A stretch of 45,312 nt of DNA, taken from assembly GCA_017557525.1 (NCBI GenBank), contig JAFYYN010000098.1, forward strand, positions 1 to 45,312. The letters run 5' to 3'. How positions within the stretch are numbered: the stretch's first letter is position 1; each line of letters begins with the position of its first letter. The position numbers were made by a program, and so were the translations under genes. Origin of the DNA: Lachnospiraceae bacterium. GTDB taxonomy: Bacteria; Bacillota; Clostridia; Lachnospirales; Lachnospiraceae. Below, piece after piece: positions 1 through 45,312 of the stretch. The notes below the pieces were generated by a model. That model worked only from the letters and a program-made list of their open reading frames with translations. It did no database searches and had not been told where the DNA came from.

Positions 1-1422
1 AATTGCCTTAAATGCGTTGATTCCGTGTTTTTTAGCAGTACCGATATATGACATGATCGTAAGGTAGGCACTTGCCCCTTCGTCCGTCCTGAAACAACCG
101 GATACCTTGGTTTTTGTTTTGACCATTCGAAAATCCCGTTCGGCCTGATTATTGTCAAATGGTACTTTAAAGTCCCTGGTAAAAAGGCATACTTCACCCT
201 TATACTTTTGTAGCCTTTCTATCAAGGCCCTGACCTTACCCTTCTTCTTCCGGCCTTTCCTTTTTACTGTGTCTGCAGGAAGAGGATTTTCATCCATGGC
301 AAGTCTGATGATCTTATCATATACTTCATCAAACTTGTTCAGATGATTCTCGCTTAGGGCTGTACGCCCATTGCTTACTGCTGAGTCACGAAGGTCTTTC
401 ATTACCATCAGCAGCAACGAGAACTTTTTCGCCCATTCCTGTTCGGGATAATTCTCCATCACCCCGTTCAGCTCACGCAGCAGATGGGCACAGCATACCG
501 AATGCCGGAAATCGCCTTCGCAGCTCCAATAGGAATTCCAGCAATCATGCGTGACGATGCCGTGATACCGTTTAAGTAGCCCGATATCATTCATGGCTAT
601 TTTGCCGCGTTTATCGTGCAACCTGAGAAAGACATACAACGGAGATGATATTTCATGTACCCACTTGTTCTTCCCGTCTACTCTTGTTCCGGTTTCGTCG
701 CAATTGATGTTGTATTCGTTAAGCGTCATTTCTCCGATGGCCTCAACCGTCTGGGACATCTTGGACGATGCGCGCAACACCATTGAGTTGATGGTCCCTG
801 TAGAGATGGGTATATCGAATACGCCGCTCAGGATCTCGTGGGTACAGTTGATGCTCAGAGCTCCAACAGTATTGAGGGCAACCACAAATGAATTAAGGTT
901 ATCTCCATACTGCACTCGTGCATTGATACCTTCTGGGAATGCTCCCTTCATGGTTTCACCTGACATAGGACATTCTACCTGGCATAATTCATGTGCCGTG
1001 GTACTGGTTCGGGTAATCATGTCGACAGTAAACCTTGTATCCAGAACCTTTGCACGCTTTTCGCATTTGGAACGGCGGGGACAGGATTTGCACTTCTCCG
1101 GCATACATTTATGTACGGTATCCGGTTTGTCGAGAACCGACAGGTTTTTACCCTTGTGACCTTCCTGGCCGCCAGCCTTTTTACCTGATGGTTCACGCAA
1201 GCTTTTGGGTGAAGGCTTTTTGGGACCGTCAGATGATGGCGGCTTCGAACTGTTCTTAGAGTTTTTGTTAAGCTTTTCGTTCAGTTCTTTTATGGTCTGA
1301 GCCATATCATCTACAGTCTGACTCAGTTTATCAACTTTTGCAAGCAGGGAGGCGTTCTGCTCTTTGAGTTCCTTATTCTGCTGCATAACAAACTGTATGA
1401 ATTCCGGTGTATAAGGTGGCAT
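1..1422 (-). CDS. tnpC: IS66 family transposase TnpC, partial (C-terminus off the left edge)
   Basis: Reading the minus strand from 1422 gives 474 uninterrupted codons that run off the window. The order is typical of IS66 TnpC: an N-terminal leucine-rich coiled coil, a linker with NSKNSSKPPSSDGP, a Cys cluster (CMPEKCKSCPRRSKC) and a DDE region with NCDETGTRVDGK, VTHDCWNSYW and CCAHLLRELNG. Near the edge is VPFDNNQAERDFRMVKTKTK, the conserved glutamate block of the family. I prefer ATG at 1422 because AGGGAG lies 8 nt upstream; an in-frame ATG at 1440 has no ribosome binding site. I found no tnpA or tnpB upstream, so this is probably a tnpC-only member. The protein performs cut-and-paste transposition. 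Confidence 0.93.
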   Translation of the reverse strand, partial: MPPYTPEFIQFVMQQNKELKEQNASLLAKVDKLSQTVDDMAQTIKELNEKLNKNSKNSSKPPSSDGPKKPSPKSLREPSGKKAGGQEGHKGKNLSVLDKPDTVHKCMPEKCKSCPRRSKCEKRAKVLDTRFTVDMITRTSTTAHELCQVECPMSGETMKGAFPEGINARVQYGDNLNSFVVALNTVGALSINCTHEILSGVFDIPISTGTINSMVLRASSKMSQTVEAIGEMTLNEYNINCDETGTRVDGKNKWVHEISSPLYVFLRLHDKRGKIAMNDIGLLKRYHGIVTHDCWNSYWSCEGDFRHSVCCAHLLRELNGVMENYPEQEWAKKFSLLLMVMKDLRDSAVSNGRTALSENHLNKFDEVYDKIIRLAMDENPLPADTVKRKGRKKKGKVRALIERLQKYKGEVCLFTRDFKVPFDNNQAERDFRMVKTKTKVSGCFRTDEGASAYLTIMSYIGTAKKHGINAFKAI

Positions 1423-1764
1423 ATCGGCTACTCCCTTCATCTGTTTTCGATAGCTTAATTATACCAGAAAACAAGGGGAAAGTCCAATCGGACCACGGCT
1501 GGTATTCGTCAAAATGACGAATGAAATAAGCCTTAAATTTTTTGGTTTGTGTTAATGTAGAGCTATAAAAAGTACAAAAAATGGGATGTTTTTCGGTTTG
1601 ACCGGCAATAGAATCGTATAATATAAAAATCCGTGCCGCTACATTAACAATAAACCGTGAATCATCAACATTGAGTTGACAACTATAATAACTAAGCAAA
1701 GGAAAAATCGGCACTTTGCACAATAATTTTTTACAAAAAATCAGTGTGGTGCTGAACAGTTACA
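1..1764 (-). mobile_element. IS66-type insertion sequence, one end outside the window
   Basis: The element consists of the transposase plus about 340 nt upstream (1423-1764) in which I see no credible gene. The candidate terminal repeat is at 1741-1764; read on the minus strand it begins TGTAACTGTTCAGC, which resembles ends I associate with tnpC-only IS66 members. The other end is missing, so the repeat cannot be paired and target duplications cannot be checked. The outer limit at 1764 is an inference. Confidence 0.5.
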
Positions 1765-1807
1765 AATTTTGATATTAAAATTTGCTCATACCTGCCATTT
1801 ACTATAT

Positions 1808-2659
1808 TTAGAAAGGCATTGTATCGGGATTACCTGATAATCCCACACATCCCGTAAGGCCGGCTATTAACCGAACATCTGCCTCATCGAGTTCAAAACC
1901 AAATACCTTCAGATTCTCTTCTATCCTTGAAGGAGTTACTGATTTAGGTAAAGGCAGATAACCTCTCTGCAGGCTCCAGCGAATACAAATCTGAGCAATG
2001 CTCCTTCCATATTTATCAGCCAGCTTCTTCATTTCCGGAACACCAAATATCTTTCCAGTGCCCAAAGGACTATATGCTTCAAGTATCATTCCAAGTGACC
2101 TGCAGTACTCAACTGTCTCATCCTGTGTTTCTCCCGGACACAGTCTTATCTGATTTACCATTGGTTTGATCTTTGCGGTTTCAAGTAAAGCTTCAATATG
2201 ATGCTTTCGGAAATTACTGATACCGATAGCACGGATTTTACCAGCTTCATAAAGTTCTTCCATAGCCTTCCATGATTCTGCGTTTGCCTTCTGCCAGTGA
2301 TTTCTGAATGGTGCAGGGTTCGGCCAGTGAATCAGGAAAAGATCCACATAATCAGTACCCAGTTTCTTTAATGAACCTTCAAATGATTTCATAGTAAGAT
2401 CATAACTATGGTTGTTGTTCCAAAGTTTTGTGGTGATAAAGAGCTTTGATCTATCCGCTCCACTTTCCTTTATGCCAAGCTTTACACACTCCTCATTGCC
2501 ATATGCCTGAGCGGTATCTATATGTGTGTATCCAGCTTCAATTGCACTTTTTACAGCCTTCACTCCAACTGAGTCGTCCGGTGTTTGCCACATTCCAAAA
2601 CCAACACAAGGAATTTCTACCCCATTCCATAACTTATACGTATCATTCTGATTTTTCAT
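1808..2659 (-). CDS. Aldo/keto reductase (AKR5-like)
   Basis: This 283-residue protein is a TIM-barrel, NADPH-dependent carbonyl reductase. The catalytic tetrad is visible: Asp48 and Tyr53 in HIDTAQAYGNEE, Lys78 in FITTKLW and His111 in LFLIHWP. The C-terminal cofactor segment LPLPKSVTPSRIEEN is also present. The length fits the 2,5-diketogluconate reductase-like subgroup, but the substrate cannot be told from sequence. ATG at 2659 is chosen because GGAG lies 9 nt upstream; an upstream in-frame start at 2695 lacks a site. Apart from the IS66 transposase it is the only minus-strand gene, and it diverges from the par-rep module across an AT-rich spacer. Confidence 0.9.
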   Translation of the reverse strand: MKNQNDTYKLWNGVEIPCVGFGMWQTPDDSVGVKAVKSAIEAGYTHIDTAQAYGNEECVKLGIKESGADRSKLFITTKLWNNNHSYDLTMKSFEGSLKKLGTDYVDLFLIHWPNPAPFRNHWQKANAESWKAMEELYEAGKIRAIGISNFRKHHIEALLETAKIKPMVNQIRLCPGETQDETVEYCRSLGMILEAYSPLGTGKIFGVPEMKKLADKYGRSIAQICIRWSLQRGYLPLPKSVTPSRIEENLKVFGFELDEADVRLIAGLTGCVGLSGNPDTMPF

Positions 2660-2699
2660 TAGACCTTTCTCCTTTATTATACTTTTTCTAACCATTGAA

Positions 2700-3292
2700 C
2701 CGCTTTGCTTGTATATTTATGGTAACATAACTTGATATGTATTTTCAATGCATTCAAAACGTATTATCTTGTACGGATAATATCGTAACCCCAAATATCT
2801 AACATTGTAATTATATTGGGGCGATTTACTAAGCATTGGCATGGTCTGTATATTATATGTTATAATCTATATTTTATCTATATTATATCTATATATATTC
2901 TGTGCTATCACTATCTAATATTTAGTTAATATATGCATCTAATAATTCATCATCATAGCTTTTATATGGTTATTATATATATTTGGTCTTTATTTGTTTT
3001 ATATATGGTTTCTATTTTTCTCTTATTTGTCACTAGTTATGTATTAATAATATTCTTATATGCTTTTATTCTTTATCTTATATATATTTGGTTTATATTT
3101 TGCTCTTATTAAATATTGTTTCATATTTATGTTTATATATATCAATATAATATTTTTACTATATCTATTTTTTATATAATATTTATTAATATTTGTTGTA
3201 TATTTGCTATAGACTATATCTTATTTGAATTCTATCTATTTAATATCATTATCTGATCTAAATTTTATTTGCATATACTACATATATTTTAG
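2700..3292. other. Very AT-rich non-coding block upstream of parA
   Basis: About 600 nt are dominated by TATAT and TTTAT runs with no credible open reading frame. The block separates the aldo/keto reductase from the partition genes. Such a tract beside par and rep could serve as a DNA-unwinding or centromere-associated region, but I saw no clear DnaA box (TTATNCACA) in it. Function is inferred from position only. Confidence 0.5.
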
Positions 3293-3321
3293 TTGACTTT
3301 TTAAAGAGGATATGCTATACA
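3293..3321 (+). promoter_or_regulatory. Promoter for parA
   Basis: TTGACT (3293-3298), a 17-nt spacer and TATACA (3316-3321). Transcription would begin near 3330, giving an untranslated leader of about 180 nt before parA. The leader contains CATATG repeats (around 3408-3437) that are possible binding sites for the downstream RHH protein. Confidence 0.6.
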
Positions 3322-3508
3322 TTATTATATAGTGTACATAATTGTCCCATATCTATTTTGCGCCATAACCGCATTTGGTTTATATGATTATCTGGTATAT
3401 ATGTATTTCATATGTTATCCGGTCAAATCACATATGATATACAGATATTATATAGATGTTTTATAGATATGTATCGCATTTAATTTTGAATCTGTCAAAG
3501 GAGACCCC

Positions 3509-4291
3509 ATGAGAACTATCTGTATAATCAACAGAAAAGGAGGCGTAGGAAAGAGCACTACGGCATCCGCACTAGCCTTTGGACTGGCAAGAGAGAAAAA
3601 GAAAGTACTCGTTATTGACCTTGACGCCCAAAGAAACTTAACCTATATAACAGTTAAAGAAAACCCTCAAATAACTTCTTATAATGTTATTCTCAAAGAA
3701 AACACGATTACTGAAGCAATCATACCCACCAGCGAACGTATAGACTTTGTAGCTGCCAGTGGCATGTTGTCCGTTGCTGATTCCAGCATCAATGATACAG
3801 GAAAAGAATTCCGGCTTCGTGAGGCTCTTGACGAGGTAAAAGACAAGTATGATTACTGCTTAATTGATACGCCACCTTCACTCGGGGTACTTACTGTCAA
3901 TTCGCTTACAGCTGCAGACTCCTGTATAATCCCGGTACAGGCTGAGATATTCTCGCTTCAGGGTACTGGAGATCTTTACAATTCAATAATCGCAGTAAAG
4001 AAATACTGCAATCCAGGTCTTGAAATATCCGGCATACTTGTGACCAGATGTAATTCAAGAATACTCGTAACAAAAGAGCTTCTTACTATGTTAGATGATA
4101 CCGCCAAGCGTATGAACACCAAGGTATACTCTACAAAGATCCGTGAATGTGCAGCTGTAAAAGAAGCGCAGGCTACCAGAGAAAACCTTTTCACTTATGC
4201 ACCCAAGTGTAACGCAGCACTTGACTATAATGATTTTATAGAGGAATTTCTAAAAGACGAAAAGAAGATAGCTAAGAAAGGAAGGAAATGA
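3509..4291 (+). CDS. parA: ParA-type partition ATPase
   Basis: This 260-residue P-loop ATPase of the ParA/MinD family moves replicon copies apart together with a centromere-binding partner. The deviant Walker A KGGVGKST is at residues 10-17, with the signature lysine at 10. Next come VLVIDLDAQRNLT (A' region) and the Walker B-like CLIDTPPSLG near residue 120. It lacks the N-terminal HTH of ParA type Ia, so it is the short form. AAAGGAG lies 5 nt upstream of the ATG. The gene stops inside the start region of the next gene, which indicates translational coupling. Position beside iterons and rep supports plasmid or chromid segregation rather than cell-division placement. Confidence 0.93.
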   Translation: MRTICIINRKGGVGKSTTASALAFGLAREKKKVLVIDLDAQRNLTYITVKENPQITSYNVILKENTITEAIIPTSERIDFVAASGMLSVADSSINDTGKEFRLREALDEVKDKYDYCLIDTPPSLGVLTVNSLTAADSCIIPVQAEIFSLQGTGDLYNSIIAVKKYCNPGLEISGILVTRCNSRILVTKELLTMLDDTAKRMNTKVYSTKIRECAAVKEAQATRENLFTYAPKCNAALDYNDFIEEFLKDEKKIAKKGRK

Positions 4292-4293
4292 TC

Positions 4294-4662
4294 ATGGCGA
4301 AAAAAGACAGACTTAACAATATCGAGGATCCTGCACTTGCATTTATGAGTTCAACATCAGCTAACAAAGCTGAGAATACATCTGGCAAAAAAAATCCTGA
4401 TAAAAAAGCACCTGCTAAGGAAAGCATAAAATCTCCTCAGACTTCGGTAAAAAAAGAAGCGAACACATCCATGCCTGAAGTAGCTCCTGTTCCGACATTA
4501 TTAAAAAGGCCTGAGAGAGAGCGCCTTACTAAAAAGTTTATGATCCTTCTTCCTGAAAGCCTTTACATAAAACTATTTAATGCTTCGGTAGAAGATGACA
4601 AGAGTCTGAATAAATACATACTTGACGTTCTGAGGGAACATGCTGATAAAAAAGGATTATAA
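4294..4662 (+). CDS. Small ribbon-helix-helix protein, probable ParA partner
   Basis: The 122-residue product has a Lys/Ser/Pro-rich, probably disordered N-terminal half. Its C-terminal domain (about residues 78-120; KKFMILLPESLYIKLF, then SLNKYILDVLREH) has the strand-helix-helix pattern of RHH DNA-binding proteins. The gene follows parA directly, so a ParB/ParR-like centromere-binding and autorepressor role is likely. That role comes from context, not from a recognised family. ATG at 4294 has AAGGAAGG 8 nt upstream. The alternative ATG at 4288 overlaps the parA stop but sits too close to that site. Confidence 0.75.
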   Translation: MAKKDRLNNIEDPALAFMSSTSANKAENTSGKKNPDKKAPAKESIKSPQTSVKKEANTSMPEVAPVPTLLKRPERERLTKKFMILLPESLYIKLFNASVEDDKSLNKYILDVLREHADKKGL

Positions 4663-4802
4663 TCACAACAAACATAATTAATATTTCTTTTTAAATAATA
4701 GTTCTTTTACAATTATTTAAGTTTATGTTTTACTTTTGAAACCCAGAAATTTTGGAAAACATAGACTATTAAAGGGTTTTGAGATACAAATATTAATGAA
4801 CT

Positions 4803-5618
4803 GCGTACAGGGTGAACCGAAAAAACGTACTCTCAGTATATGAGAAGCGTACCATATGAAACTAAAAAGCGTACGGAGTGAACTGCGGATTAAATGTACA
4901 ATATATGACAGGAGCGTACTGACTGAAGTAAAAAAACGTTCATATTGAACTTGAAAAGCGTACCAACTGAAGCGTATTTGTACACGATACAGTTCAGTCC
5001 GTACGCTTTTTGATATTGAAAGAAGTATTTCATAACTATGGGACTTCAGTCTGTACGTTTTTATGGTGATAATAAACTGGAAAAACGTACAGACTGCCGT
5101 TAAATAAGGCATTTTCTGGGGCTTCTTGTTCAGTATGTACGCAGCAAATAAGTCTTACATGTAGAAAAGCGTACAATCTGAACAAGGAATAAGCCTCAAA
5201 TATGAGGAGATGTTCAGTGCGTACGCTTTTTGATAATGAAAGAAGTATTTTATAACTATGGGACTTCAGTTTGTACGTTTTTGTGGTGATAATAAAACGG
5301 AAAAGCGTACAGACTGGTGTTAAATAAAGCGTTTTCTGGGGTTTCTTGTTCAATATGTACGCAGCAAATAAGTCTTATAAAGTAGAAAAGCGTACAATCT
5401 GAACAAGAAATAAACCTCAAATATCGTGAAATGTTCAGATTGTACGCTTTTTATAATGCAACCAAAGAAATAGACGTACAGATTGAAGTGTCCTAACTTG
5501 TACAGGGTTCAGATCGTACGCTTTAAAAAAACAAGTTAAAACAGAAGCGTACAGATTGAATATGTTCAGACTGTACGCTTTTTGAAAATATTTTTACAAA
5601 AAAGCGTACAAAATGAAT
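4803..5618. repeat. Iteron array, probable replication origin
   Basis: About 22 copies of a roughly 19-bp element lie between the RHH gene and rep. The consensus is near AAAAGCGTACANNNTGAAC, also present as its inverse complement GTTCAnnnTGTACGCTTTT. The left part (4803-4963) holds direct copies with cores at 4803, 4825, 4847, 4869, 4914, 4936 and 4958, so spacing is 22 bp with one 45-bp gap. From 4992 on, direct and inverted copies alternate. The last copy (5599-5618) ends just before the rep -35 box. This is the layout of iteron-regulated plasmids, in which Rep binds iterons both to initiate replication and to limit its own expression. Confidence 0.9.
4992..5432. repeat. 220-bp tandem duplication inside the iteron array
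   Basis: Unit 1 (4992-5211, 220 bp) and unit 2 (5212-5432, 221 bp) align along their whole length and a third partial start follows at 5433. Shared blocks include ATAACTATGGGACTTCAGT, GTGATAATAAA and CAGCAAATAAGTCTTA. Each unit carries five iterons in the order inverted, inverted, direct, inverted, direct. The units differ at scattered positions, so the duplication is not from assembly of identical reads. Confidence 0.88.
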
Positions 5619-5627
5619 TAAAAATGC

Positions 5628-5656
5628 TTGACATCAGTAAACAAGTCCGTTACAAT
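5628..5656 (+). promoter_or_regulatory. Promoter for rep
   Basis: TTGACA (5628-5633), a 17-nt spacer and TACAAT (5651-5656) make one of the strongest promoter matches in the window. The final iteron ends 9 nt upstream of the -35 box, so Rep bound there could repress its own transcription. AGGAGGGGAG precedes the rep ATG. Confidence 0.85.
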
Positions 5657-5690
5657 CTAAATCATATAGGAAAAATAGGAGGGGAGAGGC

Positions 5691-7523
5691 ATGTCCGATA
5701 TTAATCTGGAAAATGGCCAGCAGCTGTATTACCTAGAGCCTAATACAGGGCAATACAGGATGTATGAGCAGAAAGAAAAATATGATATAGATGTACCGGT
5801 ATTCGTCAAGAAGGCCAATATGCTCATTAAAAGAGTTGGCACAACCTCTCTTATGAGTGAGAAGATTCTCCTTGCTGCGATTGCAACCGCAAATATGAGA
5901 AAAAAGAGCGATTATGCGGATACTGAAGAGGGTCTTTATCTTGCGGATATATATAAAACGACTAATAACGATTTCTCTGATGGCCTGGTTTCTGAATTCA
6001 GGACATCAGAGCTCAAATCAATGCTGAAGATAAAGACAAGCCGGTATTATGATCTCCTTAATGAGTACATGAATAAGGAGCTGTTCCAGGAGAACTGGAC
6101 CATATTTACGACAGTAAAGAGTGGGGATAAGGATGTTCTCTCTTCCCAGAACTGTATAATAGGAACTACTTATGATCGTAAAAATGGGCGTGTCTTTATA
6201 AAGTGGAATCCGGACCTTGCAGAGAAGATTCTTTGCTCAAAAGGGAACGGAACTATGCTTTCTCTTGACCTGATGGCTGATTTCAAGGACCTTCAGAGCT
6301 TCAATATGTATCAGCTGTTAAAGGAAGAGATATCATACGCGGAATATCTCCAGACAAAGGTAAGAAAGAAAGAACCTCTCACGGAATACTGTGTTGAATT
6401 TAATCTTGCAGAGTTTAAGTTCCTTATATCTATAAACCAGGTATCGTTTAAGGATCCGGGCGAAAAGGAGACCAGGGACTATATAAGAAACGGCAAGTGG
6501 GAAGATGCAGAGAAGAGCCTGAAAAAAGCGTCTCAATCTGATAACGGCGGCAGGATGTATGATAACTGGTATAATTTCAGACGTAGGACCCTGGCGTCTG
6601 CTTCGCTTGCAATAAACGGGTTCAAGGAGTCTTTTTACAGATATGGAGATAAGGAATTTGACGGACTCTGTTCTGAAAACCATGCAACTGATATCCATTA
6701 CAGGACAGAAATGATGAAAAAGGGCCAGTCTGTAAATGGCCTTAGGTTTTTTGTGCGCTGGGATAAAAAATTTGATTATAAGAGCAAGGTTGAGATAGTA
6801 GAGCCGACAGATGAAGAGAAGAAGGCAGAAGAAGAGAGACATCAGGAAAGGTTCAGGAAAGATATAAGCGACAGAGCAGGTATTGACCTGTCATTTGATG
6901 ACCTTAATGCGCTGATGAAAGCTGCCGACGGTGATATCCATAGGGTAGAGGCTGCCTGTGCATATATGCATGATTATGGTGCGGAGATAGAAAACATGGT
7001 TGGATTCCTCATAGAGGCCATTAGAAAAGGTTATTCAGCACCGGGCAATAAGGTAAATGAAGAAATTTACGGGTACGGGTATATCTGTGAGAAGTTCAAT
7101 AACGGCGGCAAGCTCTGCTCAGAACAGGGCATGCCCCAGGAAGCAGTTGACCTTATCATGAACATATTGTACAAAAAGCTGAATTCAAGGGAAGATTCTA
7201 TGAAAGTAGGAAAATCTGTTAAACCTGCGATCATAGTTACAGAAAGGCTTTTGAATCTGACTCCTGAGGAAATAGGATTTGTATTTAAAAAGATAGAAGA
7301 TAAACAGAAGACAGGATCTAAGATAAATGAAAACTATATAGTTACTTTGCTCTTTAACGCTCATGAAGAATACGCCGTTGCCAAGCTTGCGGAAAAAAAC
7401 AGACCGGAGGCTTCCCTTTCCGGACGAAAGGCTAAGAATCAGTTTCATGATTATGAGCAAAGAAAATATACCGATGAAGAATATAAGGATTTCGAGGCCA
7501 AAAAATTAGGCATAAAGAAATAA
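5691..7523 (+). CDS. repB: Replication initiator protein, Rep_3 (RepB-like) family
   Basis: This 610-residue protein should bind the upstream iterons and open the origin. The N-terminal half (about 30-330) resembles tandem winged-helix Rep_3 initiators: VFVKKANMLIKRVG, then LMSEKILLAAIA, and the segment DLQSFNMYQLLKEEISY that matches the Rep_3 'LYELL' helix. The C-terminal 270 residues are charged and helical and have no family I recognise. At 610 residues it is well above the usual 250-400, which suggests an added domain. Strong RBS (AGGAGGGGAG), own promoter, iterons on the 5' side and a hairpin on the 3' side make it a single-gene unit. The initiator call is firm; the exact subfamily is not. 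Confidence 0.88.
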   Translation: MSDINLENGQQLYYLEPNTGQYRMYEQKEKYDIDVPVFVKKANMLIKRVGTTSLMSEKILLAAIATANMRKKSDYADTEEGLYLADIYKTTNNDFSDGLVSEFRTSELKSMLKIKTSRYYDLLNEYMNKELFQENWTIFTTVKSGDKDVLSSQNCIIGTTYDRKNGRVFIKWNPDLAEKILCSKGNGTMLSLDLMADFKDLQSFNMYQLLKEEISYAEYLQTKVRKKEPLTEYCVEFNLAEFKFLISINQVSFKDPGEKETRDYIRNGKWEDAEKSLKKASQSDNGGRMYDNWYNFRRRTLASASLAINGFKESFYRYGDKEFDGLCSENHATDIHYRTEMMKKGQSVNGLRFFVRWDKKFDYKSKVEIVEPTDEEKKAEEERHQERFRKDISDRAGIDLSFDDLNALMKAADGDIHRVEAACAYMHDYGAEIENMVGFLIEAIRKGYSAPGNKVNEEIYGYGYICEKFNNGGKLCSEQGMPQEAVDLIMNILYKKLNSREDSMKVGKSVKPAIIVTERLLNLTPEEIGFVFKKIEDKQKTGSKINENYIVTLLFNAHEEYAVAKLAEKNRPEASLSGRKAKNQFHDYEQRKYTDEEYKDFEAKKLGIKK

Positions 7524-7544
7524 AATACCATCGGATGGTCGTAA

Positions 7545-7566
7545 AGCCCATCAGAAATGATGGGCT
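7545..7566 (+). terminator. Hairpin after rep
   Basis: A 9-bp perfect stem AGCCCATCA/TGATGGGCT closes on a GAAA tetraloop. The following tract (AAATTTATATATA) is U-poor for an intrinsic terminator. A second small palindrome (ACCATCGGATGGT) lies just upstream at 7527-7539. Confidence 0.55.
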
Positions 7567-7646
7567 AAATTTATATATATTAAATACTGAACTTATATTA
7601 ATAACATCTATATAATATATATAATAACACTGTATAAGGAGCTATG

Positions 7647-8606
7647 ATGAAAATACTGGTAATCAGTACGGTGATCAAGGATAAACAAAAAGAAACTATC
7701 ATGTCGGCAGCTGCTAAAGCTGGAGCGGAGGTTTATTTTCTGCAATCGGAAAATGAAATAACCAGCGATCTCCAGGATGCTGAAATAGTATATGGTTTTG
7801 CAGTAAAACTTGCAAAAACAAGCAAGAAATTAAAGTGGCTCTGTGTTCCATCTGCAGGCGTTGACTTTTTAATGAGACCGGACAGCTTTGCAAATGAGGA
7901 ATGTCTGCTAACAAATTCCGCAGGGGCATATGGGGTAACAATTGCGGAGCACATAATAGCCGTATCGATTATGATGATGAGAAATATTACGGATTATTAT
8001 GCAGCGTCAATTAATGGTAAATGGGCTGTGCCTAAACCCCAGAAATCACTGAAAGACTGCAGGATAACGGTTTTGGGCACAGGAGATATAGGGACCAGTT
8101 TTGCACGCAGGGCAAAGGCGTTTGAGCCTGAAAGCATTGTTGGAGTATGCAGAAGCGGCAGGTGTGATGAGGCGGCTTTTGATCGTGTAATGAAGGTTGA
8201 AGAACTCGACAGCATACTTCCTGAAACAGAGTTGCTTGTAATGAGCCTTCCTGCAACAAAAGAAACCGAAAACATTTTGTCAAGGGAGAGAATGGCGCTC
8301 CTACCTTCAGATGCATATATTGTAAATGTGGGAAGAGGTTCTGCGATTGATGAAGATGCTTTGGCAGAATTCCTTGACAGTGGGAGACTTGCTGGAGCTG
8401 CCCTGGACGTCTTTAGAACCGAACCGCTTCCTGAGGAAAGCAGGCTATGGAAAACAAAAAATCTTCTGATCACACCTCACGTAGCCGGAAATCTGACTTT
8501 GGAACATACATTGAACAGAAATGTGGAAATGTTCTGTGAGGACCTGATCAATTATGCTGAAGGCAAAGAGATGAGATACCTGGTCGACAGGAAAAAGGGA
8601 TACTAA
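7647..8606 (+). CDS. D-isomer-specific 2-hydroxyacid dehydrogenase
   Basis: The 319-residue protein is an NAD(P)-dependent dehydrogenase that interconverts 2-oxoacids and D-2-hydroxyacids. The Rossmann motif GTGDIG lies in VLGTGDIGTSFARRAKAF, mid-protein. The catalytic Arg is in VNVGRGSAIDE, the Glu in DVFRTEPLP and the His in TPHVAG. The N-terminal catalytic half is short but complete. ATG at 7647 has AAGGAG 5 nt upstream; ATG at 7644 is too close to it. A weak promoter (TGAACT-17-TATAAT, 7588-7616) precedes the gene. Peptidase T follows after 27 nt, so the two may be co-transcribed, although no shared pathway is evident. Substrate is unknown. Confidence 0.88.
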   Translation: MKILVISTVIKDKQKETIMSAAAKAGAEVYFLQSENEITSDLQDAEIVYGFAVKLAKTSKKLKWLCVPSAGVDFLMRPDSFANEECLLTNSAGAYGVTIAEHIIAVSIMMMRNITDYYAASINGKWAVPKPQKSLKDCRITVLGTGDIGTSFARRAKAFEPESIVGVCRSGRCDEAAFDRVMKVEELDSILPETELLVMSLPATKETENILSRERMALLPSDAYIVNVGRGSAIDEDALAEFLDSGRLAGAALDVFRTEPLPEESRLWKTKNLLITPHVAGNLTLEHTLNRNVEMFCEDLINYAEGKEMRYLVDRKKGY

Positions 8607-8633
8607 GTTTAAAACGATGGAGATGACAAATTT

Positions 8634-9863
8634 ATGAGAGCTTATGAGCGTTTAGTGGAGTATGTAAAAGTATTTACAACGAGTGATGAGAATTCAGATA
8701 CAGTGCCGTCTACAAAAAGACAGTTTGACCTGGCATTCAAGCTGGCAGAAGAGATGAAAGCTCTTGGAATAAATGATGCATCGGTAGATGAGCATGCATA
8801 TGTAGTCGGACATATCCCTGCTTCTCCCGGATATGAGAATGCGCCGAAGATAGGATTTATCGCACATCTGGATACGGCACCTGATAGTTCGGGCGAGAAT
8901 GTTCATCCATGTATACATGAAAATTATGACGGATGCGATATTGAACTTGGAAATGGGCAGGTTCTGTCCGCGGAACTGTTCCCGCACCTAAAAACACTTA
9001 AGGGGCGCACTCTGATAACAACCGACGGATCAACATTGCTTGGTGCTGATGATAAAGCCGGCATAGCAGAGATAATGACCATGGCAGAAACCATTATACG
9101 TGATCAGATACCTCATGGGGCGATCTCAATCGCATTTACTCCTGATGAGGAAATCGGACATGGTGCCGAGCTTCTCGATATTGAAGCTTTTGGGGCAGAT
9201 TTTGCATATACGGTTGATGGCGGTGCCGAAAATGAGATTGAGTATGAGAATTTTAATGCTGCAAAGGCGGTTTTTAAGATCAGAGGTATAAGCGTCCATC
9301 CCGGAGACGCAAAAAACAAAATGGTAAATGCAGCTTTACTGGCATGCGAGATTGCAAATATGCTGCCTGCTGCTGAAACACCTGCACATACAGAGAAGAG
9401 GGAAGGTTTTTACCATCTGACGGATATTATCGGAGATGTGGAAAAGGCTGAAATTTCATATATCGTCAGAGACCATGATCCGTATTTGTTTGATGCTAAA
9501 GTAAATACACTCCGTATGATAGAAAAAACCATGAATGAAAAATACTTCCCCGGAACGGTTGTATTAACGGTTACAGACCAATACAGGAATATGATAGACA
9601 AGATACGTCCTCATATGCATATCGTTGAAACCGCAAAACGCTGCATTGAGGAACTGGGTATGAGCCCTATGGAAATACCTGTCAGAGGTGGTACGGACGG
9701 AGCGCAGCTTTCGTTCCGAGGACTGCCATGTCCGAACTTAGGGTTAGGCGGCTATGCATATCACGGTCATTTTGAACATATTACTGCCGAGGGGATGGAC
9801 AAGGTAGTTCAGATACTCTGTGGGATAATAAAATCTTATGCAAATAATAATAGTGCAGGATAA
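8634..9863 (+). CDS. pepT: Peptidase T (tripeptide aminopeptidase)
   Basis: The 409-residue protein is an M20B dizinc aminopeptidase that removes the N-terminal residue of tripeptides in the cytoplasm. His78 and Asp80 are in AHLDTAPD, the bridging Asp140 in LGADDKAG, the catalytic/metal Glu pair 172-173 in TPDEEIGHG, and Asp195 in YTVDGG. The C-terminal block RGGTDGAQLSFRGLP followed by GGYAYHGHFEH carries the last zinc histidine. Length and residue positions agree with E. coli PepT. The ATG has GGAG 11 nt upstream. Confidence 0.95.
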   Translation: MRAYERLVEYVKVFTTSDENSDTVPSTKRQFDLAFKLAEEMKALGINDASVDEHAYVVGHIPASPGYENAPKIGFIAHLDTAPDSSGENVHPCIHENYDGCDIELGNGQVLSAELFPHLKTLKGRTLITTDGSTLLGADDKAGIAEIMTMAETIIRDQIPHGAISIAFTPDEEIGHGAELLDIEAFGADFAYTVDGGAENEIEYENFNAAKAVFKIRGISVHPGDAKNKMVNAALLACEIANMLPAAETPAHTEKREGFYHLTDIIGDVEKAEISYIVRDHDPYLFDAKVNTLRMIEKTMNEKYFPGTVVLTVTDQYRNMIDKIRPHMHIVETAKRCIEELGMSPMEIPVRGGTDGAQLSFRGLPCPNLGLGGYAYHGHFEHITAEGMDKVVQILCGIIKSYANNNSAG

Positions 9864-9871
9864 ATACTGAT

Positions 9872-9900
9872 TTGACGCTAAGCAAGCTTTTTGTTATACT
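9872..9900 (+). promoter_or_regulatory. Promoter of the PARG operon
   Basis: TTGACG (9872-9877), a 17-nt spacer and TATACT (9895-9900). It would drive the four genes that end at the terminator at 13072, leaving a leader of about 85 nt. Confidence 0.75.
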
Positions 9901-9991
9901 TTACATATGAAATATAGTTTTATAGTCTTCCGGAGGATAATGTTAACGGAGAGAAAACAATATAAAAATATGGGGAAAGGATGGGGCGTAT

Positions 9992-10834
9992 ATGTCAACA
10001 CGTGAGCAGAGAGTAGATATTTTTCAGGACACCATGAACTGGATAAATGAGGATGATGACCTTGCTGCTTCTATATCAGCAGCCAAGAAAAATACCGAAG
10101 TTTTTTATGAAGACGATTATCCGGATTATGATCTGTCGGAAATAAAAAATATGAAAATAACTGTTTCGGGGGACAGGAGCTATCAGGCGGCCATGAGGCT
10201 GAATAAAGAAAATCCCGGAGCAAAGATTGCGGTATTAAATTTCGCTAACGCATTTTGTCCGGGCGGGGCAGTTACAAAGGGAGCCGGTGCCCAGGAGGAA
10301 TGTCTGTGCAGGACCTCGACACTGTATCCGTTGCTAGACCGTATGACGCTTAGGAATTCTTTTTATAAACATCACTATGAGCTTAATACGCCTAAGGCTT
10401 CAGATTCGCTTGTGTATACAGAGGGTGTGGTTATCTGCAAGACAGATGTTGATCTTCCCAGAAGAATGCCGAAAGAGGACTGGGTAAAGGTCGATGTGAT
10501 CACCATGGCAGCACCCGATTTAAGGAGCAAATCCAATATACATTTCCAGCTGATAAATAACGGTGCGTCTATGAATGACGCCGAGATGTTCGGATATCAT
10601 GTTAAGCGTGCTATTCACATGCTCACCTGTGCTGCAGCTAAAAAGGCTGATATCCTGGTGCTGGGAGCATTCGGATGCGGAGCCTTTGAAAACGATCCCA
10701 ATGTGGTTGCTGAGGCATATCGTACAGCACTTGAAGTATTCCCTCATGTTTTCAGTCAGATAGAGTTTGCAGTATATTGTCCTCCTGGTTCAGAGAAGAA
10801 TTTTGAGGCATTCAAAAAGGTATTTATAAAGTGA
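9992..10834 (+). CDS. Microbial-type poly(ADP-ribose) glycohydrolase (macrodomain, TIGR02452-like)
   Basis: The 280-residue protein is a macrodomain enzyme expected to cleave ADP-ribose polymers or ADP-ribosyl adducts. The family core is clear: an N-terminal helical part, then VLNFANAFCPGG, KGAGAQEECLCRTSTLYPLL with the catalytic QEE glutamates, and VITMAAPD. Near the C-terminus GAFGCGAFENDP binds the distal ribose/phosphate. The usual triple Gly is here PGGA. The ATG is preceded by AAAGGATGGGG. It opens a four-gene operon and its stop overlaps the GTG start of the next gene (GTGA). Whether bacterial PAR or mono-ADP-ribose is the substrate cannot be read from sequence. Confidence 0.87.
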   Translation: MSTREQRVDIFQDTMNWINEDDDLAASISAAKKNTEVFYEDDYPDYDLSEIKNMKITVSGDRSYQAAMRLNKENPGAKIAVLNFANAFCPGGAVTKGAGAQEECLCRTSTLYPLLDRMTLRNSFYKHHYELNTPKASDSLVYTEGVVICKTDVDLPRRMPKEDWVKVDVITMAAPDLRSKSNIHFQLINNGASMNDAEMFGYHVKRAIHMLTCAAAKKADILVLGAFGCGAFENDPNVVAEAYRTALEVFPHVFSQIEFAVYCPPGSEKNFEAFKKVFIK

Positions 10835-11925
10835 GAAAAGGCAGTAGATTTCTAAAATTTGCTTTAGGTTCATTATCCCTGATAGGAGGAGTTGAAGCAG
10901 TGTTTAGGCTTTATCCTCCGTTTGGTGCAAATACGACGGAAAAAGACTTAAAGGAGTACATAAAGAGGAACCCATATATTTTAGGAAACAAATTTTTATA
11001 TCCTAAAGAATGGGAGCTGAAAGGGATGCAGAGTAACAGGAAACTGTCGAAAGAAAAAACAGTTCCTGCAAAGAAGATCCATGCATCAACTCCGGATTTT
11101 TCACCTAGCGATATCGGGGAATATAAGTTTACATGGTTTGGACATTCATCGGTGCTTTTACAATCGGACGGGATGAATGTTTTAATTGATCCGGTTCTTA
11201 CGGAAAGGTTTTTTCCTATTCCCTGGATGGGACCGAAAAGGTTCTCAGAACTTCCTATAGGTATTTCTGATCTGCCGGATATCGACGTGGTACTGATAAC
11301 CCATGACCATCATGATCATCTGGAACCCAGAACGATAAAAGCACTTGACAAAAAAGTAAGCAGATACATTGTACCACTTGGAGTAGAAAAGCATCTGATA
11401 AAGTGGGGGATAGACCGGGACAGGATAGTGAGCCTGGCATGGTGGGAGAATACCACTTTTAGGAGTATGGAGTTTAACTGCACTCCTTCAAGACATTTCT
11501 CCGGCAGACGGCTTACAGGGCAGAAAAGAACGGAATACTGCTCATGGGTTATAAAGACCCCATACCACAGTTTCTTTGACAGTGGGGACGGTAGTCTTGG
11601 CAGGCATTTTGAGCTTATTCATGAACGGTTCGGTGATTTTGACCTTGCATTCATGGAATGCGGTCAGTATAATGAGAAGTGGCATTACAGCCATATGTAT
11701 CCGGAAGAATCGGTCCATATGGCAAAAAAGGTTGGAGCCAGACTTTCAGTACCGGTTCATTGGGGTTCATTTGTACTGTCTGAACATGCATGGGACGATC
11801 CTATAAAGCGTTTTGTTAAAGAAGCAGGGAATATCGGGCTGGACATTTTGGCACCGGGCATCTGCCAGACGATAAGGAGCAGTGATAATGAACATACAGA
11901 TTTTTGGAACAAAGAAGTGCAGTGA
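10831..11925 (+). CDS. Metallo-beta-lactamase-fold hydrolase (RomA / NAPE-PLD-like)
   Basis: The 364-residue protein has a short N-terminal hydrophobic segment (about residues 8-25) that may anchor it in the membrane. The zinc motif HxHxDH is His158, His160, Asp162 and His163 in THDHHDHL. Further ligands are His222 (SRHFSGRR), Asp253 (DSGDG) and His310 (VHWGSF). The segment CSWVIKTPYHSFFDSGD is typical of the branch that includes N-acyl-PE phospholipase D and UlaG/RomA relatives. It starts at GTG, overlapping the PARG stop by 4 nt, so it is translationally coupled. A phospholipid substrate is possible but unproven. Confidence 0.85.
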   Translation: MRKGSRFLKFALGSLSLIGGVEAVFRLYPPFGANTTEKDLKEYIKRNPYILGNKFLYPKEWELKGMQSNRKLSKEKTVPAKKIHASTPDFSPSDIGEYKFTWFGHSSVLLQSDGMNVLIDPVLTERFFPIPWMGPKRFSELPIGISDLPDIDVVLITHDHHDHLEPRTIKALDKKVSRYIVPLGVEKHLIKWGIDRDRIVSLAWWENTTFRSMEFNCTPSRHFSGRRLTGQKRTEYCSWVIKTPYHSFFDSGDGSLGRHFELIHERFGDFDLAFMECGQYNEKWHYSHMYPEESVHMAKKVGARLSVPVHWGSFVLSEHAWDDPIKRFVKEAGNIGLDILAPGICQTIRSSDNEHTDFWNKEVQ

Positions 11926-12229
11926 CACCAGGAAAGCGGAGAGGTTTTTCAAAGAACGTGGTATTAAATATCAGTTCGTTGACATGTCAGAAAAGGGCAT
12001 GAGTAAAGGGGAACTTACTGCAGTAGCTCAGGTAAACGGTGGAATAGATAACCTCATAAATCCTGATGCTAAGGATAAGGAGACGGTCACGCTCCTGAAA
12101 TATATCGCTGAAGAAGACAGGCTTAGTAAAATACTTGAAAACCAGCAGATCATAAAGACTCCCATAGTCAGAAACGGTAAGCAGTCTACTTTGGGCTATC
12201 AGCCTGATGTTTGGAAAAAGTGGGAGTGA
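11888..12229 (+). CDS. ArsC/Spx-like thioredoxin-fold protein
   Basis: The 113-residue protein belongs to the ArsC/Spx/YffB thioredoxin-like family. The single cysteine is Cys11 in GTKKCSDTRKAERFF, followed by the family pattern (IKYQFVDM, then INPDAKD and QIIKTPIVRNGKQSTLGY). Only one cysteine is present, as in YffB-like members, so a redox CxxC as in Spx is absent. The start at 11888 is set by AAGGAG 8 nt upstream; a GTG at 11882 is too close. It lies inside the 3' end of the preceding gene (38-nt overlap), so it is tightly coupled to the PARG operon. Arsenate reduction versus a general reductase role cannot be decided. Confidence 0.82.
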   Translation: MNIQIFGTKKCSDTRKAERFFKERGIKYQFVDMSEKGMSKGELTAVAQVNGGIDNLINPDAKDKETVTLLKYIAEEDRLSKILENQQIIKTPIVRNGKQSTLGYQPDVWKKWE

Positions 12230-12264
12230 CATGTAAAAATTGGAAAGGGAAGGTATTTATTACG

Positions 12265-13053
12265 ATGGGAAAAGACAGAAAAGCTCATGAAATTGTTGGG
12301 GAACTGATGGAACGCTATAATATCAACGAGAAGGCTTTTGCCGAAAGGGCAGGGGTTTCTGAACTGGTAGTACTTAATTATCTTTCGGGGCTGAATAAGG
12401 ACAGCAGGAATTATGCCAGGTTAAAGTCGAAGGTCAAGGCTGCGTTTGAGCTTGAAGACGAATTCTTTTCAGAGGAACATGTATGGACACCAAAACCTGT
12501 GCCGGAGGCTGTAAAAGAGGAGAAAAAGGAAAAGCCTGCTAAACAGGCAAAACCCAAAAAGAAAAAGGCTTATTCTGATATTGCCCAATTGTTTTTTAAC
12601 CAGAAAGGACAGATTTCAGAGGAGCCGGTAAAAGAAGGACAGATACCGGAAAAGGAAGTCGTAAAGCCGGCAGTTGATACAAATATTCCGTCAGTAGAAA
12701 ATGAAGCTCCTGAAAAGAAATCATCAGTTAAGAAACAGCAGGCTGCCCCGCAGGATCCCTTGATGTCTGCAATAAAGCTCTCCGGAAGCAAAGCTAAACT
12801 ATCCGGCAAGAAGAAGGATATTACACCGGAGGATGCTTCCAGATGGGTCGGCGAATATGAAGAGGAAATTAAGCATTCCGTTGGAAGGGCCTTTGAAGTA
12901 CTTAGGGAATCTCTCAAAGAAAATTTCACAAAAGAGGAAACAAAGCCTGTATATACAAATAAAAAGATTGCAGAGCTTGTTGAACTGGCATCTAAAGCAA
13001 AGGATGAAGATCTGGCACTTGTTATTACTATGTTGAAGAAACTTATAAAATAA
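12265..13053 (+). CDS. HTH protein with a charged linker, function unknown
   Basis: The 262-residue protein starts with a probable XRE-like helix-turn-helix (about residues 12-55; KAFAERAGVSELVVLNYLSG). A long Lys/Glu/Pro-rich, probably disordered linker (about 75-195) follows. A conserved-looking helical C-terminus (DASRWVGEYEEEIKHSVG to ALVITMLKKLIK) ends the protein. ATG at 12265 is preferred because AAGGGAAGG lies 11 nt upstream; an in-frame start at 12211 inside the previous gene would add an implausible N-terminus. As last gene before a terminator it could regulate the PARG operon, by context only. Confidence 0.7.
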   Translation: MGKDRKAHEIVGELMERYNINEKAFAERAGVSELVVLNYLSGLNKDSRNYARLKSKVKAAFELEDEFFSEEHVWTPKPVPEAVKEEKKEKPAKQAKPKKKKAYSDIAQLFFNQKGQISEEPVKEGQIPEKEVVKPAVDTNIPSVENEAPEKKSSVKKQQAAPQDPLMSAIKLSGSKAKLSGKKKDITPEDASRWVGEYEEEIKHSVGRAFEVLRESLKENFTKEETKPVYTNKKIAELVELASKAKDEDLALVITMLKKLIK

Positions 13054-13071
13054 TCCTGTGAATAACAAAAG

Positions 13072-13113
13072 AGGACTGCCATTATCTGGCTAGAGGTTTG
13101 GGTAGTCCTTTTT
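13072..13113 (+). terminator. Rho-independent terminator of the PARG operon
   Basis: AGGACTGCC (13072-13080) pairs with GGTAGTCCT (13101-13109) with one G-U pair. A TTTTT tract follows at 13109-13113. Confidence 0.8.
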
Positions 13114-13241
13114 GAAATGGTCAGATAAGATGTTTTGAAATGTGTAAAAAAACGGCAGAATAAGGTAGCTTAATTTGCTTCAGAATATCTTTATTTAATT
13201 TCATCTGTGTGATAAATTGGTGGCATAAGGAGGTTACGGAT

Positions 13242-13850
13242 ATGGGTGTATTTTCAAAAGTCCATAGATTTCACAGTGCAGGAGAGGAAGCAAATGTAAA
13301 TAACGTAAGCAACTTTGGAGTTCCTGCATATTCTCTTTTTACGAGCACAAAGGTGTTTACTCTTCATCATCATATTGATATCACAGATTCAAATGAGAAT
13401 ATCATCTATCAGGCAAGGTCAAAAGCTATTTCTCTGCACGATAAGACAGACGTTTTCAAGGTTTCAGGCGAGATGGTGGCTCATATAGAGAGGAAGTTCT
13501 TTTCAATTCATGAGCGTCATTATATTACTATGGCGGACGGACTTCAATTCGAGCTTTCAAATGAGGTGTTGCATATCATAAAAGATATTACAAATATTGA
13601 AGGACTTGGATGGCAGCTTCAAGGCAATATACTTGGACTGAACTTTGAGCTTTACGATCAGAACGGAAGCATTATTGCAGTTATCGGTCAGAAAATGCTG
13701 TCGATCCACGACAAATACTGCATCGATATTTACAGGAGAGAATACGAGGAAATTGTTGTAGCTATACTTGTTACCCTTCAGCATATGATCCGTGACAGAC
13801 AGGCAGCATATAGCGGATCCTCGAGCGGAGGCTCTTCATCAGGAAGCTGA
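13242..13850 (+). CDS. LURP-one-related (YxjI/Tubby C-like) protein
   Basis: The 202-residue protein matches the LURP-one-related/scramblase-like beta-barrel family. It has repeated strand pairs such as VFTLHHHIDITDSNENIIYQ, KAISLHDKTDVF, KFFSIHERHYI and KMLSIHDKYCIDI. Two copies of an (S/L)xHD/ER motif start the central strands. The C-terminus ends in a Ser/Gly-rich tail (SGSSSGGSSSGS) not needed for the fold. ATG at 13242 has AAGGAGG 8 nt upstream; an in-frame start at 13209 has none. It stands alone between two terminators. The cellular role of bacterial members is not established. Confidence 0.82.
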   Translation: MGVFSKVHRFHSAGEEANVNNVSNFGVPAYSLFTSTKVFTLHHHIDITDSNENIIYQARSKAISLHDKTDVFKVSGEMVAHIERKFFSIHERHYITMADGLQFELSNEVLHIIKDITNIEGLGWQLQGNILGLNFELYDQNGSIIAVIGQKMLSIHDKYCIDIYRREYEEIVVAILVTLQHMIRDRQAAYSGSSSGGSSSGS

Positions 13851-13871
13851 GCGTATAGGAAAAATATAACG

Positions 13872-13904
13872 GTGGAATAGGAGAGATCTTATTCCACTGT
13901 TTTT
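13872..13904 (+). terminator. Rho-independent terminator
   Basis: GTGGAATA (13872-13879) and TATTCCAC (13890-13897) form a perfect 8-bp stem followed by TGTTTTTG. Confidence 0.85.
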
Positions 13905-13926
13905 GATTTATACGGCCGTATGGAAT

Positions 13927-13955
13927 TTGACTTAAAAGATCGATTTTGGTATACT
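13927..13955 (+). promoter_or_regulatory. Promoter for the secreted nucleotidase
   Basis: TTGACT (13927-13932), a 17-nt spacer and TATACT (13950-13955). Its first 11 and last 11 bases are identical to those of the promoter at 28482-28510 (TTGACTTAAAA and TTTGGTATACT). Confidence 0.82.
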
Positions 13956-13999
13956 ATTTCTAGTAATTCCAGTGTTTGTAAATAGAAGGAAGGTATAAA

Positions 14000-16129
14000 A
14001 TGAAATTTAAGAGAGTTAAAAATGCATTTATTGTTTTTTTAATGTCACTGTCTATAGTGATTGGCGGACTCCCATCTTCAAACCTGATAGTCTGGGCCGG
14101 TGAATCATATGATGAGGTCATTGCGATAATTCATACCAACGATGTACATGGGCATATAGAGGTTGAGCCGTATGTAAAGGGGCTGGCTGATTCGCTTAAG
14201 GCTTCAGGGGATTACGCGCTTGTTTTAACGGTATCTGCGGGTGATATTTATGGTGGTGGCGAGGCTGTAGCCGGTTATTATAAGGGAGAGTTAATCCCCC
14301 AGCTCGTGGATATGGTATATGATGTTATCGTACCGGGGAATAATGATTTTGGAGCAGATATGGATAACCGGGAAGCATACAATCTGTTTCTTACTTCGCT
14401 CTATACTCATACAAAGACAATCTGCGCAAATTCTGTTTTGTCCAAGGATATTGATCTTAATGTATATGCCAAAGAGTATAAAACGAAAGTCGGAAATCCG
14501 GATTTTGCTGATATGTATGATAAAGTAATGCTCAAGGAAGATGGCTCACTTGATTTTTCTAAGCTAAACCTGCCCATTCTGAAACACGGAGAATATCCGT
14601 ATGAACAGACTATAGAATTTATTACTTCAGAAGGAACAAAGATTGGTCTTTTCGGATTGACGGTCAGCGGCAGACCTGATCAGGATGAGAACAGTACTTC
14701 GATAGGTTCTGTAGATGCCGCTCAGGCAAGTATTGACAAGCTTAAAAGCAGTGGGGCATCTGTCATAGTCGGTATTGGGCATACCGGGTGGAAAGGTGAA
14801 GGATCTACGGAAAAAGCTGATGCTAATGATACCAATTCATGGCTTTTAGCTAATTCCGTCACCGGAATGGATGCGTATATCGATGGACATTCACATTCCA
14901 TAATAGGCGAGGGCAAGGGATGTTATGTCGGAGATGAACAGGTATTTGTAAATCAGGCACAGAGTTTTGGGGCATGCATAGGGCTTATGAAGCTTTATGT
15001 AAAGGATGGGTCAGTAGTGAAAAAAGAGGGAGAAGTCTTCACAAATGACGAAATAGAGTCTATTACCCCGGACGAAGCGGTACAGAAAGTGGTCGATGCC
15101 GATCTTTCAAGGGTTACGGCAGATCTGGACACACCGTTTAGTGTAACATCTTATTTTTTGAATGCTGAAAGGATTTCAGCAAAAAACAATGGCGGTACCA
15201 TCCGTGGCAACGAGACCAATCTGGGTGATTTTGTTACTGACATCATTCGTCTATGTGCCTCGGAGAAGACGGGTACGGATTATGATTTCATGCTTTTCCC
15301 GGGTGTAGCAATAAGATCTTCCGTAGAACCTGGCTATATTACCATGAACACTCTGGTAAGCATATTTGGGCTGAATGCGACTATTGGAGCTAAAGAGTAT
15401 TCAGCGAGTGATATTTTGCAGCTTATGAAGAACACACTATCCGGAGGCATCTATCCGGATAAAGAATCTGTTGCATTTCAACAGATGTCCGGAATTAAGA
15501 TGACCTATGAATACAGTGACGGTATAGGAACTCCGATGACAATCAAAGTGGGAGAAGATCTTATATACGATGCCGATAATGGAGGCATCATTGTCGATAA
15601 TTCGTGGACTACAAAGGGCCTTGCTGTAATAATGGGAGAGGGTGCGGATTCTGAGATCATATTTAATGGCAGTGAGGAATTGCAGGAGGCATTATCTGTG
15701 TATCTGAGCACACATGTTTCGGGTGTGGATTACAAGATATATTCGAATGTAGTAGCGCCTGACCAAAGGATTGTGGAGGTAAACTCGACATATGAAACGG
15801 CAACGGTAGATCAGCCACAGCTGCAAAAGAATACTTTAAAGGTCAAAAAAAGGACTTCTGAGAGCAATCCTTATACTGTTTCATCACAAAATAAAACCAA
15901 GATCAAGATAAGCAAGGTATTAAATATTTCTGGTGCGATAGGGAATGTTAAGTATAAAAAGGTATCAGGAAATTCCAAGATAACCGTGAATTCCAAGACC
16001 GGAAAGATTACGGTAAAAAAAGGTATAAAGAAGGGTATTTATAAAATAAAAATCCAAGTTACGGCCGCCGGAAACGGATTACATGGAAAAGGAACAAAGA
16101 AAGTAATGGTGTACGTTAAGGTTGAATAA
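14000..16129 (+). CDS. Secreted 5'-nucleotidase / 2',3'-cyclic phosphodiesterase-like protein
   Basis: The 709-residue protein starts with a Sec signal peptide (basic MKFKRVK, hydrophobic 9-25, small residues near 33). The calcineurin-like metallophosphatase domain shows IHTNDVHGH (Asp48, His50), SAGDIYGGGE (Asp82), PGNNDFG (in place of the usual GNHEFD), IGHTGW and DGHSH. The 5'-nucleotidase C-terminal domain follows (RGNETNLGDFVTDIIR to about residue 600). The last 85 residues form a beta-rich domain (ITVNSKTGKITVKKGIKKG) of the bacterial Ig-like kind often seen on secreted Lachnospiraceae proteins. It probably scavenges extracellular nucleotides. AAGGAAGG precedes the ATG. Confidence 0.9.
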   Translation: MKFKRVKNAFIVFLMSLSIVIGGLPSSNLIVWAGESYDEVIAIIHTNDVHGHIEVEPYVKGLADSLKASGDYALVLTVSAGDIYGGGEAVAGYYKGELIPQLVDMVYDVIVPGNNDFGADMDNREAYNLFLTSLYTHTKTICANSVLSKDIDLNVYAKEYKTKVGNPDFADMYDKVMLKEDGSLDFSKLNLPILKHGEYPYEQTIEFITSEGTKIGLFGLTVSGRPDQDENSTSIGSVDAAQASIDKLKSSGASVIVGIGHTGWKGEGSTEKADANDTNSWLLANSVTGMDAYIDGHSHSIIGEGKGCYVGDEQVFVNQAQSFGACIGLMKLYVKDGSVVKKEGEVFTNDEIESITPDEAVQKVVDADLSRVTADLDTPFSVTSYFLNAERISAKNNGGTIRGNETNLGDFVTDIIRLCASEKTGTDYDFMLFPGVAIRSSVEPGYITMNTLVSIFGLNATIGAKEYSASDILQLMKNTLSGGIYPDKESVAFQQMSGIKMTYEYSDGIGTPMTIKVGEDLIYDADNGGIIVDNSWTTKGLAVIMGEGADSEIIFNGSEELQEALSVYLSTHVSGVDYKIYSNVVAPDQRIVEVNSTYETATVDQPQLQKNTLKVKKRTSESNPYTVSSQNKTKIKISKVLNISGAIGNVKYKKVSGNSKITVNSKTGKITVKKGIKKGIYKIKIQVTAAGNGLHGKGTKKVMVYVKVE

Positions 16130-16218
16130 TGGAGGTTTTGAGGAAGCCAACCGGGTTATATGTTTCCGGAAGGATTTGAAATACAGGGAACGGTTGTCTA
16201 TCTTAAAAAGGACCGAAT

Positions 16219-16905
16219 ATGAGAAGAGACATACTTATAATTGACGATGATGAAGATTTATCAATGATAATATCGGATATGCTTACAGATCAGGGCTATA
16301 GAGTGACCTGTGCAAAAGACAGCGAGACCGCGTTCGGGTTGCTTTCGGAAAGGAAGTTTGATTTGATTCTTCTGGATATAAATCTTCCTGATGCCATTGG
16401 TTTTGATGTGTGCAAGGAGCTACGCCGTGTATCTGAGGTACCCGTCATTTTTGCGAGTGCAAGGACGAGTGAGACTGACAGGATTATAGGGCTTGATATA
16501 GGTGGGGACGACTATATTCCGAAGCCGTTTTCCATGAAGGAACTATTGTCACATATAAAAGCACTTATGCGGAGGACTTACGGTTTTAGTGAGAACGATA
16601 AGACTGTAACATTTGGTGGGATAACTGTTGATATAGGTTCACGTACCGTAATGAAGGATGGTAAGGAGGTTAATCTGTCACTTAGGGAGTTTGACCTTCT
16701 GGCATACCTATGTGAACATCCCAATATCGCCCTTCCCAAGGATAAGCTGCTTAGTGAGGTATGGGGAGCGTTTTCGGAGGTGGCCCCGACTACTCTCGCA
16801 GTTCATATCAGATGGCTTCGAGAAAAGTTGGAGGATGATCCCGCAGACCCTAAGTACATAAAGACTGTTTATAAGGTTGGTTACATTTTGGAGATAGGAA
16901 TTTGA
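16219..16905 (+). CDS. OmpR-family response regulator
   Basis: The 228-residue protein has a receiver domain (1-118) and an OmpR/PhoB winged-helix domain (about 130-226). The acidic pocket is Asp10/Asp11, the phospho-acceptor is Asp53 in LLDINLPD, the switch Ser is in FASART, and Lys102 is in IPKPFS. The recognition region is TTLAVHIRWLREKLE. Together with the overlapping kinase it should control the ABC transporter downstream. Just before it, 16161-16221 holds a 20-codon frame (starts MFPEGFEIQG, stop overlapping the regulator ATG). This may be a leader peptide or the tail of a lost gene. Confidence 0.93.
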   Translation: MRRDILIIDDDEDLSMIISDMLTDQGYRVTCAKDSETAFGLLSERKFDLILLDINLPDAIGFDVCKELRRVSEVPVIFASARTSETDRIIGLDIGGDDYIPKPFSMKELLSHIKALMRRTYGFSENDKTVTFGGITVDIGSRTVMKDGKEVNLSLREFDLLAYLCEHPNIALPKDKLLSEVWGAFSEVAPTTLAVHIRWLREKLEDDPADPKYIKTVYKVGYILEIGI

Positions 16906-18146
16906 AAGTGAACTTTCAAATTTCCATCGGTGATGATGCAGGCACGTCACCGATGTGTAAGCATGCCTGCGGCATGATACGAACTATGAAAGACAATTTG
17001 AAAATTCGAATTCTCAGGATTACTGTTTTGTTTTCGCTGCTTCTTATTGGAGCAACAGTGGTCCTGTTTTTGTATTCAAAGAAGGAAACATCGGAAGATT
17101 TACGTTCAAAAGAAATAATTGATTGTAACGAGATATCCCGGCTGATAGAAAAAGGGGAATACACTGTAGCTGTAGAAAAGCTGGATGCTTTCAGGGACGG
17201 GATGCAAAGTAATACGCAAAACTCTTCGGCAAGGCTTAACGGCACAGTGATGTGCATACTCACCATCCTATTTATGACGATGGTCTTTTTGTATGTTTAT
17301 ATCAATATCCTTAAGCCATTTGACAAGATGAAGGAGTTTGCCACCGAGATTGCAAAGGGCAATTTCAATGTACCGCTAAATTATGAACGCTCCAACTATT
17401 TCGGTGCTTTTACCTGGGCCTTTGATAGTATGCGTAAGGAGATAGTTCGTTCGCGTGCAGCTGAAAGAGAGGCTATAGAAAATAACAAGACCGTTATCGC
17501 CACATTGTCTCATGATATAAAAACACCTATTGCTTCCATAAGGGCTTATGCCGAAGGTCTGGAGGCAAATCTTGACAAATCCCCTGAAAGGCGTAGGAAG
17601 TACCTTGAAGTCCTTATGAGAAAGTGCGATGAGGTTACTTCACTTACCAATGACCTTTTCCTGCATTCACTGTCTGATATGGGGAAGATAGAGATAAAGC
17701 CCGAGGGGTTTGAACTGGCTTCCTTTATGGAGCAGGCGGTTAGTGAGATTGGAGCTGAAAGAGGAGATGTTTTCTTTAGAAGACCGGATTTTTCTGCGAT
17801 GGTATCGGCTGATAAAAAGAGGTTGACACAGCTTGTGGAAAATTTGATAAACAATTCACGCAAGTATGCAAAGACTGAAATAAATATATATATGACTGAA
17901 GAGGATGGTGCCGTACAAATCCACTTCCGGGACAGGGGAAAAGGAATTCCTGATGAAGACATGCCTTTTATCACCGACAAATTTTACCGTGGAAGGAACT
18001 GCGGGAATGAAAACGGTTCCGGACTGGGACTTTATATTGTAAAATATATCACCGAACAATCGGGCGGAGAACTTGAACTTAAAAACCTTAATCCAGGGTT
18101 GGAAGTGACGGTGACGCTTCCTGCGGTGCCTAAAGCTTCCAATTAA
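16902..18146 (+). CDS. Sensor histidine kinase
   Basis: The 414-residue membrane kinase has two transmembrane segments (about 38-58 and 113-137) around a short extracytoplasmic loop of about 55 residues. A HAMP-like linker, HisKA with His204 in TLSHDIKTPIAS, and HATPase with N box NLINNSRKYA, G1 DRGKGIP and G2 GSGLGLYIVKY follow. The small sensor loop resembles kinases that work with BceAB/MacB-type transporters. I use the TTG at 16902, which overlaps the regulator stop (TTGA) and has GGAG 8 nt upstream. ATG at 16987 (MKDNLK) would remove a 28-residue extension but has no ribosome binding site. Confidence 0.9.
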   Translation: MKVNFQISIGDDAGTSPMCKHACGMIRTMKDNLKIRILRITVLFSLLLIGATVVLFLYSKKETSEDLRSKEIIDCNEISRLIEKGEYTVAVEKLDAFRDGMQSNTQNSSARLNGTVMCILTILFMTMVFLYVYINILKPFDKMKEFATEIAKGNFNVPLNYERSNYFGAFTWAFDSMRKEIVRSRAAEREAIENNKTVIATLSHDIKTPIASIRAYAEGLEANLDKSPERRRKYLEVLMRKCDEVTSLTNDLFLHSLSDMGKIEIKPEGFELASFMEQAVSEIGAERGDVFFRRPDFSAMVSADKKRLTQLVENLINNSRKYAKTEINIYMTEEDGAVQIHFRDRGKGIPDEDMPFITDKFYRGRNCGNENGSGLGLYIVKYITEQSGGELELKNLNPGLEVTVTLPAVPKASN

Positions 18147-18277
18147 GGAGATAGCTTGCATAACACAGACTATCATCGCAATTGATTGATGGGGCGTTAT
18201 AATGGATTTAAAAAAATTATATCTCTTAATTACTTCTTAATAAGTCTCAGTATATCATATGATACGAAGTGACAAGC

Positions 18278-18309
18278 GTTTATCATGCAGGCACGCATGG
18301 CGTATAAAC
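18278..18309. promoter_or_regulatory. Interrupted inverted repeat upstream of the ABC operon, possible regulator site
   Basis: Outer arms GTTTAT/ATAAAC and inner arms CATGC/GCATG lie 30-60 nt upstream of the ATPase start. The 11-mer ATGCAGGCACG at 18285-18295 also occurs at 16936-16946, inside the regulator-kinase junction. It may be a binding site for the response regulator, but no direct evidence links them. Confidence 0.4.
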
Positions 18310-18337
18310 TTTAGTTATCATATTTAGGAGATTCAAA

Positions 18338-19099
18338 ATGAAAAAAGTACTGATTTCTGCAAAAGGCTTAAGCAAAAGCTTTGCACATAACGGAGGACAG
18401 GTTCACATTATATCCAATGCGGATCTGGATATTTACGAGGGAGACTTCACAATCATAATGGGGGCATCAGGTTCCGGAAAATCAACCATGCTTTATGCCC
18501 TTTCGGGAATGGACAGAGCCACGTCGGGCAGGGTGGAGATAGACGGGAAGAATATTACCGAGATGAATGAGCGTGAACTTTCAGCGCTTAGGCATACGAA
18601 ATTCGGATTTGTTTTCCAGCAGATACATCTTGTAAGTAATTTAAGTCTTTTTGAAAATGTGGCCGTACCAGGGTATTTGGACAAATCCCGTCCAGTAAGT
18701 GAGATAAACAGATACGCAGATGAACTATTGGAGAAAATGGGTATATCAAAGATAAAGACACAACTTCCTTCACAGTGTTCGGGTGGGGAGCAGCAGAGAT
18801 GTGCGATAGCAAGAGCTTTGATCAATAAACCCGCACTTGTATTTGCCGACGAACCTACGGGAGCACTTAACAGGCGTAATACAACTGAAGTACTTGACCT
18901 GCTTACAGCTTGTAACAGTGAAGGACAAAGTATTCTTATGGTAACGCATGATATGCGTGCGGCACTCCGTGCTACCAGGATACTTTATCTTGAAGACGGG
19001 AAGATTATCGGCGAGCTTACACTTCCTCCGTATAAGGCAGAAGATGAGAAGAGCCGCGAAAAACAGGTTGGCGCATGGCTTAATTCTATGGAATGGTAG
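18338..19099 (+). CDS. ABC transporter ATP-binding protein (MacB/BceA-like)
   Basis: The 253-residue ATPase has Walker A GASGSGKST at 42-50, Q-loop FVFQQIH, signature CSGGE at 147-151 and Walker B LVFADEPT at 167-174 followed by GALN. The H-loop is MVTHDM. These features place it in the LolD/MacB/BceA group that pairs with FtsX-type permeases. AGGAG lies 7 nt upstream of the ATG. The permease follows after 10 nt. With the upstream two-component pair this forms a sensor-regulator-transporter module of the kind often used against cell-envelope peptides; the actual substrate is unknown. Confidence 0.94.
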   Translation: MKKVLISAKGLSKSFAHNGGQVHIISNADLDIYEGDFTIIMGASGSGKSTMLYALSGMDRATSGRVEIDGKNITEMNERELSALRHTKFGFVFQQIHLVSNLSLFENVAVPGYLDKSRPVSEINRYADELLEKMGISKIKTQLPSQCSGGEQQRCAIARALINKPALVFADEPTGALNRRNTTEVLDLLTACNSEGQSILMVTHDMRAALRATRILYLEDGKIIGELTLPPYKAEDEKSREKQVGAWLNSMEW

Positions 19100-19109
19100 G
19101 AGGTGCGCC

Positions 19110-21494
19110 ATGGATGTATTAGTACTTATAAAGAATAACATCAAATATAAAAAAGGATCATTTACTAGCATAATAATCCTTATGATGATCATCTCACTGT
19201 CCGTTACCGCGATAGTCAGTTTAAAGAAAAATTTCCCGGATTCCATTAGAGCAGCTTATGAACGTGTTTACGATGGGAACATAACCTTAAACATCTGCGA
19301 CAGGTTTTTGACTTCGGATATGGTGAATGAAGTGGCAGAACATCCGCTTGTTAAAAAGGTTGAGGTCCTGAAAGCGTTATCCCCGGATGGTTTCAAGTTT
19401 TCAAATGGGAAAGAGGGAAATAACGGTATCATGATAATGCAGATAAATGAAAGGGTCGACAGGTTCTGGAATGAAGAGGGTTCGGGATTTCTCGAAGAAA
19501 TACCTGATATAGGCAAAGGCGAAGTCTGTCTTCCGAGAGCCTTAGCCGAGGATTCGGGAGTACATATCGGTGATTCCATAACCTTTAGTTTTGGAGAAGA
19601 CTCATATTCATTTGTAATAAGGGGACTTATAGAAGAACCAGTATGTGGCAGTACATTTATCGGATTAAAGGTACCGTTTATCTCAAAAGAGGATTTTGAA
19701 GAACTATATGCAGAAAGAAAGGTTATAGTCGAAAGCAGTCAGGAGCTTTTGTATGACCTCTATGATATAGTTTATATATCTCAGGCGGATGATTCTGATC
19801 TTAGCGACAGCCGCTTTGCAGCAGTGCTTAACAATGACACGGAAATGGGGAGCTTTGCTTCGGGAATCCTTACAAAATCGGAGAGCCTTTACTATCAGGG
19901 GATTATGCCCGATATTACATTAAATATATTTTTGGCGTTTGTAATAATACTTACCGTGATCGTGTTTGTCGTAATGTCAAACAGCATTTCTTCAAGCGTG
20001 GAGCTTAACTATACGGACTTAGGGATCCTTAAGGCGCAGGGTTTTGATGCGAGAAGGCTAAAGCTGGTATTCTTGGGACAGTATATGTTGGCGGAAATTA
20101 TCGGTGTAGTTGTCGGATTCCTTTTAGCCGTACCTTTGGTAACTTACCTTCCAAGAGCATATGAGCCCCTTATAGGGATAAAAATCTATGGAAGTGTGGA
20201 TATACTTTTGAGCGCAGCCATCCTTTTGGGATTGCTGATTCTTTCTGCCGCATTTATAATGCTCATTTCAGAAAAGGTCGGTCGTATTTCACCCATAAGG
20301 GCGGTTTCGAGCGGGCGTTCGGAGGTTTACTTTGACAGTAGGCTGAATGTCCCCGTTAGGGGCAGATTCCTTTCTGCAGGTATTGCACTAAGACAGTTCA
20401 CATCAGGTAAAAAAAGATATCTGGCTTCTATCGCCATAGCATCTCTGATAGTTTTCTTCCTGCTTACGACTACAGGCATGACTGATGCCACCACATCGGA
20501 TAATGCCCAGCGGGCCATGGGTGCAACTTCTGAAAATGTGGCCATAGCTGTACCTGTTGAATACAGTCCTGAAAATACGGAATATGTAAATAAACAGTTT
20601 GAACTTACGGAATGCGTTATAAGGGAGTATTCGGACTATACGGAACGCTACAGGCTGGCTACAAAGTACATGCTCCTTGACGGTCAGAATGTAGCCTGCA
20701 GGATAAGCGAGGATGATGAGGGCTTTGTGATAACCAAGGGAAGGGTTCCTCGTTATGATAATGAGATCGTCGTAGGACAGCTGTTCGCCGAAGATATGGG
20801 ATATAAGATAGGTGACAAGCTTAAGGTTGCATATCGCGGGAAGGAAGGCGAATTTATAGTCACTGGATTCTGCGCAGGACTTATTGATACAGGAAGGTTT
20901 TTCGGTATGACCGGGGATGGCGCAAGGACCCTGATAGATGATTTTTCGGTACACTGGGCAGGCTATAAGATTAAAAATCCAGACCCGGATGTGCTTGATC
21001 AGATAGAAGAGAGGTTAAAAAGGGAGCTACCGGAGGATTGTTCGGTGGATATATATGAGCCCGGAACTTCAAGTGACGTATTTAAGCAGATGGCGGCAGC
21101 CATAAAAGCCGTAATCTACATAATATCGATATTTTTTGCACTGGTAGTTGTATCCATGGTATGTACTAAGACATTTGTCCGGGAAAAGACGGATATAGGT
21201 ATATATAAAGCCCTCGGTTTTACTTCAGCAAACTTAAGGATGCAATTTGCGATGAGATTCCTGATAATAGCATTTTTCGGAATTATTATCGGGACAACTC
21301 TCAGCCTTGCTTTTTCGGAACAATTACTGTCATATCTGCTTAGAAGCATGGGAATAGTGAACTTCGTTATCGACTATCGCTTTATCACGGTATTCCTGCC
21401 AGTTGTAGCTGTAGCGTTAAGTTATTTCTGCTTCGCGTACATGGTCGCAGGAAAAGTAAAGAAGGTTGAAGTAAGGAACCTGATAACAGAATGA
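19110..21494 (+). CDS. FtsX-type ABC transporter permease
   Basis: The 794-residue permease has an N-terminal transmembrane segment (about 20-38), a large extracytoplasmic domain, and three segments near 270-420 forming the first FtsX domain. A second single segment (about 440-455), another extracytoplasmic domain and three C-terminal segments follow. The cytoplasmic motif ELNYTDLGILKAQGF and its counterpart KTDIGIYKALGF mark the two FtsX cores. ATG at 19110 has AGGAGGT directly upstream; the frame stays open to 18948 inside the ATPase gene, which I reject. The duplicated architecture matches MacB/BceB-like or lipoprotein-release permeases. Confidence 0.92.
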   Translation: MDVLVLIKNNIKYKKGSFTSIIILMMIISLSVTAIVSLKKNFPDSIRAAYERVYDGNITLNICDRFLTSDMVNEVAEHPLVKKVEVLKALSPDGFKFSNGKEGNNGIMIMQINERVDRFWNEEGSGFLEEIPDIGKGEVCLPRALAEDSGVHIGDSITFSFGEDSYSFVIRGLIEEPVCGSTFIGLKVPFISKEDFEELYAERKVIVESSQELLYDLYDIVYISQADDSDLSDSRFAAVLNNDTEMGSFASGILTKSESLYYQGIMPDITLNIFLAFVIILTVIVFVVMSNSISSSVELNYTDLGILKAQGFDARRLKLVFLGQYMLAEIIGVVVGFLLAVPLVTYLPRAYEPLIGIKIYGSVDILLSAAILLGLLILSAAFIMLISEKVGRISPIRAVSSGRSEVYFDSRLNVPVRGRFLSAGIALRQFTSGKKRYLASIAIASLIVFFLLTTTGMTDATTSDNAQRAMGATSENVAIAVPVEYSPENTEYVNKQFELTECVIREYSDYTERYRLATKYMLLDGQNVACRISEDDEGFVITKGRVPRYDNEIVVGQLFAEDMGYKIGDKLKVAYRGKEGEFIVTGFCAGLIDTGRFFGMTGDGARTLIDDFSVHWAGYKIKNPDPDVLDQIEERLKRELPEDCSVDIYEPGTSSDVFKQMAAAIKAVIYIISIFFALVVVSMVCTKTFVREKTDIGIYKALGFTSANLRMQFAMRFLIIAFFGIIIGTTLSLAFSEQLLSYLLRSMGIVNFVIDYRFITVFLPVVAVALSYFCFAYMVAGKVKKVEVRNLITE

Positions 21495-21531
21495 AAATAT
21501 TACAACTGTAAATATAATGTATCCAAAGATT

Positions 21532-21564
21532 AAAGACCTGCAGCAAAAAGCAGGTCTTTGTTTA
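21532..21564 (+). terminator. Rho-independent terminator after the permease
   Basis: AAAGACCTGC (21532-21541) and GCAGGTCTTT (21550-21559) form a perfect 10-bp stem with an 8-nt loop, followed by GTTTAT. Confidence 0.8.
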
Positions 21565-21594
21565 TATCTTTGATGATATAAGCACATTTTTTGC

Positions 21595-21623
21595 TTGACT
21601 CATCCCTTAGGGCAGGGTTTATT
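21595..21623 (+). promoter_or_regulatory. Promoter of the split ABC exporter
   Basis: TTGACT (21595-21600), a 17-nt spacer and TTTATT (21618-21623). It sits between a terminator and the first exporter gene and argues that coding does not begin before 21673. Confidence 0.5.
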
Positions 21624-21672
21624 CTTGTTTCATAAGAAAATATTTTTAGTTTTTACCGGAAGGGAAAATTAT

Positions 21673-22581
21673 ATGCGGATATTAGGATTACTGGTACGGA
21701 GAAACAGGTTACACGTGGCAGGAGCAGTGGGGACGGCTATGCTGTCAAATATCTCACAGATGATATATATGGTATATATCGGGGAGCTTGTAAACAGGAT
21801 AGAAAGCAGGGAACCGATCACAGCTAAACTGGTAATTATACTTGTATGTTTTTTGATAAGTAATGCGGTAACGGTTTACGTGAAACACTATTTTGGAAGA
21901 TATGCCGCGGAAAAAATGGCACATACTTTAAGAATGGGGTATATCGGTAATTTGTTGAAATATAGAAAAAATACGGATACCGGTGCGGTCATGTCGCAGG
22001 TACAGAATGAACTGTCCCATGCGGATGAATATCTTTCGAATACTTTCTTTGATATTACCGATCTGCTGCTCACAGGGGTGCTTGTGTTCTTCTTCCTGTT
22101 GTTTCAAAATGTAGTGCTTACTCTCGTGATATTTATCCCTACGGTATTGATACTGCTGTATGTTAAGTGGTCAAGCAGGAGACTGTCCGGCATCGTGTTA
22201 AAAGCTCTCGATGCAAAAGAAAAAATGAACAGGGTATCTTACAGCTTGGTGCATGCATTCCCGGCAGTAAAGGTATATAACGGGGATGAGATGTGTATCG
22301 GCACATACGAAAAAAGCTTAAACAGCTGGGGAGAGCAAGAAGCAGACATGGAGAGGCTCAACGCATTATACAATTCCCTTTCAGGTGTGCTCTCCAGGGT
22401 ACCGCTGCTTCTGCTGCTTACAGTCGGAGGATATATGGTGCTGAAAGGAAACGTTATGCTTGGTACTTTGATAATATTCTTAAATATGCAGAACACTCTG
22501 AAACAGACTATCATGAACCTGCCAAGCTGGATATCGGGTTTTAAGGTGTTTATTACAAATCTTGACAAGATACAAAATTAA
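21673..22581 (+). CDS. ABC exporter transmembrane subunit lacking an ATPase domain (first half)
   Basis: The 302-residue protein matches the type-1 exporter (ABC_membrane) fold: hydrophobic segments near residues 15-35, 57-75, 130-150, 153-172 and 240-275, with the cytoplasmic stretch FGRYAAEKMAHTLR. It ends at FITNLDKIQN, exactly where the linker to the nucleotide-binding domain usually begins. The ATPase is encoded by the next gene instead. ATG at 21673 has GGAAGGGA upstream; a longer frame from 21595 overlaps the promoter. The substrate is unknown; a MerR regulator three genes later suggests drug or toxic-compound export. Confidence 0.86.
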   Translation: MRILGLLVRRNRLHVAGAVGTAMLSNISQMIYMVYIGELVNRIESREPITAKLVIILVCFLISNAVTVYVKHYFGRYAAEKMAHTLRMGYIGNLLKYRKNTDTGAVMSQVQNELSHADEYLSNTFFDITDLLLTGVLVFFFLLFQNVVLTLVIFIPTVLILLYVKWSSRRLSGIVLKALDAKEKMNRVSYSLVHAFPAVKVYNGDEMCIGTYEKSLNSWGEQEADMERLNALYNSLSGVLSRVPLLLLLTVGGYMVLKGNVMLGTLIIFLNMQNTLKQTIMNLPSWISGFKVFITNLDKIQN

Positions 22582-22591
22582 GAGGTGTGAA

Positions 22592-23221
22592 ATGATCGAA
22601 TTAAAAGAAGTTACATTTTCATATGACAATAAGCAGATAATCAGCAACCTTACCCTGAGCATTAAAAAGGGAGCAAAGGTCGGGATAATGGGAGAAAGCG
22701 GATGTGGTAAAAGCACGCTTTTAAGACTTATGGCAGGACTATATCGAGCTGATCATGGGACGATTTCGGTGGATGGTGAAAGCGACCCTGAAAAGATAAG
22801 CAGGAAGGTATCTGTAGTCATGCAGTCACCGATGCTTTTGCCTTTATCCATATATGATAATATCACTATGGGACATAATTATTCTAAAGAGCAGTTGGAA
22901 AAGGTTATTAAAATGGCCAGACTTTCAAGCTGGGTGGACACTCTGCCGGACGGGATACAGACGTATATCGGAGACAGGGCGGATGAACTGTCGGGAGGAC
23001 AGGCACAGCGTATAGCTATAGCGAGGGCGATGTGCAAGGACTCGGAGGTGCTTTTGCTGGACGAACCGGCATCGGCTCTTGACAGTGAGAATACGAAGTC
23101 TGTTCTGGATGCGATCATGGAATATGCTATAGATAAAACCGTAGTGCATGTGACGCATCAGCTTAAACATCTGGAAGGTTATGACAGGATATATGTACTA
23201 AAAGACGGGGTCCTCATATGA
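22592..23221 (+). CDS. ABC exporter ATP-binding subunit (stand-alone NBD)
   Basis: The 209-residue protein is only a nucleotide-binding domain: Walker A GESGCGKST (34-42), Q-loop VVMQSP, signature LSGGQ (133-137), Walker B VLLLDEP (153-159) and H-loop His189. The sequence type is that of exporter NBDs (IELKEVTFSYDN opening), which are normally fused to a transmembrane domain. ATG at 22592 has GAGGTG upstream. Its stop overlaps the start of the next gene (ATGA). It probably serves both flanking transmembrane subunits as a homodimer. Confidence 0.92.
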   Translation: MIELKEVTFSYDNKQIISNLTLSIKKGAKVGIMGESGCGKSTLLRLMAGLYRADHGTISVDGESDPEKISRKVSVVMQSPMLLPLSIYDNITMGHNYSKEQLEKVIKMARLSSWVDTLPDGIQTYIGDRADELSGGQAQRIAIARAMCKDSEVLLLDEPASALDSENTKSVLDAIMEYAIDKTVVHVTHQLKHLEGYDRIYVLKDGVLI

Positions 23222-24171
23222 ATAAAAAAGTGATAAGGATATTAAAAGAAACAGGCATGATGAAAGACTTCATCTTAATGATGATACTGCGTGCACCGTT
23301 TGACTTTTTGAATGCGGTGCTTGCATCAAATATGCTGGAATCTTTCATACGTCTTGTGGAAAGAAAGGAAGAAGGAGAGCTTTTTCCGAATTTTGGAATA
23401 TTTCTGCTATTTACAGTATTGTTGTTCGGATACAATATGTTTGTCTGGGCAGTGGTATCAATGAAGATAAATATCAGGTTTATTAAAAAACTCAGGATGA
23501 GGGTATATAAGTCGCTATTGTCTCGTACCCAGCAGGAGATGGAGAAACTGTCAGCAGGGGATTGGATTAGCAGACTGAACAGTGACATAGATAAAACGGA
23601 TCTCTACCTTGTAGGACCGATAAATTTCATGCATATGGTGATAGCTGTAGTAAATATGAGCATGTCAGCGATAGTACTGTTTATCTTAAACCGTACAATG
23701 CTTTTGGTGTCACTTGCTGTCATGTTTCCGTTCTTTTTCTTGAGCAGTGTCGTGGTCATAAGGAAAATACCTGTGTTTAAGAAAAGATCCAGGGAACATT
23801 ATGCGAGGTTCACCAACTGGATGGAGCCGGTGGTCAACTCCTCGGAGGCTATAAGAATATTTGAAGGTGAAGAACTGGTTATGAAAAAGGCTGAGGAAGA
23901 AAGCCTTGAGATCATGAAAAACAATATGAAAGCACATAAAAGGACGGCGCTTGCTGCCGGGGTAAATACATTTTCAGGAATATCCGGATATCTCTTGCTT
24001 TTATTCCTGGGAAATAGTATGATGGGTAGTGAGATAGAAGATGTTGCCAGGATGTTCAAGATCACACAGTATCGTGGGGAAATGATGAAGAGTGTGATGA
24101 TGGTAAACAGTTGTATCGGGCGTATGAAAACAAATCTGCCGGGTGCAGAGAGAGTTGAAGAAGTATTGTGA
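23218..24171 (+). CDS. ABC exporter transmembrane subunit lacking an ATPase domain (second half)
   Basis: The 317-residue protein has the six-helix exporter fold, with segments around 18-35, 60-82, 135-155, 158-178 and 245-265 and the intracellular stretch LSAGDWISRLNSDIDKTD typical of ABC_membrane domains. It ends at LPGAERVEEVL, the usual start of the NBD linker, and no ATPase follows. It is translationally coupled to the NBD gene (4-nt overlap). The two TM subunits are only distantly similar to each other, which fits a heterodimer. Confidence 0.86.
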   Translation: MNKKVIRILKETGMMKDFILMMILRAPFDFLNAVLASNMLESFIRLVERKEEGELFPNFGIFLLFTVLLFGYNMFVWAVVSMKINIRFIKKLRMRVYKSLLSRTQQEMEKLSAGDWISRLNSDIDKTDLYLVGPINFMHMVIAVVNMSMSAIVLFILNRTMLLVSLAVMFPFFFLSSVVVIRKIPVFKKRSREHYARFTNWMEPVVNSSEAIRIFEGEELVMKKAEEESLEIMKNNMKAHKRTALAAGVNTFSGISGYLLLLFLGNSMMGSEIEDVARMFKITQYRGEMMKSVMMVNSCIGRMKTNLPGAERVEEVL

Positions 24172-24182
24172 TAAATTATAAA

Positions 24183-24195
24183 GGGACAATGTCCC
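24183..24195. promoter_or_regulatory. Palindrome upstream of merR, possible operator
   Basis: GGGACAATGTCCC is a perfect 6+6 palindrome 17 nt before the MerR start. It also lies between the exporter stop and a TATAAT (24206-24211) that abuts the ATG. A MerR-type protein could bind here, but I see no good -35 element. Confidence 0.35.
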
Positions 24196-24211
24196 GATAT
24201 AGGGGTATAAT

Positions 24212-24694
24212 ATGGAGAAAGATTCAGACTTTCAACTTCTTAAAATAGGAGAACTGGCTGCGATATCCGGAGTATCGATAAAGGCACTCCGTGTATATGA
24301 AAAAAAGAAAGTGATAATACCGGTTGAAGTGGATAAAGAGACCGGATACAGATATTATTCCGCAGATCAGCTGAAACAGATCGAAGCTCTGCTCGAGCTT
24401 CAGGATATGGGCTTTTCGTTAAATGAGATCTCTAAACTTCTTTCCGGAAACTGCAGCAAAGATGAGATGCATGAAATGTTTGAGATGAAGGAAGAAAAGT
24501 TAAGAGAGATTATCTGGAAAACAGAATCAAAGATCAATGAGCTTAATGAACTTAAAGTCAAAATGACGGAAGGAAAAGAAGCTGATAAGATGAAAGAAAT
24601 GACGGATGAGGAAAGAGCCTGGTATCTGGCTAAACTCATCAAGGTCAGCGAAGAAAACGTGCGCCAGACGCTGAGCGACGTATTGTGGCTTTGA
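24212..24694 (+). CDS. MerR-family transcriptional regulator
   Basis: The 160-residue protein has an N-terminal winged HTH (LKIGELAAISGVSIKALRVYE, about 10-30), the wing motif GYRYYSADQL and a long coiled-coil dimerisation helix (about 75-120). No effector domain or metal-binding cysteines follow the coil, so the inducer is not obvious. It comes directly after the split exporter, as is common for MerR regulators of drug-efflux operons. The gene is complete; GGGG precedes the ATG at an unusual distance. Confidence 0.88.
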   Translation: MEKDSDFQLLKIGELAAISGVSIKALRVYEKKKVIIPVEVDKETGYRYYSADQLKQIEALLELQDMGFSLNEISKLLSGNCSKDEMHEMFEMKEEKLREIIWKTESKINELNELKVKMTEGKEADKMKEMTDEERAWYLAKLIKVSEENVRQTLSDVLWL

Positions 24695-24735
24695 AAAGAA
24701 GAAATGTAGAGGAAAGAATATTGGGGGAGCTTTAA

Positions 24736-25311
24736 GTGAACGAATTTGTGACTCAATGGGGAGTGTGCATACTTCTTTGTGCTATAGGGGTGTTCTTCCT
24801 TGTAATGACCTATGGGGCCATGATCAAAGGGAGGAGTGGGGTTCCCTGTATGGGTGGTCTATGCATACTGTTGGGATTCCTACTGTCGCCAGTAAAGTGG
24901 CTTGCCTTTTTATGCCTTATCGACTATGGGATATGGTATCTGCCTTATTTGGTCTTTTCCGAGCAAATTAAGGGGAAAAAGGTAGCGAAGAAAATGGCTA
25001 AGTGTTATGATAATGGGGTAGCTGATCCGACAATGACGGATGTTAGAAGGATACTTATAGTGAGGATACCGGAGCTGAATGAGGAACTGCAGCATTATTA
25101 TGTAAGCAACGGGTGTTATCCTTTACGAATCCCCAAGATATATTTTCAAATACAGGAAAAGAAGGACGGAAGGAAACTGCTTTTGCTTGAAAATATCAAG
25201 AGTGAGGTCAGGGTTCTGAATTTTACTGAGGATAAGCTAAAACTCGGTTGTTTTGAAAAGAAGGGAAAGAAATATAATGTAGAGCTGGAAGTCAGGGATA
25301 TAGAACAATGA
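24736..25311 (+). CDS. Membrane protein of unknown function
   Basis: The 191-residue protein starts with two or three hydrophobic segments (about 9-28, 36-52, 55-75). A soluble, basic C-terminal domain follows, with EELQHYYVSNGCYPLRIPK and alternating strands. I do not recognise a family. The start is GTG at 24736 with GGGGGAG about 6 nt upstream. Its stop overlaps the ATG of the PHP gene (ATGA), so the two are translated together, but no shared function is evident. Confidence 0.65.
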   Translation: MNEFVTQWGVCILLCAIGVFFLVMTYGAMIKGRSGVPCMGGLCILLGFLLSPVKWLAFLCLIDYGIWYLPYLVFSEQIKGKKVAKKMAKCYDNGVADPTMTDVRRILIVRIPELNEELQHYYVSNGCYPLRIPKIYFQIQEKKDGRKLLLLENIKSEVRVLNFTEDKLKLGCFEKKGKKYNVELEVRDIEQ

Positions 25312-26039
25312 GGGAAAATATAGTGATTGAAGTAGGTAGAAATGATTTATTCCACATACATAGTTTCAGATGCAGGCATGCGGAAAACATCCCTGACAGA
25401 TCATATATAGAAAAGGCTATAGATCTTGGTGCCAAAACCATATGGTTTACAGATCACGCACCGTTTCCGGGGGATCCTTTCAAAAGAGAGCATAGGATGA
25501 TTTACAATGAGTTGCCGGAGTATACAGAAACGCTTAGTGCGCTTAAGAAAGAATATAGCGACACGATAGATATACATATCGGCCTTGAAACAGAGTTTTT
25601 TCCTAAGTATGACCAGATGGGATACTATAAGGAGTTAAGAAGCAATCCGGAAATTGAGATGCTGCTCCTTGGACAGCACATGTCAGAGCTACCCGAAGGA
25701 GGGTATTCCTACGACTGGGATAAGGAAAAGCTGGTGGAATTGGAATATAAAGTACTTGGAGAGGCTATTCTGGAAGGAATCGAGAGCGGGTACTTTGATG
25801 CAGTTGCGCATCCCGACAGGATATTCCGCCGCCGTAAGATATGGGACAGTAATACAGAAGAGATGGCCAAGCGCATAGTATATGCGGCACAGAAGTATGG
25901 TTTGCCTCTGGAAAAGAACGAATCTTCGAAAAAAGAAGAAAATTACTACCGGGAAGAATTTTGGCAGATAGCTGACGGAAAAGTGAAAACCATACGAGGG
26001 CTTGATGTACATTTTTTAAAAGATTTGATCCTTTTATGA
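25308..26039 (+). CDS. PHP-domain metal-dependent phosphoesterase (histidinol-phosphatase-like)
   Basis: The 243-residue protein carries the PHP metal motifs in order: HIHSFRCRH (His16, His18), FTDHAPFP (His50), GLETEFFP (Glu), LGQHM, AHPDRIF and a final GLDVH. The pattern and length are closest to the HisK-type histidinol-phosphate phosphatases, but no histidine-biosynthesis gene is nearby, so the substrate is open. It is coupled to the upstream membrane protein gene by a 4-nt overlap. Confidence 0.86.
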   Translation: MRENIVIEVGRNDLFHIHSFRCRHAENIPDRSYIEKAIDLGAKTIWFTDHAPFPGDPFKREHRMIYNELPEYTETLSALKKEYSDTIDIHIGLETEFFPKYDQMGYYKELRSNPEIEMLLLGQHMSELPEGGYSYDWDKEKLVELEYKVLGEAILEGIESGYFDAVAHPDRIFRRRKIWDSNTEEMAKRIVYAAQKYGLPLEKNESSKKEENYYREEFWQIADGKVKTIRGLDVHFLKDLILL

Positions 26040-26055
26040 TTTTTGGGGTGGTAAA

Positions 26056-26511
26056 ATGATTGTAGAGATAAAAGATAAAAAGGAAAAACAAGTTATTGCA
26101 AGAAAGATACTTGAGGCACTTACCGAATGGTTTGAAGTCAAGGAGAGCAGGGAAAAATATATAGCAGACTGTGTAAAATGGGTTTTCCTTGCATCCAAAG
26201 AAGCTGATGACTATAACGGATTTCTGTGCCTTAAGGAAACCGGAAAGGAAACAATTGAATTGGCTGTGATGGGTGTATTAAAGGATCATCACCGGAAAGG
26301 GATAGGCAGGAAGCTTTTTGAAAATGCCAAAAGAATTGCCAAAGACGCAGGGTATTCTTTCATGCAGGTAAAAACAGTGAAAATGGGAATGTATGAAGAC
26401 TATGACATTACCAATCGCTTTTATCTAAGCCTTGGATTTAAGGAGTTTGAGGTAATTCCTGAAATCTGGGGAGACGATAACCCGTGCCAGATATATGTAA
26501 TGGCACTGTAA
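26056..26511 (+). CDS. GNAT-family N-acetyltransferase
   Basis: The 151-residue protein transfers an acyl group from acyl-CoA. The CoA-binding motif A is VMGVLKDHHRKGIGRKLFE (pyrophosphate loop at residues 80-84), followed by motif B NRFYLSLGFKEFEV. N-terminal strands are short but complete. GGTGG lies upstream of the ATG. The gene stands between the PHP gene and a RelA/SpoT-domain gene with short gaps. The acceptor substrate cannot be predicted. Confidence 0.86.
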   Translation: MIVEIKDKKEKQVIARKILEALTEWFEVKESREKYIADCVKWVFLASKEADDYNGFLCLKETGKETIELAVMGVLKDHHRKGIGRKLFENAKRIAKDAGYSFMQVKTVKMGMYEDYDITNRFYLSLGFKEFEVIPEIWGDDNPCQIYVMAL

Positions 26512-26560
26512 GATTTTTTGACAGATTATTATTCTGTAATTGGAGAAGAAGTTGAAGAGT

Positions 26561-27541
26561 ATGATACTACTGAATGATTATTTGTATAAAGGTGATACTG
26601 TGGTAAAGATCCTGCATTGCTATTCTCAGGATCTGAAAAACTACGCCTTGGAAACCAACAATGGTGTTGACCTTGCACACAGCAATTGCCTTTTGCAAAT
26701 GATAGAGTTATTGGAACATAATGATTTTCTTACAGGACAGTCGCAGAAAATACGCGACTTTTATAAATATCTTGCTGACAAATATCCATTTCTTGCATTT
26801 ACTTTCAAGGGTAGGATAAAATCACTGATAAGACTTGAAGAAAAAATAAATGGAAATATAGTTGAATTTATTTATGACTATTATCGTGAAAACGGCAAAT
26901 ATCCTTCAGAGTCGGACATAAAGGACAGGATAGGAAGAATAAAGGATCTTATAGCATACAGGATAGTGATATCATTGCCTCAATGTCACTTAAAACCGGG
27001 AGAAAGCCGGCAGGAACGTGAGCTGGGGTATCTTTACAAGATTGCGGATGCTCTTCCTGATTTCCTTGAAGAAAGGGGGTTCAAGCCTGAGCCTTCAGGG
27101 ATAGAGACCCAGAGTAATACGATCTCGGAAAGCTATAGGCAGTACTATAGGGATTATATAGAAAATCCTAATAATTTCGGCTACAGATCGCTGCATATAT
27201 CTTTCTTTGACTATACATCCAGAAGCAATATCGAAGTACAGATCCGAACAAAGGAAATGGATGACAATGCTGAGATCGGTCCTGCCAATCACTTAGGATA
27301 TGAAAAGAGACAGGAAAAGGACCGTGCCAGGAGAGAAGAGATACCGGTAGGCGAAAATATTTTTTTTGACGATGCATATGAAAGGGGAATGCGGCTGCAG
27401 GAACTTGACTTAAGCAAAGTGAATGTAAACATGTTCGGAGCTGTGGATAACAGTCTGGTAAATGACGGGTGCGGATTGTACCGTGGAAGACTAATTCTTC
27501 CATATGAGCATTTGTCAAGATTTCAGAATGATCTGGTGTGA
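26561..27541 (+). CDS. RelA/SpoT-domain protein (putative alarmone synthetase-like nucleotidyltransferase)
   Basis: The 326-residue protein contains a RelA/SpoT synthetase domain (about 80-255). FKGRIKSLIRLEEKI supplies the basic ATP-binding stretch. DLIAYRIV holds the catalytic Asp, NFGYRSLH the guanine-stacking Tyr, and IEVQIRTKEMDDNAEIG the second metal Glu. There is no HD hydrolase domain and no TGS/ACT region, so it resembles a stand-alone small synthetase, with an N-terminal helical extension and a unique C-terminus. ATG at 26561 follows GGAGAAG; a TTG at 26540 has no site. (p)ppGpp synthesis or a related pyrophosphokinase reaction is an inference. Confidence 0.82.
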   Translation: MILLNDYLYKGDTVVKILHCYSQDLKNYALETNNGVDLAHSNCLLQMIELLEHNDFLTGQSQKIRDFYKYLADKYPFLAFTFKGRIKSLIRLEEKINGNIVEFIYDYYRENGKYPSESDIKDRIGRIKDLIAYRIVISLPQCHLKPGESRQERELGYLYKIADALPDFLEERGFKPEPSGIETQSNTISESYRQYYRDYIENPNNFGYRSLHISFFDYTSRSNIEVQIRTKEMDDNAEIGPANHLGYEKRQEKDRARREEIPVGENIFFDDAYERGMRLQELDLSKVNVNMFGAVDNSLVNDGCGLYRGRLILPYEHLSRFQNDLV

Positions 27542-27551
27542 TAAAAAAGAC

Positions 27552-27628
27552 TTGAATTATAAATAAAGATATAGTATTATATGAGTAAGGCAAAGGCGCT
27601 GATATGGGTGCTTTTGCCTTTTCTTTTT
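27552..27628 (+). promoter_or_regulatory. Promoter followed at once by a terminator-like hairpin
   Basis: TTGAAT (27552-27557), 17 nt and TATTAT (27575-27580) would start RNA near 27587. There GGCAAAGGCGC (27589-27599) pairs with GTGCTTTTGCC (27608-27618), followed by TTTTCTTTTT. Either this simply terminates the RelA/SpoT transcript or it is a short attenuating leader of the amidotransferase gene. Confidence 0.6.
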
Positions 27629-27646
27629 GGAGAGGAGATGTAAAAG

Positions 27647-28351
27647 ATGAAACCAGTCATAGGTATTGTACCACTTATAGATGAAGAAAAAGAAAGTATA
27701 TGGATGTTGCCCGGCTATATGGATGGGATAACAGAGGCGAGAGGTTTGCCCATCATACTGCCAATGATACGTGATCCTGAAACAATCCGGCAGATGCTGA
27801 AGATCGTTCAGGGAATACTGCTCACGGGAGGTCATGATGTAGATCCACTGATGTATGGAGAGAATCCATTACCGGAATGTGGTGCTGTTTGCAAAGAAAG
27901 AGATGCAATGGAAACAGAGCTGCTAAAACAGTGTCTTGAAAAAGATATCCCCGTTCTTGGAATCTGCAGGGGAATACAGTTTTTGAATGTTTATCTGGGG
28001 GGCACACTCTATCAGGATCTGCCTACACAGCATCCCACAGAAGTTGAACACCACCAGAAGCCGCCTTATGATGTCCCTGTACACAGAGTGGACATTGCAG
28101 AAGATAGCAAACTGTTCAGAATTCTGGGGAAAAAGACATTATCGGTAAACAGTTATCATCATCAGGCAGTAAAAAGTTTAGCAGAAACGCTGAAAGCGAT
28201 GGCGGTATCGGAGGATGGAATAATCGAAGCGGTAGAGATGCCTGGAAAGAAATTTGTATGGGCTTTACAATGGCATCCCGAGTTTTCACATAAAACGGAC
28301 GAAAACAGCAGGGTGATTTTTCATGAGTTTGTAAATAAATGTAATGGTTAA
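27647..28351 (+). CDS. Gamma-glutamyl-gamma-aminobutyrate hydrolase family (class I glutamine amidotransferase-like)
   Basis: The 234-residue protein is a peptidase C26/PuuD-like hydrolase. The nucleophile Cys107 sits in the elbow LGICRGIQ, and His210 and Glu212 in LQWHPEFS complete the triad. LLTGGHDVDPLMYGE is the typical substrate-side loop. It is expected to cleave gamma-glutamyl amides such as gamma-Glu-GABA in the cytoplasm. No polyamine or GABA genes are nearby, so the natural substrate is open. GGAGAGGAG precedes the ATG, and a terminator follows. Confidence 0.9.
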   Translation: MKPVIGIVPLIDEEKESIWMLPGYMDGITEARGLPIILPMIRDPETIRQMLKIVQGILLTGGHDVDPLMYGENPLPECGAVCKERDAMETELLKQCLEKDIPVLGICRGIQFLNVYLGGTLYQDLPTQHPTEVEHHQKPPYDVPVHRVDIAEDSKLFRILGKKTLSVNSYHHQAVKSLAETLKAMAVSEDGIIEAVEMPGKKFVWALQWHPEFSHKTDENSRVIFHEFVNKCNG

Positions 28352-28374
28352 TTTCTGAGAGAAAGGAAATCTAT

Positions 28375-28413
28375 ATGGCAGGATGAGAAGAATTTTCATT
28401 CTGCCATTTTCTT
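28375..28413 (+). terminator. Rho-independent terminator
   Basis: ATGGCAGGATGA (28375-28386) pairs with TCATTCTGCCAT (28396-28407) over 12 positions with one G-U pair. A TTTCTT tract follows. Confidence 0.82.
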
Positions 28414-28481
28414 ATGGAAAAAATAGAATCAATAAACCTTCCCGGATAATGAGAAATAGGTAAATAAAATTGAGTTACAGT

Positions 28482-28510
28482 TTGACTTAAAAAGCGATGT
28501 TTGGTATACT
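28482..28510 (+). promoter_or_regulatory. Promoter for the serine hydrolase
   Basis: TTGACT (28482-28487), a 17-nt spacer and TATACT (28505-28510). It shares both 11-base ends with the promoter of the secreted nucleotidase at 13927. Confidence 0.82.
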
Positions 28511-28549
28511 TTAAATATATAAAAAATTAAAACAGATGAGGAGATAACA

Positions 28550-29866
28550 GTGGAATTTAAAGAAGGTTTAGGCTGGAAGGCCTGCTATGATGAGGAAAGA
28601 AATCTCTATACTGCCCACAGGAGCTGGAGAGGATCATACCACTTGTATGAAATTAATAAAGAAATATATGATATGCTTGGTGATGAAAAAGGTGATGGCT
28701 ATTACAATGAAAAGCTGATAATGAAAGGACGGATTCTGTTTGAATCGGATGACGACTATTATACCAGCCCATATTACTATGTGCGTGATGAAAAATATCA
28801 TGAGCTTGCACCCTGGTCGGGTGCAAAATGGATTGCCGAAAAAACTGATGTGATGGACAAGAAAAATGGGATAGTAAATAAATTCCCTGGATTGTATCTT
28901 TGCTGCGGTACTTCGAAAGATAACCGTACAAGAATGGTCTACGGAGCTGCTGATAAAGAAGAGAATTTAAGGGTGGAAACGGACACAGCGTTTCCCGCAT
29001 GTTCCATATCAAAGTTCGTTACAGCGATATGTGTGATGAAAATGCATGAGCAGAAAATGATTAATATTGATGATAATGTTAATAATTTTCTGCATAGTTG
29101 GAAACTGCTGACATTGGACGGAAAAGAAAGTGATGCTAGTGTAAGATCAGTATTGTCTCATACGGCAGGGATAATCGACGGTGAGGATGGATTTTGCGGA
29201 TTACGTATGGGAGACCCTGAGGTCAGCTTGTTAGACATTTTGGAAGGAAAAACAAAATATAATAATCGTCCTGTAAGGGCTGAAAAACCACAGGGGACAG
29301 CTTTTGAGTATTCGGATGCAGGTTATTGTGTCCTGCAACTGATGATACAGGATGTTACCGGCAAGGCATTCGAGGATATTGTACAGGAAATGGTTTTTGA
29401 TGGATTAGAGTTAGAAAATACATTTTTTGGCACACAAAAAAACATTGAAACCTTTAATAAGAAGATGGCAACCGGATACGATGAAAAGGATGAGCCTATT
29501 CCCGGGAGATTCCCGTTGGTTCCTGACCTTGCTGCATCGGGGTTGTGGTGCACAGCGGAAGACCTGCTGGTAATCGGAGCGGAGTTCATCAAAGCTCTTA
29601 ATGGGAACAGCAGTATGTTACAGAAAGAGACTGCGCAGGAGATGATAAAGCCTGTGGAGAATTTCACTTGGACTGGTCTTGGTATATTCCTCAATGGAGA
29701 AGACACGTTAGTCTCAAAAGGCTGGGGAGAAAACGGCCAGTGTATGATGAAGATATTTACTCAAAAAGGGGAAGTCTCAGTCGCTATGACTAACAAGAAC
29801 CCAGGTGTTGACCAGTCAGAATCCGGTATTGAATGGCTGGTGGACTGCTATAAATATTTTATATAA
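28550..29866 (+). CDS. Serine hydrolase of the beta-lactamase / penicillin-binding family
   Basis: The 438-residue protein has a class C beta-lactamase-type hydrolase domain from about residue 110. The SxxK nucleophile motif is Ser152-Lys155 (SISK), the second motif is Tyr254-Ser255-Asp256 (YSD, in place of YxN), and LSHTAG is the usual support motif. A 100-residue N-terminal extension rich in Tyr and Asp precedes it and has no family I know. No signal peptide is seen, so it is likely a cytoplasmic esterase or peptidase and not a true beta-lactamase. The start is GTG at 28550, 6 nt after GAGGAG. Confidence 0.85.
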   Translation: MEFKEGLGWKACYDEERNLYTAHRSWRGSYHLYEINKEIYDMLGDEKGDGYYNEKLIMKGRILFESDDDYYTSPYYYVRDEKYHELAPWSGAKWIAEKTDVMDKKNGIVNKFPGLYLCCGTSKDNRTRMVYGAADKEENLRVETDTAFPACSISKFVTAICVMKMHEQKMINIDDNVNNFLHSWKLLTLDGKESDASVRSVLSHTAGIIDGEDGFCGLRMGDPEVSLLDILEGKTKYNNRPVRAEKPQGTAFEYSDAGYCVLQLMIQDVTGKAFEDIVQEMVFDGLELENTFFGTQKNIETFNKKMATGYDEKDEPIPGRFPLVPDLAASGLWCTAEDLLVIGAEFIKALNGNSSMLQKETAQEMIKPVENFTWTGLGIFLNGEDTLVSKGWGENGQCMMKIFTQKGEVSVAMTNKNPGVDQSESGIEWLVDCYKYFI

Positions 29867-29888
29867 TAAGCAGTTATTTAACTTTTGA

Positions 29889-30056
29889 GAAATTAAAGAA
29901 AAACAAGCAGGAATCAGAGATTTCTGTGTCTATCAGATAGATATCTATAATGATGAACAATGGCTCGAAATAATGCCGAAAGAGGCAATTAAGGCAGATG
30001 TAATATTGTCCAACAATGAAGACGGTGTTGCCAAGTGGCTGGAAGAAAAAGCATAA
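29889..30056 (+). pseudogene. C-terminal gene fragment, family not recognised
   Basis: A frame of 55 codons begins right after a stop, has no start codon at its head or ribosome binding site, and ends at a normal TAA. It reads EIKEKQAGIRDFCVYQIDIY, then NDEQWLEIMPKEAIKADVIL and on to WLEEKA. This looks like the tail of a small cytoplasmic enzyme whose 5' part has been lost. It lies between the serine hydrolase and a complete small gene. Confidence 0.5.
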
Positions 30057-30068
30057 GAGGTACGATGA

Positions 30069-30449
30069 ATGAATTGCAAATACATGAGAATACAGGGTAG
30101 GGAAGACTCGTGGGTCACAAAATACCCCAAGGGAGTTTTCGGAATGTGCTGGCGTCTCATTATGGATGGGAAAATGGATGAAGAGGATGAAAAGCAGTTT
30201 CGGGATATAGATAAATGGTTTCGGGAAAATCTGCCGGAGCCTGAAGCTTGCAAAAACGGTGAAAAGGTCATAACATTTTTTAAAACTGCCGGTACGGAAG
30301 AGATGCAAAAAATGATCACACCTGCAATCAAGCTCCTGGATAAATATAATCATCCTTATGATATTGTATTTACTAACTTTGTTGGAACGATCATTTACGA
30401 AGATAAATGGCAGGTAGCTGTACGAGTTGAGGACGGGCATATGATTTAA
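30069..30449 (+). CDS. Small hypothetical protein
   Basis: The 126-residue protein has no transmembrane segment and no motif I can assign. It is acidic in the centre (MDEEDEKQFRDIDKWF) and ends in two predicted strands (YDIVFTNFVGTIIYEDKW, then VAVRVEDGHMI). GAGG lies 8 nt before the ATG and the frame is intact, so it is probably expressed. It is followed directly by the flavin-reductase/HAD chimera. Confidence 0.6.
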   Translation: MNCKYMRIQGREDSWVTKYPKGVFGMCWRLIMDGKMDEEDEKQFRDIDKWFRENLPEPEACKNGEKVITFFKTAGTEEMQKMITPAIKLLDKYNHPYDIVFTNFVGTIIYEDKWQVAVRVEDGHMI

Positions 30450-30461
30450 GCGGAGGTATTT

Positions 30462-30602
30462 ATGGGAAAGATAAGTCAAAAACCAAACAATGATTTTTGT
30501 CCACAGACATTGTTTTTGTATGGGACATACGATGAGAAAGGAAACCCGGATCACAAAATCTTTGAAATTGCCATGGATATAGTAAAAATATCAGGGAAGT
30601 AA
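30462..30602 (+). pseudogene. Chimeric remnant: flavin-reductase start joined to a HAD-hydrolase tail
   Basis: The 46-codon frame begins MGKISQKPNNDFCPQ and runs through residue 30 (GNPD). This part, with its GGAGG site, matches the first 30 codons of the intact flavin reductase at 38014 at about 90% by eye. It then switches to HKIFEIAM, found in the HAD hydrolase at 41066 (around 41519-41542), and then to MDIVKISGK, which matches the extreme C-terminus of the same HAD (MDIARISGK). Both junctions fall at short identical bases (GAT and ATG). The product is unlikely to fold or act. Confidence 0.85.
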
Positions 30603-30606
30603 GGAT

Positions 30607-31125
30607 ATGGATAACAAAGCATTATATGTACTTGCCGGCTATGATGACGAGACTGAAAAGACTTTATCGGGGCTTCAGAACAGGTTATATGATCTGGGTT
30701 TCGAAGGATCTCAGACAAAAAACATACCGATGCATTTTACTCTGGGTTCATATGATACTGAGAGGGAAGAAGAGTTAAAGGTCAGACTTCAAAAGGCAGC
30801 CAAGGACCATAAAGCGTTTAAGGTTTCCTTTACACAGATAGATCTTTTCCAAAATCCCGCAAATGATGTTCTGTTTATTACACCGGAAGAAAATAAGGAA
30901 ATGTTAAGTTTAAAAGAAGATTTTTCGGATAATAAGGATCAATACCCCTGGGCGGCGCATACTACCATGTTGATCGATAAGCCTGAAATCATCCGTGATG
31001 CCAAGGAGATTGTATCGAATGAATTTAAGCCCTTTTCGGGACGTGTGACAAAACTGTATCTGTATGAATTCTGGCCGACTAGACATATTATGACGGTACA
31101 GTTGGAGGTTCAACATGAAATATGA
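30607..31125 (+). CDS. 2H phosphoesterase (LigT / 2'-5' RNA ligase-like)
   Basis: The 172-residue protein carries the two HxT motifs that define the 2H superfamily: HFTLG at residues 43-47 and HTTML at 118-122, spaced as in LigT-type cyclic phosphodiesterases. The strand order (ALYVLAGYD opening, VTKLYLYEFWP before the end) also fits. Such enzymes open 2',3'-cyclic phosphates or 2'-5' linkages; the natural substrate here is unknown. It starts 4 nt after the chimera stop, preceded by AAGTAAGGAT. Confidence 0.83.
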   Translation: MDNKALYVLAGYDDETEKTLSGLQNRLYDLGFEGSQTKNIPMHFTLGSYDTEREEELKVRLQKAAKDHKAFKVSFTQIDLFQNPANDVLFITPEENKEMLSLKEDFSDNKDQYPWAAHTTMLIDKPEIIRDAKEIVSNEFKPFSGRVTKLYLYEFWPTRHIMTVQLEVQHEI

Positions 31126-31174
31126 GATATCCTAATATGTATCAGTTAAAATTTCGGTAGAGGATAAAAAGGTT

Positions 31175-31948
31175 ATGTTTAAGATTGAAGATATAATTGG
31201 TATTGCTCAAGATGCAGGAAAGATAATGCTGACGGCAGAGAGGCCTAAGATTATGGAGAAATCCGGGCACGCAAATTTCTGTACCGAAACGGATGAAAAA
31301 ATACAGATTTTTCTGATCGAGAAATTGTCTGAAATAATACCTGAAGCTTTGTTCTTGGGAGAAGAAGACGGACAGGATGTTTTTACTGCCAAGATGAGCA
31401 GCGGATACTGTTTTGTGATAGATCCGATAGATGGAACATCCAACTTTATTTATGGATATCGTCCTTCCGTTGTTTCGATAGCGTTATTAAAAGACGGAAA
31501 ACCCTACATGGCTGTTATTTACAATCCTTATGATGAAATGATGTTCTCTGCGGTTTCAGGAAACGGAGCATATCTGAATGGAGAAAGAATAATGTCTTCA
31601 GAAGCTCCTTTATCAGATTCACTGGCTGTTTTCGGTACGGCACCTTATTATACTGAATTACAGGAAAGGACTTTTGATCTGGCAAAAAAGCTTCTTCCGT
31701 TATGTGTCGATCTGAGACGGTCAGGGACGGCAGCATGGGATATGTGCTGTGTAGCAATGGGAAGATGCAGTCTGTATTTTGAAATGAAGATACAGTTATG
31801 GGATTATGCAGCAGCTGCACTGATAGCACAGGAAGCTGGCTGTACGGTTACAGATATCGAAGGCAAGTTTCTTTCATATAAAGGACCAACATCAGTTATT
31901 TGCAGGGCAAGAGGAATAAAAGAAATACCTGAATGTTTTTGCAGTTAA
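31175..31948 (+). CDS. Inositol monophosphatase family phosphatase
   Basis: The 257-residue protein is a Mg-dependent, Li-sensitive-fold phosphatase. The metal residues are visible: Glu63/Glu64 in FLGEEDG, Asp83 and Asp86 in VIDPIDGTSNF, and Asp210 in LWDYAAAALIAQEAG. Length and motif spacing match IMPase/SuhB and the CysQ-like relatives. Substrate may be inositol phosphate, a sugar phosphate or PAP. AGAGGATAAAAAGG precedes the ATG. No partner gene for inositol or sulfate metabolism is nearby. Confidence 0.9.
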   Translation: MFKIEDIIGIAQDAGKIMLTAERPKIMEKSGHANFCTETDEKIQIFLIEKLSEIIPEALFLGEEDGQDVFTAKMSSGYCFVIDPIDGTSNFIYGYRPSVVSIALLKDGKPYMAVIYNPYDEMMFSAVSGNGAYLNGERIMSSEAPLSDSLAVFGTAPYYTELQERTFDLAKKLLPLCVDLRRSGTAAWDMCCVAMGRCSLYFEMKIQLWDYAAAALIAQEAGCTVTDIEGKFLSYKGPTSVICRARGIKEIPECFCS

Positions 31949-31988
31949 TTGTAACTTGTGAAAAAAGAATTAAAGAAAAAGGTGAAAA

Positions 31989-32048
31989 ATGATATTTCAG
32001 AATATAGACGGAATAAAATTTAAAATGGGGGCACGGATACGCTGTTGA
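31989..32048 (+). pseudogene. 5' remnant of a kinase-like gene
   Basis: The frame MIFQNIDGIKFKMGA ends in ARIRC and a stop. Its first 15 codons and upstream AAGGTGAAA match the start of the intact kinase-like gene at 38600 (MIFQYIDGIKFKMGA) with few differences. Similarity stops abruptly at about 32027, where unrelated hairpin-rich DNA begins. This is the second echo of the 38-kb gene cluster. Confidence 0.8.
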
Positions 32049-32087
32049 GCGATTGATTCCTGGGTTATGGAGTGATTGGATTCAAGT

Positions 32088-32153
32088 CAAAAGACATTCA
32101 ATATAGTCAATTGTATATCAAATGACTATATTGACTTGACTTTTGGCTTTTTT
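32088..32153 (+). terminator. Strong hairpin with T tract
   Basis: TCAATATAGTCA (32098-32109) and TGACTATATTGA (32123-32134) are a perfect 12-bp stem. A second short stem (CAAAAG/CTTTTG) sits below an internal loop and GCTTTTTTT follows. It would act as a terminator for transcripts arriving from the left. Confidence 0.7.
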
Positions 32154-32166
32154 TATTGACAGCTTA

Positions 32167-32212
32167 AAAATGCGATTAAATCAATAGTGGAATATTGAAT
32201 TAATCGCATTTT
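32167..32212. repeat. 46-nt near-perfect inverted repeat
   Basis: Arms of 20 nt (32167-32186 and 32193-32212) pair with a single mismatch around a 6-nt loop GTGGAA. The ends read AAAATGCGATTAA and TTAATCGCATTTT. The right arm ends in TTTT, so bidirectional termination is possible. A small mobile-element or protein-binding role cannot be excluded. Confidence 0.8.
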
Positions 32213-32257
32213 GGGTAATTTATTATAATATCTTTATAATATTCCGGAGGCTGAAAG

Positions 32258-32329
32258 GTGTATATAAACAGAGATTTAGAAACGGTGCTTCTTAATGCAT
32301 CCGATTCCTTTCAGGTAATTACTTTATGA
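32258..32329 (+). pseudogene. 5' remnant of an AAA_14/DUF4143-type ATPase gene
   Basis: After a good site (CCGGAGG) a GTG opens a 23-codon frame reading VYINRDLETVLLNASDSFQV and then a stop. This is the characteristic opening of the widespread bacterial ATPases that begin MYIKRDLE and continue to a P-loop. Here the frame ends before the P-loop. The full gene is not in the window; the intact ATPase at 32477 belongs to a different family. Confidence 0.65.
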
Positions 32330-32333
32330 TGGG

Positions 32334-32362
32334 TTGACATTTTTCGCCAAAAGCGATATACT
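32334..32362 (+). promoter_or_regulatory. Promoter for the DUF234-type ATPase
   Basis: TTGACA (32334-32339), a 17-nt spacer and TATACT (32357-32362) are near consensus. The spacer itself contains TTTTCGCCAAAA, an inverse copy of the motif that begins at the predicted transcript start. Confidence 0.85.
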
Positions 32363-32369
32363 AATTATA

Positions 32370-32446
32370 GTTTTGGCGGAAAATAAGCCTGAAAAGCAAT
32401 AAAAACCGCCAAAACACGGATACGAATAAATGTTTTGGCGGTTTTT
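32370..32446 (+). promoter_or_regulatory. Leader with alternating TTTTGGCGG hairpins, attenuator-like
   Basis: Segment B, GTTTTGGCGG (32370-32379), sits at the predicted +1. Segment C (32401-32416) and segment D (32431-32446) are perfect 16-bp inverse copies that end in GGCGGTTTTT, a terminator-like hairpin with a 14-nt loop. B can instead pair with the CCGCCAAAAC of C, which would prevent the C-D hairpin. A fourth copy, A (32341-32352), lies in the promoter. The ATPase ATG follows 30 nt after D. The alternate pairing is seen in sequence; regulation is inferred. Confidence 0.7.
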
Positions 32447-32476
32447 GACTGTCAAAGATATAATAAGGGGATATCT

Positions 32477-33898
32477 ATGAAGATAATAGGAAGAGAGCGG
32501 GAAAAGGATTTATTAAACAGGTGCCTGATGTCAAAAAGACCGGAATTTGTTGCGGTATATGGCAGACATAGAATTGGGAAAACATATCTTGTCAAAGAAT
32601 TTTTTAACAAACAGTTTTCATTTTATGCCACAGGTCTTTCGGATGAAAAGATGGAAGGACAGTTAAAAGCATTTAATCATAGCCTTGTGGAATATGGTAG
32701 TAAGGAGAAGGATGCCCCTAAGGATTGGTTTGAAGCCTTTATAAGATTAAAAAAACTCCTATTAGGTGACAACGTATATAGAGAACCGACAAATGGCAAA
32801 ATTGTTGTATTTCTTGACGAACTTCCGTGGATGGATACCCCAAAATCGAATTTTAAGAGTGCATTAGATTATTTCTGGAACAGTTGGGGATCTTCTAATG
32901 AAAATTTGCTTCTGGTTATATGTGGGTCTGCGACATCTTATATCATAAATAATATACTGACGAACAGAAAGGGGTTTCACAATAGAGTTACAAGGAAAAT
33001 ACAACTTGCGCCGTTTTCACTTAAAGAATGCGAGGAGCTTATTGCAGATAATGATGTTGTAATGTCACATGATCAAATGTTAGAAATGTATATGATTTTT
33101 GGAGGTATACCGTTTTATCTGAATCTTTTAGATTCTCGGTTAAGCTTGGCACAAAATGTAGAAGAATTGTTATTTAAAACACATGGTGAGTTATATTCGG
33201 AATATAATAACCTTTTTTACTCGTTATTCAAGAAACCGGAAAAGCATTTAGCTATAATTAGGATATTGGCTCAGAGTAAAATGGGAATGACCAGGAATGA
33301 ACTTGCAGAAAATAATGAAATTGGAGGAGGTTCTGTACTTACCAAAAACCTGTTAGAATTAGAACAGTGTGGTTTTATAAGACGGTATAAAGATACTTCA
33401 AAACTTATCAAAAATTCATATTTTCAGGTGGTAGATCCGTTTACTCTGTTTTATCTAAAAGTCATTCTAAGTGAAAAGACGGATTCATGGATAACATACA
33501 TTAACACTCCGGGATATTATTCGTGGAGAGGAAGTGCGTTTGAGATACTATGTTTTAATCATGTGAAACAGATTAAGCAGAAGCTGGGAATAAGTGGAGT
33601 GGACTCTGAAGAATATGGATTCAGGTTTCAAGATGATAAGAATCGCGCACAAATAGATATGATTATTGACAGAAAAGATGGAGTTGTGAATATTTGTGAG
33701 GATAAATGTACTAATGATCCATATGAAATAACTGAAAGTGAATATAAAAAGATACAAAACAGAATGGAAGTGTATAGAAGCAAAACTAAGACCAAAAGTG
33801 CGCTCCATTTTACTCTTATTTCAGCAAATGGATTAAGGAGAGGTAAATATTCGGGTATAGTACAGAATTTGATTATAGGTGAAGATCTGTTTACATGA
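32477..33898 (+). CDS. AAA+ ATPase with DUF234-type C-terminal domain
   Basis: The 473-residue protein opens with IIGREREKDLLNRCL. It has Walker A GRHRIGKT (29-36), Walker B IVVFLDELPWMD (109-120) and a sensor-like LLLVICGSATSYI. A winged-helix middle (MTRNELAENNEIGGGS) and a C-terminal PD-(D/E)xK-like DUF234 region (EYGFRFQDDKNRAQIDMIID, then VNICEDKC) follow. Such ATPases (COG1672 type) are common in archaea and anaerobic Firmicutes and their role is unsettled. ATG at 32477 has AAGGGG 6 nt upstream; the frame open to 32435 overlaps the leader hairpin. Confidence 0.85.
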   Translation: MKIIGREREKDLLNRCLMSKRPEFVAVYGRHRIGKTYLVKEFFNKQFSFYATGLSDEKMEGQLKAFNHSLVEYGSKEKDAPKDWFEAFIRLKKLLLGDNVYREPTNGKIVVFLDELPWMDTPKSNFKSALDYFWNSWGSSNENLLLVICGSATSYIINNILTNRKGFHNRVTRKIQLAPFSLKECEELIADNDVVMSHDQMLEMYMIFGGIPFYLNLLDSRLSLAQNVEELLFKTHGELYSEYNNLFYSLFKKPEKHLAIIRILAQSKMGMTRNELAENNEIGGGSVLTKNLLELEQCGFIRRYKDTSKLIKNSYFQVVDPFTLFYLKVILSEKTDSWITYINTPGYYSWRGSAFEILCFNHVKQIKQKLGISGVDSEEYGFRFQDDKNRAQIDMIIDRKDGVVNICEDKCTNDPYEITESEYKKIQNRMEVYRSKTKTKSALHFTLISANGLRRGKYSGIVQNLIIGEDLFT

Positions 33899-33996
33899 AA
33901 GAACAAAGAGGAACAAGTCCGATTGTGGAGATTTTTCCTGACAGGATTAAATTCTATAATGCCGGTGAGTACAATTTTTACAGGAGGGGACTATGA
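33895..33996 (+). pseudogene. Fragment of an AlbA_2/ATP-binding regulator-like gene
   Basis: A 33-codon frame overlaps the ATPase stop (ATGA) and reads MKEQRGTSPIVEIFPDRIKF, then YNAGEYNFYRRGL. The core 'PIVEIFPDRIKFYNAGE' resembles the C-terminal part of AlbA_2-type ATP-binding proteins, where it follows a histidine-kinase-like ATPase motif that is absent here. It supplies the AGGAGGGG site for gpmI at its end. It is probably a residual exon-sized scrap, though translational coupling to gpmI is possible. Confidence 0.5.
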
Positions 33997-35564
33997 AAAC
34001 AGTAGTATTAGTGGTTATGGACGGAGTCGGAGAGACTAAGGAAGAACTCGGAAATATGGTACTTAGAGCCAACACACCGACTTTGGATGAATTAAAGGCA
34101 ACTTGCCCATGGCAGTGCATACAGGCGCATGGCGTAGCCGTAGGTCTGCCTTCGGATGACGATATGGGAAACAGTGAAGTCGGACATAATGCACTCGGTT
34201 GCGGACAGATTTATTCCCAGGGAGCCAAGCTTGTTAATGAGTCAATAGAATCCGGAGCTGTTTACCGGAGTGATACATGGAAAGAAATCATCGATTATGT
34301 AAAACACGGAGATAAAGCGTTACATTTTATAGGACTGTTATCTGATGGGAATGTGCATTCCAATATCAGTCATCTGCTGGCTATGCTTGCAGAAGCAAAG
34401 AGAGAAGGAATACATAAAGTACGTATCCATACTTTACTGGACGGACGTGATGTACCTGCTACCTCAGCATTGGAATATGTTGATAAACTGGAAGAAACTC
34501 TTAACAAACTTAATGATGACAGCTTTGACGGCTGTATTGCATCCGGTGGCGGCAGAATGTGTATAACCATGGACCGCTATCAGGCAAATTGGGCAATGGT
34601 GAAAGCCGGATGGGATGTACATGTGCATGGTGAGGGTCGCCGGTTTAGAAGTGCTTCGGAGGCAATCAATACTCTAAGAAACGAAACAGGAGCTATAGAT
34701 CAGGATCTCCCTGCATTTGTGATAGCCAAGGATGGAAAGCCGATAGGTGATATGGAGGATGGAGACGGAGTTATACTCTTTAACTTCCGTGGTGACAGAG
34801 CTTTGGAAATATCAATGGCATTTGACGGAGATTGCTCATTTGATAAATTTGACCGTGGGACAGTTCCGAAAGTGTACTATGCCGGCATGCTTGAATACGA
34901 CGGGGACTTGAAAATACCACATCATTATCTTGTCAATCCTCCTCAGATTCGAAATACTCTTACAGAACTACTTGTACAAGACGGTATAAAAGAGTATGCG
35001 GTATCAGAGACACAGAAGTACGGGCATGTCACATATTTCTGGAACGGAAACCGCTCCGGGAAGGTATCTGAAGAACTTGAAGATTATTGTGAGATTCCGA
35101 GTGACGTACGCTCCTTTGATGAATGCCCTTGGATGAAAGCTACTGAGATCACGGACAAGGTTATCGAAGCTATACGGAGCGGTAAATACGGATTTATCCG
35201 CTGTAATTTCCCTAATGGAGATATGGTAGGACATACAGGAAACTTGGATGCTACCGAGATTGCTGTGGAAAGTGTTGACCTGCAGCTTGCCCGCATCAAG
35301 AAAGTTTGTGACGAAGAAAACTGCATTCTGGTAGTGACAGCTGACCACGGAAATTCAGATAAAATGCTAGAGAAAAATAAAAAAGGCAATGTAGAAGTTC
35401 GAACTGCACACAGTTTGAATCCTGTACCTTTCATCATTTATGACAGGGAAGTAAGGCATGAGATGAAGGAAGGACATTACGGGCTTGCAAATGTGGCACC
35501 TACAGTGGCGGAGCTTATGGGCCTTGTTTCGTTTGATACTTGGGAAGAAAGCATGTTGAAATAA
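33993..35564 (+). CDS. gpmI: 2,3-bisphosphoglycerate-independent phosphoglycerate mutase
   Basis: The 523-residue metalloenzyme interconverts 3- and 2-phosphoglycerate in glycolysis. The alkaline-phosphatase fold is marked by VVMDGVG (Asp10), the phospho-serine Ser61 in MGNSEVGHNALGCGQ and DGRDVPA. The C-terminal metal motifs GDMVGHTGN, VVTADHGNSDKM and RTAHSLNPVPF are intact. Length and order match GpmI. AGGAGGGG precedes the ATG. It is a core-metabolism gene in an otherwise accessory region, so it may be a second copy or may make this replicon indispensable; the window cannot tell which. Confidence 0.95.
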   Translation: MKTVVLVVMDGVGETKEELGNMVLRANTPTLDELKATCPWQCIQAHGVAVGLPSDDDMGNSEVGHNALGCGQIYSQGAKLVNESIESGAVYRSDTWKEIIDYVKHGDKALHFIGLLSDGNVHSNISHLLAMLAEAKREGIHKVRIHTLLDGRDVPATSALEYVDKLEETLNKLNDDSFDGCIASGGGRMCITMDRYQANWAMVKAGWDVHVHGEGRRFRSASEAINTLRNETGAIDQDLPAFVIAKDGKPIGDMEDGDGVILFNFRGDRALEISMAFDGDCSFDKFDRGTVPKVYYAGMLEYDGDLKIPHHYLVNPPQIRNTLTELLVQDGIKEYAVSETQKYGHVTYFWNGNRSGKVSEELEDYCEIPSDVRSFDECPWMKATEITDKVIEAIRSGKYGFIRCNFPNGDMVGHTGNLDATEIAVESVDLQLARIKKVCDEENCILVVTADHGNSDKMLEKNKKGNVEVRTAHSLNPVPFIIYDREVRHEMKEGHYGLANVAPTVAELMGLVSFDTWEESMLK

Positions 35565-35619
35565 AAATGAAACCAGTATTGTTTTGAAGTTAAAATGTAA
35601 AAATAAAGGGAAACTATTT

Positions 35620-36438
35620 ATGATAGAAAAAATCTGTGAGATATTTTGTAATTGCTATCCTCAGTTTAAGATGAGCAGTGAACGTTTTGAAAGTTTATTG
35701 TTAAATTCCAATACTCATATTATTACATTTCCGGATGATAAGAATCCTATTGGTTTTGCAATAACTGAAGGAGCAGCATTAAGACTTATATGTGTTGATC
35801 CCGGGTCGCAGCATAGGGGTATAGGCTCAAGAATACTTTCTGAGGCTGAAAAATATGTATCAGGTCAGGGTTTCGAAAAGCTTTATACGGGCGGTGTATC
35901 GTCGAAATTTTTAATTGGTGCTGATAAGGCCAGTGCATCTTTTTTTGAGAAAAAGGGGTTTTTAACTGTTGGCAGTTGTGAAGAAATGCTTCTGAAGCTA
36001 AATACATTTTGCTATGATGAAAATAAGTTCAGAGGCCACCTTTGTGCAGAGTATGGATGGTATAAGGGTGATACCGACACTATCAAGAAGGCCGTTGCTG
36101 AGGTTGATGAAGGCTGGGTTAAGTATTTTGAGGCAGGAAGCCGCATTTACGTGGCAACTGTTGATGGTGAGATAGCAAGCTTCTGTCTGGTAAGTACAGA
36201 TAATTCAAACTATTTAACGGATGCTTTCGGGCGTGTAGGAATGCCCGGATGTGTCGGGACTGTCCCGAAATTCAGGAACCGTGGGATAGCCATAGAGATG
36301 ATCGCAAGAGTAACACAGTTTCTTAAGGACAGTGGCATGGATATTTCTTTCATATTTTTTACAGGCGTCGCCGAATGGTACAAAAAGCTCGGATATGAAA
36401 CATTCATGACTGAGATATTCATGGAAAAACAAATATAG
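35620..36438 (+). CDS. Tandem-GNAT acetyltransferase
   Basis: The 272-residue protein contains two GNAT domains. The first (about 1-125) has motif A LICVDPGSQHRGIGSRILSE and motif B ASASFFEKKGF. The second (about 140-272) has VGTVPKFRNRGIAIEMIARV and ends with EWYKKLGYETF. ATG at 35620 follows AAAGGGAAA; a frame extended to 35584 lacks a site. Substrate unknown. A second tandem-GNAT gene at 39408 has the same overall plan but differs widely in sequence. Confidence 0.85.
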   Translation: MIEKICEIFCNCYPQFKMSSERFESLLLNSNTHIITFPDDKNPIGFAITEGAALRLICVDPGSQHRGIGSRILSEAEKYVSGQGFEKLYTGGVSSKFLIGADKASASFFEKKGFLTVGSCEEMLLKLNTFCYDENKFRGHLCAEYGWYKGDTDTIKKAVAEVDEGWVKYFEAGSRIYVATVDGEIASFCLVSTDNSNYLTDAFGRVGMPGCVGTVPKFRNRGIAIEMIARVTQFLKDSGMDISFIFFTGVAEWYKKLGYETFMTEIFMEKQI

Positions 36439-36478
36439 ATTGTTTATGGAGAAATAATGATGAAGGAGAAATCCGATC

Positions 36479-36853
36479 ATGATAAAAGGGATTCATCATA
36501 TATCAATGAAGTGTAGAAAAGAAGAACTACACAAAGTAAAAGATTTTTATATTAATGTGCTCGGTTTACAAATTTGTCGGGAATGGCCTGACGGAATAAT
36601 GCTGGATACCGGAAATGGAATGATAGAAATTTTCACAAATGCAGATGGTGAGCATCGTCTTGGAGCCATTCGTCACGTTGCATTACTAACAGATGATGTA
36701 GACGAGATTTCAGATAAGGTAAAAAGTGCAGGATACGAAGTGATAGTAGAGCCAAATGACATAATAATTCCATCTGATCCGGAGTATCCTATCAGAGTGG
36801 CATTTTGTTTTGGACCACTTGGAGAACAGATAGAATTCTTTTGTGAGAGGTAA
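36479..36853 (+). CDS. VOC-family (glyoxalase-like) protein
   Basis: The 124-residue protein has the paired beta-alpha-beta-beta-beta units of the vicinal-oxygen-chelate fold: IHHISMKCRKEELHKVKDFY with a metal His, LDTGNGMIEIF with Glu, RHVALLTDDVDEI with His and GEQIEFFCER with Glu. Closest style is lactoylglutathione lyase-like. GGAGAA precedes the ATG. Its 3' end supplies the ribosome binding site (GAGAGG) of the next gene, and this exact junction is echoed at 40984. Confidence 0.85.
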   Translation: MIKGIHHISMKCRKEELHKVKDFYINVLGLQICREWPDGIMLDTGNGMIEIFTNADGEHRLGAIRHVALLTDDVDEISDKVKSAGYEVIVEPNDIIIPSDPEYPIRVAFCFGPLGEQIEFFCER

Positions 36854-36860
36854 TATTCTT

Positions 36861-37277
36861 ATGGATAACGATAAAATAGCAACGTTTATCAGAAAACAAA
36901 AAGTGGCGTTTATCTGCTCTGTTGATGAAGAAGGTTTCCCCAATGTAAAAGCGATGCTAAAGCCAAGAAAAACCGAGGGATTAAATCGGTTCTATTTCTC
37001 AACAAACACTTCTTCAATGAGAGTAAAGCAGTATCTGAATAATCCGAATGCGTGCATTTACTTCTATCATAAGGGTTTGATTAAATATACGGGAGTAATG
37101 TTAAAAGGTAAAATGGAAGTACTTACAGATCAAACGACGAAGGATATGATCTGGCGTAAAGGTGATACGTTGTTTTACAAGGGTGGAGTTACAGACCCGG
37201 ACTACTGTGTTCTGAAATTCACCGCGGAAAGCGGAAGATATTATTGTGACTTGAAAACAGAGAGTTTTACAATTTAA
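36861..37277 (+). CDS. Pyridoxamine 5'-phosphate oxidase family protein
   Basis: The 138-residue protein is a flavin-binding split-barrel of the PNPOx-like type (FIRKQKVAFICSVDEEGFPNV opening, FYFSTNTSSMRVKQYLNNPNA, then GVMLKGKMEVL). Short members like this are usually general stress or flavin/heme-binding proteins and not true PNPOx. ATG at 36861 has GAGAGG 10 nt upstream; a GTG at 36843 inside the VOC gene is rejected. It is followed by the racemase after 24 nt. Confidence 0.85.
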   Translation: MDNDKIATFIRKQKVAFICSVDEEGFPNVKAMLKPRKTEGLNRFYFSTNTSSMRVKQYLNNPNACIYFYHKGLIKYTGVMLKGKMEVLTDQTTKDMIWRKGDTLFYKGGVTDPDYCVLKFTAESGRYYCDLKTESFTI

Positions 37278-37301
37278 TAGGAAAAAGGATTGGGATTTTT
37301 T

Positions 37302-37997
37302 ATGAAGAAGATTGGTCTGGTAGGCGGGACAGGACCTGAATCTACCTTAATGTATTATAAAAAGCTTAATACCGAAATAGATAGGCTGACGGACGGTAAA
37401 AATATGCCGGATATCGCCATAGAAAGTGTAAATTTCCGAAGGGCATGGGATTATGTGGTTCAGGACAGGTTTGACTTACTGACAGACTATCTTTTGGAGA
37501 AGGTCAACAGCCTTATCGCAGGAGGCGCTGAGATAATATCACTGTCAGCGGTTACCATGCATGCGGTATATAAGGAACTGGAAAAAAGAAGCGGCATCAA
37601 ACTGGTTAGTATACCTAAAGCGGTCAGCGATGAGATAGTATCCAAAGGCATAAAAAAGATCGGACTTTTGGGTACTGTGTTTACCATGGAGCAGGACTAC
37701 ATGAAGAATGACCTAGTTAACGCCGGGGTTCAGGTAGTAGTTCCGAACAGCAATGAGAGGGAGCTGATCGGTAAAAGAATATTTGAAGAACTGGAGAACG
37801 GAATTGTAAAACAGTCCACTCTTCTTGAATTCACCGATATCATAAACAGGATGAAGAAAGAAGACGGTATAGAAGGCGTGATACTCGGCTGTACTGAGCT
37901 GCCGCTGCTTCTTAATTCGGAAAACAGCCCTGTACAGTGTTTTGACTCTGGGGATATACATTTGAAGAAGCTTATTCAAATGGCTATGGAACTATAG
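37302..37997 (+). CDS. Aspartate/glutamate racemase family protein
   Basis: The 231-residue protein opens with IGLVGGTGPEST, the family hallmark, and has the C-terminal catalytic cysteine Cys197 in ILGCTELPLL. The usual first cysteine (in the CTNT/ACNT motif) is missing; the aligned stretch is LSAVTMH with Ser82-Ala83. E. coli YgeA also keeps only Cys197 and is specific for the L-isomers, so a similar one-sided enzyme is possible. ATG at 37302 is preceded by GGAAAAAGG. A degenerate second start of this gene is fused to the Nudix gene at 41807. Confidence 0.85.
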   Translation: MKKIGLVGGTGPESTLMYYKKLNTEIDRLTDGKNMPDIAIESVNFRRAWDYVVQDRFDLLTDYLLEKVNSLIAGGAEIISLSAVTMHAVYKELEKRSGIKLVSIPKAVSDEIVSKGIKKIGLLGTVFTMEQDYMKNDLVNAGVQVVVPNSNERELIGKRIFEELENGIVKQSTLLEFTDIINRMKKEDGIEGVILGCTELPLLLNSENSPVQCFDSGDIHLKKLIQMAMEL

Positions 37998-38013
37998 AAA
38001 CGTGGAGGTATTT

Positions 38014-38583
38014 ATGGGAAAGATAAGTTTAAAACCAAACAATGATTTTTGTCCGCAGACATTGTTCTTATATGGAACATACGATGAAAAAGGAAATCCT
38101 GATTTTGGGCTTTTTTGCTGGTTCAGTTATATCTGGGATGGAGAATTGGGAGCAATGTGCTGCATCGGTGGAAATAAGCTTACCAGAGAGAATATTGAGC
38201 GCAGTAAGGTGTTCTCGGCAAATCTTGTTACAGAGGAACTCTTACCGGAGGCAGATTATCTTGGTTGTGTAAACGGTAAGGACCCTGATAAGATGAAGAA
38301 GATTAATTTGGATATTGGTAGGGGTGAAGTGTTGGAAGTCCCGATATTAAATAAGGCGCCTGTTGTTTTTGAACTCGAAGTTGCAGACTTCATACAGAAA
38401 CATGATGGGGAAATAATGCTTTGTAAGATAAGAAATGTTCTTCAGGATGAATCGTTAACCTCCGAAGAAAGCGTGGAACAGAAGCTTTCACGTATTGCCC
38501 CTGTCAAGACCACGGCAAAAACTTATTTAGGTTATAATGGCAGCGCTTTAGGTGCATGGGGGGAACCCATGAAGAGGCTGTGA
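38014..38583 (+). CDS. Flavin reductase-like (FMN-binding split barrel) protein
   Basis: The 189-residue protein belongs to the flavin-reductase-like domain family: CPQTLFLYGTYDEKGNPDFG, then MCCIGGNKLTRENIERSKVF (flavin phosphate-binding region) and FSANLVTEEL. It probably binds FMN and uses NAD(P)H. ATG at 38014 has GGAGG 5 nt upstream; an earlier in-frame start at 38002 has no site. Its first 30 codons with the ribosome binding site are duplicated at 30452-30551. Confidence 0.86.
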   Translation: MGKISLKPNNDFCPQTLFLYGTYDEKGNPDFGLFCWFSYIWDGELGAMCCIGGNKLTRENIERSKVFSANLVTEELLPEADYLGCVNGKDPDKMKKINLDIGRGEVLEVPILNKAPVVFELEVADFIQKHDGEIMLCKIRNVLQDESLTSEESVEQKLSRIAPVKTTAKTYLGYNGSALGAWGEPMKRL

Positions 38584-38599
38584 TGGTAAAGGGTGAAAT

Positions 38600-39418
38600 A
38601 TGATATTTCAATACATAGACGGAATAAAATTTAAAATGGGAGCTGAATTTGACTTTAGCTTCTTAAAAAAATACGGGACTGTTTTTAAGGTGTTTGACGA
38701 TCAAGATTCGGGGAATATCTGCTTTGGGATAAACAGCCTTGAAGGGAAGATATTTGTCAAGTTTGCAGGGGCGCCTACTGCTGAATATGAGGGAAATACC
38801 GACGAGGCTGTCGCAAGGTTAAAAGCAACGCTTCCGATATATGAAGCTGTAAAGCACGATTCACTGATCAAATTTATTAAGGCAGAAGAGGTAGGCAATG
38901 GATACGCTTTTGTTTTCAAATGGGCTGATGGAAAGTGTATGGGCCGAATGTATGAGGACGATCATCGGTATATTATGGCATTACCGGTAGAAGATAAGCT
39001 GTCCATTTTTGATACTGTAATATCGTTTTTACAAAGCGTCCATAACAGCGGATATGTGGCTGTTGACTTTTATGACGGAAGCATCATGTACGATGAAAAT
39101 ACGCATAATACAACGATATGTGATATAGATTTTTTCCAAAGGAAGCCCTATATAAATAATATGGGCAGAATGTGGGGAAGTGCCAGGTTCATGTCACCGG
39201 AAGAATATGAACTTGGGGCTTTAATAGATGAAGTAACAAATGTATTTACCTTGGGCCAAATGGGATTTTCTCTCTTTACGGACAGTAACAGAGAATTCGA
39301 AGCATGGCCGCTTTCAAATAAGTTCTATAGGATACTGGAGAAAGCTACCGATCCGGACAGAGAAAAAAGATACGAATCTATTTCTGAGTTTAAAGAGGCA
39401 TGGGAAAATGGAAGTTGA
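38600..39418 (+). CDS. Protein-kinase-fold protein (Ser/Thr kinase-like)
   Basis: The 272-residue protein keeps a eukaryotic-like kinase layout. A lysine strand IFVKFAG is near residue 55. A catalytic-loop equivalent VAVDFYDGSIMYD (Asp in place of HRD) and a metal loop CDIDFFQRKP (DID in place of DFG) follow. An activation-segment end GSARFMSPEEYELG, an F-helix region with LGQMGFSLFT and a C-terminal motif DREKRYESISEFKEAW complete the pattern. A glycine-rich loop is not obvious. Activity on protein or small molecules is open. The end overlaps the next gene by 11 nt. Its start is echoed at 31989. Confidence 0.78.
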   Translation: MIFQYIDGIKFKMGAEFDFSFLKKYGTVFKVFDDQDSGNICFGINSLEGKIFVKFAGAPTAEYEGNTDEAVARLKATLPIYEAVKHDSLIKFIKAEEVGNGYAFVFKWADGKCMGRMYEDDHRYIMALPVEDKLSIFDTVISFLQSVHNSGYVAVDFYDGSIMYDENTHNTTICDIDFFQRKPYINNMGRMWGSARFMSPEEYELGALIDEVTNVFTLGQMGFSLFTDSNREFEAWPLSNKFYRILEKATDPDREKRYESISEFKEAWENGS

Positions 39419-40319
39419 ATTATGCAGGGATAATGACTGGCTGTTATCCGAAGAAGCATACGCTATATATGCTCCATGCTTGTATAATGCATCCTATATG
39501 GATTACAAATTAAAGATAGAAAGCTATATTTCAAACCAGCTTACAGACATTTTTGTTTGCACGGAAAATGGAATAAAGCTAGGAATTCTGGTTTTATATA
39601 AAAAAGAGTTTGCAGCAGAAATAATGGGAATTGCTGTCTCTAGCAAGTTTCATAATCGTGGAATTGGACGATTACTAATTTCTACAGTCATGAATTATGC
39701 GCAGCTGGAATGTATGACAGCACAGACGGATGATGATGCAATAGAGTTCTATCGTAAGTGTGGTTTTTCAGACGAAAAGATCATAAAAGAATATCCTGAC
39801 GGAAAGTCAATCCGGTATAATTGTCTGCTGAGAAAATCAGCAAATGATGGCTATACCTGTAAAATTGCCTCGCTAGATGAAATGGAGCAGAAATGGAATT
39901 ATGAAATAGAACTGCATTCCGAAAAAACGAACTGGATTATCTGGAAAAAAGAGGCGATTGATCATTTCAGGAAAGGCTTATGTATTCCGTATTATGGGAT
40001 TCGTAACGGGGAAATCATCTGTGAAGCAACTGCAATTTTAACACACAATTTTGGTTTGGATAATACAGTTGAACTGAATGGCTTCCGGACAATAAAGGAA
40101 TATCGTGGGAAGGGCTATTTTTCAAGACTTAAGAACTTTATTCTATCGGACTTGAAACAGAAAGGCTATTTAATGGCTGTTGTTGGAGTAGAACCGTGTG
40201 AGGAAATTAATAAAAAAATATACGGTCATTGGGGATTTACGGAATATATTACATCCGAAACGGAAACGTATCCTGATGGGACTGTAATAGAGGCTGAGTT
40301 TTATGGGAAAAAATTGTAA
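39408..40319 (+). CDS. Tandem-GNAT acetyltransferase
   Basis: The 303-residue protein has two GNAT domains. The N-terminal one (about 1-140) carries MGIAVSSKFHNRGIGRLLIS and IEFYRKCGFSDE. The C-terminal one (about 150-303) carries FRTIKEYRGKGYFSRLKNF and IYGHWGFTEYI. I use ATG at 39408 inside the kinase 3' end; the frame is open back to 39240 but that part is the kinase read in another frame. It overlaps the HAD gene start by 17 nt, so kinase-like, GNAT and HAD genes form one translationally coupled string. Confidence 0.85.
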   Translation: MEVELCRDNDWLLSEEAYAIYAPCLYNASYMDYKLKIESYISNQLTDIFVCTENGIKLGILVLYKKEFAAEIMGIAVSSKFHNRGIGRLLISTVMNYAQLECMTAQTDDDAIEFYRKCGFSDEKIIKEYPDGKSIRYNCLLRKSANDGYTCKIASLDEMEQKWNYEIELHSEKTNWIIWKKEAIDHFRKGLCIPYYGIRNGEIICEATAILTHNFGLDNTVELNGFRTIKEYRGKGYFSRLKNFILSDLKQKGYLMAVVGVEPCEEINKKIYGHWGFTEYITSETETYPDGTVIEAEFYGKKL

Positions 40320-40983
40320 AGCAGTAATTTTTGATTTGTTCGAAACCCTGATCACAGAATGGGGACATAAAAAATATACGAAGAGTGAAATGTGTGCGGA
40401 TCTGGGCATTGAAAGAGAACTCTTTGATGTTTATTGGAAAGAAAAAGGCTCTGACAGATATCTGGGTAATATAAGTTTTGAAGAGTCTCTTTTTTACGTA
40501 TTTGAGAAGTGCGAAAAACAGGTTGAAAAAGAGACGATAGCTAAAGTTATCGATGAAAGGATCCGAACAAAAGCGGAATGCTTTGACAATATTAATCAAG
40601 ATGTAATTGAGCTATTAAAACAGTTAAGGGAATGGGGCTTAAAAACGGCTATTATAAGTAACTGTTCCTCAGAAGAGGTAAAAGTACTTAAGGAGTCAGA
40701 ATTATATAAATACTTCGATGAGGTTGTGTTATCATATGAAGTACATATGAAAAAGCCGGATGTATGCATTTATGAAGAGACTTTGAAGCGATTAAGTTTG
40801 GATGCTAACGAGTGCCTTTTTGTTGGAGATGGTGGAAGCAATGAGCTGGAAGGCGCTAAAAACGCCGGGATAAAAGCTATCCAGGCAAAGTGGTATACGG
40901 ATCAGCTTCCCGTAAAACGGGACAATATTGAGGGGTTTCAGGTAGCTGAGAAACCTATGGATATATTAAAAAATATCAGATAG
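40303..40983 (+). CDS. HAD-superfamily hydrolase (copy 1)
   Basis: The 226-residue protein has the HAD motifs: I, VIFDLFETL (nucleophile Asp; the second Asp of DxD is Phe, as in many dehalogenase-like members); II, AIISNCSSEE; III, Lys in KKPDVCIYE; and IV, FVGDGGSNELEGAKNAG. A helical cap lies between I and II. It is a clear paralog of the HAD at 41066, separated from it only by a 70-bp echo of another gene junction. It probably dephosphorylates a small metabolite. Confidence 0.88.
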   Translation: MGKNCKAVIFDLFETLITEWGHKKYTKSEMCADLGIERELFDVYWKEKGSDRYLGNISFEESLFYVFEKCEKQVEKETIAKVIDERIRTKAECFDNINQDVIELLKQLREWGLKTAIISNCSSEEVKVLKESELYKYFDEVVLSYEVHMKKPDVCIYEETLKRLSLDANECLFVGDGGSNELEGAKNAGIKAIQAKWYTDQLPVKRDNIEGFQVAEKPMDILKNIR

Positions 40984-41053
40984 GATTCTTTTGTGAGAGG
41001 TAATATTCTTATGGATAACGATAAAATAGCAGCATTTATCAAAAAACAAAAAG
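40984..41053 (+). repeat. Echo of the VOC/PNPOx gene junction
   Basis: About 70 bp match 36834-36903 with about three differences. The copy spans the last codons of the VOC gene (TTTTGTGAGAGGTAA), the ribosome binding site and the first 14 codons of the PNPOx-like gene (MDNDKIAAFIKKQK). Similarity ends at AAAAAG, and the HAD copy 2 start follows after 12 nt. The copy is too similar and too precisely cut to be chance. Confidence 0.9.
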
Positions 41054-41065
41054 GGAAGCCTAATT

Positions 41066-41749
41066 ATGATTAAAGCAGTTATATTTGATATGTTTGAGAC
41101 ATTGGTATCTTTGTGCAAAACAGAGCCGTACTTTGGTAAAGATATGGCCAAAGATGCAGACATACCATTACAAGATTTTGGGAAAAAGTGGCATGAATCC
41201 GAATATGAAAGATTTACAGGAAAGGTTTCAACAGAAGAAGTAATAACGGATGTTCTTAAGACCTTTGGAAAGTATTCCGATGAGCTTATGTCCAAGATCA
41301 TGGAAAAAAGAATAGCATTTAAGAAAAGAGCTTTTGAACCCCAAAACATGAATCCGGATATAGTGCCCATGTTAAAGACATTAAAGGATAACGGGCTAAA
41401 GACTGCAGTAATTAGCAATTGCTTTTCGGAAGAATGCGCTCCGATCCGAAACAGTTTGATATTTCCTTTGTTTGATGAAATTCTTTTATCGTGGGAGCAG
41501 GGAGTTATAAAACCGGATCATAAAATCTTTGAGATTGCCATGAAAAAATTGGGCGTAAAGGCGGAAGAATGTTTATATGTAGGTGATGGTGGTTCGGATG
41601 AACTGAAGGCTGCAAAAGAGGTTGGAATGAACCCTGTTCAGGCTACCTGGTATTTACAGGAAGGACTTAATCAGCCTACGGGTCCCATGCAGGAGTTTAG
41701 GCAAGCCAAAGAACCTATGGATATAGCAAGAATATCAGGAAAAATATAG
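41066..41749 (+). CDS. HAD-superfamily hydrolase (copy 2)
   Basis: The 227-residue paralog of the preceding HAD has motif I VIFDMFETL, motif II AVISNCFSEE, motif III KPDHKIFEIAMKK and motif IV YVGDGGSDELKAAKEVG. It shares the C-terminal ending (EPMDIARISGK) with copy 1 (KPMDILKNIR) and with the chimera at 30462, where two pieces of this gene are fused to a flavin-reductase start. An AAGGGAAG site lies before the ATG, inside the end of the echo. Substrate is unknown. Confidence 0.88.
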   Translation: MIKAVIFDMFETLVSLCKTEPYFGKDMAKDADIPLQDFGKKWHESEYERFTGKVSTEEVITDVLKTFGKYSDELMSKIMEKRIAFKKRAFEPQNMNPDIVPMLKTLKDNGLKTAVISNCFSEECAPIRNSLIFPLFDEILLSWEQGVIKPDHKIFEIAMKKLGVKAEECLYVGDGGSDELKAAKEVGMNPVQATWYLQEGLNQPTGPMQEFRQAKEPMDIARISGKI

Positions 41750-41806
41750 ACTCATGTCTGCTGACCAGGCAGGAGTACATGAATCGATAGAAAAAGAGGT
41801 TTTGAT

Positions 41807-42382
41807 ATGAAGAAGATTGGATTGGTAGGCGGGATAGGACCTGAATCTACCATTATGTATTATACAGAGCTTGAGCTATCACTTCAGGATACAGAATGGC
41901 CTTTTGAATACACAGATAATGACAGAAGGATTGCAAGAGGTATCGTATACGACGATGAGGGGAACTTTTATTTTGTCAGGGCAGAAAGAGATGATGCATT
42001 TGGCAAGGCCACAACTATAGAGACTGCCGGAGGCGGTGTTGAAGAAGGCGAAGACTTATTACAAGCTATAAAGAGAGAACTTAACGAAGAGCTTGGAGTT
42101 GAAGTGGAGGTTGTCCAAAAAATAGGTGTGGTAAGTGATTACTACAATATAATCCACAGACACAATATAAATAACTATTTCCTGTGCAAAGTAATATCCT
42201 TTGGAGATAAGCATTTGACAGAGGATGAGATAGATAGTTTTCATCTGTCTACGTTAAAGCTGACTTATGATGAGGCTGTAGCCGAATATGAAAAACGTAA
42301 GGAGACCAGACTCGGACGACTGGTAGCCAACAGAGAGCTCCCCATACTCAAAAGAGCAAAGGAAATAATAGGAGATTTATAA
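41807..42382 (+). CDS. Nudix hydrolase carrying a racemase-derived N-terminus
   Basis: The 191-residue protein has a perfect Nudix box: Gly76, Glu82, Arg90-Glu91 and Glu94-Glu95-x-Gly97 in GVEEGEDLLQAIKRELNEEL. It should cleave a nucleoside diphosphate linked to another group. Residues 1-22 (MKKIGLVGGIGPESTIMYY and on) are instead the start of the Asp/Glu racemase at 37302, at about 89% DNA identity by eye over 66 bp. The frame passes from one to the other without a stop, so the gene seems to use the racemase start and ribosome binding site. Whether the tail helps or is tolerated is unknown. Confidence 0.85.
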   Translation: MKKIGLVGGIGPESTIMYYTELELSLQDTEWPFEYTDNDRRIARGIVYDDEGNFYFVRAERDDAFGKATTIETAGGGVEEGEDLLQAIKRELNEELGVEVEVVQKIGVVSDYYNIIHRHNINNYFLCKVISFGDKHLTEDEIDSFHLSTLKLTYDEAVAEYEKRKETRLGRLVANRELPILKRAKEIIGDL

Positions 42383-42383
42383 A

Positions 42384-42497
42384 GATCTACTGCTTAGATG
42401 GAGACAGGAATATTTGAGAGTCTTTGAAATAAGTATGTATGATATGCAGGAAGAAGCACATGCTTTTAGGATAACAAGCGGGAAAAGCTATAAATGA
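42384..42497 (+). pseudogene. 3' remnant of a radical SAM gene
   Basis: Directly after the Nudix stop, about 85 bp match the last part of the radical SAM gene near 44607-44692. The frame reads DLLLRWRQEYLRVFEISMYD and then MQEEAHAF, against DLLLRWRQEYLREFGISMYD and MQDEAHTF. After that the sequence diverges. No start codon or ribosome binding site is attached. Confidence 0.85.
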
Positions 42498-42618
42498 AAT
42501 GTTGATACAGACAGAAAAAACTCTTTATGGAGAAGCATATAGTATTAAGGACAGAGTTCAGAAACAAATCTGTGAAGATGGAAAATGGATAAAGTTTGCG
42601 GTTTGGGGAGGAGACTAA
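42475..42618 (+). pseudogene. C-terminal gene fragment, family not recognised
   Basis: Following a stop, a 47-codon frame reads QAGKAINEMLIQTEKTLYGE, then AYSIKDRVQKQICEDGKWIK and FAVWGGD before TAA. It has no start. Its stop overlaps the ATG of the nucleotidyltransferase (TAATG) and its last bases provide the GGGGAGGAG site. It seems to be the tail of a lost small gene that now serves as leader. Confidence 0.5.
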
Positions 42619-43403
42619 TGGCCAATAGAACCAAAGAAAGAGCTTGGGAGATAATAAACCTTTACTTAAATTCCATAGAAACAATAAAAAGTGTTAAGTC
42701 GGTTATCCTTGTCGGTTCTCTGTCAGATGATACATATACGGGAAATATCGGGAGCGATATAGATTTGGTACATATCCTTTATGACCAATACGTATATGAG
42801 AGAGAAAAAAAGATTATAGCAGATATGATATCAAAGGTGGAACGCGAAACCAACAATGACATTCCGATTTCACGAACAGTTTACAGTGAAAGACATTTGA
42901 TACATCCATATAATTATGATTTTGAGCTGAGTAAAGACAATAAGGATCTTATAGAGCGACCGATAGAGATTTTCCGTATCCTTGACAGCGGGAAAATACT
43001 GTATGGGGCAGATATTATATCCACACTTGAAAAGCCAACGCGAGATGATGTACAAAAATCTATTGAAATCGCACAAGAAGAACGCAAATTACATGCAAAA
43101 GCGGATCCTGAATGGTTTTCGTCATTTACAGAGATGTGTAAGCATCCCACAATCCGTATAATGACACAGATAGTTATTACTCGTGCACTTTCAGACTATT
43201 ATTTCTGCACCGGAAAGTCTTGTTCAAGCAAATACAAAATACTGGAACTTGCAGAAAGGGATATGCCTAATCTTCCTTATCTTAATCTGTTAAGACTTTG
43301 CCATAAAAACCGCTTTTCTCCGGATGAAATAACGGAAGAAGATATAAATACGATGAATAGAGATTATAATGATGTTTTTTTAATGATTAGGGGGAGCTTT
43401 TAG
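42618..43403 (+). CDS. Nucleotidyltransferase-domain protein (aminoglycoside adenylyltransferase-like)
   Basis: The 261-residue protein has the pol-beta nucleotidyltransferase core: LVGSLSDDTYTGNIGSDIDL with Gly33-Ser34 and the metal pair Asp47 and Asp49. It is followed by a helical C-terminal domain (residues 140-261) as in ANT(9)/AadA-like enzymes. The third carboxylate is probably in NDIPISRTVYSE or nearby and is not certain. It could modify an antibiotic or another small molecule. ATG at 42618 follows GGGGAGGAG by 4 nt; an upstream frame from 42585 is rejected. Confidence 0.78.
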   Translation: MANRTKERAWEIINLYLNSIETIKSVKSVILVGSLSDDTYTGNIGSDIDLVHILYDQYVYEREKKIIADMISKVERETNNDIPISRTVYSERHLIHPYNYDFELSKDNKDLIERPIEIFRILDSGKILYGADIISTLEKPTRDDVQKSIEIAQEERKLHAKADPEWFSSFTEMCKHPTIRIMTQIVITRALSDYYFCTGKSCSSKYKILELAERDMPNLPYLNLLRLCHKNRFSPDEITEEDINTMNRDYNDVFLMIRGSF

Positions 43404-43492
43404 GTATATACAAGTCAGCACAATGCAAAAAATAGTGACAAATTCCAGTTTGTCGAGTAGAAACACTTTTGTAAATAGGGAGAATAATTATT

Positions 43493-43687
43493 TTGAAATG
43501 TTCCCTTGAAGAAAATCTGAAACGATCAGTAGAAGATAGAAGGGATGATGAAAGAATAAAGAGAGGTATCAAAAATACCTTTGCTTTTTATAACGGCTTT
43601 CATTATCCTTCTATAGACACAACGAAACTGAATCCAGATGAAGTTGCACGGAAGATTCTAGATATAATTGATATTAAACACCAATAA
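43493..43687 (+). pseudogene. C-terminal fragment of a P-loop kinase-like gene
   Basis: The 64-codon frame (TTG start at best) reads KCSLEENLKRSVEDRRDDER and ends with YPSIDTTKLNPDEVARKILD. This corresponds to the LID and C-terminal part of small P-loop kinases or phosphotransferases, in which 'CSLEENLKR' follows the Walker B strand. The P-loop half is absent; the 89 nt upstream show no trace of it. It is therefore probably a decayed gene, though a TTG-started peptide could still be made. Confidence 0.6.
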
Positions 43688-43705
43688 GAAAAAGGGAAAA
43701 TGCAT

Positions 43706-44707
43706 ATGAAAACCATTTTACTGGGCATAGCTAATTATTGTGTTCCATGCCATACTCATTGTCGCCATTGTCTTCTTTCTTCGTGTGGCAAAATAACAGG
43801 TGTGGACTTTGATAGAGGACTTGAATTTGGTGAAAGGGTTTTTAACGAACTTGTAGATGAGAGGAAGGACATTAAAGGGAATTACTATATCGGTTATTGC
43901 ATGGATACTCCCAGACTTTTTGACTACATCGGGTTTTGCAAAAGGCATTCATTGTATGGAGCCCGTTTCCTTCAGATGAATGGCTTTAAGCCAAGAAAGG
44001 AAAGCGAGATTGATATATTGATAAAAAGTCTTAAGAATGCCGGTATTGAAATGATCGATCTGACTTTTTTCGGCTTGGAAGACTATCATGATAGATTTGC
44101 GGGTAGTAAGGGTGATTTTGCTTTTTTAATAAAGATGTTGACTTCTGCATGCAGGCATGATCTTCAGGTAAGTATAAGCATTCCGTTACTGCGGGAAAAT
44201 CTTCCGGAAATGACAGAACTTCGTAAGTTATTGGATGAAAGAGGAGCGACGAAGTATTCGTATTTTCTGCCTCATAGTAAAGGCAGGGGGAGATTTTTAG
44301 AGGATCAGAGAATAACGAAGCAGGAATTTGAGTCGCTTCCTGAAAACATCAGGGATTCTTTCCAGAAGATCAAGCATATGACCGAGGCCGAATGGATCAT
44401 GTCAGATGAGATAACCGAGCCTCAAAAAAGATCGCTGACGCTTGTATTAACTCCCGAAAATATTGATCATTTTGAAGGGATGAGTGTCAGTGAAATAATA
44501 AATGAACTGGAAATCATGGATGTTGAATTCTTAAAACGGATGCCTTCCGTCAGAGAATTGGCTGAAAGGTATGGTCGGAAGGGTAGTCAGCAGCTGTATA
44601 GATACAAGGATTTACTGCTTAGATGGCGACAGGAATACCTGAGAGAATTTGGAATAAGCATGTATGATATGCAGGATGAAGCACATACTTTTAGTATGCA
44701 TATGTGA
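43706..44707 (+). CDS. Radical SAM protein
   Basis: The 333-residue protein has the radical SAM cluster motif CxxxCxxC as Cys15, Cys19 and Cys22 (CHTHCRHC), with one more cysteine just before (Cys12). Later barrel strands include YIGYCMDTPRLFDYIGF, GARFLQMNGF and MIDLTFFGLEDYHDRFAG. The C-terminal 60 residues (MPSVRELAERYGRKGSQQLY) look helical and DNA-binding-like; a copy of the very end lies at 42384. No SPASM cysteines are seen. ATG at 43706 is about 9 nt from AAGGG; the ATG at 43700 is too close. The reaction is unknown. Confidence 0.85.
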   Translation: MKTILLGIANYCVPCHTHCRHCLLSSCGKITGVDFDRGLEFGERVFNELVDERKDIKGNYYIGYCMDTPRLFDYIGFCKRHSLYGARFLQMNGFKPRKESEIDILIKSLKNAGIEMIDLTFFGLEDYHDRFAGSKGDFAFLIKMLTSACRHDLQVSISIPLLRENLPEMTELRKLLDERGATKYSYFLPHSKGRGRFLEDQRITKQEFESLPENIRDSFQKIKHMTEAEWIMSDEITEPQKRSLTLVLTPENIDHFEGMSVSEIINELEIMDVEFLKRMPSVRELAERYGRKGSQQLYRYKDLLLRWRQEYLREFGISMYDMQDEAHTFSMHM

Positions 44708-44744
44708 TCTTATATAAATAGAGAAATATCATTGGAGAGATATT

Positions 44745-45104
44745 ATGCCGTTGGTAAGGGTAGAGATAGTAAAGGGCAAGAGTTCCGAGTATAAAAGGAC
44801 ACTTTTGGATTGTATACACGAGGCACTTGTAGAAGCATTAGAAATAGAGGATTGGGACAGGTTCCAGAGAATTATCGAGATTAAAAAGGAAGACTTTGAA
44901 TTTCCTGAAGGCAAAACTGATAATTTCATGATAATAGAGCTGACTATTTTCCCGGGACGAACTAAGGAACAGAAGAAAAATGCGATTGAAATGATAACTG
45001 CCAAGATAACGGAAAGGTTATCAATTGCTCCAACGGATATTTTTATCGTGTTTAATGAACCGCCCTTGGAGAACTGGGGCATGGGTGGAAGACAGAAAGG
45101 GTAA
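44745..45104 (+). CDS. Tautomerase family protein (4-oxalocrotonate tautomerase-like)
   Basis: The 119-residue protein starts MPLVRVEIVKGKSSEYKRTL, so removal of Met leaves the catalytic N-terminal proline. A second beta-alpha-beta unit (FMIIELTIFPGRTKEQKKNA) lacks an initial Pro, as in fused two-unit tautomerases. This gives roughly twice the length of 4-OT (about 62 residues). GGAGAG precedes the ATG. It follows the radical SAM gene after 37 nt. Substrate unknown. Confidence 0.87.
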   Translation: MPLVRVEIVKGKSSEYKRTLLDCIHEALVEALEIEDWDRFQRIIEIKKEDFEFPEGKTDNFMIIELTIFPGRTKEQKKNAIEMITAKITERLSIAPTDIFIVFNEPPLENWGMGGRQKG

Positions 45105-45212
45105 TATTCACCCAACGGTTGAGTTGCCTAAAATACAAAGTTATTGAGATTTTATCAAAAAGATAATATGAGGCCTTTCGCTGAATTATGTGGGTAACCA
45201 CATTAATCCTGT

Positions 45213-45241
45213 TTGATATTTTTGCTTAATTTTGTTATTAT
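45213..45241 (+). promoter_or_regulatory. Promoter of the gene at the right edge, with a palindrome upstream
   Basis: TTGATA (45213-45218), 17 nt and TATTAT (45236-45241). Just upstream, ATGTGG/CCACAT around GTAA (45188-45203) forms a short palindrome that could be an operator. Confidence 0.55.
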
Positions 45242-45278
45242 GTATCCATAAAAATATTGAAATGGATGGTAATTATTT

Positions 45279-45312
45279 ATGGATACAACAGTACTTTTTA
45301 AAGCAGCATTAG
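45279..45312 (+). CDS. Start of a gene cut by the right edge
   Basis: ATG at 45279 opens MDTTVLFKAAL before the window ends. It follows a reasonable promoter but only a weak ribosome binding site (GATGG). Eleven residues are too few to assign a family. Confidence 0.4.
   Translation, partial: MDTTVLFKAAL

Follow-up and report, generated by a model that had tools for sequence, protein, structure and literature searches.

The locus and its ATPase

Within the 45,312-nucleotide stretch of Lachnospiraceae DNA analysed here (the window), a plus-strand gene at 32477..33898 encodes an ATPase of 473 amino acids that belongs to the PDC-S27 family. The protein matches the PADLOC profile PDLC04984 (PDC-S27) over its full length (residues 1-472, E=1.9e-182) and, in addition, Pfam ATPase_2 (E=1.5e-12). 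The term "DUF234-type", used for this ATPase in a preliminary description made from the DNA letters, proved loosely right: ATPase_2 is matched, whereas PF03008 (DUF234), a profile that matches 27 of the 86 aligned family proteins, gave no match to the window protein at E 0.01. Its relatives at the protein level include Butyrivibrio and other Lachnospiraceae.

PDC-S27 is described as an ATPase domain fused to a member of the PD-(D/E)XK group (PMC12988326). The same source counts 3503 archaeal and 4562 bacterial detections and states that most such defence candidates await validation (PMC12988326). We regard PDC-S27 as a candidate single-gene phage defence family that is common and little studied. 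The window protein has the organization that defines the family, with a STAND-like ATPase domain (32492..33124, plus strand; residues 6-216), a winged helix (33239..33430, plus strand; residues 255-318) and, in the alignment and a domain model, a predicted PD-(D/E)XK nuclease domain at its C-terminus (33509..33895, plus strand; residues 345-473). An AlphaFold2 model (mean pLDDT 94.1) resolves the winged helix into helices at 255-264, 273-277 and 286-297 and strands at 301-305 and 314-318. The model of the nuclease domain (pLDDT 95.4) resembles 2vld, EndoMS and AF1548, and more weakly Card1 and FokI; its residues D394, E408 and K410 are invariant across 86 aligned sequences. A phmmer search against solved structures at E 0.01 returned no match for the window ATPase. 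Fold comparison did match, and the ATPase plus winged-helix fold was found to resemble Cdc6/Orc1 structures solved with DNA (2qby, 2v1u).

Alternating repeats form two putative operators ahead of the gene

A consensus scan predicts a plus-strand promoter at 32334..32362, consisting of a -35 box TTGACA (32334-32339), a 17-nt spacer and a -10 box TATACT (32357-32362), in which 11 of 12 consensus positions agree. The likely ribosome binding site, AAGGGG, is read from the sequence at 32465..32470 (plus strand). In the DNA between the -35 box and this site, the motif CGCCAAAA/TTTTGGCG(G) occurs in four alternating copies, and the positions given for them in the preliminary description were all borne out. 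Copy A (CGCCAAAA, 32345-32352) does lie within the promoter spacer, with the correction that it matches the 9-mer at 8/9, and copy B (TTTTGGCGG, 32371-32379) lies at the predicted transcription start. Copies C and D form the perfect stem that had been claimed, an inverted repeat of 16/16 with arms at 32401-32416 and 32431-32446, the D arm ending in TTTTT.

When read as the 16-bp half-sites that are common to the family (see below), these copies fall into two putative operators. O1 comprises half-site A on the plus strand (32338..32353; CATTTTTCGCCAAAAG) and half-site B on the minus strand (32370..32385; the minus strand reads TATTTTCCGCCAAAAC), with an arm match of 13/16, and spans the end of the -35 box, the spacer, the -10 box and the predicted +1. 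O2 comprises half-site C on the plus strand (32400..32415; TAAAAACCGCCAAAAC) and half-site D on the minus strand (32432..32447, overlapping the stem arm at 32431-32446), with an arm match of 15/16, and sits between the promoter and the ribosome binding site. In both, the half-site starts are exactly 32 bp apart, and the centres of O1 and O2 are separated by 62 bp.

These repeats stand out from their surroundings. The 220 bases preceding the gene gave a best inverted-repeat score of 16; across 20 dinucleotide shuffles this score averaged 7.3 and peaked at 9. A scan of the whole 45-kb window with the family half-site ranked O2 first (34.6) and O1 second (29.2), the next pair scoring 18.4. Across the 3.93-Mb assembly, exact operator pairs were present only at this locus, and the operator pattern with up to 3 mismatches was found at 17 places per strand (O1 and O2 included) versus 29 in a reversed control. 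Since the exact pairs are unique and near-matches are rarer than in the control, the operator looks private to this gene and not part of a regulon. No Rfam family matched anywhere in the window at gathering thresholds.

Further upstream, between the inositol monophosphatase gene and the promoter, lie two strong palindromes (32098-32134 and 32167-32212), with arms of 16 and 20 nt that are 94% and 95% complementary; the second also pairs at 32 bp, with a low family half-site score of 18.4. The stretch from 260 to 560 bases upstream of the gene holds one half-site-like match.

The operator architecture is kept while its letters change

Of 118 related loci, 2 were duplicates and 6 had no start or N-terminus that could be used; the other 110 are distinct relatives, and the 93 of them with at least 35% identity form the main set. 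The 260 bases upstream of each gene were searched for inverted pairs of 16-bp half-sites, with spacings of 24-40 allowed and the spacing itself unscored. This search revealed a pair matching at 11/16 or better in 86 of the 93 relatives, versus 7/93 in dinucleotide-shuffled DNA and 9/93 in a far-upstream stretch (-560 to -300). The spacing converged on 31 bp (36 loci) or 32 bp (45 loci), together 81/93, compared with 9/93 in shuffles and 12/93 in the far-upstream stretch. As further controls, 20/85 stretches of coding DNA and 27/84 of downstream DNA, where terminators are inverted repeats too, held a pair of at least 11/16; the 31/32 spacing was seen in 9/85 and 15/84, respectively, and a score of at least 22 in 8/84 downstream stretches. 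A search free of any weight matrix (14-mer arms, spacing 14-60) likewise found pairs of at least 12/14 in 83/93 loci versus 6/93 after shuffling; its spacings are spread, as moving both arms outward by one base alters the spacing by two.

The half-sites of the relatives share a skeleton, roughly TATAAnTnGCynAAAnC, around a variable core. The variability shows at position 8, which carries 0.04 bits between loci, yet agrees between the arms of a locus in 97% of 134 loci, a figure that can be compared between positions and not read as a level because arms were chosen for their overall match. Homologues lacking the motif had been proposed in the preliminary description as grounds for refutation: the exact letters do differ in most relatives, while the architecture is kept.

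A locus's own half-site is concentrated just ahead of its gene. Among 118 loci, it recurred within 300 bases downstream of the gene in 10 and in the 300 bases further upstream in 5, as compared with 2/118 in shuffled downstream DNA; the window is one of the five with a further-upstream half-site and is not among the ten with a downstream one. Four of the ten (L036, L037, L169 and L195) carry two own half-sites each after the gene, and six carry one. The site stands beside the gene of its putative reader, over or near the promoter, as is expected of an autoregulatory operator.

The half-site covaries with the winged helix of the adjacent ATPase

A training set of 64 of the 93 loci, each with a complete protein and a good pair spaced at 31/32, and with four near-duplicates taken out, was used to relate half-site bases to residues of the ATPase. 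By background-corrected mutual information, residue 284 stood out, with z scores of 10.3 against half-site position 11 and 7.4 against position 12; the next column reached 5.3. Residue 284 (G284 in the window protein, codon 33326..33328 on the plus strand) immediately precedes helix 286-297, the recognition helix. In these loci, glycine at 284 goes with CA at positions 11-12 (13/13), serine with CA (8/9), aspartate with TG or GG (14/15) and asparagine with TT or TA (14/15); where residue 284 is glutamate or a gap, the bases are mixed.

This rule was fixed before the upstream regions of 77 new loci were read. These came mostly from other bacterial families, viral contigs and plasmids, and were what remained of 91 after the removal of 10 without a match at E 1e-30, 2 without an N-terminus, 1 with a short upstream region and 1 duplicate. 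A good pair was present in 69/77 (it was absent from 8, as from 7 of the 93 main-set loci), and the spacing was 31/32 in 63/77. The rule could be tested in the 48 of these 77 loci that combine a good pair spaced 31/32 bp with one of the residues it covers. It was correct in 39 of the 48, some of which are closely related to one another and do not amount to 48 independent tests; with the labels permuted 10,000 times, it was correct in 14.5 loci on average and in 26 at most. The nine exceptions comprise five loci with D284, two with S, one with N and one with E.

When the sets were combined (the 112 of 120 loci that remained below 85% identity), the top pairs were 284x11 (z 11.4), 284x12 (9.0) and 312x13 (7.9), followed by 287x8 (6.9), 312x15 (6.7) and 277x11 (5.5). 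All six lie within the winged helix: V287 (codon 33335..33337, plus strand) in the recognition helix and K312 (codon 33410..33412, plus strand) in the wing. The two half-sites analysed separately placed 5 and 6 of their top 6 pairs there. With the loop and both flanks as controls, 0/6 did so in each case, with maxima of 5.7 to 6.7. Maxima in 60 label permutations over 465 columns reached 7.0, so that only 284x11, 284x12 and 312x13 exceed them on their own. A sister-pair test with 55 path-disjoint pairs, which largely removes shared ancestry, ranked residue 284 first among 403 columns for positions 11-12 (p=1.9e-5) and residue 287 first for positions 7-9 (p=4.9e-5). A winged helix sitting on DNA would be expected to place its recognition helix and its wing in this way, the former on bases 8-12 and the latter on 13-15.

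The bases of the site thus covary with the recognition helix of the protein that we propose as its reader, which, together with the family-wide architecture, lends support to the preliminary view of copies A and B as an operator-like inverted pair over the -10 box. The same data bear on the idea that a different regulator, common to the family, binds these sites. We found no point in its favour; bases 8-13 vary by gene, in step with the helix and wing of the ATPase itself, and the exact operators are confined to this locus in the assembly, leaving this idea next to no chance of being right.

Promoter position and helical phasing argue for a DNA site

The position of the operators relative to the promoter was assessed in strong loci (125 of 170, with at least 12/16 arm match and spacing 31-33), 119 of which have a predicted promoter, using a crude promoter consensus and a strict operator count. 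By this count, 65 of the 125 loci hold one full operator and 60 hold two. Of the 119 loci, 20 have all their full operators upstream of the -35 box, 34 have all of theirs downstream of +1, 44 show overlap with the core promoter, and the remaining 21 have operators on both sides. The window is counted among the 34, since its imperfect O1 escapes the strict count, and for the same reason the 44 loci with core overlap are a lower bound. This leaves 75/119 loci with no counted full operator over the predicted core.

Where two operators are present, their centre distances are helically phased (R 0.33 at 10.5 bp, p=0.0016, for all 60 loci), more strongly so in the 36 loci in which they are less than 112 bp apart (R 0.61, p=2e-6). 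The best period is about 11.2 bp and not 10.5, and 0 of 2000 jittered sets reached the observed maximum. When related loci with equal distances were thinned to leave 42, the 10.5-bp signal weakened to p=0.032 and the best-period signal stayed. Such phasing of paired operators is a feature of double-stranded DNA.

The preliminary description had proposed a dual DNA/RNA switch, and of its two parts the DNA operator is supported, with two operators and one of them over the promoter. The RNA part holds that C:D acts as a terminator and B:C as an antiterminator in the leader RNA, switching ATPase expression in response to a signal. Both hairpins do fold well as RNA (C:D at -22.5 kcal/mol; B:C, as had been claimed, over 10 pairs, at -15.8 kcal/mol), the D arm of the window does end in TTTTT, and the 34 loci with counted full operators only downstream of +1 would be suitably placed. 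Alternating inverted copies, however, can always be folded as mutually exclusive hairpins, so that the alternation is a by-product. A T-run of at least five at the right edge is seen in only 13/134 loci, and in 20 of the 119 loci all counted full operators are upstream of the -35 box. By these two counts, relatives do not keep a terminator hairpin with a T-run in the transcribed leader. C/D was absent from the output of a terminator scan of the window, which covered loops of 3-8 nt; as the C/D loop has 14 nt, its absence counts neither for nor against a terminator. Neither helical phasing nor covariation with a DNA-binding helix is a feature of RNA. Attenuation was rejected as the general function of the repeats, given operators that often lie upstream of the promoter, rare T-runs and phased operators, and we give it very little credence overall; as O2 lies in the leader, an RNA role at the window itself could apply.

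The number of loci without core overlap bears on a further reading, in which the array is chiefly a working platform, a sensor or loading site where the ATPase waits or assembles on its own DNA sites, as Orc1/Cdc6 does on origin repeats, with promoter control secondary. The 75/119 loci without a full operator over the predicted core, the phased pairs of full operators in 60/125 loci, and the resemblance of the AAA+ plus winged-helix fold to Cdc6/Orc1 solved with DNA (2qby, 2v1u) all fit such a platform. Against it, the own half-site is concentrated ahead of the gene (10/118 downstream and 5/118 further upstream, with 2/118 in shuffled DNA), and expression is usually controlled from sites adjacent to the start codon. 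We judge a platform unlikely to be the main function.

Distant relatives and the one-gene cassette

The distant set comprises 23 loci, namely the 17 of the 110 relatives with 24-28% identity and 6 of 10 distant viral ones; the six that were scanned match the PDC-S27 profile at E 7e-58 to 2.6e-67. In the 17, the 31/32-bp pair is unconvincing: a match of at least 11/16 is seen in 6/17 and a spacing of 31/32 in 5/17, and the best score was 19.2, versus a mean of 26.5 in the 93. In their place, 15/23 distant loci carry a 9-mer repeated directly at a distance of exactly 15 bp within the 160 bases before the gene, with 0.62 expected per distance, a comparison in which the shuffles were of single letters and the 15-bp spacing had already been noticed in some of these loci before the count. 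Direct repeats are locus-specific in distant DUF234-like relatives (for example L027, L031, L045, L059, L060, L061, L149 and L153), and locus-specific arrays may be a trait of the wider family.

Near-identical copies in different surroundings can have no more than operator and gene in common. In L064 and L067 (proteins 99% identical), the DNA match begins at -130 and ends 2 bases beyond the stop codon, and in L164 and L175 (95%) it begins at -178, the operator edge, and ends 1 base beyond the stop. In L217 and L218, homology is likewise limited to operators and gene, with unrelated flanks. In such copies the operators travel with the gene as a minimal one-gene cassette. That such a match can be bounded by the operator on one side and by the stop codon on the other also suits the idea that the repeats are the end or target of a mobile unit made up of operator and gene, with regulation incidental, as do the 10/118 loci with an own half-site after the gene, 4 of which have two. 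Matching repeats at both ends, as a transposon would have, were not the rule: in 108/118 loci, the window among them, no own half-site follows within 300 bases of the gene, and the near-identical pairs L212/L215 and L162/L174 share longer flanks. That the repeats serve mobility in the first place seems very unlikely.

An empty site corresponding to the window was not found; the genome with the closest phosphoglycerate mutase (G001, 94%) has a different gene upstream of it. There, the phosphoglycerate mutase gene adjoins a 2'-5' RNA ligase-like gene, and in the window (30599-31126 and 33986-35555) the monophosphatase and ATPase genes lie between the two. The genome of the window encodes two further family members with motifs of their own, L044 (G000:C162) and L045 (G000:C102), with 52% and 28% identity. 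By eye, the upstream flank of L009 resembles the C-terminal end of another family ATPase, and L032 and L044 have only the last part of this flank in common with it, a pattern that suggests tandem duplication and deletion. Two family members, L141 and L147, lie on one viral contig (IMGVR_UViG_3300021319_000137), so that genes of this family are also carried on DNA classed as viral.

A proposed model of autorepression

Taken together, we consider it quite probable that the repeats are two operators bound by the winged helix of the ATPase itself, which would repress its own promoter region. Binding of the ATPase to its own sites through the winged helix has strong inferential support from the comparisons of protein and DNA sequences; we infer that it dimerises on the operator, and a weaker case can be made for repression, for release on activation and for a role in defence. 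In this model, O1, over the promoter, and O2 would both be read by the winged helix of the ATPase encoded downstream. Each operator would be occupied by an ATPase dimer, or by two adjacent members of a larger ring, as half-sites three helical turns apart would place the partners on one face of the DNA. Because O1 and O2 are 62 bp apart, or about six turns, binding is probably cooperative. Occupancy would shut the promoter and keep a candidate defence protein with a predicted nuclease scarce, until a signal engaged the ATPase and released it from the operators. Since each gene copy has its own operator spelling, paralogues within one genome should not cross-regulate.

Repression is suggested by the extent of O1 in the window, from the end of the -35 box to +1, and by the usual logic of such sites. 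Occlusion of the promoter does not fit all loci, as core overlap was counted in only 44/119, and the other 75 leave room for a role in activation or as a platform; activation or looping could apply there in place of occlusion. A more ambitious extension, possible and on the doubtful side, would describe PDC-S27/DUF234 proteins as self-addressed ATPase-nucleases in which the private, phased array is part of sensing: an inactive complex would sit on the promoter, and activation triggered by phage would release nuclease and expression together, in two branches with two geometries (inverted at 31/32 bp and direct at 15 bp).

A cognate site and a readable protein-DNA rule would provide a biochemical handle on PDC-S27, as each protein can be paired with a predicted DNA ligand, with which regulation, oligomeric state and trigger become assayable. 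The model also suggests a simple logic by which an immune ATPase with a predicted nuclease is held in check without a separate repressor, and how several paralogues may coexist in one genome.

Comparison with known systems

Autoregulation through inverted repeats is already known in defence regulators and antitoxins. Controller proteins of restriction systems probably offer another parallel. Among the matches listed in the open-licence PMC literature, we found no description of operators, repeats or regulation of this ATPase family, nor of a candidate effector as the reader of a private, diverging site.

With regard to the protein, the closest known systems include the archaeal ATPases SSO1545 and PAB2304 (2fna, 2qen) and the STAND NTPases (plant NLRs, CED-4), to which the window protein adds a nuclease-like domain and a winged helix that appears to read specific DNA. 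Archaeal Orc1/Cdc6 initiators, solved with DNA (2qby, 2v1u), likewise combine AAA+ and winged-helix domains.

With regard to the regulation, the WYL-type proteins BrxR/CapW are described as HTH repressors that bind an inverted repeat near their own promoter in a defence locus (PMC9122601). BrxR is a separate, dedicated regulator that recognises 11-bp arms with a 5-bp spacer (PMC9122601), whereas here the ATPase itself is the proposed regulator and the half-sites are 31-32 bp apart. Antitoxins such as AbiEi and Rv2827c also autoregulate through inverted repeats, of which the Rv2827c promoter has two sets (PMC7319586). In those cases, it is the antitoxin of a two-gene system that binds, whereas the locus described here involves no second gene.
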